DNA of 43,465 nucleotides, taken from Deltaproteobacteria bacterium. Lineage in GTDB: Bacteria; Desulfobacterota; Deferrisomatia; Deferrisomatales; BM512. Location: positions 1-43,465 of the forward strand of contig PKTT01000029.1 of assembly GCA_002869015.1 (NCBI GenBank). The letters are read 5' to 3'. Of the stretch, positions 1 to 43,465 are shown in pieces. The translations under genes were made by a program, and so were the position numbers. Positions within the stretch are counted from its first letter, which is position 1. The number at the start of each line of letters is the position of its first letter. The notes below the pieces were generated by a model that saw only the letters and a list, made by a program, of their open reading frames with translations, did no database searches and was not told the origin of the DNA.

Positions 1-125
1 ATTTTCGCCGCGATTCTCGGGGCGTCGCCGCCCGGATCAATGACCACCGCTTTATTTGTTGCGGGGTCGGCGATTATAAAGCAGTTCGCCTGTATGATTC
101 CGACGACGAGGCTCTCAATTATCAA
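1..125 (-). CDS. MBL-fold metallohydrolase, N-terminal part (partial)
   Basis: The first 41 codons of a gene that runs off the left edge of the window. The visible protein starts MIIESLVVG and continues through QANCFIIAD to VVIDPGGDAPRI. This is the N-terminal beta-strand pattern of glyoxalase II-like / YcbL-like metallo-beta-lactamase-fold hydrolases; the zinc-binding HxHxDH motif would lie outside the window. The start is TTG at 123-125, chosen because a good ribosome site (AAGGAG on the minus strand, about 131-138) sits just upstream. That site lies in the 12-base gap after the nitroreductase stop, so the two genes are probably cotranscribed. The family is fairly clear; the substrate is unknown. 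Confidence 0.72.
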   Translation of the reverse strand, partial: MIIESLVVGIIQANCFIIADPATNKAVVIDPGGDAPRIAAK

Positions 126-137
126 GGTTATATCTCC

Positions 138-656
138 TTAAAGATGTTTGACTATAACTTCATCAAGCGGATAGCGGTTTTTAGCCACCGGGGGTTCATC
201 ATCGAGGGGGTATCCGAGCGCGATTACCGCCATTAGCTCTAGGTCCAAGGGCGCTTCCAGGGCATTCTCAACCTCCTCGTGGCGGTTAAGAATCTCGCCC
301 AGCCAGCATGCCCCCAGCCCGTAGGAGTGGGCTGCCAGGAGGATGTTCTCGATAGCGGCTCCAATCGACTGTATGTCCTTCTCCCTGTGGTAGATGCGCG
401 AGGTGTCAATGAATACTGCAATCGCGGCGGTGGCGCTCTTCAATATCCGGGAGTATTTAGTAAAGGAGGCCAGCTTGTCCAGCACCTCGCGGCTCTCCAC
501 CGTTATGAAGCGCCAGGGCTGGTTGTTTAGCCCTGAGGGCGCCCACCTGGCGGCGTCAATCAACGCTTCAATGGTCTCTCTGGTGACTTGCTCGTCTGTA
601 AAGCGCCTTATTGAGCGGCGAGTCTCTATATACCCAATTACCGATTCGTTACACAT
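138..656 (-). CDS. Nitroreductase family protein
   Basis: A 172-residue FMN-dependent nitroreductase-fold protein. The N-terminus carries the family signature ETRRSIRRF, followed by APSGLNNQPWRF, in which RR(S/T)IR and SxxNxQPW contribute FMN phosphate and ring contacts. The C-terminal third has the usual IGAAIENILLAA helix and a GYP segment. Such enzymes reduce nitro-, quinone- or flavin-type substrates with NAD(P)H; the physiological substrate cannot be read from sequence. I chose ATG at 654-656 over an upstream in-frame TTG at 674 because a strong AAGGAGGAG site lies 5-8 bases before it. It is the upstream gene of a pair with the MBL hydrolase. Confidence 0.87.
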   Translation of the reverse strand: MCNESVIGYIETRRSIRRFTDEQVTRETIEALIDAARWAPSGLNNQPWRFITVESREVLDKLASFTKYSRILKSATAAIAVFIDTSRIYHREKDIQSIGAAIENILLAAHSYGLGACWLGEILNRHEEVENALEAPLDLELMAVIALGYPLDDEPPVAKNRYPLDEVIVKHL

Positions 657-713
657 CGGCCTCCTCCTTATCAATGTAAGAAGTATAGCAAGTAGCCCGG
701 CGTCGCGCCATAC

Positions 714-1148
714 TCACACGGCGTCTCCAAGGCGTTCGATGTTGACGCCCTTTAGAGCCTTCATCGGGCATGCGGTCTCACAAAGGCCGCACGCTACGCA
801 CCTTTCAGGGAAGAACTCTACCTCAAGGGTCTCCGGGTTGACCGCCAAGGCATCGGGGCGGCATACGGCGGTGCATGCTCCGCAGTGTACGCATAGCTCC
901 TCATCGCGCCGAGACTGATCGGCTATTGTCCTGACCGTTACGCCCTCGGATTCGAGAAATTCTATCCCGTTTCGGACAGCCTCCTCATCTCCAGCAAGCT
1001 CAAGGATGAGGCGGCCCTCGCGGCGCGGCAGTATCTTCGCCTCTAGGATATTGAAGATGAGGTCGAAGTTCCTAACCAAGTTGTGGATTATAGGCTTGTA
1101 CATAACCTCCTGATGGAATATCAGGAGGACGTTTTTTGATGTTGCCAT
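714..1148 (-). CDS. NIL domain / 4Fe-4S ferredoxin (sulfide assimilation)
   Basis: A 144-residue two-domain protein. Residues 1 to about 77 form a NIL domain (the ACT-like ligand-binding fold also found in methionine ABC transporters). Residues 80-144 form a bacterial-type ferredoxin with two complete CxxCxxCxxxC sets (C86, C89, C92, C96 and C117, C120, C123, C127), so two [4Fe-4S] clusters are expected. NIL-ferredoxins are genetically linked in methanogens to homocysteine formation from sulfide together with DUF39 proteins. The present order DUF39, UPF0280, NIL-ferredoxin on one strand fits that. The start MATSKNVLL is preferred to a longer frame that runs back through the UPF0280 gene; it lies 19 bases after the UPF0280 stop, with a CGGAG site in the gap. 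Confidence 0.88.
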   Translation of the reverse strand: MATSKNVLLIFHQEVMYKPIIHNLVRNFDLIFNILEAKILPRREGRLILELAGDEEAVRNGIEFLESEGVTVRTIADQSRRDEELCVHCGACTAVCRPDALAVNPETLEVEFFPERCVACGLCETACPMKALKGVNIERLGDAV

Positions 1149-1167
1149 TTTGCTTCGCTCCGCTAGT

Positions 1168-1899
1168 TTACAGCTTCTCAAGTTCCAAGTCGCCCCGGAG
1201 GGCGAGGCGGCCACCCATAATAGCGATGGCTCCGAAGACGCCCTCAACGGAGAGCGCCCAATCAACTCCATCCTCCAATTGCGCCGGCCTCTTTATCCTG
1301 TTGCCAAGCTCTGTAGCAACGGCATCGGCCAGGGCGACGTCATGTGAGAGGACCGTCGCCGCATCCGCACGCCCGTAGCTAAGGCTTGGGCCCACTGTCC
1401 CCGAGGATGTGCACACCCCTATGGGACGCTTTGTCGCGTCCACCTTGAACGCCAGCTTTCCCGAGAAGGGCGAGGTGCCGGCCCAGAGGCCAACGGTTGT
1501 AACACGGCCCGTGTCCAGATATAAATCGCCCCCATTTTCCACCAGCACCCAAGGGGAGTGTTCCCGCATCTTCTTGCCGACATAGCCCGCCACCGCTCCA
1601 GCGACGGCGGCCATTGGCCCAGTACCCGCCAACACTCCGGCCCTGTACATAGAGCGGACCAACGGCGGCGCTTCCTCCCTCTCGCCAAGGGGCGTTAGGG
1701 AGGTTAGAAACTCTGGGCTAAGGGCTATCTCCTCCTCGACGATTTCGCGCGCCTCGCGAATCGCCAGGAGGGCCTCTTTTTTTAGGCTTCGCTCAGCCCT
1801 GATAAAGAGATCGGTCGTCTCAATAGCCGCCCTGAAAGCTTTGCCACCTCCAGCAGAGGGAGCGTAGTCGCGGTAAAAGCGCAGCTCCGCACCATCCAA
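1168..1899 (-). CDS. UPF0280 family protein (COG2122, ApbE-like)
   Basis: A 243-residue member of the UPF0280 family, distantly related to ApbE flavin transferases. Visible family features are the central AGTGPMAAVAGAVA segment, the LVENGGDLYL strand-loop with its ENGGD acid cluster, the VCTSSGTVGPSLSYG turn and the ALADAVATELGNRI helix. The function is not biochemically settled. Comparative genomics and Methanosarcina genetics associate COG2122 with DUF39 and NIL-ferredoxin in sulfide-dependent homocysteine synthesis, and here it sits exactly between those two genes. The start is TTG at 1897-1899, three bases after the DUF39 stop, with GGAGT six bases upstream, so translation is probably coupled. 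Confidence 0.87.
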   Translation of the reverse strand: MDGAELRFYRDYAPSAGGGKAFRAAIETTDLFIRAERSLKKEALLAIREAREIVEEEIALSPEFLTSLTPLGEREEAPPLVRSMYRAGVLAGTGPMAAVAGAVAGYVGKKMREHSPWVLVENGGDLYLDTGRVTTVGLWAGTSPFSGKLAFKVDATKRPIGVCTSSGTVGPSLSYGRADAATVLSHDVALADAVATELGNRIKRPAQLEDGVDWALSVEGVFGAIAIMGGRLALRGDLELEKL

Positions 1900-1902
1900 A
1901 GG

Positions 1903-3084
1903 CTACTCCGGTACCTTGACCCGCTCCGGCGCGGTGGGGAAGAGCTCCTGCGCCGCGCCGAGGGCGAAGGTGCCCTCCGAGATCCAACTCTTTAAAATGT
2001 TGGCTATCTCTCTCGCCCTCACAACGGAGGCTAGCGGCGAGGTGGGGATACGCTTTCCTCTAACCTCGACCGAGCCAGAGAAGAGCTCCTCATAATTTAC
2101 CAGCCCGAGGGGTTCGCCTGTACCCTGCGGGTAGTCGTTGCCATAATCCACGACGGGGCACTGTATCTCACGGTTGGATACACCCGCGTGGTAGGCTACC
2201 TCCTCGTCCAGCACGGGTATCGGAACACCTATGCCTACCATAAGGCTCGTACCGTAACCGGCTAATGACGCGCCCCTAAGGTATCTCTGGTTCATCTGCT
2301 TTAGGTCGCCTGTGACGGTTAAGGTGCCCGCGCCGCCGGTCGGGATTCCCCGCTCATTTCGAGGGGTCAGGGGAGCGTGCTGGGTGCCCGCCCAGCTCAC
2401 AACGCCTGTGCCGCCGCCAAGGAATATCCTCGTACCGATGCCGATTGTGCGGTAGTAGGGGTCGTTCAAGAGGGGGCTTAGCTGCCCCGAGGTCGAGAAG
2501 GTGGCGTTATTCATCCTGGGCCTTAGTATGCCCATGTAAGTATATATTGTCCGGTCGGAGAGGTTGACCGCGCAGTTGTAATTCTGGTATGCGTTTCGCG
2601 GGTTGTGGAGGATGGCGTCGCGAAAATCTGAGAGGGTGAGGGTCTTTGTCAGCCTCCTCGCCGGGTAGCAATCCGTTCCGTAGGAGGTGGCGGTGAGGGT
2701 AACCTCCTTGCCTGCGACGAGGTCTTCTATTACATGCCCGCCGCCGTAGGTGAAGGCGCCCGGATGCACAGCGTTTAGCGGATCCCCCTCGCGCACCTGG
2801 GTGGCGCCCATGTAGCAGTCCACCGCGGCAATGCCCGCATATGCCTCAACCTCATTTATAAATACCTTGGAGGCTTTCATCTTGGGGGAGGCGTGGCCGA
2901 AGTTTAAAAAGGCCCCTGAGGAGCACATAGTGCCAAAGGTGCCTGTTGTAACGACGTCTACTTTTTTCGCTGCGCCTTTAGGACCCTCCGAGGCCACAAT
3001 GTCAATCATCTCCTCGGCGGTTACGACGACGCATTTCCCCTCGCGGATACGCGAGTTTATCTCTTCTACGCTTTTGGTGCTCAA
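1903..3084 (-). CDS. DUF39 homocysteine biosynthesis protein (COG1900)
   Basis: A 393-residue DUF39 protein and the first gene of the sulfur operon. Family features include VVTTGTFGTMCSSGAF near residues 45-60, the GGGHVIEDLVAGKEV segment, the conserved TSYGTDCYP around C139 and the C-terminal GTGVVSWAGTQHAP region. In Methanosarcina acetivorans, DUF39 proteins with a NIL-ferredoxin support conversion of aspartate semialdehyde plus sulfide to homocysteine, an alternative to the O-acyl-homoserine route. C54 and C139 are candidate persulfide cysteines, by inference. The C-terminus is only about 45 residues past the last recognisable block, with no CBS pair. The start is TTG at 3082-3084, with GGAGAG six bases before it. 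The upstream leader can form a hairpin (see 3121-3150). Confidence 0.9.
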   Translation of the reverse strand: MSTKSVEEINSRIREGKCVVVTAEEMIDIVASEGPKGAAKKVDVVTTGTFGTMCSSGAFLNFGHASPKMKASKVFINEVEAYAGIAAVDCYMGATQVREGDPLNAVHPGAFTYGGGHVIEDLVAGKEVTLTATSYGTDCYPARRLTKTLTLSDFRDAILHNPRNAYQNYNCAVNLSDRTIYTYMGILRPRMNNATFSTSGQLSPLLNDPYYRTIGIGTRIFLGGGTGVVSWAGTQHAPLTPRNERGIPTGGAGTLTVTGDLKQMNQRYLRGASLAGYGTSLMVGIGVPIPVLDEEVAYHAGVSNREIQCPVVDYGNDYPQGTGEPLGLVNYEELFSGSVEVRGKRIPTSPLASVVRAREIANILKSWISEGTFALGAAQELFPTAPERVKVPE

Positions 3085-3120
3085 CTTTACTCTCCGTCTA
3101 TCTTTAACGGGCTAAATGGT

Positions 3121-3150
3121 GAGCCCTCAATCCTTTCGGAATTGGGGCTC
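3121..3150 (-). other. Hairpin in leader of the DUF39 operon
   Basis: On the minus strand this segment forms GAGCCC / GGGCTC outer pairs, a CAAT / ATTG inner stem with single-base bulges and a CC-GAAA-GG tetraloop cap. It sits about 40 bases before the DUF39 start codon, so it would be in the 5' leader. No T-run follows it, so it is not a simple terminator. I do not recognise a known SAM, SAH or other riboswitch class. It could also merely separate the two divergent genes. Confidence 0.4.
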
Positions 3151-3217
3151 TCAGTCAAGGAGAATCAGGCGATCTAGAGGGTTGTTGGAGGTTCTTTTTA
3201 TAGGGTAGGATTCAACT

Positions 3218-3547
3218 ATGGTTAACGAACACGAAATATTAGAGATTATACGCGCCATCCATCAGGGTGAGTGCTCAAGAAACAGCAACTTCGAGAGGCT
3301 CTCCAGTGGCGCAGGGCGCCGGGCCCATATCGCCTACAATAGGCTGACCTCGCTCCTCGCTGAAATTTCAGGGGAGGGGGCAAGGGTGAGCTTTACCTCT
3401 ATTGGCAAGGGCGTTCACGCCTTGGCGGTCTGCGTCGAGCGGATGGGCTATACTCACCGCGCGCGCCTTTCAAGGTGGGAGGCCGCCTTCTTTTTGGATG
3501 ACCTTGGCGGGCGGGAACTTCTGCCGGCAGGGGAGGGGAACCTTTGA
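3218..3547 (+). CDS. Hypothetical protein, coupled to mnmA
   Basis: A 109-residue soluble protein that I do not recognise. It begins with a helical stretch (EILEIIRAIHQGECSRN), has a basic helix around RRAHIAYNRLTSLLAEI, then a strand-rich segment (VSFTSIGKGVHALAVCVERM) and a Trp-containing C-terminal helix. No signal peptide or membrane segment is present. It is preceded by AGGA seven bases before the ATG, and its TGA overlaps the TTG start of mnmA (TTGA at 3544-3547), implying translational coupling. It looks like a real gene because of the RBS, the codon use and the overlap. A role linked to tRNA modification is only contextual inference. Confidence 0.6.
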   Translation: MVNEHEILEIIRAIHQGECSRNSNFERLSSGAGRRAHIAYNRLTSLLAEISGEGARVSFTSIGKGVHALAVCVERMGYTHRARLSRWEAAFFLDDLGGRELLPAGEGNL

Positions 3548-4584
3548 GCCGGGTAGCGGTGGCTATGAGCGGCGGCGTTGACTCATCGACCGTTGCCGCG
3601 CTCTTAAAAGCGGAGGGCCATGAGGTCGAAGGGTTCACTATGGTCCTCCATAAGCACTCCCGCGTCGATGATGCGAAGAGGGTGGCCGATGCCCTCGGCA
3701 TACCCCTTAACATTCTGGATATAAAAGAGATATTTGAGAAGCTGGTGGTGGAGCCCTTTGTGGCTGCCTATGATTCCGGTTTGACCCCAAACCCCTGCGT
3801 AACCTGCAACAGGGGCGTCAAGTTCGGTTATCTAGCCAGTGCCGCCAGAGAGGCGGGGTTCGAGTGGATTGCGACCGGGCACTATGCCAGGCTTGTCCAA
3901 GGGGATGGTTATATGCGGCTCTTAAAGGGGCTGGACGTAAAGAAGGACCAGTCCTACTTCCTCGCACCTCGTGAGAGGGGAGCTTTGGATAAGGTGCTCT
4001 TTCCGCTCGGCGAAATGGAGAAGGTAAAGGTGAGGGAGCTTGCGGCCTCATTTAACCTCCCGGTGGCTAAAAAGAGCGATAGTCAGGATATATGCTTTAT
4101 CCCGGCCGGTGATACCGCGTCGTTTCTCGGTGAGCGTTCAACCGCCGCCAAGCGCGGGGATATCCTCGATATGGAGGGTAAAAAGGTAGGCGAGCATGAG
4201 GGGGTGCACCGCTACACAGTAGGACAGCGGCGGGGGCTGGGAGTATCTTCCGTGGCGCCGCTCTACGTTGTGAGGCGTGACGTTGCCTCAAATGTCATTG
4301 TGCTCGGCCCGAGGGAGAAGGCCATTTCAAAGACCTTTACCGCCAAGGATGCAGTATGGATAAAGCCAGGAGTACCAGATATTTGCCATGGAAAGTTTAT
4401 GCTAAATGTTAAGATAAGGTCGACGGGCAAAGAGTGCCTCTGTAGAGTTGCCGCCCTTGAGGGCGGCGTGACCATGGTCGAGCTTAATGAAGCGCAATTT
4501 GGCGTCGCGCCCGGACAGCTCGCGGTCTTCTATGAGGGCGAAGAGGTGGTAGGCTCCGCCTGGATCGAGGGCCCCTGTGAGTGA
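3544..4584 (+). CDS. mnmA: tRNA-specific 2-thiouridylase MnmA
   Basis: A 346-residue enzyme that installs the 2-thio group on wobble uridine 34 of tRNA-Lys, -Glu and -Gln, using ATP and a persulfide sulfur carrier. The PP-loop SGGVDS is at residues 9-14. The catalytic pair is C85 (in NPCVTCN) and C184 (in SDSQDICFIP). The target-recognition signature TGHYARL and the C-terminal barrel (VGQRRGLG, APGQLAVFYEGEEVVG) are intact. The start is TTG at 3544, overlapping the upstream stop, with a GGGGAGGGG-type ribosome site inside the previous gene. Its 3' end overlaps mtaB by 8 bases, so these tRNA-modification genes form one operon. Confidence 0.96.
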   Translation: MSRVAVAMSGGVDSSTVAALLKAEGHEVEGFTMVLHKHSRVDDAKRVADALGIPLNILDIKEIFEKLVVEPFVAAYDSGLTPNPCVTCNRGVKFGYLASAAREAGFEWIATGHYARLVQGDGYMRLLKGLDVKKDQSYFLAPRERGALDKVLFPLGEMEKVKVRELAASFNLPVAKKSDSQDICFIPAGDTASFLGERSTAAKRGDILDMEGKKVGEHEGVHRYTVGQRRGLGVSSVAPLYVVRRDVASNVIVLGPREKAISKTFTAKDAVWIKPGVPDICHGKFMLNVKIRSTGKECLCRVAALEGGVTMVELNEAQFGVAPGQLAVFYEGEEVVGSAWIEGPCE

Positions 4585-5866
4585 CGTTAAAAAAAGGGTT
4601 CTGGTAAAGACCCTTGGCTGTAAGGTCAACCAGTACGAGTCATCTGCTTTGGGGGAGGCCCTTGAGGGGCGGGGTTTCGAGCTTATTTCAGCAGAGGGGG
4701 AGGCGGAGGTGGTAGTTGTAAACACCTGCACCGTCACCCACCGCTCCGAGCGCGATGCAAGGCAGATGATCCGCCGGGTCAGGCGCGAGCATCCAAACGC
4801 CTATGTAGTCGCGACGGGGTGCTACGCCCAGATATCAGGAGACAAGGCGCTGGAGGCAGGCGCTGACCTGGTGGCGGGCACGGCTTGGAAGGCCAAGCTT
4901 GCCGACCTTATTAAGAAAGAGCGCAGTGGAGTCCTTGTAACTGATGATTTTTCAACCCTCCTTGCGCCGGAGCTCGTTACCGGCCTTAAGGGACGCACGC
5001 GGGGCTTTTTCAAGGTGCAGGATGGCTGCGAGGCCTTCTGCAATTACTGCATAATACCCCACGCTCGTGGGCCCTCTCGCTCTCTGCCGCCTGATGAGGT
5101 TCGCTCAGGGCTTCAACGGATGCTCGCTGCGGGCCACCGGGAGGTGGTCCTCACGGGTATCCACATTGGCAGGTGGGGGCATGATTTAGAGGGCTCCCCG
5201 GCGCTCCCTGACCTTCTGGCAATCGCCGAGGATTCAGGGATCCCCAGGATTCGCATATCAAGCCTAGAACCGCTGGAGGCGACGGCGGAGGTAGTGGATA
5301 TGGTCGCCGCATCCAAGGTGCTCTGCCCGCACCTTCATATACCTCTACAGTCGGGGAGCGATGCGGTTCTAAAGGCTATGGGGAGGCCCTATGGCGTTAC
5401 CGGGTTCAGAGAGCGGGTAGAGTACGCCCTAAGCCGAATTCCGGGGCTTTGCCTGGGCTTTGACCTCATCACAGGCTTTCCCGGTGAGCGCCCCGAAGAT
5501 TTCGAGGACACCCTTGAGCTCCTCCGGTCGATAGATTTCGCCTACCTGCATGTATTCCCATACAGCCGTCGCAAAGGGACCCCCGCCGCGAAGATGCCTG
5601 CGCAGATACCCGATATGGTAAAGCGTGAGCGGGCGGCGGCGCTGAGAAAGCTCTCTGCCGAGAGGAACCTCGCCTTCCACGAGCAGCGCATCGGAAAAAC
5701 ATTTGCCGCCCTCGCCGAGGGAAGCGTTACAGAGGGGGCGCTTCGTCTGAGGGCTCGCGATTATACGGAAGTTTATGTAAAATGGTCAGGAGGAGAGACG
5801 CCCGCCGATGAGGTCAACGTCACCGCTAGCCATATCGAGGGGCATAAGCTATGGGCGAAACTGTGA
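4577..5866 (+). CDS. mtaB: tRNA t6A37 methylthiotransferase MtaB
   Basis: A 429-residue radical SAM methylthiotransferase of the MtaB subgroup, which converts t6A37 to ms2t6A in tRNAs reading ANN codons. The N-terminal UPF0004 domain carries the three auxiliary-cluster cysteines (C15 in TLGCKVNQ, C51 in NTCTVT, C82 in TGCYAQ). The radical SAM motif is C151, C155, C158 (GCEAFCNYC). The C-terminus is TRAM-like. The start is GTG at 4577, inside the end of mnmA. MtaB rather than MiaB or RimO is favoured by KVNQYES after the first Cys and by the length. It is followed 10 bases later by rnc. Confidence 0.92.
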   Translation: MSDVKKRVLVKTLGCKVNQYESSALGEALEGRGFELISAEGEAEVVVVNTCTVTHRSERDARQMIRRVRREHPNAYVVATGCYAQISGDKALEAGADLVAGTAWKAKLADLIKKERSGVLVTDDFSTLLAPELVTGLKGRTRGFFKVQDGCEAFCNYCIIPHARGPSRSLPPDEVRSGLQRMLAAGHREVVLTGIHIGRWGHDLEGSPALPDLLAIAEDSGIPRIRISSLEPLEATAEVVDMVAASKVLCPHLHIPLQSGSDAVLKAMGRPYGVTGFRERVEYALSRIPGLCLGFDLITGFPGERPEDFEDTLELLRSIDFAYLHVFPYSRRKGTPAAKMPAQIPDMVKRERAAALRKLSAERNLAFHEQRIGKTFAALAEGSVTEGALRLRARDYTEVYVKWSGGETPADEVNVTASHIEGHKLWAKL

Positions 5867-5876
5867 GGGTTAGTTG

Positions 5877-6575
5877 ATGGACATACGCCGGATCGAGCAG
5901 CTGAGGACACTCGAAGAGGATTTGGGGTACATCTTCGAGCAGCCAAAACTCCTCAACCAGGCGCTGGTGCACAAATCCTACGCCAATGAGGCGCAAGGGG
6001 AGATTGTGGACAATGAGCGGCTGGAATACCTGGGAGACTCCGTGCTGGGCCTGGGCGTAGCGCGCCTCCTTTATGATGTGGAGCCGCTCCTAAATGAGGG
6101 TGATATGTCGCGCATACGCGCCTACCTCGTAAAGGAGGAGACGCTTGCGCAGATAGCCAAAACCATCGACCTCGGCCCGCACCTGCTTCTGGGAAAGGGC
6201 GAGGCGCGGCAGGGGGGCGCCCAAAAACCCTCCATCCTCTCCGACGCCTTCGAGGCGCTCGTCGGGGCGATATATCTTGACGGCGGCTTTGAGATAGCTT
6301 TCCGCTTTATCGAGTCAATATACCAGCCCGTAATCGACTCCGCCGGGGTCGAGATGATTGAGCTGGATTACAAGACCCGCCTTCAGGAGTATTGCCAGGC
6401 GCGCTATAAAAAAGCGCCTACCTATAAACACTTGGGCGCGGAGGGCCCGGACCACGATCGGGTCTTCACCGTGGAGATACAGCTGGGCAAGCGCTCCCTA
6501 GCCAAGGGCCGGGGGCGCTCCAAGAAAGAGGCGGAGCAGGACGCCGCAGAACACGCAATGAGATTCTTCGAATAA
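5877..6575 (+). CDS. rnc: Ribonuclease III
   Basis: A 232-residue double-strand-specific endoribonuclease involved in rRNA and mRNA processing. The catalytic signature ERLEYLGDSVLGL lies at about residues 47-59, and the second acidic site is in DAFEALVGAIYLDGG. The C-terminal dsRNA-binding domain begins at about DYKTRLQEYCQ and ends with SKKEAEQDAAEHAM. I prefer the ATG at 5877 to the adjacent in-frame TTG at 5874 because the GAGGG site is six bases upstream of the ATG. It follows mtaB by 10 bases and precedes the ppnP-like gene by 14 bases, so the run from 3218 to 6904 is one transcription unit. Confidence 0.96.
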   Translation: MDIRRIEQLRTLEEDLGYIFEQPKLLNQALVHKSYANEAQGEIVDNERLEYLGDSVLGLGVARLLYDVEPLLNEGDMSRIRAYLVKEETLAQIAKTIDLGPHLLLGKGEARQGGAQKPSILSDAFEALVGAIYLDGGFEIAFRFIESIYQPVIDSAGVEMIELDYKTRLQEYCQARYKKAPTYKHLGAEGPDHDRVFTVEIQLGKRSLAKGRGRSKKEAEQDAAEHAMRFFE

Positions 6576-6589
6576 CAGGAGCTTATTAA

Positions 6590-6904
6590 ATGGCAGAGTT
6601 TAAGAATGTGACGGTGGTCGTTGAGGCCAACATATATTACGAGGGCCGTGTTACTAGCCGCACGCTGATCTTTGAGGATGGCGAGAAGAAGACGCTGGGC
6701 TTCATGCTCCCCGGCGAGTATGCTTTCAACACCGGCGCGCCCGAGATTATGGAGATTATAGCGGGCCAAATGCTTTATAAGCTTCCGGGGGCAGAGGATT
6801 GGAGCACCGCCAAGGCGGGCGAATCCTTCTCCGTGCCGGGCGACACCTCCTTCACCGTGCTAGTCTCGGAATACGCCGATTACTGCTGCTCCTTCGTGGA
6901 GTAG
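6590..6904 (+). CDS. ppnP: Pyrimidine/purine nucleoside phosphorylase (DUF1255/PpnP)
   Basis: A 104-residue single-domain cupin of the PpnP (DUF1255) family, which phosphorolyses several nucleosides to bases and ribose-1-phosphate. Family features are the N-terminal NVTVVVEANIYYEGRVTSRT strand pair, the LGFMLPGEY motif, the MEIIAGQMLYKLPG turn with W following, FSVPGDTSF and the terminal YCCSF. Length and domain limits match the family. It is the last gene before a strong terminator at 6924-6949. A ribosome site (CAGGAG) is at about 6575-6583. Confidence 0.9.
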   Translation: MAEFKNVTVVVEANIYYEGRVTSRTLIFEDGEKKTLGFMLPGEYAFNTGAPEIMEIIAGQMLYKLPGAEDWSTAKAGESFSVPGDTSFTVLVSEYADYCCSFVE

Positions 6905-6923
6905 GGACAATTATATGAATTAA

Positions 6924-6949
6924 AAAAAGCCCGCCTACGCGGGCTTTTT
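6924..6949. terminator. Bidirectional intrinsic terminator
   Basis: A perfect 11-bp inverted repeat (AAAAAGCCCGC / GCGGGCTTTTT) closes on a four-base CTAC loop, with T-runs on both strands. It lies between the convergent ends of the ppnP-like gene (plus) and the small gene at 6977-7303 (minus), and can serve both. Confidence 0.92.
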
Positions 6950-6976
6950 GTCTTTATAAATCTGCTCATTGAGCGC

Positions 6977-7303
6977 TCAGATGAAGCAGCGCTCCTCAAG
7001 TTGGCGAGTCTTCTCAATCGCTGCGTCTACCTCTGCGTAGAGCCGCTCACATTCTCTCCCGTAGCCCCTGTCCACTTCGCAGTAGCCGAGCTCCGCTGCG
7101 ATATTGTGAAGTTCGCCCATCAACTCTCCAAGGTCCGCCCCGCACCAGCTGTTCTCTCTCATAAACTCAACATCAAGGTGCTCAAGGTTCTCGCCAAGGG
7201 CGTTAAATTTCTCCCTGAAGAGCTCCTCTTTGGTTTTTTTAGCTTTCGTCAGGAAGTGTTTCATGTAGTCGCCCACTTCCCATCTCTCATATTTGCTGGC
7301 CAT
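6977..7303 (-). CDS. Hypothetical helical protein
   Basis: A 108-residue soluble, charged, almost entirely helical protein; I do not recognise the family. It begins MASKYERWEVGDYM, has a basic KAKKTKEELFREKF helix, then ENLEHLDVEFM and a second helical pair, and ends in ERCFI. Four cysteines (in SWCGAD, LGYCEV, GRECER and EERCF) are dispersed and form no recognisable metal motif. The start is firmly set by an AGGAGGG site seven bases upstream of the ATG at 7301-7303; the longer frame reaching 7432 would read through the trpS terminator. It is transcribed towards the bidirectional terminator at 6924. Confidence 0.68.
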   Translation of the reverse strand: MASKYERWEVGDYMKHFLTKAKKTKEELFREKFNALGENLEHLDVEFMRENSWCGADLGELMGELHNIAAELGYCEVDRGYGRECERLYAEVDAAIEKTRQLEERCFI

Positions 7304-7417
7304 GATAACCCTCCTTTTTTCTTTTTGGAGGATAACTTCCAGGAACCTTTCCTTCGCTCCCTTCATTAGCTTTGATGAGGAGAGGGAGATGCAGGTGACA
7401 GGTGAGGGGGTGAAAAT

Positions 7418-7448
7418 AAAAAACCCCGGCACGCTGTTGGCGCCGGGG
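7418..7448 (-). terminator. Intrinsic terminator of trpS
   Basis: On the minus strand CCCCGGC and GCCGGGG (7424-7430 and 7442-7448) pair around an 11-base loop and are followed by six T residues. It lies 26 bases past the trpS stop codon. Confidence 0.88.
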
Positions 7449-7474
7449 CTGATTGGTTCTTTAAAGCGTCGGGG

Positions 7475-8446
7475 TTAGTAGATTAGGCCTGTGGCGCGCC
7501 TCACCTTGGTTATGGTCTCCTCTGCGGCTACCCGCGCCTTGGCTGCGCCCTTCGCGAGGATATCCCTTATCTCATCTGGGTTAGCCATAAGCGAGTCAAA
7601 GCGCTCCCGGTTGGGCTCAAAGCGCTCCCATATAAGCTCGAAGAGCTCCTTTTTGACCTCGCCATAACCCATTCCGCCCGCTTTGAAGCGTTCCCGTAGC
7701 GCCTCGCGCTCTTCCGGGCCTATGAAGAGGGAGTAGATGGCGAATACGTTGGAGGTGTCGGGGTCTTTAGGGTCCTCAACCGCGGCGGCGTCGGTGACGA
7801 TTCCCATAACCGACTTTTTCAGCTTCTTCTTGGTAGTGAATATCTCGATGGTGTTGCCGTAGGATTTTGACATCTTCTGTCCGTCGATGCCGGGGATGAC
7901 GGCGAGCGAGTCGTCGATTTCCGCGTCGGGGACCGTGAAGGTCTCCTCGCCAAACTGGTTGTTGAACTTAATCGCTATATCTCTGGCGACCTCAAGGTGC
8001 TGCTTCTGGTCTCGCCCAACGGGCACTACATCCGACTGATAGAGGAGTATGTCGGAGGTCATAAGCACGGGGTAGGCGAAGAGGCCGTGGTTTGGTATCA
8101 ACCCCTTGGCGACTTTGTCCTTGTAGGAGTGGCAGCGTTCGAGGAGGCCCATGGGCGTGCGTGTTGAGAGGATCCAGGTCAGCTCCTGGACCTCCGGCAC
8201 GTCCGATTGCACCCAGAAGGTGCACTTTTCAGGGTCGAGGCCGAGCGCGAGGAACGCGGCGGCGGTCTCAAGGGTGTTGTGCGCCAGAAGCTCTCCATCC
8301 TGCACGGTGGTCATGGCGTGGTAATTGGCGATGAAGGCGAAGAGGTCCGACTCTTCCTGATAGCGGATCATCTTCTCCATCATGCCGAAATAGTTTCCGA
8401 TGTGCAGTACACCGGAGGGCTGAATGCCGGAGAGCACCCTTTTCAT
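7475..8446 (-). CDS. trpS: Tryptophanyl-tRNA synthetase
   Basis: A 323-residue class I aminoacyl-tRNA synthetase charging tRNA-Trp. The HIGH motif appears as LHIGNYFG (residues 14-21) and the KMSKS loop as KMSKSYGNT (191-199). The intervening segment has the QSDVPEVQELTWIL and LMTSDILLYQ blocks that are typical of bacterial TrpRS. Length is normal for the compact bacterial form. The ribosome site before the ATG is weak (GTGAAG). It lies 76 bases downstream of the TlpA-like lipoprotein gene and ends at a clear terminator. The relation to the redox genes upstream appears positional only. Confidence 0.96.
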   Translation of the reverse strand: MKRVLSGIQPSGVLHIGNYFGMMEKMIRYQEESDLFAFIANYHAMTTVQDGELLAHNTLETAAAFLALGLDPEKCTFWVQSDVPEVQELTWILSTRTPMGLLERCHSYKDKVAKGLIPNHGLFAYPVLMTSDILLYQSDVVPVGRDQKQHLEVARDIAIKFNNQFGEETFTVPDAEIDDSLAVIPGIDGQKMSKSYGNTIEIFTTKKKLKKSVMGIVTDAAAVEDPKDPDTSNVFAIYSLFIGPEEREALRERFKAGGMGYGEVKKELFELIWERFEPNRERFDSLMANPDEIRDILAKGAAKARVAAEETITKVRRATGLIY

Positions 8447-8522
8447 AACTTCACGAACTCCATCTTTGGGGTGAATAACTTAGCGTAAACCCGGAAGATT
8501 ATCGGGTAGGGCGCGGCTACTG

Positions 8523-9044
8523 TCAATACTCCGCGGCCAACCTGATGACGACCTTCTCTATGGCGTCGCCAATGTAGGGGTCGTAGCCGGTGAAGTCGCC
8601 CTGAATAACCCCGTTTCTGTCAATTACAAAGACACGGGGTATCGGGGAGACGCCGAAGTCCATCATCGTTTTTCTGTCCGAGAAAACTATGGGGTAATCG
8701 ACAGGGGTCCTTGAGAGGAAATTCTTGACGTCATCCGGGTTGTTGTCGAGGCTCATGCCCACGAAGATGACGCCGTTTTCCTTGTTCTCATTATAAATTT
8801 TATTGAGGTGGGGGATAGCGGCGCGGCAAGGGGGACACCATGTAGCCCAGAAGTCTATCAGGATAACCTTGCCTTTAAGGTCGTTGTAGCTCAGGGTTCC
8901 ACCGTCAACGGTAGGCAGGGTCCAATTTGGAACCGGCTTAGAGGATTTAGGCTTTGCCTTGTTGGTGCTGTCGCTGCAACCGGCTGCCAGGAAGAAGGCG
9001 GCAAGGATTATCAGCGGCAGGAATTTCTTAGTGCGGTTTAACAT
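8523..9044 (-). CDS. TlpA/ResA-like thiol-disulfide lipoprotein
   Basis: A 173-residue membrane-anchored, extracytoplasmic thioredoxin-fold protein. Residues 1-23 form a lipoprotein signal: KK at 6-7, a hydrophobic core, then the lipobox LAAGC with C23 as the acylated residue. The TlpA domain follows, with IDFWATWCPPC (catalytic C70 and C73) and the cis-Pro segment GVSPIPRVFVID. Proteins of this type reduce disulfides in apocytochrome c or other exported proteins, which fits the ccsB gene elsewhere in the window. The start was moved from an upstream TTG-type frame to ATG at 9044 because only that position places the signal peptide at the N-terminus; GGGGAAG precedes it. Confidence 0.9.
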   Translation of the reverse strand: MLNRTKKFLPLIILAAFFLAAGCSDSTNKAKPKSSKPVPNWTLPTVDGGTLSYNDLKGKVILIDFWATWCPPCRAAIPHLNKIYNENKENGVIFVGMSLDNNPDDVKNFLSRTPVDYPIVFSDRKTMMDFGVSPIPRVFVIDRNGVIQGDFTGYDPYIGDAIEKVVIRLAAEY

Positions 9045-9242
9045 CGTTCTTCCCCAGAGGGTAAGGAAAGAGAGCGCGTTCGCGCCCTCTGAATATAACA
9101 CCGGGGCGGGGCTTTTAACCTCGCCGCGGTCTTCAACCGATCGGAATGAAACCCCCCTTTTGATGGAGGGTACTATCCGCAAAAAGTTTTTTCAATAAAG
9201 AGTTTTTTGCTTTTCAAGCGCGCCCGGCGCTCCGGCTCACCT

Positions 9243-9431
9243 TCAGGAGAAGCCGCCGGTGCTGCCCGGGGAGCAGGCGCTGCCCTTGGAGGAGGTGCCG
9301 AATACCGACCACGCCCGCTCCATCTCGCTTCCGCAAGAGGGGCACTTGGGCGGGGTCGCCCCCGCCGTTTTTCTGACCAGCTCCTCGACCTTCTCGTCGC
9401 AAGAGGAGCAGCAAAACTCTATTAGCGGCAT
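9243..9431 (-). CDS. FmdB-like zinc-ribbon protein
   Basis: A 62-residue protein of the FmdB/CxxC-CxxC regulatory-type family. It starts MPLIEFCCSSC and has a zinc ribbon from C8, C11, C30 and C33 (CSSC, then CPSC), followed by a Ser/Gly-rich low-complexity tail. The family's role is poorly defined (putative regulator or small Zn protein). The ATG is one base past the trxA stop codon region (trxA ends at 9433), so the two are cotranscribed. The trxA coding end supplies the ribosome site (GCGCTCTAAG is weak). Confidence 0.82.
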   Translation of the reverse strand: MPLIEFCCSSCDEKVEELVRKTAGATPPKCPSCGSEMERAWSVFGTSSKGSACSPGSTGGFS

Positions 9432-9432
9432 C

Positions 9433-9768
9433 TTAGAGCGCTTTTTCCATCGCGTCGATGATGTTGGGCTTCGGTACCGCGCCGACAATCTCGAGGTCGG
9501 TCAGCATCTCGCCGCCTTTGAAGAACTTTATGTTGGGAATGCTCCTGACATCGAACTTGCGGGGTGTCTCCGGAGATTCATCCACATTCATCTTGGCTAT
9601 TATGAACTTGCCCATGTATTCCTTTGCGATCTCTTCAAGCACGGGGCCTATCATCTGGCATGGTCCGCACCAGGGGGCCCAGAAGTCGAGGAGAACAGGC
9701 AGGTCGGATTTTAATACTTTTTCCTCAAAATCGGCGTCAGTTACGTAAACTATGTTTTCGACAGCCAT
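9433..9768 (-). CDS. trxA: Thioredoxin
   Basis: A 111-residue cytoplasmic thioredoxin. The active site is DFWAPWCGPC (C34 and C37), the buried acid and helix are intact, and the cis-Pro segment is VRSIPNIKFF (R-S-I-P). Length and motif order match classical TrxA. It lies downstream of the sigma / anti-sigma pair on the same strand, separated by 129 bases that hold a TATAAT-like element (9853-9858) and a perfect GC hairpin (9799-9815). It may therefore have its own promoter. The ribosome site AAGGAG is about 12 bases from the ATG, which is a long spacing. Confidence 0.96.
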   Translation of the reverse strand: MAVENIVYVTDADFEEKVLKSDLPVLLDFWAPWCGPCQMIGPVLEEIAKEYMGKFIIAKMNVDESPETPRKFDVRSIPNIKFFKGGEMLTDLEIVGAVPKPNIIDAMEKAL

Positions 9769-9798
9769 TTTATTTAACTGCTCCTTTCAATTCTCTTT

Positions 9799-9815
9799 GC
9801 CGCCGGACCGGCGGC
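9799..9815 (-). other. GC-rich palindrome in trxA leader
   Basis: A 17-base perfect inverted repeat, GCCGCCGG with CCGGCGGC around one central base, lies about 15 bases before the trxA Shine-Dalgarno on the minus strand. It can fold as a 6-bp stem with a five-base loop. It lacks a following T-run, so it is a weak terminator at best. It may be a leader hairpin or an operator. Confidence 0.4.
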
Positions 9816-9852
9816 TCAGCAGGAACCTCACCCGCCACCGCGGGAGAGAGCT

Positions 9853-9858
9853 ATTATA
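9853..9858 (-). promoter_or_regulatory. Candidate -10 element for trxA
   Basis: A perfect TATAAT on the minus strand, 85 bases before the trxA start codon, in the gap after the anti-sigma factor gene. No convincing TTGACA-like -35 is found at 16-18 bp upstream, so this is only a candidate. Confidence 0.35.
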
Positions 9859-9897
9859 ACAACAAGCACACCAATCAGTATAAGTGTCTCCAAGGCT

Positions 9898-10155
9898 TTA
9901 CTCCTTCTCCTCATTGCAGCGGCGACGGAGGAAGTCGTGCAGCTTTGTCCGTACGGGGGAGGGGATATCCACTTCGTCCCCTGAGGTATTATACAGCTTA
10001 ACCGTTTTTTTCAGGGTGTTCATGAACGCGACGCAGGGCGGGCAGTCTCCCATATGCTCATCAATCTCATCGCACATGGAGGGGTCCAGCTCCTCGTCGA
10101 TATACTCGCTCAGCTTCTCCAATATCTCCTTGCAGGAGAGTTTGTCATACGCCAA
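9898..10155 (-). CDS. Zinc-finger (ZAS) anti-sigma factor
   Basis: An 85-residue cytoplasmic protein with the anti-sigma zinc-finger pattern: C8, then C28, H34, C38 and C41 (HMGDCPPC gives HxxxCxxC). There is no transmembrane helix, so it resembles soluble RsrA-type redox-responsive anti-sigma factors rather than membrane-bound ones. It starts two bases after the sigma-factor stop, which is the classical cotranscribed sigma / anti-sigma arrangement. It probably sequesters the sigma factor encoded at 10158-10769. Sensing of thiol oxidation is inferred from the zinc-finger class and the adjacent thioredoxin genes. Confidence 0.87.
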   Translation of the reverse strand: MAYDKLSCKEILEKLSEYIDEELDPSMCDEIDEHMGDCPPCVAFMNTLKKTVKLYNTSGDEVDIPSPVRTKLHDFLRRRCNEEKE

Positions 10156-10157
10156 AG

Positions 10158-10769
10158 TTACTTTCCTTCCATAGCTGCGAGCTCTTCAGGGGCGAAGTGG
10201 GAGCTTAGTATCTCCCTTAGAAAAATCCTTGCCCTGTGGAGCCTGGTCTTGACTGCGCCCTCATTTATACCAAGGGCCTCAGCGGCCTCCGCCGTTGAAA
10301 ATCCCTCTATATCCCTCAAGAGAACAACCGCCCGGTAATTCTCCGGAAGCTCGCCTATCGCTTCTGATAGAATCTCCCTGACCTCGCCTGACTGGGCGGC
10401 GTCGGCCGGGTCGAAGTCCCAATCCCTTATCTCCCTGCGCTTTAGCTCCTCATGGGTCGGCAGGGGGAGCTCATCAATTGGAAGCTCCGGCTTGCGCTTT
10501 CTAAAGAGCATAAAGGCGTGGTTTGTGGCGATTCGGTAAATCCAAGTTGAAAAAGTGGAGTTACCCTTGAAGGACGATATGTTCTTATACGCTGAGAGGT
10601 AAGTCTCCTGAAGTAGCTCCTCCGCATCCGAGGGGTTATTAACAAGACGCAGGAGGTGGTTGTAAATCTTTCCCTCCGTCATGTTTACAAGTTCCTCGAA
10701 AGCCGCGAACTCACCCTTCTTCGCACGCCTTATAAGCTCATTTTCTTCAAGCCTGCTCTCGCTGCTCAT
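10158..10769 (-). CDS. ECF RNA polymerase sigma factor (RpoE-like)
   Basis: A 203-residue ECF sigma factor. Region 2 spans roughly residues 10-85 (FAAFEELVNM, NPSDAEELLQETYLSAYKN, TFSTWIYRIATNHA). A 45-residue linker contains ELPLPTHEEL. Region 4 follows, with ELPENYRAVVLLRD and an AEALGINEGAVKTRLHRA helix-turn-helix. It lacks sigma regions 1 and 3, as expected for ECF factors. It heads a unit with its anti-sigma factor and possibly trxA. The ATG has only a poor ribosome site. It is divergent from nrdD, with 211 bases between them. Confidence 0.94.
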   Translation of the reverse strand: MSSESRLEENELIRRAKKGEFAAFEELVNMTEGKIYNHLLRLVNNPSDAEELLQETYLSAYKNISSFKGNSTFSTWIYRIATNHAFMLFRKRKPELPIDELPLPTHEELKRREIRDWDFDPADAAQSGEVREILSEAIGELPENYRAVVLLRDIEGFSTAEAAEALGINEGAVKTRLHRARIFLREILSSHFAPEELAAMEGK

Positions 10770-10886
10770 TTATTTGATGCTTATCCCTTTAAAAGGTAAC
10801 AGAAATGGCTCTCATCGCTCCGGCAGATAATAGCCATTAAGGACCGTGTTATGCAAATCGAAAATAGGCGCAAAACCCCTTTTCGC

Positions 10887-10902
10887 ATACTATATATTGT
10901 GC
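10887..10902. promoter_or_regulatory. NrdR box 1 upstream of nrdD
   Basis: The 16-base site ATACTATATATTGTGC matches the NrdR consensus acaCwAtATaTwGtgt at 14 of 16 positions, including every strongly conserved base. NrdR is the ATP/dATP-responsive zinc-ribbon/ATP-cone repressor of ribonucleotide reductase genes. The site lies 79 bases before the nrdD GTG, overlapping the probable promoter (a TAGAAT -10 candidate follows at 10903-10908). Confidence 0.82.
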
Positions 10903-10917
10903 TAGAATGCCAATTCG

Positions 10918-10933
10918 ATACCAGATGTTGAGC
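10918..10933. promoter_or_regulatory. NrdR box 2 upstream of nrdD
   Basis: A second, weaker match to the NrdR consensus (10 of 16, with all six core invariant bases kept). It begins exactly 31 bases after box 1. NrdR boxes normally occur as pairs spaced by about three helical turns, so the spacing supports both sites. Confidence 0.68.
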
Positions 10934-10980
10934 GAAAAACCCGAATAACCAGTTGATTTTTTTAATGAAAGGAGACCTCG

Positions 10981-13131
10981 GTGGGCGAAGTAAGAGATAT
11001 CTCCGGGCGCGTTCAAGCGATTGATTCAACAGCCACCGACAAGGCCCTCTTTGTCCGTACCTCCGGCATGGAGATCGTCGAATGGGACCACAAAAAGATT
11101 GTAGACACGCTAATCCGCGAGACCTACATCGACGAGGACACCGCATGCCGCGTTGCGGATGAGGTGCAGAAGGTCATCTTAAATTCAAAAATCGAGGTTC
11201 TCACAGCGCCCCTCGTCCGCGAGCTGGTCGACGCGAAGCTCATAGAGATGGGCCTTGAGAGCGCCCGGCGCATGCATACCCGACTTGGTATGCCGCTCTA
11301 TGACGTAGAGGAGCTCCTTGTAAACCACAATAAGGAGAACGCCAACGTTCCCCACGGCCCGGAGGCGACCAACCTGACGCTGGCCGAGAATATCAAAAAG
11401 GAGTATGCGCTCCTTACGGTCTTTAGCCAAGAGGTCGGCGACGCGCACATGCGCGGCGATATCCACATGCACGACCTGGGCTTTATCGACCGCCCCTACT
11501 GCTCGGGGCAGTCGCTTGAATACCTCAAGAAATTCGGCCTGAACCTCCCCAACGCCCTTGCGGTGGCGCGGCCCGCCAAGCGCGCAGACGTGCTCCTTGC
11601 GCACATGGTTAAGTTCGCGGCGGCGCTCCAGTCAAACTTCGCGGGCGCGATAGGGTGGGATGCGGTGAACCTCTTTTTCGCCCCCTATCTTACGGATCTA
11701 AGCGATGACGATATAAAGCAGCTCGCGCAGATGATGATCTACGAGTTCTCCCAGCAGGCGGTTGCGCGCGGCGGGCAGGCTATCTTCACCGACATCAACA
11801 TCTATTGGGAGGTGCCCAAGCACTTCGAGGACGTGCCCGCGATCGGCCCCGGCGGCGAGTTCACCGGTAAGACCTACGGCGAGTATGAGAAGGACGCGCA
11901 GCGCTTCGCCAAGGCGCTCTTCGAGTGCTACATGGAGGGCGACGCCTGTGGGCGGCCCTTCTTCTTCCCCAAGCCCCTCGTACACATCACTGAAAAGTTC
12001 TTCAAAACCGAGGGTCACGAGGAGTTCCTTGAGCTTATCTGCAACGTCTCGGCGGAGAAGGGGACAACCTATTACGTCTTCGACCGTGGCGACACCGCCA
12101 AGATATCGGAGTGCTGCCGCCTCTCCTTCAAGTTGGAGAAGCAGGACTTCGAGGATGCCAAAGAGCCCTGGAAGATGCGCTACTCCGCACTCCAGAACGT
12201 GACGATAAACCTCCCCCGTATTGCCTACAAAGCCAAAGGTGATGATCAGACGCTCTTTACCGAGCTTACTAAGATGATGGAGCTTTGCTGCACCGCGCAC
12301 CTTGAGAAGCGCGCCTTCATTGAAAAGCTCCTCAGCCAGGGTGAAAACGGGCCGCTGGCGCTTCTTACCATGAATCGCGACGGGCAGTCCTACCTGAGGA
12401 TGCACCGAGTAAGCTACCTGATGGGGATGGTCGGCCTAAACGAGATGGTCAAGGTTCATCTGGGAACTGAGCTTCACGAGTCTGAGGAGGCGTTCAAGCT
12501 TGGGCTTAAGATAATAGCCCACATGAAGCTCATCACCGACAAATTCTCCCGCCACCACAAGATGCACTTCGTCCTTGAGCAGACCCCGGCGGAGTCTACC
12601 TCCTACCGCTTCGCCAAGCTCGACCTCAAGCATTTCAGCCCCATCGCAGGCCATACCGTGCGTGGCGATATCTCAACGGGCAACGTCTACTACACCAACT
12701 CGACGCAGCTCCACGTAGGCTGCGATGTCAACGCGGTGGACCGCGTAGGCAGGGAGGGTCTCTTCCACCCCCTCATCGAGGCCGGTGCGATTACGCACAT
12801 CTGGCTTGGTGAGCAGCGCCCCTCGGCGGCGAGCCTCGCCAGCTTTGTCAAAAAGGTCTTCACCAACACCCACAACGACCAGATAGCTTTCAGCCCCGAG
12901 TTCACCACCTGCATCTCCTGCGGGCGCACCGAGCGGGGCCTTACCGAGACCTGCACCCGCTGCGGCAGCGATGACGTAGAGGGCATAACGAGGATCACAG
13001 GCTACTTCACCAAGGTTAGCTCCTGGAATGACGGAAAGCTGGGCGAGCTCGCCGAGCGCATGAGAAACAACGGATTTTTCGCTTCCAAACCCGCCACTTG
13101 CGATGAAGCCGAAAGCGGCCAGGGAGGGTAG
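10981..13131 (+). CDS. nrdD: Anaerobic (class III) ribonucleoside-triphosphate reductase
   Basis: A 716-residue glycyl-radical enzyme reducing ribonucleoside triphosphates to deoxy forms under anaerobiosis. An ATP-cone allosteric domain occupies about residues 18-110 (VRTSGMEIVEWDHKKI...). The large ten-stranded barrel follows. Near the C-terminus is a zinc site, C644, C647, C658, C661 (CISC...CTRC), then the glycyl-radical loop RITGYF with G674 as the radical residue. The start is GTG at 10981 with AAAGGAG seven bases upstream. It heads an operon with an NrdH-like redoxin and NrdG, and two NrdR boxes lie in its promoter region. It is oxygen-sensitive by class. Confidence 0.96.
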   Translation: MGEVRDISGRVQAIDSTATDKALFVRTSGMEIVEWDHKKIVDTLIRETYIDEDTACRVADEVQKVILNSKIEVLTAPLVRELVDAKLIEMGLESARRMHTRLGMPLYDVEELLVNHNKENANVPHGPEATNLTLAENIKKEYALLTVFSQEVGDAHMRGDIHMHDLGFIDRPYCSGQSLEYLKKFGLNLPNALAVARPAKRADVLLAHMVKFAAALQSNFAGAIGWDAVNLFFAPYLTDLSDDDIKQLAQMMIYEFSQQAVARGGQAIFTDINIYWEVPKHFEDVPAIGPGGEFTGKTYGEYEKDAQRFAKALFECYMEGDACGRPFFFPKPLVHITEKFFKTEGHEEFLELICNVSAEKGTTYYVFDRGDTAKISECCRLSFKLEKQDFEDAKEPWKMRYSALQNVTINLPRIAYKAKGDDQTLFTELTKMMELCCTAHLEKRAFIEKLLSQGENGPLALLTMNRDGQSYLRMHRVSYLMGMVGLNEMVKVHLGTELHESEEAFKLGLKIIAHMKLITDKFSRHHKMHFVLEQTPAESTSYRFAKLDLKHFSPIAGHTVRGDISTGNVYYTNSTQLHVGCDVNAVDRVGREGLFHPLIEAGAITHIWLGEQRPSAASLASFVKKVFTNTHNDQIAFSPEFTTCISCGRTERGLTETCTRCGSDDVEGITRITGYFTKVSSWNDGKLGELAERMRNNGFFASKPATCDEAESGQGG

Positions 13132-13135
13132 AGAG

Positions 13136-13381
13136 ATGACCCTGTTCACCAAGGAAGATTGTGAAAAGTGCGAATACGTAAAGGATAACTTTGACCTTAC
13201 GTCGCTTGGTGTATCTATTGAGACGCTGGGACCGGAGAACCCCGATGCGCTTGCGCATCTTGCCTGGCACGGGCTGGTTACAGTTGCGGAGAAGATGCTC
13301 CCCATCCTCGTACTTGATGATTCCACCCATATCGCGGGCGCGCTGAAGATAAAGAAGTACCTAAAAGCCCTGGAGCATTAA
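13136..13381 (+). CDS. NrdH/glutaredoxin-like redoxin
   Basis: An 81-residue thioredoxin-fold protein beginning MTLFTKEDCEKCEYVKD, with a CxxC redox pair at C9 and C12 and an MLPILVLDD cis-Pro-type strand near residue 60. It is short enough to be NrdH-like. It lies between nrdD and nrdG, five bases after the nrdD stop, with GGGAGGG seven bases before the ATG. The ATG at 13136 was chosen over an upstream in-frame one inside nrdD. It may be the electron donor of this NrdD. This is inference from position, though redoxin-dependent class III enzymes are known. Confidence 0.8.
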   Translation: MTLFTKEDCEKCEYVKDNFDLTSLGVSIETLGPENPDALAHLAWHGLVTVAEKMLPILVLDDSTHIAGALKIKKYLKALEH

Positions 13382-14080
13382 ATGAACGGCTTACCCGCCG
13401 TAAAGGGTTTCATAGAGACTTCCTTTGTAGATTGGCAGGGGAGGATGGCCTCGGTGGTCTTCCTCCCCCGCTGCAACTTCCGCTGCCCCTACTGCCACAA
13501 CCACCGCCTCGTAACGGACCCTGATCAGTACCGCACCCTGGACCTCGAAGGGGTATTCGCCAAACTTGAAGGCCTTAGAGGGTGGGTCGATGGAGTGTGC
13601 GTAAGCGGCGGCGAGCCGACAATCCATACCCTCCTGCCGCAGTTTCTGGAGGAGTTCAAGGAGCGTGGTTGGCCCGTAAAGCTCGACACCAACGGCTCAA
13701 AGCCGAAGATGGTGGAGACGATCCTCATGACGGGGTTGGCCGAGGCCTTCTCCGTTGATGTAAAAGCGCCGCTTGAGTCAATTCCCTACAGGAAAAATGC
13801 GGGCAGGGGCGCCGACCCCGCCTCCGTCGCGCGCACCCTTGCAATTCTTGCCGATTGGGGGGCAGACGTCGAGGTGCGGACCACCGTTCATCCCGCCCTC
13901 CTCACTATAGAGGAGTGTGTCCGCCTGCGGGCGCAGGTCTCGGAAATTTTTGGGCGGCCCATAAAGGTTAAGTGGCAGCTTTGCAGGGGTGAAGATACCC
14001 TGGACCCCGCGCTCCTCTCCGAGCATACCCTTAAGCTGGCGGAGTTCGATAAGCTGGTAGAGGAAATCGAGGGGGCTTAA
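13382..14080 (+). CDS. nrdG: Anaerobic RNR-activating radical SAM protein
   Basis: A 232-residue radical SAM activase that abstracts hydrogen to create the glycyl radical on NrdD. The [4Fe-4S]-binding motif is C31, C35, C38 (CNFRCPYC), followed by VCVSGGEPT, the glycine-rich SAM contact. It belongs to the longer form with a full partial-barrel C-terminus (VKWQLCRGEDTLDP). The ATG follows the redoxin stop directly. A ribosome site is not obvious, so coupling to the previous gene is likely. Similar enzymes are labelled pyruvate formate-lyase-activating-like; the adjacent nrdD decides the call. Confidence 0.92.
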   Translation: MNGLPAVKGFIETSFVDWQGRMASVVFLPRCNFRCPYCHNHRLVTDPDQYRTLDLEGVFAKLEGLRGWVDGVCVSGGEPTIHTLLPQFLEEFKERGWPVKLDTNGSKPKMVETILMTGLAEAFSVDVKAPLESIPYRKNAGRGADPASVARTLAILADWGADVEVRTTVHPALLTIEECVRLRAQVSEIFGRPIKVKWQLCRGEDTLDPALLSEHTLKLAEFDKLVEEIEGA

Positions 14081-14092
14081 CAGCGCAAAACC

Positions 14093-14120
14093 TTGACATA
14101 TCGACACTTTTGCGAATAGT
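14093..14120 (+). promoter_or_regulatory. Candidate sigma-70 promoter for gmhA
   Basis: A perfect TTGACA at 14093-14098 is followed, 16 bp later, by AATAGT, which agrees with the -10 hexamer at four positions. It lies in the 78-base gap between nrdG and gmhA, so the next block is likely transcribed separately from the nrd operon. Confidence 0.5.
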
Positions 14121-14158
14121 CTCTCTCCCCCCGGAACAGCTTTTTTACGAGGGATGCC

Positions 14159-14755
14159 TTGAAGCTCGAAGAACACGCACAGAGGATAGTAGAGGACGCT
14201 AGGAAGACTGCGGCCACCCTTGAGTCCTTCCTCACTGAAAATGCGCCGTTAATAGCCGATTTGGCGGCAGAGACAGTCGCCAGAATCCGTGAGGGCGGGA
14301 AGGTGATAGTTTTCGGCAACGGGGGCTCAGCCGCAGACGCGCAGCACCTGGCGGCGGAGTTCGTCGGTCGCTTTTTAAAGGAGCGCGACCCTCTCCCTGC
14401 GATAGCGCTCACCACAAATACTTCATCGCTCACCGCGATTGGCAATGACTACGGCTATAAAGACATCTTCGCGCGCCAGCTAAAAGCGTTCGCAGGCCCC
14501 GACGATGTGGTCATAGGCATCTCGACCAGCGGAAATTCCCCTAATGTGGTCCTCGCGCTTGAAAAGGCGCGTGAAGTTGAGTGCTACACGGTCGGACTCA
14601 CAGGGGAGGGCGGCGGCAGAATGGAGGGCCTCTGCGACACCCTCTTCGCCGTCAAGACTCCTTTCACCCCGAGGGTCCAGGAGTGCCATATCTCCCTTAT
14701 CCACGCCTTTTGCGACTGCGTGGAGCGCCTGTGGGTGGAGAGCTTGGAGGAGTAG
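14159..14755 (+). CDS. gmhA: Sedoheptulose-7-phosphate isomerase (GmhA)
   Basis: A 198-residue SIS-domain isomerase converting sedoheptulose-7-phosphate to D-glycero-D-manno-heptose-7-phosphate, the first step of ADP-heptose synthesis for LPS inner core. Recognisable blocks are VFGNGGSAADAQHLAAEFVGRF, the TTNTSSLTAIGNDYGY segment, GISTSGNSPNV and the C-terminal HxxCDCVER helix. The start is TTG at 14159; a nearer ATG at 14154 is out of frame. ACGAGGG precedes it. The presence of heptose synthesis supports a Gram-negative-type outer membrane. The next gene begins two bases after its stop. Confidence 0.95.
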   Translation: MKLEEHAQRIVEDARKTAATLESFLTENAPLIADLAAETVARIREGGKVIVFGNGGSAADAQHLAAEFVGRFLKERDPLPAIALTTNTSSLTAIGNDYGYKDIFARQLKAFAGPDDVVIGISTSGNSPNVVLALEKAREVECYTVGLTGEGGGRMEGLCDTLFAVKTPFTPRVQECHISLIHAFCDCVERLWVESLEE

Positions 14756-14756
14756 C

Positions 14757-15722
14757 ATGGCCCGTAAACTGTTAATCTCAGGTGAGATAGATGCCGCAGG
14801 GGTCTCAACCTATTCCCTTGAAGGACGAAAATCCAAGGTATCGGTAGCTTCCTTTAAAAAGCCCTACGCTCCCGGCGGGAGCTTTAAAGATTTCATCGCC
14901 TCCCTGCCCGCTTTTTTGCAGGCGGAGGAGTTGGGCGAGCTCGCGGGGCGCATAGCGGCGGCGCACCTCGGGGGCAAGACAATCGCCCTGGCTATGGGCG
15001 CGCACAACATAAAAGTCGGCCTTCAGCCGCTATACGCTGACCTCATGGAGCGTGGCGTTATCTCCTCCATCTCCCTCAACGGCGCGGGAATAATCCACGA
15101 CTTCGAGCTCGCCTTTTCGGGCCACTCCTCAGAGGAGGTCGGCGCTGTGCTGGGCGGGGGAGAGTTTGGCATGGCCCGTGAGACCAGCGTCTGGCTCAAC
15201 AGGGTTATAAAGAGCGGCTACGCCGCAGGTAAGGGCCTCGGCGAATCAGTCGGTGAGGCTATATGGGAAGAGGGTTTGCCCCACAGAGAGAGGAGCCTTC
15301 TCGCGTCGGCATACAGGCATAAGGTGCTCGACACTGTGCATGTAGCCCTAGGCACCGACATAATTCACATGCACCCTGACGCTAATGGGGAGGCTATCGG
15401 CGGCGCAACGCTGCGCGATTTCAGGCGCTTTGCAAAGATGGTCGAGACCCTTGAGGGCGGTGTGTATCTTAATATAGGCAGCGCAGTTATTCTGCCGGAG
15501 GTTTTCCTGAAGGCTTTGACCCTTGCAAGAAACCTCGGCGCGGAGGTTAAGGATTTCACCACCGCAGACCTTGATTTTATAAAACATTACCGCCCCGGCG
15601 TTAACGTTGTCTCACGCCCCACCTCCGGCGGGGGGAGGGGATTTAGGCTGACGGGGCCGCACGAACTTTTAGTGCCGCTGCTTTTCGGATCGGCGCTGGA
15701 AGAAATTTCGGCAAAAGTGTAG
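14757..15722 (+). CDS. Deoxyhypusine synthase-like protein
   Basis: A 321-residue protein that resembles the deoxyhypusine synthase superfamily (NAD-binding Rossmann-like fold). Features are SLNGAGIIHDFELAFSGHSSEEV in the middle, then VHVALGTDIIHMHP, LNIGSAVILPEVFLKA and the C-terminal PTSGGGRGFRLTGPHELLVPLLF. Classical eukaryotic and archaeal DHS uses spermidine to modify eIF5A; bacteria lack eIF5A, so members in bacteria have other, mostly undefined roles (some make homospermidine). I could not place the invariant catalytic Lys of true DHS, so the activity is unassigned. It is tightly linked to gmhA (one base between stop and ATG) and to the haem genes. Confidence 0.6.
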   Translation: MARKLLISGEIDAAGVSTYSLEGRKSKVSVASFKKPYAPGGSFKDFIASLPAFLQAEELGELAGRIAAAHLGGKTIALAMGAHNIKVGLQPLYADLMERGVISSISLNGAGIIHDFELAFSGHSSEEVGAVLGGGEFGMARETSVWLNRVIKSGYAAGKGLGESVGEAIWEEGLPHRERSLLASAYRHKVLDTVHVALGTDIIHMHPDANGEAIGGATLRDFRRFAKMVETLEGGVYLNIGSAVILPEVFLKALTLARNLGAEVKDFTTADLDFIKHYRPGVNVVSRPTSGGGRGFRLTGPHELLVPLLFGSALEEISAKV

Positions 15723-15726
15723 TATT

Positions 15727-16404
15727 TTGGGTAGACTTCAGGATGGTCAAAAACGATATCCGGTTCTCCTCAACCTTAAAGGTAAGCGGTGCGTCGTAGT
15801 TGGTGGCGGCAATGTCGCGACCCGGAAGGTGCGGGGGCTTGTCGAGGCGGGAGCAGATATTGTTGTAGTAGCTCCAAGGGCTTCGGCTGAGATACAGAGC
15901 TTTGTCTACAAGGGAAACGTAAATTGGCGCTCTAGGCCCTTCCTGATGGATGATGCCGAGGGTGCGCTATTTCTCTTTGCCGCGACCGGTGACCGGGAGG
16001 TTAACCGGGCGGCCTCCGAAGCAGGCCACCGCTTTGGCGCGCTGGTCAATGTAGCCGACGACCCTGATGGAAGCGACTTCCACCTTCCCGCGACCCTCAA
16101 GAAGGAGGGCGCCACGGTGGCTGTATCGACGGGAGGGGCATCCCCCGCCGTAGCAGCTTGGCTTCGGGATAGGTGCGGGGAGGCTGTTCCGGAGGGGCTT
16201 GAGCAGGTGCTTTCGCTCTTTTCGCTTCTAAGAAGCGCCCTTGCCGATGAGGCAAAAGTTAAAAGCGGTGAAGGTTTTGGGAAACTTCTCGACGCCGGGC
16301 TCGTAGAAGACCTCCGAAAGGGTGATCTGAGTAGCGTGGCCGAGAAGGTAGATAGTGTATTCGGCGCAGGGTTCTATCTTGGCGCCTTGAAGGAAAAGGC
16401 TTAG
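15727..16404 (+). CDS. Precorrin-2 dehydrogenase / sirohydrochlorin ferrochelatase domain
   Basis: A 225-residue SirC / Met8 / CysG-N-type protein. It has the NAD-binding motif CVVVGGGNVATRKVRGLVEAG at the N-terminus, the ATGDREVNRAAS segment, VNVADDPDGSDFHLPAT and the STGGASPAVAAWLRD turn, which are hallmarks of precorrin-2 dehydrogenases making sirohydrochlorin. Whether it also inserts iron is not decided by sequence. The start is TTG at 15727, a few bases after the previous stop, with a poor ribosome site. A nearby ATG at 15743 is out of frame. It works after the CobA half of the fusion at 19533. Confidence 0.9.
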   Translation: MGRLQDGQKRYPVLLNLKGKRCVVVGGGNVATRKVRGLVEAGADIVVVAPRASAEIQSFVYKGNVNWRSRPFLMDDAEGALFLFAATGDREVNRAASEAGHRFGALVNVADDPDGSDFHLPATLKKEGATVAVSTGGASPAVAAWLRDRCGEAVPEGLEQVLSLFSLLRSALADEAKVKSGEGFGKLLDAGLVEDLRKGDLSSVAEKVDSVFGAGFYLGALKEKA

Positions 16405-16414
16405 GGAGGAAAAT

Positions 16415-17251
16415 ATGGATTTATGGTTACTGAGGATAGCGATTATCGTCTATCTCATAGCCACCGCGAGTCAGCTTGCCTTCCTCGTCACCTTGAAGGT
16501 GCCGCTCAGGAAGCTTGCAGCATGGGTGACGTGGGGAGCATTCGTCATCCACACGGCGCTCCTTCTGACCCGCCTCTTCGCAGGCGGATACGCTCCAATG
16601 GCGACCCTCCATGAAGCGTACTCATTCTTCGGCTGGTGTACCCTCGGCCTCTATCTGGTGCTACAGCTGCGCTATTCAATTCCCAGCCTTGGCGCTTTTG
16701 CCACGCCCCTTGCCCTTATCCTCCTCCTTGGCGCTGCGGTGACTCCAGGCGAGATAATCGAGCTTCCGCCGGCGCTACAATCGGGCTGGCTCCCTATACA
16801 CGTCGGGCTCCTCTTTATAGGTAACGCCGCCTTCGGAATAGCGGCGGTTGCGGGGTTTATGTACTTGATTCAGGAGCGCCAGCTCAAAAAGAAGAAGCTG
16901 GGGCTGCTCTTTCACCGGCTCCCCAACATAGAGGTGCTGGATGAGATAGGGTATCGTTGCCTCACCATCGGTTTTCCCTTTCTGACCCTGGGCATAATAA
17001 CCGGGGCGGCTTGGGCGCAGGAGGCTTGGGGGACCTACTGGTCCTGGGACCCGAAGGAGACGTGGTCGCTGATAACCTGGTTCATCTACGCGGCCCTGTT
17101 GCACGGCAGGATGACCGTGGGGTGGCGCGGCAGAAAGGCCGCCCTCTGGGCTATCGGCGGCTTTGCCTGCGTGCTCTTCACCTTCCTAGGAGTTAATTAT
17201 GTGCTGCCTCTGATACTGCCCAACGTACAGAGCCTCCACATTTACGGATGA
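16415..17251 (+). CDS. ccsB: Cytochrome c assembly protein CcsB/ResC-type (CcsA domain)
   Basis: A 278-residue inner-membrane protein with about eight hydrophobic segments. The tryptophan-rich haem-handling WWD loop is present (WGTYWSWDPKETWSL), and conserved His residues occur in nearby helices (e.g. HTALLL, LPIHVGLL, LLHGR). Such proteins move haem to the periplasm and attach it to apocytochrome c in system II or CcmC-like systems. It overlaps no gene but starts 10 bases after the precorrin-2 dehydrogenase, with an AGGGAGGA ribosome site. Its position directly before hemA is a common arrangement in Desulfobacterota. Confidence 0.9.
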   Translation: MDLWLLRIAIIVYLIATASQLAFLVTLKVPLRKLAAWVTWGAFVIHTALLLTRLFAGGYAPMATLHEAYSFFGWCTLGLYLVLQLRYSIPSLGAFATPLALILLLGAAVTPGEIIELPPALQSGWLPIHVGLLFIGNAAFGIAAVAGFMYLIQERQLKKKKLGLLFHRLPNIEVLDEIGYRCLTIGFPFLTLGIITGAAWAQEAWGTYWSWDPKETWSLITWFIYAALLHGRMTVGWRGRKAALWAIGGFACVLFTFLGVNYVLPLILPNVQSLHIYG

Positions 17252-17292
17252 TTTTTGACCGTTTGCGGCTAACGGGTTAGATAAGAGTTGTC

Positions 17293-18585
17293 ATGGAAAT
17301 AGCGGTAGTAGGACTAAGTCACAAGACGGCGCCTGTGGAGATAAGGGAGAAGGTAGCCTTCGCCCCGGATATCCTCCACGAGGTCGCCAAGAGCGTACGC
17401 GGGCTCGACCACGTGCGCGAGGCGGTGATCCTCTCCACATGTAACAGGGTCGAGGTTTACGCGGCGGTACGCTCGCGTGAGGATGGCATTGAGGCGTTAA
17501 TCGGCTATATCGCCCAATACCACGAGATACCCATCGAGGAGCTTCGCCCGCACATATACGTATTTATCGGCGTAGACGCGGTGAGACATGTTTTTCGAGT
17601 AGCCTCATCGCTCGATTCCATGGTCGTCGGCGAACCGCAGATTCTAGGGCAGGTAAAGGATGCCTATGAGAAAGCGCAGCAGGGGAGCGCAACGGCGCAC
17701 GTCCTTAACCGCTTCATGCACAAGGCTTTCTCAACCGCCAAGCGCGTTAGAACTGAGACAAGGATAGCGCAGTCTGCGGTTTCGGTATCCTTCGCGGCGG
17801 TCGAGCTTGCGCGTAAGATATTCGGAGAGCTTACCGGCCGCACGGTTATGGTAATCGGGGCGGGGGAGATGTGCGAGCTTGCCGCGACGCACCTTGTAGA
17901 GAACGGCATCTCAAGCGTCATGGTCACCAACCGGACCTACGCACGCGCAGAGAAGTTGGCGGAGCAGTTCAGCGGCAAAGCGGTCCACTTCGACGCCTTC
18001 TCCAAGCACCTTGACGAGGTTGATATAATAATATCCTCAACCGGCGCGCCGGGGCACGTCCTTCACGCTGCGGATGTCCAAGCAGCTATGAAACAGCGCC
18101 GCCAAAAGCCGATGTTTCTAATCGACATAGCGGTGCCGAGGGATATTGACCCTGCGATAAATAGCCTCGACAACGTATATCTCTATGACGTAGATGACCT
18201 TCAGGGCATTGTCGAGGTCAACAAGAAGGAGCGCGCCAAAGAGGCTGAAAAAGCTGAGGAGATTGTCCGCCAAGAGGTTGACTCCTTCCTCAAGTGGCTA
18301 AAGATGCTCGATGTCACCCCGACTATCCGCCAGCTACGTGAGCAGTTTGACGGAATACGGCGCTCAGAGCTTGATAAAACACTTAAGGTTATGGGTGATA
18401 ACCTATCGAAAAAAGAACTAAAATCGCTTGAGGCTATGACCCAGGCGATTGTCAATAAAATACTGCATCAACCAACTATCTGCCTTAAAGCGCTCGCTGA
18501 CGAAAGCGACGCCGACCTGTCGCTGGACTCTGTCCGGCGCGTCTTCGGCCTGCCTGAGGCGGATGTAATCGACGAGGAGGAGTAG
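17293..18585 (+). CDS. hemA: Glutamyl-tRNA reductase
   Basis: A 430-residue NADPH-dependent enzyme that reduces glutamyl-tRNA to glutamate-1-semialdehyde, the first committed step of C5-pathway tetrapyrrole synthesis. The catalytic cysteine is C50 in ILSTCNRVEVY. The following blocks are VASSLDSMVVGEPQILGQVK, the Rossmann motif VIGAGEMCELAATHL, and the long spinal helix and dimerisation domain to the C-terminus. Length is typical. The ATG has a weak ribosome site (GATAAGAG). It is followed three bases later by hemC. Confidence 0.96.
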   Translation: MEIAVVGLSHKTAPVEIREKVAFAPDILHEVAKSVRGLDHVREAVILSTCNRVEVYAAVRSREDGIEALIGYIAQYHEIPIEELRPHIYVFIGVDAVRHVFRVASSLDSMVVGEPQILGQVKDAYEKAQQGSATAHVLNRFMHKAFSTAKRVRTETRIAQSAVSVSFAAVELARKIFGELTGRTVMVIGAGEMCELAATHLVENGISSVMVTNRTYARAEKLAEQFSGKAVHFDAFSKHLDEVDIIISSTGAPGHVLHAADVQAAMKQRRQKPMFLIDIAVPRDIDPAINSLDNVYLYDVDDLQGIVEVNKKERAKEAEKAEEIVRQEVDSFLKWLKMLDVTPTIRQLREQFDGIRRSELDKTLKVMGDNLSKKELKSLEAMTQAIVNKILHQPTICLKALADESDADLSLDSVRRVFGLPEADVIDEEE

Positions 18586-18588
18586 CGC

Positions 18589-19533
18589 GTGGGAAAGAGC
18601 ACGCTTAAAATTGCAACGCGTAAGAGCCAGTTGGCGCTCTGGCAGGCCAACTGGGTCAAGGATCAGCTTGAGGCTCTCAATCCGGGGCTCAAAGTCGAGC
18701 TGGTGAAGATAGTAACCAAGGGAGATAAGATCCTGGACGTCCCGCTGGCGAAGGTTGGCGGCAAGGGGCTCTTCGTCAAGGAGATTGAGGACGCCCTCCT
18801 CGACGGCCGCGCGGATATCGCCGTTCATTCGATGAAGGACGTACCCACGGAGTTCCCTGAAGGGCTATACCTCTCCGTTATCCTAAAGCGTGAAGACCCG
18901 AGGGATGCATGGTTCTCGGCGAAGGGCGAGACCCTTGAGACGATCCCCGCCGGAGCTAAGGTGGGCACCTCAAGCCTGAGGCGCAAGGTGCAGCTGAAAG
19001 CTCGCCGCCCGGATATAAATTTCGACGACCTTCGCGGCAACGTTGATACGAGGCTGAGGAAGCTTGAAGAGGGCCAATATGACGCAATAGTCCTCGCCGC
19101 GGCAGGCGTAAAACGCCTCGGCCTGGCTGATAAAGTTACCGACTATATAGACTCCGACGACGTGCTCCCCGCGGTGGGGCAGGGCGCTGTAGGGATCGAG
19201 TGCCGCATCGACGACCCCGAGACCAACGCCCTCATCGCGCCGCTCAAAGATGATGTTACGTGGACGCAGGTAATCGCCGAGCGTGCCTTCCTCGGTCGCC
19301 TTGAGGGCGGCTGTCAGGTGCCCATCGCCTGCTACGCAGAGGTGGAGGGTGAGGATATCCGCCTTCGCGGCTTGGTTGGTTCCCTCGATGGCGAGACTAT
19401 TTTGACCGCAGAGGGTAACGGCAAAAAGGGCGATGAGATTAACCTGGGCGTTTCCCTCGCCGATGAGCTCCTCGCCAAGGGCGCAAAGGATATTCTCGCA
19501 GAGGTCTATGCCATGGAGAACGCCGGAAAATAA
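18589..19533 (+). CDS. hemC: Porphobilinogen deaminase
   Basis: A 314-residue hydroxymethylbilane synthase that polymerises four porphobilinogens. The N-terminal [30 protein letters not shown] and [14 protein letters not shown] blocks are intact. The dipyrromethane cofactor cysteine is C242 in [11 protein letters not shown]. The start is GTG at 18589, shortly after the hemA stop with GAGGAGGAG upstream. The stop TAA overlaps the next ATG by one base (TAATG), giving tight coupling to the cobA-hemD fusion. Confidence 0.97.
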
Positions 19534-21050
19534 TGAAAGGTTTCGTATATTTGGTAGGGGCGGGGCCGGGTGATCCCGGCCTCCTCACTTTGAAGGGTAA
19601 AGAGGCGCTGGAGAAGGCCGAGGCGGTTATCTACGACTATCTGGTCCACACAGACCTCCTCGCCTACGCGCCGGAGGGCGCGATCCTTGAGTGGATGGGT
19701 AAACAGGGCCACGGCGTCCAGCGCTCTCAGGATGATATCACCGCGAGGGTAATTGAGCTGGCGGAGCAGGGACTTCGCGTCGTTCGCCTTAAGGGCGGCG
19801 ACCCCACCATCTTCGGACGGATGGGCGAGGAGGCCCTAGCCATCACAGAGGCGGGCATCCCGGTGGAGATTATCCCCGGCGTAACCGCAGCCTCGGGCGC
19901 GGCTGCCTACGCGGGCATCCCGCTGACCCACAGGGATTACGCCCCCTGCGTAACCTTCGTCACCGGGCACCGCAGAAAAGATGGCGGGCTGGCTCCAAAT
20001 ATTGATTGGGCTGCGCTGGGAAAAGCAGGCGGCACCCTTGCAATTTATATGGGGATCAAGCACCTCGGAGAGGTCGCAGAGAAGCTGATCGCTTCAGGCC
20101 GCTCTCCCGATACCCCCATCGTAGTGGTTCACCGAGCTACCTGGCCTGAGCAGAAGGTGCTGGAAGCGACCCTCTCCACCGTCTCAGAGCGGGTGAAGGA
20201 CGCCGCTATTCCTCCGCCATCGCTGGTAATAGTCGGAGAGGTAGCCAAGGCGAGGAGCCACCTTGGGTGGTTTGAGAAGTCGCCCCTAAAGGGTAAGCAG
20301 ATTCTCGTTACCCGGGCAGCATCTCAGGCTCGCGAGCTTTGCCACCTCCTACAGGAGCGCGGCGCAATGCCGATAGAGCTTCCGCTGATTGAGCTTAAGC
20401 CTTACGGCCACAAGTCAGGCACCGAGGCAACGCTAAGGAAGATATTTGCCTACGATTGGGTTATCTTCTCATCTTACAATGCGGTTAAATTCACCTTTGC
20501 GCGTTTGGAGGAGATGGGGCTCGACAGCCGTGTCTTCGGCGCGGCGAGGGTCTGCGCAGTTGGCCCTAAAACCGCCGCCGCCCTTGAGAAGCATGGCATT
20601 CGCCCTGATATGGTGCCGGAAAAATACATAGCTGAGTCGATGGTTGAGTCCTTCGAGACGGTTGGCGGGCTAGATGGAGCTTCGGTCCTCATCCCAAGGG
20701 CCAGAGAGGCTAGAGAGGTTGTCCCCGAAGGGCTTGAGAGGATGGGCGCACGCGTTGACATTCTCCCAATCTATGAGAATGTGATGCCTGAGCCGCATCC
20801 GCTTGCGTTGGAGGTTGTTAAGGGCGGCAAAATCGACGTTGTAACGTTGGCCTCCCCCTCGGCTGCCATAAATTATGCCGAGCTCCTTAAAAATGAGGGG
20901 CTGCCGGTCGATCTGGCACCCTGCGCGGTTATAGGGCCCGCAACGCAGTCAAAGGCCGAGGAGCTTGGCCTCCCGGTTGTCGCGGTCGCTGAGACCTACA
21001 CGGTCGAGGGTATGGTGCTGGCGCTTGAGGGTTATTTAGCGAAAAAATAG
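19533..21050 (+). CDS. Fusion: uroporphyrinogen-III C-methyltransferase (CobA) and uroporphyrinogen-III synthase (HemD)
   Basis: A 505-residue bifunctional protein. Residues 1 to about 245 are the SAM-dependent uroporphyrinogen-III methyltransferase: [56 protein letters not shown] and the [10 protein letters not shown] segment. Residues about 255-505 are Hem[17 protein letters not shown], the [12 protein letters not shown] block, [12 protein letters not shown] and [13 protein letters not shown]. The fusion couples ring closure with methylation to precorrin-2, directing flux towards siroheme. This arrangement is familiar in anaerobic bacteria. Confidence 0.95.
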
Positions 21051-21081
21051 CCGCCTAACAAGCGGCGTGAAAGGCAATGAG

Positions 21082-22152
21082 ATGGAGAAAGAGTTTATTC
21101 CAAAATGGATAGCGTGGGAGTCGACGCGCCGCTGCAACCTTGAGTGCGTCCACTGCCGCTGCTCCTCCGACATGTCCGCCGCAGAGGGTGACCTCTCGAC
21201 CGAAGAGGCAAAGACCCTCATTGATGACATCTGCGAGCTCTCCACCCCTGTAATGGTGCTCTCCGGGGGAGAGCCGCTCCTGAGGAAGGATATCTTCGAG
21301 ATCGCCAGGTACGGCACCGAAAAGGGCCTCAGAATGTGCATGGCGACCAACGGCGTCCTCGTCACCGACGAGGTCTGCGAGAAGATGAAGGAGGCCGACA
21401 TAAAGATGGTCTCTCTCTCCCTCGACGGCCCCACGGCGGAGATTCACGACAACTTCCGTCAATCCCCCGGGGCCTTCGATGGGACGCTCCGCGCCGCCGA
21501 GCTCTTTAAAAAGCATGGGATAAAGTTCCTGGTGAACTCCTCTTTCACCAAGCGTAATCAAAGCTCAATCGCCGATACCTTCAAGCTGGCGAAGAGCATC
21601 GGCGCAACCGCCTGGTATATGTTCATGATCGTCCCAACCGGCCGCGGCGAGGACATTATGAGCGAGCTCATCTCCAAAGAGGACTACGAGGAGCTCTTAA
21701 AGTGGCACTATGAGCAGGAGAAGCACGAGGATGAAATCCTGATGCGCCCCACCTGCGCGCCCCACTATTACCGCGTGGTGCCGCAGATGGCGAAGGCGGA
21801 GGGCGTCAAGTTCGAGCGCCGCTCCCTGACCTTCTCCACCGGAGGCGGGAAGGGGTGCATCGCCGCCCAGACCATCTGCCTCATCGACTGCTTCGGCGAC
21901 GTCAAGCCCTGTAGCTACTTTCCCATGAGCGCGGGCAACGTCAAGAAGGAGAAGTTCAAGGATATCTGGGAGAATTCACCCCTCTTTAAAGACCTGCGCA
22001 ACTTCAAGGAGTACAAAGGCAAGTGCGGCTCCTGCGAATTTATAAACGTTTGCGGCGGCTGCCGCGCGCGCGCATACGCCGTTAGCGGCGACTACATGGA
22101 AGAAGAACCCTTTTGCGATTATATCCCCGTGCGCTTGACGCGGGGTAAATAG
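21082..22152 (+). CDS. AhbD-like radical SAM / SPASM-type protein (haem biosynthesis)
   Basis: A 356-residue radical SAM enzyme. The SAM-cluster motif is C18, C22, C25 (CNLECVHC), followed by [11 protein letters not shown]-terminal SPASM-like cysteine set follows (CIAAQTIC..., KPCSYFP, CGSCEF...[16 protein letters not shown]), and the [11 protein letters not shown] motif is shared by NirJ/AhbC/AhbD enzymes. AhbD converts iron-coproporphyrin III to haem in the siroheme-dependent pathway. Assignment to AhbD rather than AhbC or NirJ is by overall resemblance and the haem-gene context. The ATG at 21082 has AAAGG upstream; the in-frame GTG at 21067 does not. Confidence 0.72.
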
Positions 22153-22163
22153 GAGGAGCACCG

Positions 22164-23186
22164 ATGAGCCGTGCCGACCGTTTTTTGAAAGCGTGCCGTG
22201 GGGAGGCAGTTGACACGACCCCCGTATGGATAATGCGCCAAGCAGGGCGCTACATGAAGGAATACCGCCAGGTAAGGGAGAAATACTCCTTCCTGGAGGT
22301 CTGCCACAAGCCGGAGATCGCCTGCGAGGTGACCCTCCAGCCCCTCGACGTCCTAAACGTGGACGCCGCTATTCTCTTCTCCGACATCATGGTCCCCCTT
22401 GAGGGGATGGGGTGCGAGATCGATTTCAATCCGGGCCCGGTTATGGAGCCCATCCGCACCCGTAAGGCCGTTGACGAGCTGACCATATGCAACCCCGAAG
22501 AGGATGTTCCCTTCGTCCTTGAGGCTGTAAAGATGATCCGCCGAGAGATCGACGGCAAGGTGCCGCTCATTGGTTTTTCCGGCGCTCCCTTCACCCTTGC
22601 CGCCTACATGGTCGAGGGCAAAGGCTCCAAGGATTTTGCTAACTTCAAGAAGATGATGTTCGCGGAGCCGGAGCTTTACAGCGACCTTATGAACAAGGTC
22701 TCGGACACCGTAATAGCCTACCTGAACGCCCAGGCAAAGGCCGGCGCCCAGGCTTTACAGCTCTTCGACACCTGGGGAGGCATCCTCTCCGGCGCGGACT
22801 ACAGGAAATACGTCCTGCCCTACTCGAAGCGCATCATCGCCGCCCTCGACAAATCGGTGCCGATAATCCACTTCGTCAAGGGCTCCGGGCTAATGCTCGA
22901 TGCTGTGAAAGAGGCTGGGGGAGACGTCATAGGGCTCGACTGGCACATAGACATCTCCCGCGCAATCGAGGAGATAGGCCCCGACTTCTCCGTCCAGGGC
23001 AACCTCGACCCCTCCTATATGTTCGCCCCGGAGGCGATCGCCAGGGAAGCCGCCGCCGAGATCGCCGTGAAAGGCAAGGCCGCCCGCGGCCACGTCTTCA
23101 ACCTCGGTCACGGAATTATGCCGATGGCCTCGGTTGACACGGCCCGCGCAGTAGTAGATGCAGTGCATGAAGCAGGGGTACGTTAA
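22164..23186 (+). CDS. hemE: Uroporphyrinogen decarboxylase
   Basis: A 340-residue enzyme that decarboxylates uroporphyrinogen III to coproporphyrinogen III. The N-terminal signature TPVWIMRQAGRYM carries the substrate-anchoring Arg, FSDIMVPLEGMG the essential Asp, and GFSGAPFTLAAYMVEG and LQLFDTWGGILS are the later blocks. Length is normal. AGGAGGA at about 22150-22156 precedes the ATG. Together with AhbD-like and siroheme genes this places both the coproporphyrinogen and siroheme branches in one cluster, which is unusual and noted separately. Confidence 0.96.
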   Translation: MSRADRFLKACRGEAVDTTPVWIMRQAGRYMKEYRQVREKYSFLEVCHKPEIACEVTLQPLDVLNVDAAILFSDIMVPLEGMGCEIDFNPGPVMEPIRTRKAVDELTICNPEEDVPFVLEAVKMIRREIDGKVPLIGFSGAPFTLAAYMVEGKGSKDFANFKKMMFAEPELYSDLMNKVSDTVIAYLNAQAKAGAQALQLFDTWGGILSGADYRKYVLPYSKRIIAALDKSVPIIHFVKGSGLMLDAVKEAGGDVIGLDWHIDISRAIEEIGPDFSVQGNLDPSYMFAPEAIAREAAAEIAVKGKAARGHVFNLGHGIMPMASVDTARAVVDAVHEAGVR

Positions 23187-23223
23187 AAACAAGAGCTAAC
23201 TTTCCACATATATGGAGGACGCG

Positions 23224-23754
23224 ATGCGAGGCAGGGTAGGGCTTGATTTGCTTGAGGCGATGACGAAGGAGGAGCTCCTCCAGATAGTTAAGGATGACGC
23301 AAAACTCTGGCTCGCACATGACGGACTCTGGTTTCAGGCGGTAGAAGCAAAGAACGGTATGGAGGACGCCATCCACTCCGACAGGGAGGCTTGGCGGCAC
23401 TTTTCTCCCATTGAGGCGCAGCGGATAATGTCCCGGTTAGGCATTGAGCCAGGTGGCGGCATCCCCGCGCTGGTGGAGTGCATAAACCACCGCCTCTACG
23501 CCCGCCTTAACCTACAGGTAACGGAAGAGGTCTCGGATAAGCGCGCCATCTTCAAGATGATCGATTGCCGGGTGCAGTCGGCGCGCAGGAAGAAGAGTAT
23601 GGACCCCTTTCCCTGTAAGACCGTTGGAATAGTTGAGTATACCGAGTTCGCAAAGGCGGTGGACCCGCGCATCGAGACGCGGTGCATAACCTGCCCGCCG
23701 GATGAGTATGACGGCGACTGTTATTGCGGCTGGGAGTTCGCAATACCGGAGTAA
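23224..23754 (+). CDS. Conserved cytosolic protein (DUF6125-like)
   Basis: A 176-residue soluble protein. The N-terminal helical part includes EELLQIVKDDAKLWLAHDGLWF, and the C-terminus has RIETRCITCPPDE, then a short acidic loop and YCGWEFAI. It resembles a family often annotated as cytosolic protein or DUF6125 in Desulfobacterota, whose function is unknown. The CxxCPPDE...CxWEF cysteines look like a metal or redox site (inferred). I prefer the ATG at 23224 to the one at 23212 because GGAGGA lies between them, 4-6 bases upstream. It is the last gene before a terminator and follows hemE by 37 bases. Confidence 0.62.
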   Translation: MRGRVGLDLLEAMTKEELLQIVKDDAKLWLAHDGLWFQAVEAKNGMEDAIHSDREAWRHFSPIEAQRIMSRLGIEPGGGIPALVECINHRLYARLNLQVTEEVSDKRAIFKMIDCRVQSARRKKSMDPFPCKTVGIVEYTEFAKAVDPRIETRCITCPPDEYDGDCYCGWEFAIPE

Positions 23755-23790
23755 GGCTTCCGCTTTAGGGATAAATACATAAATGGTTTC

Positions 23791-23822
23791 AGAGGGCTTC
23801 TAAATGGGAGCCCTCTTTTTTT
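23791..23822 (+). terminator. Intrinsic terminator after the haem cluster
   Basis: AGAGGGCT (23791-23798) pairs with AGCCCTCT (23809-23816) around a ten-base loop and runs into seven T residues. It ends the plus-strand block 14159-23754. Between it and the next gene (23823-23981) I see only AT-rich sequence with a TATAAT at 23907-23912 and no well-placed -35. Confidence 0.9.
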
Positions 23823-23981
23823 GTATGAATATGATTAACTGGAGGAATTCTGAAAAAGCGCAAAAATAAAACTATGTTTTACAAGAGAAGGTGGAATAGG
23901 TAAAAATATAATCAGGAACCTTATAGTCTTTGTCAGAAAAATAATACGATAATCTTATGCCGGATAAATGCAGGGGGCCTT

Positions 23982-26876
23982 ATGCGCATCTTACCAACTA
24001 TCTTCAATAAGCTCTTTTTTCTTATCCTCCTTATCCTCGCTCTTGCCTCTCCATCCCATTCTTCAATTGTAGATATAGTCGATACAAGCGCTTCGCTAGC
24101 GGTAAATAACGGTTTTGTAGACCCGGCGGAATATGCAGGTTGCAGCGATGGAATGGGTAGCGGTTTCGGCAGGCTCATAGGCGACGGGGTAAATGTATGT
24201 GTCGATTCATCAGATGTCGGAAATCTGGTATTTGGAATCACCGAGGGAGGTGCGCCGATACTGTCCAGCGCCATAGTTATTTACATAGACAGTATCCCCG
24301 GTGGTTATAGCGGTACCGATGTGCTGTTGAGCGGCTATACCCCCTGGTATCTTGCAGCCTCCGGCGGCATGCTAACAATGGATTTGCTCTTCGCCCCTGA
24401 ATTCCAAGCGGATTTTGCCGTCGTAATAAAAGACGGCAGGGCTTACCTGATTGAGCTCACCGATCAGGATTATATGACACCATCCATTTTACTTAACCTC
24501 AGCTTTTTTGATGTTACCTTTCCGGGGCCGATGGAGGTAGGGGGCCTTGAGCTAATATCAATCGGTCTGGCCCCCGGTGATACCTTCAAATATATAGTAA
24601 CCGCTTTAAATCTTGATATACCTGTAAGGGCAAACGAGTACCACGGCGTAAGCCCTTTGACCGAAATACCTCCTGATAATACCGAAGCACCCGTGTTTTT
24701 GGCCCCGGGCGATTTCAACACCTTCACTACCTACGCTGCAGATGCCGATAATGACGGGCTCCTCTATGCGCAGGAGGATCTCAACTTAAACGGGGTTATG
24801 GACCTAGGGGAAACTAACCCCAATGACGACGATACCGATGATGATGGCTTACTTGACGGCAGCGAAGATGCCAATGGTGACGGAGTATGGGGTGCAACTG
24901 AAACCGATCCGCTAAATCCCGACACCGACGCAGATGGCCTTATGGACGGATTGGAGGCCGGGTTGTCGCTGCCCGAGGGGAACGATACCGACGCCGCAGT
25001 ATTTATACCCGATGGCGACGGCGGGGTAACTACAACCAACCCAATCGACCCGGACAGCGATGACGACACCCTAAGCGACGGAATGGAAGATGCCAACGCC
25101 AACGGAGTAGTAGATGCCTCTGAAACTGACCCTAACGATCCGGATACCGATGGCGACACTATACTGGACAACCTGGACGCAGACCCGCTTAATCAATACA
25201 TATGTCAGGACCTTGATGCCGACGGGTGTGACGATTGCTCAGAGGTAGGGCTGCCGGTGCCGACAAATGATGGAACGGATACCGACGGTGACGGGGTGTG
25301 CAATTTCAGTGATATAGATGACGACAATGACGGCTGCCCTGACCACGCAGACCCTTATAGCGTTATATGGAGCCCCGATACCGACTATGATGGCTTCGGC
25401 AATGATTGTGATAACGATGACGATAACGACGGCGTCCTGGATGTAAATGACACCTCTCCCTTAAATCCCTTTATCTGCGCTGACGCGGATGCTGATACTT
25501 GCGATGACTGCTCCGTAGCAGTTGATGGTTTCGGCCCACTACCGGACTACAACCCGATCAATGACGGCGTGGACTTTGACAGTGATGGGATGTGCGACAA
25601 TGGGGACCTTGATGACGATGACGATGGGGTCCTTGACCCCCTCGATGTAGCCCCGCTCAATTACTATAGCTGCTCGGATATAGACAACGACAGCTGCGAC
25701 GACTGCTCACAGGGCGTCGGGCAGGCACCGCTGAATGATGGTCTTGACACGGATGGCGACGGTATCTGCGACCTTACCGACAAAGACAACGATAATGACG
25801 GCTACGATGTTCCTGTGGACTGTAATGATTCAAACGCAGCCGTTAACCCAGGCGCCACTGAGATTGTCGGCGACGGCATCGACAATAACTGTAGCGGCAC
25901 CTCTATCTGCTATGCCGATTTGGATCACGATGGTTACCGCAACTTTAGCGCCACCGTGAATTCCACAATTGATGAGAGCTGCGACACGGTAAACGGCGAA
26001 GCAATGGAGTCAGCGCTCATTGACTGCGATGATATGGACGCTATGCAAAATCCCGGCGCTGAGGAAATTATCGGCGACGGGAAGGACAATAACTGCGACG
26101 GTACCTCAATCTGCTATGCAGACAGCGACCGCGATGGGGACCGCCAGCAATCCGGCACCGTTAACTCGACAATAAACGAAAGCTGCGAAACCGTTAGCGG
26201 CGAGGCCCTTTTTGCAGCGCCAATTGATTGTGATGACTTTGACAGTGCCATCTATTCAGGCGCTATCGAGCTTCGCTGCGACGGTGTCGACAACAACTGT
26301 AACGGCACCATCGACGAGGGCAGGGTGGATAATGATGCTGACGGAGTTGATGAGTGCTCTGATTGTAATGACAATGACCCTGATAACTACCCCGGCAATG
26401 TAGAGATTTGCGACGCCAAAGATAATGATTGCGATGCAATTATTGATAACGGCCTCTCCACCGATTCCGACGCGGATGGCTTCTTTACGCCTGACTCATG
26501 CGCTTCACCCGCGACTGACTGCGATGACTCAAATTCATCTATAAATCCCGCGGCTCTAGAAATTATAGGCGATGGAGTTGATTCCAACTGCGACGCGGTG
26601 GAGTATTGCTATCAGGATGGAGACCTGGACGGGTATAGGCTCGATGAGGTCTTCAGAATCTCTCTTGACCTGGACTGCACCGACCCGATGGAAGCGCCTC
26701 TTAGCGCTCCAATAGACTGTAACGATAGTGATGAAGCGATTTCCCCCGCAGCTGAAGAGATATGCGACGGCATCGATAATAACTGCGACGGTAATATCGA
26801 TGAGAACCTCGACTGCTCCGAAAGCTCCGCCGGAGGCGGAAGCGGGGGAGGGTGCTTTATCGACGCCGTAAGGTAG
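23982..26876 (+). CDS. Large secreted calcium/metal-binding repeat protein (TSP3-like and MopE-like repeats)
   Basis: A 964-residue exported protein. Residues 1-27 form a Sec signal (KLFFLILLILALAS...). The next about 225 residues are a beta-rich domain (a choice-of-anchor-like domain is possible). From about residue 253 to 600 there are many thrombospondin type 3-like DxDxDG calcium motifs, with paired cysteines of the form CDDCS. From about 610 to 950 there are repeats of a putative metal-binding motif, C(N/D)D...NPGA.EI..DG.DNNCDG, akin to MopE copper-binding proteins. The C-terminus is a Gly-rich GGGSGGGC followed by FIDAVR. It is probably cell-surface or secreted. The gene is followed by a strong bidirectional terminator. 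Confidence 0.85.
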   Translation: MRILPTIFNKLFFLILLILALASPSHSSIVDIVDTSASLAVNNGFVDPAEYAGCSDGMGSGFGRLIGDGVNVCVDSSDVGNLVFGITEGGAPILSSAIVIYIDSIPGGYSGTDVLLSGYTPWYLAASGGMLTMDLLFAPEFQADFAVVIKDGRAYLIELTDQDYMTPSILLNLSFFDVTFPGPMEVGGLELISIGLAPGDTFKYIVTALNLDIPVRANEYHGVSPLTEIPPDNTEAPVFLAPGDFNTFTTYAADADNDGLLYAQEDLNLNGVMDLGETNPNDDDTDDDGLLDGSEDANGDGVWGATETDPLNPDTDADGLMDGLEAGLSLPEGNDTDAAVFIPDGDGGVTTTNPIDPDSDDDTLSDGMEDANANGVVDASETDPNDPDTDGDTILDNLDADPLNQYICQDLDADGCDDCSEVGLPVPTNDGTDTDGDGVCNFSDIDDDNDGCPDHADPYSVIWSPDTDYDGFGNDCDNDDDNDGVLDVNDTSPLNPFICADADADTCDDCSVAVDGFGPLPDYNPINDGVDFDSDGMCDNGDLDDDDDGVLDPLDVAPLNYYSCSDIDNDSCDDCSQGVGQAPLNDGLDTDGDGICDLTDKDNDNDGYDVPVDCNDSNAAVNPGATEIVGDGIDNNCSGTSICYADLDHDGYRNFSATVNSTIDESCDTVNGEAMESALIDCDDMDAMQNPGAEEIIGDGKDNNCDGTSICYADSDRDGDRQQSGTVNSTINESCETVSGEALFAAPIDCDDFDSAIYSGAIELRCDGVDNNCNGTIDEGRVDNDADGVDECSDCNDNDPDNYPGNVEICDAKDNDCDAIIDNGLSTDSDADGFFTPDSCASPATDCDDSNSSINPAALEIIGDGVDSNCDAVEYCYQDGDLDGYRLDEVFRISLDLDCTDPMEAPLSAPIDCNDSDEAISPAAEEICDGIDNNCDGNIDENLDCSESSAGGGSGGGCFIDAVR

Positions 26877-26881
26877 TTTGC

Positions 26882-26919
26882 AAAAAAGCCCTTGAGAGTC
26901 CTCAAGGGCTTTTTTTTTA
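26882..26919. terminator. Bidirectional intrinsic terminator
   Basis: GCCCTTGAG (26888-26896) pairs perfectly with CTCAAGGGC (26901-26909) around a four-base AGTC loop, flanked by A-run and T-run on both sides. It can terminate the repeat protein (plus) and the kinase operon (minus). Confidence 0.92.
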
Positions 26920-26957
26920 TAATGTTCCAAGGGTGGCTGTAACGCCTTGAGTTTGTG

Positions 26958-28355
26958 TCAGCTAGTGGCGCGCTTTAATGATACGAGTTTCTGCGTAACG
27001 TCGGTGGGCCTTTTTTCGGGCTCTTTGGCGAGCATGGACATTATAAGGTCGGCGGTGCTTTCTGTTATCTTAGGTGACAGTTCGCGGAGGGGTAAGGGCT
27101 CCTTATTTAAAACTTTTGCTATTACCTCAATTGCGTTGCCCTCAAAGAGAGGAGCCCCTGTCGCCGCGCGGTACATGATCGCCCCAAGCGAGTAGAGATC
27201 CGACCGCGCATCAGCCGCTTTCCCTGCGGCCTGCTCCGGGCTCATGTAAATAGGCGAGCCGAGAATTGTACCGGGTTTGGTCTCGTTGCCCGCTATGGAG
27301 AGCCTCGCAACTCCAAAATCCGCTATCTTTGGAGTGCCTTTTTTGCTTATGAGTATATTGGCGGGCTTCATGTCGCGGTGAAGGATGCCCTCAGAATGAG
27401 CGTAGGAGAGGGCTTCGGCTATGCTGGCGGAGAGTTCCAAAAGCTCTCCCTCGGCGAGCTTTCCTTTGCGAGCAAGCACCGCCTCAAGCTCCTCCCCCTC
27501 GACGAACTCCATAATTATCCACGCGTTGCCCTCAAACTCGGCGAAGTCGTAAATCTGAACGATCCCCGGATGGTTGAGCTTGGCCAGGAGGGTCGCTTCG
27601 CGCCTGAAGCGCCCCAGCAGCTCCTTGTCCTTTGCTATGCGGGGAGGAAGCTCCTTGATCGCAACAGGCCGCTCCAGTAGGGTGTCTCTAGCCTTCATGA
27701 CCACACCCATTGCGCCCCTGCCCAGCTCTCCTAAAATCTCATAGCGTTCAGAGGGGGTGCGCTCGGAGGCCGGCGCGCTCATCACCACCGTTTTGTCTGC
27801 GGTGCCGACATCAACCAAAAGCCTGTCCAACTCCTTCGTCTTTGAGGAGATAGAGCCCCTGACAGAGGGGGAGGCCGCGAAGCGCAGCGCCTTTCGATAG
27901 AGGATTACGCTGTCGAGCGGCTTTCTCTTTACCAGCGAATCCGCTTCTTTCTCTATTTTTACTGCCAGTTCATCGCTTTTTTTAAGGGCTCCGGGAATCG
28001 ATAGCCAAAATGCCATAAAGACCACGAGCCCCGAGCCGAACTGGAGCGCTATCCTTGCCTGCTCTTTTCGGGTATCGAGTTTGGGGTTTTTATGTGTCAC
28101 CGGCAATAGGCCCAGAACCTTCTCGGTTACAGGGCGGTAGAGCATCTCCATAACTTTGTCGGACGCAGCGGGGATGATCGAGGGCATGAGGATTAGCGCG
28201 GCAATAAGGGTCAGCTGGGCTAAGTGCGACCTTATGAGCCACACCATCACCGCGCCGGGCCGGGCGGCCAGCTCGGGAAATGCTTTTAAAGAGCGTATGC
28301 TCTCATCAAGAAGCCTTTTGAGGGCTTTTAAGATTTTACTTAAAAGCTTTTTCAA
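26958..28355 (-). CDS. Membrane-anchored Ser/Thr protein kinase
   Basis: A 465-residue Hanks-type kinase with unusual domain order: two hydrophobic segments at about residues 44-63 and 105-123, a linker, then a C-terminal kinase domain (about 205-465). Kinase motifs are complete: Gly-rich loop GELGRGAMGVV, VAIKEL (K234), HRDMKPANIL (catalytic D328), DFG at 346-348 and the activation/P+1 region SPIYMSPEQ. The loop between the two membrane segments is short. It is the last gene of a kinase/FHA/phosphatase operon, and its ATG overlaps the FHA stop (ATGA). Substrates are unknown. Confidence 0.95.
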   Translation of the reverse strand: MKKLLSKILKALKRLLDESIRSLKAFPELAARPGAVMVWLIRSHLAQLTLIAALILMPSIIPAASDKVMEMLYRPVTEKVLGLLPVTHKNPKLDTRKEQARIALQFGSGLVVFMAFWLSIPGALKKSDELAVKIEKEADSLVKRKPLDSVILYRKALRFAASPSVRGSISSKTKELDRLLVDVGTADKTVVMSAPASERTPSERYEILGELGRGAMGVVMKARDTLLERPVAIKELPPRIAKDKELLGRFRREATLLAKLNHPGIVQIYDFAEFEGNAWIIMEFVEGEELEAVLARKGKLAEGELLELSASIAEALSYAHSEGILHRDMKPANILISKKGTPKIADFGVARLSIAGNETKPGTILGSPIYMSPEQAAGKAADARSDLYSLGAIMYRAATGAPLFEGNAIEVIAKVLNKEPLPLRELSPKITESTADLIMSMLAKEPEKRPTDVTQKLVSLKRATS

Positions 28356-29077
28356 CGAAACAACCTGAAACGAATCGAAGTTGAACCCATGGTTAAAATG
28401 TCGCCATCCTTAAGCCGCGCTCTGTTTGCGGCGGGGTTGCCGTTTACCTTCAATTTTTTAGACCCCGGTGGAACATGGAGGAGGAAGCCCTCTTCGCTCT
28501 TTTCAACGTGGAAAGCGATCGTTGGAGCAAAGAACCCCTTGAGCGTAAGGTCCGCATCGGGCGCGGCCCCCACCTTTGTCATCAGCTTGGTCAGCCTGAC
28601 TTTGAGGGGCGCCCCCTTGCCCTTGACCAGCGCCAGCTCCCCAGAGAGTGAAGCGAGCGACTCTTCACGAGCCCTCTGATAGAGGCGCTCAGCCTCTGAA
28701 GGGGAGAGATTTATAGTCTCGTCGGTGAGGGGTAAAATGGTTTCATCAGCCTCGCCGGAAAAGTCGCTCTCTCCCTCGTGGGTCAAGGTTATACGGTGCT
28801 TGCCCACTGTGATTTCAGAGCCAAGCCTCAGGAATTCCTTTGAAATCCTCCTGCCGTTAAGGAAGGTGCCGTTGGTGCTGCCAATATCCTCAACGTAATA
28901 GCCGCCATGCTCTCTTGTAATCTTGGCGTGTGTGCCCGAGATGAGCTTATTGTCGATTGTAAAATCACATGAAGGGTCGCGCCCTATTACAATCTTCGCC
29001 TGATCAAAGAGCTTCTCATCCATTAAAGTATCGTCAAGATAGAGGCTGAGCCTTAGCTTGCTGTGTACTAGGCGCAT
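28352..29077 (-). CDS. Double-FHA domain protein
   Basis: A 241-residue protein. Residues about 8-100 are a canonical FHA phosphothreonine-binding domain, with GRDPSCDF (R33), SGTHAKI (S47, H50) and GSTNGTFLNG (N69). Residues about 157-241 have a second, divergent FHA-like fold (KVGAAPDADL, LKVNGNPAANRARLKDGDIL) that lacks the SxxH pair. A linker with T113, T118 and T121 in DETI contexts joins them and looks like a kinase target. It is likely the adaptor between kinase and substrates. The gene starts at 29077 and overlaps the kinase start by four bases. Confidence 0.9.
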   Translation of the reverse strand: MRLVHSKLRLSLYLDDTLMDEKLFDQAKIVIGRDPSCDFTIDNKLISGTHAKITREHGGYYVEDIGSTNGTFLNGRRISKEFLRLGSEITVGKHRITLTHEGESDFSGEADETILPLTDETINLSPSEAERLYQRAREESLASLSGELALVKGKGAPLKVRLTKLMTKVGAAPDADLTLKGFFAPTIAFHVEKSEEGFLLHVPPGSKKLKVNGNPAANRARLKDGDILTMGSTSIRFRLFR

Positions 29078-29122
29078 GGTAGCTTCCTGAAAATAGTTGT
29101 CGGTGAATATTCGATATGAACC

Positions 29123-29824
29123 CTAAAGATCAATCAAAATGCCGGTAAAGTTATCGCTGCCGCCGCGCTCTTTCGAGAGGGCGGCGAGGGCCTCAAGGCG
29201 CTCTGCGGTAACACCGCCACTATTTAGGAGTGAGGAGATATCCTCCATGGAGAGGTCCGCCGTTACTCCATCCGTGGCTATAAGCAGCGAGTCGCCGGGT
29301 AGAACTTCAGCCTCGCCGGTCTCAGGCTCTATGCTTTCATTGAGCCCCAGCGCCCGCTCCACGACATTTCGGTAGGGGTGTGCCGCCATCTCATCCTTTG
29401 GCAATATGCCCTCTCTCCAAAGCCTCCAAACCAAAGAGTGTTCACTATTCAGCTGGGATAGCGCTCCATCCCTTAAAAGATATAATTTACAGTCTCCTGC
29501 GTGGGCGAAGAGGGCGCTGCTTCCATTGAGGCAGAGGACCATAGCCGTCGCGCCGCTGGAGCCTTTCTTCTTTCCAAAAAGCTCCGAATTAGTCCTCATA
29601 ATGGCGGTAGAGAGGGCGGTCAGTACCCCATCAGGGCTAGCTGGAAGGTTGCCACGGATGCTCTCATAAAGGCTTTTAACGACGAAAGCGCTTGCGAAAG
29701 CTCCATCTGCCAACCCGCCGATTCCATCCGCGACAATGAAGATCTTCTCTTCATCATCCCTTAGGAAAGCATCCTCATTAGAGCTTCTTTTGACCCCCCT
29801 GTCGGAGAGCGCGGCAACCTTCAT
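29123..29824 (-). CDS. PP2C-type Ser/Thr phosphatase
   Basis: A 233-residue PPM-family protein phosphatase, opposing the kinase. Metal-binding and catalytic motifs are SDRG (D8), NEDAF (E17, D18), IFIVADGIGG (D33), FAHAGDCKLYLL, LLIATDGVT and the terminal GGSDNFTGI. No transmembrane helix is seen, so it is cytoplasmic. The ATG at 29824 is preferred over the adjacent ATG at 29827 because the AGGAG site is five bases upstream of it. It heads the operon phosphatase, FHA protein, kinase. Confidence 0.94.
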   Translation of the reverse strand: MKVAALSDRGVKRSSNEDAFLRDDEEKIFIVADGIGGLADGAFASAFVVKSLYESIRGNLPASPDGVLTALSTAIMRTNSELFGKKKGSSGATAMVLCLNGSSALFAHAGDCKLYLLRDGALSQLNSEHSLVWRLWREGILPKDEMAAHPYRNVVERALGLNESIEPETGEAEVLPGDSLLIATDGVTADLSMEDISSLLNSGGVTAERLEALAALSKERGGSDNFTGILIDL

Positions 29825-29998
29825 CATGGCTCCTGCAAGGCAGAATGAACCTCCAAGCGGTTAAAAATAACATGATTCCATATAGATGCGGTAGCATCAA
29901 CCCTTGGATGGAGCGCTGTTTTTGGATATGGTCTCCTAAATGAATGAAAGTCAAAATCTATAGCTGGCGAATAAATACACTTAGGGGAGGAGTCTTCG

Positions 29999-30733
29999 TT
30001 GAGTAAGGTTAATTTAAAGAACGGGTTGATCCAAAGGTATGCGCGCCTTAGCGGTTTTCTCTATCTAGCCATAATACTGATAGCAATTCTAAATACCTCT
30101 TTGATTGACACCGGAATCTTTTACGAAAGCCATACCTTTGGAAGCTCTGTACTGCCTTTGGAAGATGCTTTTATTCTGCGCATAGGAGCTGCGGTAGAGC
30201 TTTTTATGTATGCGGCGGTGCTTGGGCTCTCTTGGGCTCTCTATATAGTTTTAAGGGAGATGGATGAAAGGCTTGCTCTTTTAGGATTTATCTTTCGCGC
30301 TGCCGAGGCAATACTGGGTGGAATAAGCACAATTTTGCCATTTTTACTGATTTCTTTTTTGGAACAAGGGGTATCCAAGGGTGCCGGTGGGAGTTTCATT
30401 TACGATGTAGTCGCTCCCTCACTTTCGGGAGTTCGCGGAATCAGTCTTGACATAGTGCTCTTTTTTGTTGGGATTGGCGGCTCCATCTTTTTATATATTT
30501 TCTATAAATACAGGTGCGTTCCAAGATTGCTCTCAATATGGGGGGTAATAACATACCTATCAATGATGACCCTCTCATTTATCAGCCTTATTTATCCTGT
30601 GCACCCTACTTGGATTGAAAGTGCTCTCTATGGTTCTGGCGCTCTCTTTGAGTGTGTTTTTGGTCTCTGGCTTATGGCAAAAGGGGTCGACCTTTCCAAT
30701 ATGCCAATGTCACCATATAAACAGCCACTTTAA
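29999..30733 (+). CDS. DUF4386 membrane protein
   Basis: A 244-residue polytopic membrane protein with about six hydrophobic helices, resembling the DUF4386 family (YARLSGFLYLAIILIAIL near the N-terminus, and FRAAEAILGGISTILPFL in the middle). The family function is unknown. The start is TTG at 29999 behind a strong GGGGAGGAG site. The gene is clearly more AT-rich than its neighbours and isolated between two divergently oriented operons, with its own terminator, consistent with a recent acquisition. This is inference from composition read by eye. Confidence 0.75.
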   Translation: MSKVNLKNGLIQRYARLSGFLYLAIILIAILNTSLIDTGIFYESHTFGSSVLPLEDAFILRIGAAVELFMYAAVLGLSWALYIVLREMDERLALLGFIFRAAEAILGGISTILPFLLISFLEQGVSKGAGGSFIYDVVAPSLSGVRGISLDIVLFFVGIGGSIFLYIFYKYRCVPRLLSIWGVITYLSMMTLSFISLIYPVHPTWIESALYGSGALFECVFGLWLMAKGVDLSNMPMSPYKQPL

Positions 30734-30740
30734 TACAAAA

Positions 30741-30770
30741 GAGGCTCCCCGGTTGGGGAGCCTCTCTCTT
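30741..30770. terminator. Intrinsic terminator after DUF4386 gene
   Basis: A perfect 10-bp stem, GAGGCTCCCC / GGGGAGCCTC, with a GGTT loop (30741-30764), is followed by TCTCTTT on the plus strand and TTTTG on the minus strand. It can stop both the DUF4386 gene and the htrA transcript. Confidence 0.88.
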
Positions 30771-30776
30771 TATCTA

Positions 30777-30794
30777 AACGGGCAGAGGCCCGTT
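30777..30794. terminator. Second short hairpin next to htrA end
   Basis: AACGGGC and GCCCGTT pair around a four-base loop 9 bases from the htrA stop codon. The flanking T-runs are short (GTTTT on plus, TTTA on minus), so it may only assist the stronger neighbouring terminator. Confidence 0.45.
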
Positions 30795-30802
30795 GTTTTG
30801 AA

Positions 30803-32215
30803 CTATTCTTTGGGCAGCTTCACAACCACGTAGATCGTGTTGCCCTTACGATTAATGAGGAGCAGGATGTTGGCGCGGTCATCCTTTTTCGCGTCTCGTA
30901 TCTCATCCCTGAAGTCGCCGATGGAGTCCACAGGCTCCTGATTCACCTCCAGTATTACGTCGCCTCGGGCTATACCGGCATCATCAGCGGCGCTGCCGGG
31001 CACGATGTCGGTAACGACGATGCCCTCCTCTACGTTGAGCTTTAAGGCGTCGCGCAGCTCAGGTGTAATCTCCTGCGCCATAATGCCGAGCTTGGTCTTG
31101 GAGGCTTCCTGCGCCATCTCCTCACCGTCGCCTTGCATCTCGCCTAGGGTCACTGAGAGGATCATCTGCTTACCCTTGCGCAGCACCTGCATATCCACCT
31201 TGGCACCCGGCTTGTGGCTTGCGACGATGAAGGGGAGGTGGCGGTTGTTCTTTATCACCTCGCCGTCGAAGGAGAGGATCACGTCGCCACGCTTGAGGCC
31301 TGCCTTATCCGCCGGACCATCTGAGAGCACGTCTGAGACGAGGGCCCCGTCGGTCGTTTCAAGACCCATGGAGTCGGCAATTTCATCGGTGAGGTCCTGA
31401 ATAACGACGCCGAGCCAGGCGCGGGTAACTTTGCCGTCGTCCCTAAGCTGGCTTACGACGGTCATCGCCATGTTGATGGGAATGGCGAAGCCGATTCCTG
31501 CGCCGCGCACGTTCTTAGCGGCATTGATGCCGATCACCTTTCCATTTAGGCCGAAGAGGGGGCCGCCTGAGTTACCGAAGTTTATGTCGGCGTCGGTCTG
31601 TAGAAAGGAGTCATAGGGGCCCATGCCGATTATGCGCTCCTTTGCCGAGATGATACCTGCGGTGACCGTATGCCCAAGGCCGAAGGGGTTGCCGATAGCC
31701 ATTACCCAATCGCCGACCCTTATATTTTCGCTGTCGCCAATTTTAACCGCCGAAAGTTCATAGTCGCCCGGTTCTATTTTGAGGAGGGCTACGTCGGTCT
31801 TGTGGTCTGTGCCTACTATCTCTGCATCGAACTCCTTGCCATTGGAGAGCTTTACTGAAACTTCGTCTGCACCCTCTACAACGTGGTTGTTGGTGATTAT
31901 GTAGCCATCGGTGTTCCAGATGAAGCCGGAGCCAAGCGACTGGCTCTTTCTGTCATGGGTTTCACCGCCGCCGAAGAAGCGGCGCATGAAGTCATCGCCG
32001 AAGAAGTCCCGGAATAGGTCGTTGCCCTGTCCTCCGCCTGGATATGCCGGCCCGCGGCCCTTGATAATCTTGGTGGAGGAGATGTTGACAACGCTGGGGG
32101 TGAGCTCCTGGGCGAGGTCGGCGAAGGAGTCCGGAGCGGGCGCCGCCATCGCAGATGCGGCCATAACCAGCGCGATTAAAAATGGGAGGGTGAATTTGAT
32201 CTTCATTTTTCTCAT
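30803..32215 (-). CDS. degP: Periplasmic serine protease DegP/HtrA
   Basis: A 470-residue envelope quality-control protease/chaperone. Residues 1-24 form a Sec signal ending at MAA-AP. The trypsin-like domain has the triad H111 (TNNHVVEG), D141 (HKTDVALLK) and S216 (NFGNSGGPLF). Two PDZ domains follow (about 265-350 and 385-465), the first with AWLGVVIQDL and GLKRGDVILSFDG, the second with IVTDIVPGSAADDAGIARGDVI. The N-terminal Gly/Phe-rich loop (PGGGQGNDLFRDFFGDDF) matches the LA loop. It is downstream of yacG and clpB on the same strand. Confidence 0.96.
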   Translation of the reverse strand: MRKMKIKFTLPFLIALVMAASAMAAPAPDSFADLAQELTPSVVNISSTKIIKGRGPAYPGGGQGNDLFRDFFGDDFMRRFFGGGETHDRKSQSLGSGFIWNTDGYIITNNHVVEGADEVSVKLSNGKEFDAEIVGTDHKTDVALLKIEPGDYELSAVKIGDSENIRVGDWVMAIGNPFGLGHTVTAGIISAKERIIGMGPYDSFLQTDADINFGNSGGPLFGLNGKVIGINAAKNVRGAGIGFAIPINMAMTVVSQLRDDGKVTRAWLGVVIQDLTDEIADSMGLETTDGALVSDVLSDGPADKAGLKRGDVILSFDGEVIKNNRHLPFIVASHKPGAKVDMQVLRKGKQMILSVTLGEMQGDGEEMAQEASKTKLGIMAQEITPELRDALKLNVEEGIVVTDIVPGSAADDAGIARGDVILEVNQEPVDSIGDFRDEIRDAKKDDRANILLLINRKGNTIYVVVKLPKE

Positions 32216-32283
32216 GGTGTTGCTCCGTTTTTGGGTTCACATTGAAAGCACACGGCCCCGTCCACTTTGGACGGCAATCCCGC

Positions 32284-32466
32284 TCAGAGATAATCTCCGG
32301 GGGGTGGGGAGGACTCATCTACTTCATCCTCCTCGCCCTCAATGCGGTAATCTTCATCAAGCCAGCGGCCCAGGTCTATAAGCCTGCACCGCTCGGAACA
32401 AAAGGGGCGGAATGGGTTTTCGCCCCACTCAGCCAATCCTTTGCATGTGGGGCACTTAATCTTCAT
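32284..32466 (-). CDS. yacG: DNA gyrase inhibitor YacG (zinc protein)
   Basis: A 60-residue zinc-ribbon protein of the YacG family, reported to bind GyrB and inhibit gyrase. The four zinc ligands are C5, C8, C23 and C27 (CPTC...FCSERC), followed by the family [15 protein letters not shown] helix. The C-terminal tail is acidic ([11 protein letters not shown]). Length is typical. The ATG has GGGAG upstream. It sits between clpB and htrA. Confidence 0.9.
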
Positions 32467-32550
32467 AAAACCCCGCTCCCTTCGCTACACCTTTGACGGT
32501 CAATCTCTTTCATAGGTTTAAGAAATTTATCAGCTAAAAAATTTTCAAAA

Positions 32551-35160
<2,610 letters not shown>

Positions 35161-35227
35161 CTGAAATTACCTCCCAATGGATTAGTTCAAATTTGGTTTC
35201 GATTGAAATATAAGCATGGATTTATCA

Positions 35228-35256
35228 AAGACAAGTTTGGTTTGCTTTGTTAGAAT
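35228..35256 (+). promoter_or_regulatory. Candidate hgcA promoter
   Basis: AAGACA (four of six to TTGACA) and TAGAAT (five of six to TATAAT) are separated by 17 bp, placing a start about 60 bases before hgcA. It lies in the 163-base gap between divergent clpB and hgcA. No ArsR-type palindrome was recognised nearby. A weak call. Confidence 0.35.
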
Positions 35257-35323
35257 CCTCATCCATGGTATTGGCATCAAATTCATTGAAGGTTTATGTG
35301 CAAACCTTTTTTCTGGAGAGGAA

Positions 35324-36514
35324 ATGGTGAAGGAAAGCTCTGAAGAGAAGCAGCTTACACCGCTGGAAGGTGTTGTGGTTCTGGCTGGAGATGAGGAGAG
35401 CTCACCCCTTTCTAAAGAGGGTGGTGATTGCTGCTCGACCTCGCCCTCGCACCGCGATATTCGCGAGCGCGCCGGTATAATGGTATATCCCTTAGTCTCG
35501 GGGTGGCTTGATACACCGGCGGGCGAGGTGCCCAAGGTATCGCCGGTGCTGACTGCTGATGACAAGCGCGGCACGATTTCAATGAGAATCGGCATAGGTC
35601 GTGACAGCTACGCAATTACTCCGGGCCTCTACGCGTTCGGTGAGCCAAATGAGAATTCCCACGTCATCGTCACCTGTAATTACAAGCTCACCTTCGACCA
35701 TCTGCGCTCAACCCTGAGCAAGCTTGACCTATGGGTCGTTGTTCTCGATACGAAGGGGATAAACGTCTGGTGCGCGGCGGGCAAGGGGACCTTCGGCACC
35801 GCCGAGGTCATAAAGCGGGTTAATGAGTCTAGTATAGACAAAGTGGTTAACCACCGAGACCTCATACTGCCCCAGCTGGGCGCGCCGGGAGTTTCCGCCC
35901 AAGAGGTAAAACGAGCCACGGGCTTTAAGGTGCACTACGGTCCGATACGCGCAGAGGATATTACCGCATACCTGGACGCGGGGATGGTAGCCACGCCATC
36001 GATGCGTGAAGCCACATTTACCCTTAAGGAGCGCGCGGTGCTCATCCCCGTCGAGATATCGCTTCTCTTATCGCCGCTAAAGTGGGTGATACCGCTCCTC
36101 TTCATCCTCTCGGGGCTTGGCCCCTCAATCTGGTCACCCTCAGCGGCGGTAACAAGAGGTTTTGCCCTCTTTATGGGGCTCTTCGCGGGGGGGCTGGGCG
36201 GCGCGGTCTTTCTGCCGCTACTTTTGCCCTACCTCTTTTGGCGGGAATTTTCACTTAAGGGGGCAGCGGCGGGAGCAGGGGTCACCCTCATTGGGCTTCT
36301 GCTCTTCGGCGGGGCGTTAAACTGGCTTGAGGCGCTCTCCCTCATAGTTTTGGGAAGCGCGGTGGCCTCCTATGCGGGGATGAACTTTACCGGCACGACA
36401 CCCTTTACTTCGCCGACCTCAGTTGAAAAAGAGATGCGCCGCTGGGTGCCAATACAGATCGGCACAGCCGCCCTCTCCCTCGCAGGGTGGGTTGGCGGCG
36501 CATTCATAGGATAG
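35324..36514 (+). CDS. hgcA: Mercury methylation corrinoid protein HgcA
   Basis: A 396-residue protein with the HgcA architecture: a corrinoid-binding domain, then a membrane domain. The diagnostic cap-helix motif is N147-V-W-C150-A-A-G-K154, in which the Cys is the lower axial cobalt ligand needed for methyl-carbanion transfer to Hg(II). It is followed by GTFGTAEV and the conserved LILPQLGAPGVSAQEV segment. Five hydrophobic helices occupy about 254-394. A vicinal Cys pair (C36-C37) lies in the N-terminal extension. ATG at 35324 was chosen over one 36 codons upstream because GGAG lies five bases before it and the longer start would add an unrelated hydrophobic segment. It is followed by hgcB eight bases later. 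Confidence 0.95.
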   Translation: MVKESSEEKQLTPLEGVVVLAGDEESSPLSKEGGDCCSTSPSHRDIRERAGIMVYPLVSGWLDTPAGEVPKVSPVLTADDKRGTISMRIGIGRDSYAITPGLYAFGEPNENSHVIVTCNYKLTFDHLRSTLSKLDLWVVVLDTKGINVWCAAGKGTFGTAEVIKRVNESSIDKVVNHRDLILPQLGAPGVSAQEVKRATGFKVHYGPIRAEDITAYLDAGMVATPSMREATFTLKERAVLIPVEISLLLSPLKWVIPLLFILSGLGPSIWSPSAAVTRGFALFMGLFAGGLGGAVFLPLLLPYLFWREFSLKGAAAGAGVTLIGLLLFGGALNWLEALSLIVLGSAVASYAGMNFTGTTPFTSPTSVEKEMRRWVPIQIGTAALSLAGWVGGAFIG

Positions 36515-36522
36515 GATATAAG

Positions 36523-36828
36523 ATGAAAGGTTTCGATTACCTAGGTGTAAACACCCTCGAATTCGACGTTGAAAAGTGCGTCGGCTGTGGAATGTGCCTC
36601 ACCGTATGCCCACACGCTGTCTTTACGAGGAGCGATGCGGGCGTAAAGGGCGCCAAGGTAACCCTGGACAAGCCGGCAAAATGCATGGAGTGCGGCGCTT
36701 GCGCTATTAACTGCCCCGTCGCGGCGATCACCGTAAAGCCTGGTGTAGGCTGCGCTTCGGCGATCCTCCACAGCTGGATAACGGGCGAGGAGGCTTCCTG
36801 CGATTGCTCGGGAGGCGGGTGCTGCTGA
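36523..36828 (+). CDS. hgcB: Mercury methylation ferredoxin HgcB
   Basis: A 101-residue 2[4Fe-4S] ferredoxin, the obligate partner of HgcA that re-reduces the cobalt and binds Hg. The two cluster sets are C19, C22, C25, C29 and C54, C57, C60, C64. C77 in GVGC matches the extra conserved HgcB cysteine. The tail has four more (C93, C95, C100, C101, in CDC...CC), where other HgcBs end in a Cys pair. AGGA is six bases before the ATG. The gene is immediately downstream of hgcA, the standard arrangement. Confidence 0.95.
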   Translation: MKGFDYLGVNTLEFDVEKCVGCGMCLTVCPHAVFTRSDAGVKGAKVTLDKPAKCMECGACAINCPVAAITVKPGVGCASAILHSWITGEEASCDCSGGGCC

Positions 36829-36879
36829 CCTTTTAGCTGGCGCAGGGGTTAAATGGTGGTTACCTTCCCTTAAAGCGGG

Positions 36880-36891
36880 TGACCATGGTCA
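36880..36891. other. 12-bp perfect palindrome upstream of fxsA
   Basis: TGACCATGGTCA is a perfect palindrome 25 bases before the fxsA start codon. It could be an operator or chance. No known regulator is implied. Confidence 0.2.
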
Positions 36892-36915
36892 GGACGCCCC
36901 ACAACCGGAGAGATG

Positions 36916-37308
36916 ATGTTTCCAAGATTATTACTGCTTTTTACTATTATACCGGCAATTGAGCTGTATCTCTTGCTCAGCGTGGGCTCGGTTATCGGCG
37001 CCGGGTACACCTTCCTCATAATTATCGCGACTGGCGTCTTTGGGGCCCATTACGCACGGCAGCAGGGGTTTGACGTGATGGTTCGCCTACAGCGCGCGCA
37101 GCGGGAGGGACGCATGCCCGCCGACGAGATGGTCGACGGGGCCATGCTGCTCCTGGGCGGCGCCCTCCTCATAACTCCCGGCTTCTTAACTGATATCGTT
37201 GGCTTCTCCCTTGTCTTTCCTCCTACGAGAAACGCTTATAAGAGGCGCTTCGCCGAGTGGATGAGAAGAAAGATAGAGGATGGCGATATTGTAGTAAGAC
37301 ACTACTGA
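36916..37308 (+). CDS. fxsA: FxsA family membrane protein
   Basis: A 130-residue inner-membrane protein of the FxsA family (in E. coli its overexpression relieves phage T7 exclusion by F plasmid). Hydrophobic helices cover about residues 4-22, 26-45 and 77-100. The family motifs are IPAIELYLLL at the start, GVFGAHYARQQG, DEMVDGAMLLLGGALLITPGFLTDIVG and the basic C-terminus. The second of two adjacent ATGs (36916) is chosen because GGAG lies five bases upstream. The next gene starts 18 bases after the stop. Confidence 0.87.
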   Translation: MFPRLLLLFTIIPAIELYLLLSVGSVIGAGYTFLIIIATGVFGAHYARQQGFDVMVRLQRAQREGRMPADEMVDGAMLLLGGALLITPGFLTDIVGFSLVFPPTRNAYKRRFAEWMRRKIEDGDIVVRHY

Positions 37309-37326
37309 TTCCGAGGTTTCTCCCCT

Positions 37327-39285
37327 TTGATTGACGCGTCTTCACTCTCCAAAGCCTTTGGTGCGCGGTCGCTCTTCAGCGACGTCAGCCTGCGCATCGA
37401 TAAGGGCGACAGACTGGCCCTTGTAGGCCGAAACGGCTCCGGCAAGACAACCCTTTTAAGGATACTCGCGGGTGAGGAGAACCCCGACACCGGCGAGGTG
37501 AGGGGGCGTCGAGATTCCACGGTGGGGTATCTTCCTCAGGAGATATCCCTGGAGTCGGAGGAGCACCTTCTCATCTTCGTTGAGAACGTGGCGGGTGAGC
37601 TTAAATCCATCCAACTTGAGCTGGAAGATATACATGATAAGCTAGCCTCCGGTGAGGAGGATGCGGCGCTGGTAGAGCGCAGCGGAAACCTCCAATCACG
37701 CTTTGAGGCCCTCGGGGGCTACCGCCTCCGCTCACGGGCGCAGCAGATCCTCTCAGGCCTCGGCTTCAAGGAAGCAGACTTCGCAAAGCCCCTATCCACC
37801 TTCTCCGGCGGATGGCGGATGCGCGCGCTGCTTGGGAGGATTCTCCTCACGGAGCCCGATGTAATACTCCTCGACGAGCCCACCAACCACCTAGACATCG
37901 TCACCCTTGAGTGGCTGGAGAACTTCATAACCTCATCCCGCGCTGGATTCTTGATAGTCTCCCATGACGTATCCTTCCTCGACCGGGTTGTAAATGGCGT
38001 ATTCGCCCTTGAGCGCGGCGGCGCGGTTCGCTCAAAGGGCAACTACACAAAGTATGTCACCGAGCGAGAGGAGAGGCTGCGCCAGCGCCAGGCGGAGTTT
38101 GATCGCAGGCAGCGTAAACGCGCCGAGGAGGAGCGCTTCATCGAACGCTTCCGCGCAAAGAACACCAAGGCGAAGCAGGTCCAATCCCGCATCAAGAAGC
38201 TTGAGCGTGAGGACCCCCTCGTCGCGCCGATGGAGGATAACGCTTCGGCTCCAGCAATACGCTTTCCCCAACCCGAGCGCTCAGGCAAGGATGTTGTGAC
38301 CGTGGAGGGGGTCGAGGCTGGCTATGGCGACCTCATAGTCTACTCCTCCCTAGATTTTACCCTGCACAGGGGTGAGAAGGTCGCCCTCATCGGCCCAAAC
38401 GGAGCGGGAAAGTCCACCCTCCTTAAGACAATGGCGGGGGAGGTCAAGCCGCGCGCGGGGGAGGTGCGCTACGGCCATAATGTCTCCATAGGTTACTTTT
38501 CCCAGCATCAGATGGAGCTGTTAAACCCCAAGCGCACGGTGCTTGAAGAGGTGCTGGCGCTACCCGGCTACCGAAGCGAGGGGGAGGCGAGATCGATACT
38601 GGGGGGCTTCCTGTTCACCGGCGACGACGTTGAAAAGAGGGTCTCGGTGCTCTCCGGCGGTGAGAAGAGCCGCCTTGTCATGGCGCTGCTCCTGACGCAG
38701 CCGGGAAACCTCCTCCTCCTTGACGAGCCCACAAACCACCTCGACATAGACGCCTGCGAGACCCTCAAAAGAGCGCTCATAGCTTATGAGGGGACCGTTG
38801 CCGTCATCACCCACGACCGCGACCTGATAAACCGTGTAGCCACCCGCGTCGTTTATGTGGAGGATGGGGTTTGCACCGAGTACATAGGCAACTACGATGA
38901 TTATCTCCGGGCCAGGGCCCGCCTAGAGGATATGAACGCCGAGGAGGTGGACGCAGCCGGCGTAAAGCGTGTCCATAAGGGCAAAGAGGCCAGGCGTGAA
39001 GCGGCGAAGGCGAGGGAGGAGTTTGCCAAAAAGACCAAAGCGCTCAGAAAAAAGGTGGAGAAGTATGAGGATGAGCTATCCTCTAGGGAGGAGCGCAAGG
39101 CCGAGATCGAAAAGCTGCTTGCGGACCCCGAGGTGTATTCGGACCCCGTGAGGGGGAGGGAGCTTGGTCGGGAAAGGCAGTACATTATAGATGAACTTGA
39201 GATAGCAACTTCAATGTGGGAGGAGGCAGCCCTCGAACTTGAGGAGCTTGAGCTCTCCTTCAAGGGCGAAATGGAGAGGGGTTGA
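37327..39285 (+). CDS. ABC-F family ATPase
   Basis: A 652-residue soluble protein with two ABC domains and no membrane part, as in ribosome-associated ABC-F factors (Uup/YheS/YdiF-like). The first nucleotide site has GRNGSGKTT, FSGGWRMRALLGRILL and DEPTNHLDIVTLEWLE. The second has GPNGAGKST, LSGGEKSRLVMALLL and DEPTNHLDIDACETL. The interdomain linker contains a basic helix (REERLRQRQAEFDRRQRKRAEEERF). A C-terminal coiled coil (about 540-645) is present. Such proteins act at the ribosomal E site. The start is TTG at 37327, with a weak upstream site. It overlaps the next gene by four bases. Confidence 0.93.
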   Translation: MIDASSLSKAFGARSLFSDVSLRIDKGDRLALVGRNGSGKTTLLRILAGEENPDTGEVRGRRDSTVGYLPQEISLESEEHLLIFVENVAGELKSIQLELEDIHDKLASGEEDAALVERSGNLQSRFEALGGYRLRSRAQQILSGLGFKEADFAKPLSTFSGGWRMRALLGRILLTEPDVILLDEPTNHLDIVTLEWLENFITSSRAGFLIVSHDVSFLDRVVNGVFALERGGAVRSKGNYTKYVTEREERLRQRQAEFDRRQRKRAEEERFIERFRAKNTKAKQVQSRIKKLEREDPLVAPMEDNASAPAIRFPQPERSGKDVVTVEGVEAGYGDLIVYSSLDFTLHRGEKVALIGPNGAGKSTLLKTMAGEVKPRAGEVRYGHNVSIGYFSQHQMELLNPKRTVLEEVLALPGYRSEGEARSILGGFLFTGDDVEKRVSVLSGGEKSRLVMALLLTQPGNLLLLDEPTNHLDIDACETLKRALIAYEGTVAVITHDRDLINRVATRVVYVEDGVCTEYIGNYDDYLRARARLEDMNAEEVDAAGVKRVHKGKEARREAAKAREEFAKKTKALRKKVEKYEDELSSREERKAEIEKLLADPEVYSDPVRGRELGRERQYIIDELEIATSMWEEAALELEELELSFKGEMERG

Positions 39286-40049
39286 GCGAGGGTATCGATC
39301 AGGGGCGCGTGACGCGGGAGTTGGCCCGAAAGCGGGTCCTCTCAATAGGCTCTATACCCGGCGGGGAGGCCCGCCGTGCGCTCTGGGCCGAGCTTATTTC
39401 CGAGGGCGAGGCTGAGATTGTAGCCCTTGCAATGGACGTTTGCGTGCGCGAAGCCTTTGATGTGGTAAATATACGCCTTGCGTGGGCTGCGCTCTTTGAT
39501 TTTGATTTGATCGTAGAGCTGGTAGGGCCAGGAATATTCTCCGAAATTCTTCGGGCGGCAAACTCGCTGGGCCTTGAAGGACCCCCTTTAATCCTTGAAT
39601 ACCACGGACCCAACAGGCGCGCCGAAGAGCTCCCGCCCCTTCCCGACCCCATTGGCGACCGTCTCTCCCTCGGTCATAAAAAGACCGCCGCCCGGGGGAT
39701 GAGGTCACATCTTCTTGAGCGCCTCTTAAAGGACCCTGACCCGCGCGTGGTACGCGAGGTCCTTAGGAACCCGCGCCTCAGAGAGGAGGAGGTTCTTGCG
39801 ATAGCCTCCCGCCGCCCATCCACCGAGGAACTTTTCAAACACCTGGTGCGCTCAACCCGCTGGATAGTCAGGCAGCCCGTTGCCCGCGCCATCGCGATGA
39901 ACCCATATGCCCCGGTCAGGCTGGCCCTTATGCTGATGGTGACATTGCCCAGCACGGTATTAAGTGAGATAGGGAAAATAGAAGGGCTCCACCCTGAAGT
40001 AAGGAGTGGAGCCATGAAATTGATTGCTTTGAGAGGGGAGAGGGTCTAG
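39282..40049 (+). CDS. Hypothetical protein with HEAT-like helical repeats
   Basis: A 255-residue protein, not recognised as a named family. The C-terminal half has regular helical pairs of the type [48 protein letters not shown], resembling leucine-rich/HEAT-like scaffolds found in several Desulfobacterota proteins. The N-terminal half is also helical ([17 protein letters not shown]). No catalytic motif is visible. The start is TTG at 39282, overlapping the ABC-F TGA (TTGA), with GGAGAGGGG just before it. Its stop shares CTAG with the convergent tatA stop. Confidence 0.62.
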
Positions 40050-40252
40050 CTTTTTTCCTCTTCGTCCTTCTTCTTTTCGGAATCTTCCCCGATCTGCTTT
40101 ATCTCTTCCTCGGTTTCATTGAGCCCCTTTTTAAAGGAGCGCACGCCTTTTCCGAGCCCGCCCATAAGCTCCGGTATCTTCTTGCCGCCAAAGACGATTA
40201 GGATGATTAGCAGTATTACCAGTAGTTCCTGTGGGCCTGAAAATCCGAACAT
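40046..40252 (-). CDS. tatA: Sec-independent protein translocase TatA/TatE
   Basis: A 68-residue TatA-family protein: a short periplasmic start [10 protein letters not shown], one transmembrane helix ([13 protein letters not shown]), the conserved FGGKKIPEL hinge, an amphipathic helix ([17 protein letters not shown]) and a charged tail. TatA oligomers form the twin-arginine export pore. It lies downstream of dnaB on the same strand, 94 bases after its stop. Whether TatB/TatC are elsewhere cannot be told. Confidence 0.95.
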
Positions 40253-40346
40253 TTATTTTCTCCAGCCGGGTAGTTTTGCGCCCGAGTAAATTTCAGAGGC
40301 GATGAAGGATAACACAAAGGTCATCAGTCAACAAATATACTCCCGA

Positions 40347-41729
40347 TCAATGGTTCCTGTCGAGGTTGGCGAAGCGGGTATATTTTCCGTCGAATAAAAG
40401 GTTTACGTCGCCGGTGGGGCCGTGGCGCTGCTTTCCGACTATTATCTCGGCCTTTCCGAGGATGTCGGAGGGTATCTCCGAGTCGTCGCCGCGCTTGGTC
40501 ATCTCCTGGCGTGTATAGACCTCTTCTCTATAGACGAACATGATGACGTCCGCGTCCTGCTCAATGGCCCCGGATTCTCTAAGGTCGGAGATGAGGGGCC
40601 TTTTGTTCGGGCGCTGCTCGACGCCTCGGTTGAGCTGTGAGAGCGCAACCACGGGGATGCTCAGCTCCTTGGCGAGCCCCTTGAGGGAGCGGGAGATTTC
40701 ACTTATCTCCTGCTCGCGCATATCATGTTTGCCGTTGCCGCGCATCAGCTGTAGGTAGTCGACAATCAGCAGCCCAATCTTGTGTTCCCGATAGAGGCGC
40801 CTCGCCTTGGCGCGAAGCTCCATCGTTGAGATGGCGGGGGTGTCGTCTATGAAGATAGGGGTCTCCGCGAGCACCCCTGCGGCCTGCGAGAGCTTGGGCC
40901 AGTCCTGCGCCGAGAGCATGCCGCGCCTCAGGCTCTGGGAGTTTATCCGAGCCTCTGAGGAGAGCATCCTCATAACCAGCTGCTCCTTTGACATCTCAAG
41001 GGAGAAGAATGCAACCGGGATTCCCTCTTTGCCCGCCGCATGCTGGGCGATGTTGAGTACGAAGGAGGTTTTGCCCATGCCGGGGCGGCCCGCGACGATC
41101 ACGAGGTCCGAGGGCTGTAGCCCCGCCATGAGGTCGTCAAGGTCGTAAAAGCCGGAGGGCACGCCGGTTATCATCTCTTTTCTGGAGTAGAGGTCCTCCA
41201 GCTTCTTCAATGATTCGCGCACCAGCTGGTTCATAGAAGGGGTGTCTGACTTCTTGTCCTGGGAGGCGGCGTCAAAGATCGCCTGCTCCGCGCGGTCGAG
41301 GTACTCATCTACCTCGTTGCCCGACTGGTAACCCTCATCAGCGATTGTAAGGGCGGTTTGGATGAGCCTCCTAAGGGCCGCGAGCCGCTCAACGATCTTG
41401 GCGTGGTGCACCGCGTTTTCCACTGATGGAACCTGCCCCGTGAGGTCGCTTATATAGGGGGCGCCGCCCACTCTCTCAAGGAGCTCGCCCGCGCGCAGGG
41501 CGTCGACGAGGGTAACAATGTCGATGGGCTCGCCTCGGTCGCTCATCTTCTGCATGATGCCGTAGATTATCTGGTGGCCGGTGCGGTAGAAGTCCTCTTT
41601 GGAGAGGAAATCAGAGACGTGTGAGAGGGTTTCGTTGTTTAAAAGGATGGCGCCGAGGACGGAGACCTCCGCCTCGATATTGTGGGGTGGTACTCGCCCC
41701 GCGCTGGGTGTGTTTCCGCTCGTTGACAT
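40347..41729 (-). CDS. dnaB: Replicative DNA helicase DnaB
   Basis: A 460-residue hexameric replicative helicase. The N-terminal domain includes PPHNIEAEVSVLGAILLN. The RecA-like domain has Walker A GRPGMGKTSFVLN, VDYLQLM and the RDLRESGAIEQDADVI / MFVYREEVY region. The start MSTSGNTPS (41729) is preferred over a GTG 45 bases upstream, although neither has a clear ribosome site. A terminator-like hairpin lies between it and rplI, so its transcription is possibly attenuated. Confidence 0.96.
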   Translation of the reverse strand: MSTSGNTPSAGRVPPHNIEAEVSVLGAILLNNETLSHVSDFLSKEDFYRTGHQIIYGIMQKMSDRGEPIDIVTLVDALRAGELLERVGGAPYISDLTGQVPSVENAVHHAKIVERLAALRRLIQTALTIADEGYQSGNEVDEYLDRAEQAIFDAASQDKKSDTPSMNQLVRESLKKLEDLYSRKEMITGVPSGFYDLDDLMAGLQPSDLVIVAGRPGMGKTSFVLNIAQHAAGKEGIPVAFFSLEMSKEQLVMRMLSSEARINSQSLRRGMLSAQDWPKLSQAAGVLAETPIFIDDTPAISTMELRAKARRLYREHKIGLLIVDYLQLMRGNGKHDMREQEISEISRSLKGLAKELSIPVVALSQLNRGVEQRPNKRPLISDLRESGAIEQDADVIMFVYREEVYTRQEMTKRGDDSEIPSDILGKAEIIVGKQRHGPTGDVNLLFDGKYTRFANLDRNH

Positions 41730-41744
41730 GAGTGAGAGAGTACC

Positions 41745-41772
41745 AAAAAGGCGGGCGGCGTGAAAGCCGCCC
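41745..41772 (-). terminator. Terminator/attenuator between rplI and dnaB
   Basis: On the minus strand GGGCGGC and GCCGCCC pair (41753-41772, six-base loop), followed by GCC and then TTTTT. It is 17 bases past the rplI stop and 16 bases before the dnaB start. Confidence 0.75.
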
Positions 41773-41788
41773 ACCCAGATATTTTTTA

Positions 41789-42247
41789 CTAATCTTCGGA
41801 GGACTCTTCCTCGACGGTAACTTTGATGTCAGCCTTCACTCCGCCGTGGAGTTTGACTGTTACATCGAAGTCGCCAAGGCTCTTGATCGGCTGATCAATG
41901 ACGATCTGACGGCGGGTAACCGCGAGGTAACCCTTCTCATGAATCGCCTTTTCAATGTCAGCAGAGGTAACTGAGCCGAAGATGTGGCTGGCGTCGGAGG
42001 TTTTGCGCGCGAAGGTGAGCTCCATGCCGTCTAGCTCTTTGCCCAGCTCCTCGGCCTTGTCGATCTCGCGGCGGCGCTTGGCCTCAAGGGCGCGGCGCTG
42101 GTGCTCGACAGCCTTGATCTTCTTGTCGTCCGCAAGGGATGCGAGCCCCTGGGGGATGAGGTAGTTTCTTCCGTAACCGTCCTTAACGGTTACGACGTCG
42201 CCCACGGTGCCGAGGTTGGCGACTGTCTCAAGCAGGATAACTTTCAT
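41789..42247 (-). CDS. rplI: 50S ribosomal protein L9
   Basis: A 152-residue ribosomal protein. The N-terminal domain MKVILLETVANLGTVGDVV...GYGRNYLIPQGLA is diagnostic, followed by the long connecting helix (KIKAVEHQRRALEAKRRREIDKAEEL) and the C-terminal rRNA-binding domain. AAGGAGAAGG precedes the ATG. It is part of the conserved S6-S18-DUF2232-L9-DnaB block. Confidence 0.97.
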   Translation of the reverse strand: MKVILLETVANLGTVGDVVTVKDGYGRNYLIPQGLASLADDKKIKAVEHQRRALEAKRRREIDKAEELGKELDGMELTFARKTSDASHIFGSVTSADIEKAIHEKGYLAVTRRQIVIDQPIKSLGDFDVTVKLHGGVKADIKVTVEEESSED

Positions 42248-42277
42248 CGGTCCTTCTCCTTGGTAAAGAGAACTCGT

Positions 42278-43237
42278 TTATTTGTTTTCGTTTCCCCTGT
42301 CGGCGGGGGGCTTGACTATGCGGCTCCTGAAGTTGAGCCACATGTCGAATGCCCCGAGTACCGCTACCGCCACCGGCGCGCCTGGAACGTAGAGGACGAT
42401 CAAGGCGTATATCGGTATCCGAATGAGGGGCGAGGTCTTCTTCTCAGTCAGGATGAACTGGATAATAGCCAGCCCCTGAAGAAAGTAGACGCTCACCGAG
42501 ATGAAGAGGATGTTGGTCCCCGCCATCTTCACCATCCCATCGCCGAAGAGTATCGCCAGCGCCGGCAGGATGAGCGCCCAAATCCAGCTGTCGGGTGCCT
42601 TCCAGTATAGCCAGTTGTCCAGCTTTGCGCCCCTGGCTCTTACGAGCCGCCTCAGCCACGCGGCGTTTAGCCAGCCGGTGAGGAGGTTGATGGAGACTGT
42701 GAGGCCGAAAAATGAGTGGGCGAGAAAATCGACCACCTCCTCCAGCCTCGATTCAAGGGCCACCAGCGTCTCACGGGGAGCTTCCCCCGCGCCTGTGCCC
42801 AGCGCATCGGATATCGCTTTTCTCCACTCGGCGGCGATTGAGTCCACCAGATCCGCCGGGGAGAGGGAGGCGGCATTCGCCGTCACCACCAGGATGACAA
42901 GCGCCGCCGCCGTCGTAAGGAGGGTGTAGGAGCCGATTATGTATTCGGGTCTCCAGCCCCTCTTCATCGCCTCGCCCAGGAGGACTCCTCCGAGCCCGAA
43001 CTGTACGAGGTAACTCGCGCCGCCTATTGGCGCGAAGAATGCCGGTATCAGCGCGGCGAGGAGGGCGAAAAGAGCCGCCGTCCAAGCCGGTCGCCGCCAT
43101 GCGTAAAACGCCAGCGGCAGGGGTGAGAAGAGCGCCGTCATTATCCCGGCGGGCATGAAGAGGGAGGCTGTGTAGAGCGCTCCCGAGAGCCCGGCGGCGG
43201 CGACGCCCTCCGCTACGGTATTGCCCTTACGGTTCAA
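42278..43237 (-). CDS. DUF2232 (YybS-like) membrane protein
   Basis: A 319-residue polytopic membrane protein of the DUF2232 family, with about eight hydrophobic helices (e.g. [49 protein letters not shown]) and the conserved block [15 protein letters not shown]. The function is unknown, but members sit between rpsR and rplI in many bacteria, as here. The start is TTG at 43237, overlapping the rpsR TGA (TTGA). Confidence 0.85.
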
Positions 43238-43465
43238 CCCTGAAGGTTGCTCGTGAAGGGGAGAAGCGCGACGTTTCTTGCGCGCTTGATCTCAAGGGCC
43301 AACGCACGCTGGTGGTGCGCACAGGTGCCGCTGATGCGGCTGGGTACTATTTTACCGCGCTCGGTAAGGAACTGGTTCAGGATCATCGGCTCTTTGTAGT
43401 CGAGCTTGATGTCGGAGTTCACACAAAAGCGGCAGACTTTCCTTCTACGACTGCGTTTGAAAGCC
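43234..43465 (-). CDS. rpsR: 30S ribosomal protein S18 (start outside window)
   Basis: The visible 76 C-terminal residues start [15 protein letters not shown] and continue [17 protein letters not shown] through [26 protein letters not shown]. This is the S18 core that binds S6 and 16S rRNA. The frame continues off the right edge, so the true start is not visible; the GTG internal start seen at 43422 is not real. Two cysteines (CRFC) and the absence of a downstream pair suggest a zinc-free or C-minus variant (inference). Confidence 0.96.

Follow-up and report, generated by a model that had tools for sequence, protein, structure and literature searches.

Methylmercury, the product of HgcAB, is a neurotoxin that accumulates in food webs, and the question raised by the locus described here is whether two adjacent genes in the genome of an uncultured deltaproteobacterium (GenBank assembly GCA_002869015.1; GTDB phylum Desulfobacterota, class Deferrisomatia) encode the enzyme that makes it. 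A preliminary description of the window, by which we mean the whole stretch of DNA analysed (43,465 nucleotides of contig PKTT01000029.1), had assigned positions 35324-36828 to an hgcA-hgcB pair and ranked it as the most important item there. The assignment holds: the pair is intact, its coordinates, motif and cysteine numbering had all been given correctly, and by analogy with Pseudodesulfovibrio mercurii ND132 we consider it very probable that it is a functional HgcAB mercury methyltransferase. The ranking was overstated as regards novelty, since by 2020 the count of putative methylators already stood at nearly 1,000, spread over 30 phyla (PMC7438021). As an example of its type the host's hgcAB is solid but ordinary, a textbook pair from a little-known lineage; its one under-studied feature is the cysteine-pair tail of HgcA.

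Table 1. Coordinates of the hgcAB locus, its neighbours and other genes of the window; residue numbers refer to the proteins.
Feature	Position	Strand	Basis and remarks
Methanogenesis marker 16-like gene set	714..3084	-	adjacent genes
AhbD-like radical SAM gene	21067..22152	+	
Repeat-protein gene	23982..26876	+	964 aa
clpB	32551..35160	-	divergent from hgcA; adjoins hgcA in four family genomes
clpB-hgcA intergenic region	35161..35323		weak sigma-70-like match at 35228-35256; GGAG before hgcA ATG
hgcA	35324..36514	+	396 aa; ATG 35324 to TAG 36514; NF040863; AlphaFold2; alignment of homologues
HgcA domains			disordered N-terminal tail, 1 to ~40; corrinoid-binding domain, ~58-228; five-helix membrane domain, 234-395
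Vicinal pair C36-C37, HgcA N-terminal tail	35429..35434	+	sequence
NVWCAAGK motif	35762..35785	+	residues 147-154; Cys150 = predicted cobalt ligand (ND132 Cys93)
HgcA membrane domain, five long helices	36023..36508	+	AlphaFold2 secondary structure
hgcB	36523..36828	+	101 aa; ATG 36523 to TGA 36828; NF040864; alignment; AlphaFold2
fxsA-family membrane protein	36913..37308	+	downstream of hgcB; NF008528
ABC-F type ATPase (abcF)	37327..39285	+	downstream neighbour; homologue cut by contig end in G003

Identity of HgcA and HgcB

HgcA matches the NCBIfam equivalog model NF040863 at 408.7 bits (cut-off 275, E = 1.6e-122) and HgcB matches NF040864 at 118.5 bits (cut-off 99, E = 8e-35); Pfam finds only the CdhD corrinoid domain (PF03599) on the former and only ferredoxin domains on the latter. 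The NVWCAAGK motif that had been read in a corrinoid-domain protein is present and fits the family pattern N(V/I)WC(A/S)(A/G)GK, with its cysteine at residue 150, and N147, V148, W149, C150, A151 and A152 are invariant in an alignment of 65 sequences. In ND132 HgcA, Thr60, Thr66, Val91, Cys93 and Ala153 contact or bind the corrinoid, and the role of cobalt ligand for a cysteine at the Cys93 position comes from the same work (PMC7305189); T117, T123, V148, C150 and A210 of the present protein correspond to these five residues at a constant offset of +57. The reading frame is already open from 35216; we take the start to be at 35324, because GGAG lies directly ahead of this ATG and BM525, a genome of the same genus (PKTU01), has an ATG at the homologous place with identical upstream sequence (TGGAGAGGA), and at 35216 there is no conserved start codon.

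AlphaFold2 models HgcA (pLDDT 86.3, pTM 0.80) as a corrinoid domain and five long C-terminal helices (residues 234-262, 272-303, 309-328, 334-358 and 364-395), in agreement with the five-helix membrane tail described earlier, and leaves residues 1-35 disordered. Residues 147-157 around Cys150 are mostly coil of intermediate confidence in this cofactor-free model, which does not show the cap helix that the preliminary description had expected at Cys150. The top match in a PDB fold search is the HgcAB model 9a0b, itself computed (E 1e-22, 50% identity over 327 columns), and solved CFeSP gamma chains rank after it, at E 6e-6 or weaker.

Because the corrinoid domain is homologous to that of CFeSP gamma, as the Pfam hit and PDB sequence matches indicate, one could suppose that a Wood-Ljungdahl paralogue, CFeSP gamma (AcsC/CdhE), has been mistaken for HgcA. 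However, it reaches only 79.7 bits with PRK04165 (cut-off 306), whereas it lies well above the cut-off of the HgcA model; it possesses the five-helix membrane domain and a cysteine at the cap position; and the genome encodes one CFeSP gamma-like paralogue separately, next to acetyl-CoA synthase on contig C24. In the phylogeny the protein falls within HgcA. The CFeSP identity, which the preliminary description had named as what would overturn its reading, is itself refuted by the PRK04165 score, the membrane domain and the fold match to the HgcAB model, and retains next to no probability.

hgcB starts 8 nt past the hgcA stop codon, immediately downstream, and encodes, as the preliminary description had proposed, a 2[4Fe-4S] ferredoxin with extra tail cysteines. 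Its 13 cysteines (residues 19, 22, 25, 29, 54, 57, 60, 64, 77, 93, 95, 100 and 101) include two CxxCxxCxxxCP cluster motifs (19-29 and 54-64), the Cys77 of GVGC, which aligns with ND132 Cys73 as had been anticipated, and those of the tail CDCSGGGCC; the motifs, Cys77 and the tail cysteines are conserved in the alignment. The AlphaFold2 model is weaker for HgcB (pLDDT 73.4) than for HgcA. In ND132, the HgcB substitution C73A left no methylation and the C94A/C95A double mutation lowered it by 95%, while single tail mutations were without effect (PMC7305189).

One could also envision an HgcAB-like fusion homologue, or another enzyme of the HgcA family that methylates a substrate other than mercury: the HgcAB-like model NF043039 also matches, at 202.5 bits, and, as no selective advantage of hgcAB is established, mercury may be a side substrate of all HgcAB. 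This score is nevertheless below the NF043039 cut-off of 285, hgcA and hgcB are unfused and HgcB exceeds the cut-off of its own model; the fusion is ruled out by the first two of these observations. Moreover, its neighbours in the tree are ordinary HgcA from hosts that resemble Desulfuromonadales and Desulfobacteraceae, and we consider the fusion or other-substrate reading quite improbable. The identification as hgcA-hgcB is thus carried jointly by the equivalog models, the defining residues, the fold match and the phylogeny. Chance is excluded for both matches by the E-values and dN/dS; measured against BM525, the corrinoid and membrane domains of HgcA have dN/dS of 0.024 and 0.031, respectively, and the first 52 residues 0.24 (rough ratios, dS being near saturation), and the gene is, judged from these comparisons, under strong purifying selection.

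The locus and its inheritance

The order clpB / hgcA-hgcB / (fxsA) / abcF is common to four genomes of the family: the host (G000), BM525 (G001), a member of another genus (G002), whose flanks match those of the host from hemE to rplI, and G004, in which fxsA was not found. The sigma-70-like match is the single promoter consensus match in the clpB-hgcA intergenic region, and shuffled sequences give as many. The HgcA proteins of the family form one clade (support 100/99), and the host probably has its hgcAB by descent from the family's ancestor. In G004, HgcA (locus L109) is on a long branch and the HgcB tail, in the frame read, is without cysteines and ends ...SWISGAPPD, which reflects either an assembly frame error or decay.

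At the level of the class, hgcA is found over cut-off in 11 of 12 genomes, as against 46 of 191 outside it (Fisher test, p ~4e-6, the relatives not being independent of one another); a phylum sample that includes some class members gives 52 of 198. The sole class genome lacking hgcA, G003, was rejected as evidence of loss: its contig breaks off within the homologue of abcF, just short of the locus, and neither clpB nor fxsA is present, so the locus is unassembled there rather than shown to be lost. Monophyly of HgcA across the class, with one divergent copy from G008 omitted, was rejected (AU p = 0.004), and the gene has therefore probably also been transferred into the class or out of it. G008, a member of the order, has two distinct HgcA genes, on contigs C2 and C5, that belong to different HgcA clades; the C2 copy is arranged hgcA-hgcB-abcF.

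The rejected class-wide clade, and the general discordance of HgcAB phylogeny with species trees (PMC7438021), would be compatible with a mobile cassette, a recent acquisition or a binning artefact. Yet the core-gene neighbourhood recurs in three other assemblies, including that of the other genus with its extended matching flanks, the family's proteins are monophyletic, and HgcA was found neither in IMG/VR, scanned with two peptide patterns, nor in PLSDB plasmids or phage collections. We allow such an origin only a very slight chance. Misassembly, which the preliminary description had named as a possible source of error, is unlikely, since the arrangement recurs in other assemblies.

The HgcA tail and selenoprotein forms

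Approximately 66 residues precede the conserved core of the host's HgcA, and they contain GGDCCSTSP, with the cysteine codons TGC TGC. The pair is kept in BM525 despite the fast-changing tail. Cysteine makes up 5.9% of HgcA tails vs 0.9% of the rest of the protein in 102 relatives; counting these and the window together, an adjacent pair occurs in 59 of 103 tails vs 15 in shuffles (maximum 27), and the pairs total 101 vs 19 in shuffles, all tail counts being approximate because tail starts were chosen by rule. ND132 HgcA, judged from the numbering of Cys93, leaves room for fewer than 15 residues at this place and appears too short for a cysteine-pair tail, so published biochemistry would have missed a thiol arm there. 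A text search of a limited literature collection found no description of a function for the HgcA N-terminal tail.

In 15 HgcA tails the second residue of the pair is encoded by an in-frame TGA (CU; L018, L023, L025, L051, L060, L065, L069, L079, L080, L082, L084, L092, L101, L106 and L108), a distribution that needs at least 7 changes on the tree. Several of these genes have a hairpin with a GGU-type loop 15-20 nt after the TGA, and SECIS-like hairpins after the TGA codons of the CU-type relatives have a mean z of about -1, which on thermodynamic grounds alone is not decisive. Automatic gene calls would truncate such proteins at the in-frame TGA. HgcB has a TGA at the Cys77 (GVGC) position in 16 relatives (L006, L007, L009-L015, L020, L027, L030, L033, L036, L043 and L045), which belong to one Desulfobacteraceae-like clade and in none of which is HgcA of the CU form. 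A published table, after Haft and Gwadz 2023, counts HgcA CU and HgcB GVGU among the selenoproteins (PMC13188914). In-frame selenocysteine at the HgcA tail and HgcB Cys77 positions argues that the tail thiol is functional.

Genome context of the host

The host genome (2.53 Mb, 95% complete) encodes one HgcA. A single cobamide-synthesis marker, cobQ, is over cut-off, and a search for 16S rRNA gave no hit. No dsrA is over cut-off in it, a weak fragment at a contig edge being the one trace, so the host is probably not a standard sulfate reducer.

Three other parts of the window touch on its metabolism or flanks. The first gene set in Table 1 encodes a ferredoxin-domain protein, a UPF0280-like (PRK04334) protein and a remote relative of methanogenesis marker 16, which at 137.6 bits falls far short of that model's cut-off (364); sets of this kind make homocysteine in methanogens and Desulfovibrio, and would feed methionine and SAM. 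The radical SAM protein is nearest the AhbD heme b synthase (469 bits, cut-off 500), and its gene adjoins hemE, downstream of genes that by eye resemble hemA, hemC and cobA-hemD; a siroheme-dependent heme route is likely in the host. The repeat protein has many DCDD/DCNDxD...NPGAxE repeats, a MopE-like metal-binding pattern, and a weak CglD match; its gene, with kinase, FHA and phosphatase genes up to ~30 kb, is absent from the G002 arrangement.

Discussion

If the host's proteins work as those of ND132 do, on which cofactor binding, SAM as donor and the mercury relay are all modelled, the cytosolic domain of HgcA would hold a cobamide with Cys150 as lower ligand, and the two [4Fe-4S] clusters of HgcB would reduce Co(II) to Co(I). 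SAM, the methyl donor for HgcAB (PMC11588087), would then methylate the cobalt, with Cys150 coordinating the methylcobamide (PMC7305189, PMC11588087), and the methyl group would pass to Hg(II) brought by way of HgcB Cys77 and the tail cysteines. More speculatively, the Cys36-Cys37 tail of HgcA may serve as a second thiol arm, aiding Hg(II) collection or methylmercury release.

To our knowledge, the presence of hgcAB does not guarantee methylation. Nearly every genome examined in this small, poorly known class of Desulfobacterota is hgcA-positive, and surveys may treat its members as likely methylators. We advance tentatively, as possible but somewhat short of an even chance, the combined proposal that the Cys-Cys or Cys-Sec of the disordered HgcA tail, as a second thiol arm, binds Hg(II) or methylmercury and works with the C-terminal cysteines of HgcB, and that HgcAB is near-universal and inherited, rather than patchy, in the class. 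The tail, which seems to be missing from the model enzyme, offers a simple mutational test of mercury's route to HgcAB.

Of known systems, CFeSP gamma shares the homologous corrinoid-binding domain of HgcA but differs in its N-terminal Fe-S domain and in having neither membrane domain nor cysteine at the cap position; in the host it is a separate gene. BM525 HgcAB is much closer, with 85% identity in HgcA and the same gene order from a DegP-like protease gene to rplI, although its HgcA tail has two cysteine pairs where the host has one. The selenoprotein forms HgcA CU and HgcB GVGU occupy the same tail-pair and Cys77 positions, at both of which the host has cysteine codons. Compared with most homologues, the host's HgcB has a small insertion in the RSDAGVKG region. 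The characterised HgcAB of ND132 is alike in its corrinoid and five-helix membrane domains, its cysteine ligand and contact residues, and in a two-cluster HgcB ferredoxin with an extra conserved cysteine and a CC tail; the host differs from it in the additional CDC of its HgcB tail and in the 57 more residues that, together with the Cys-Cys tail they include, precede the cobalt-ligand cysteine of HgcA (150 vs 93).
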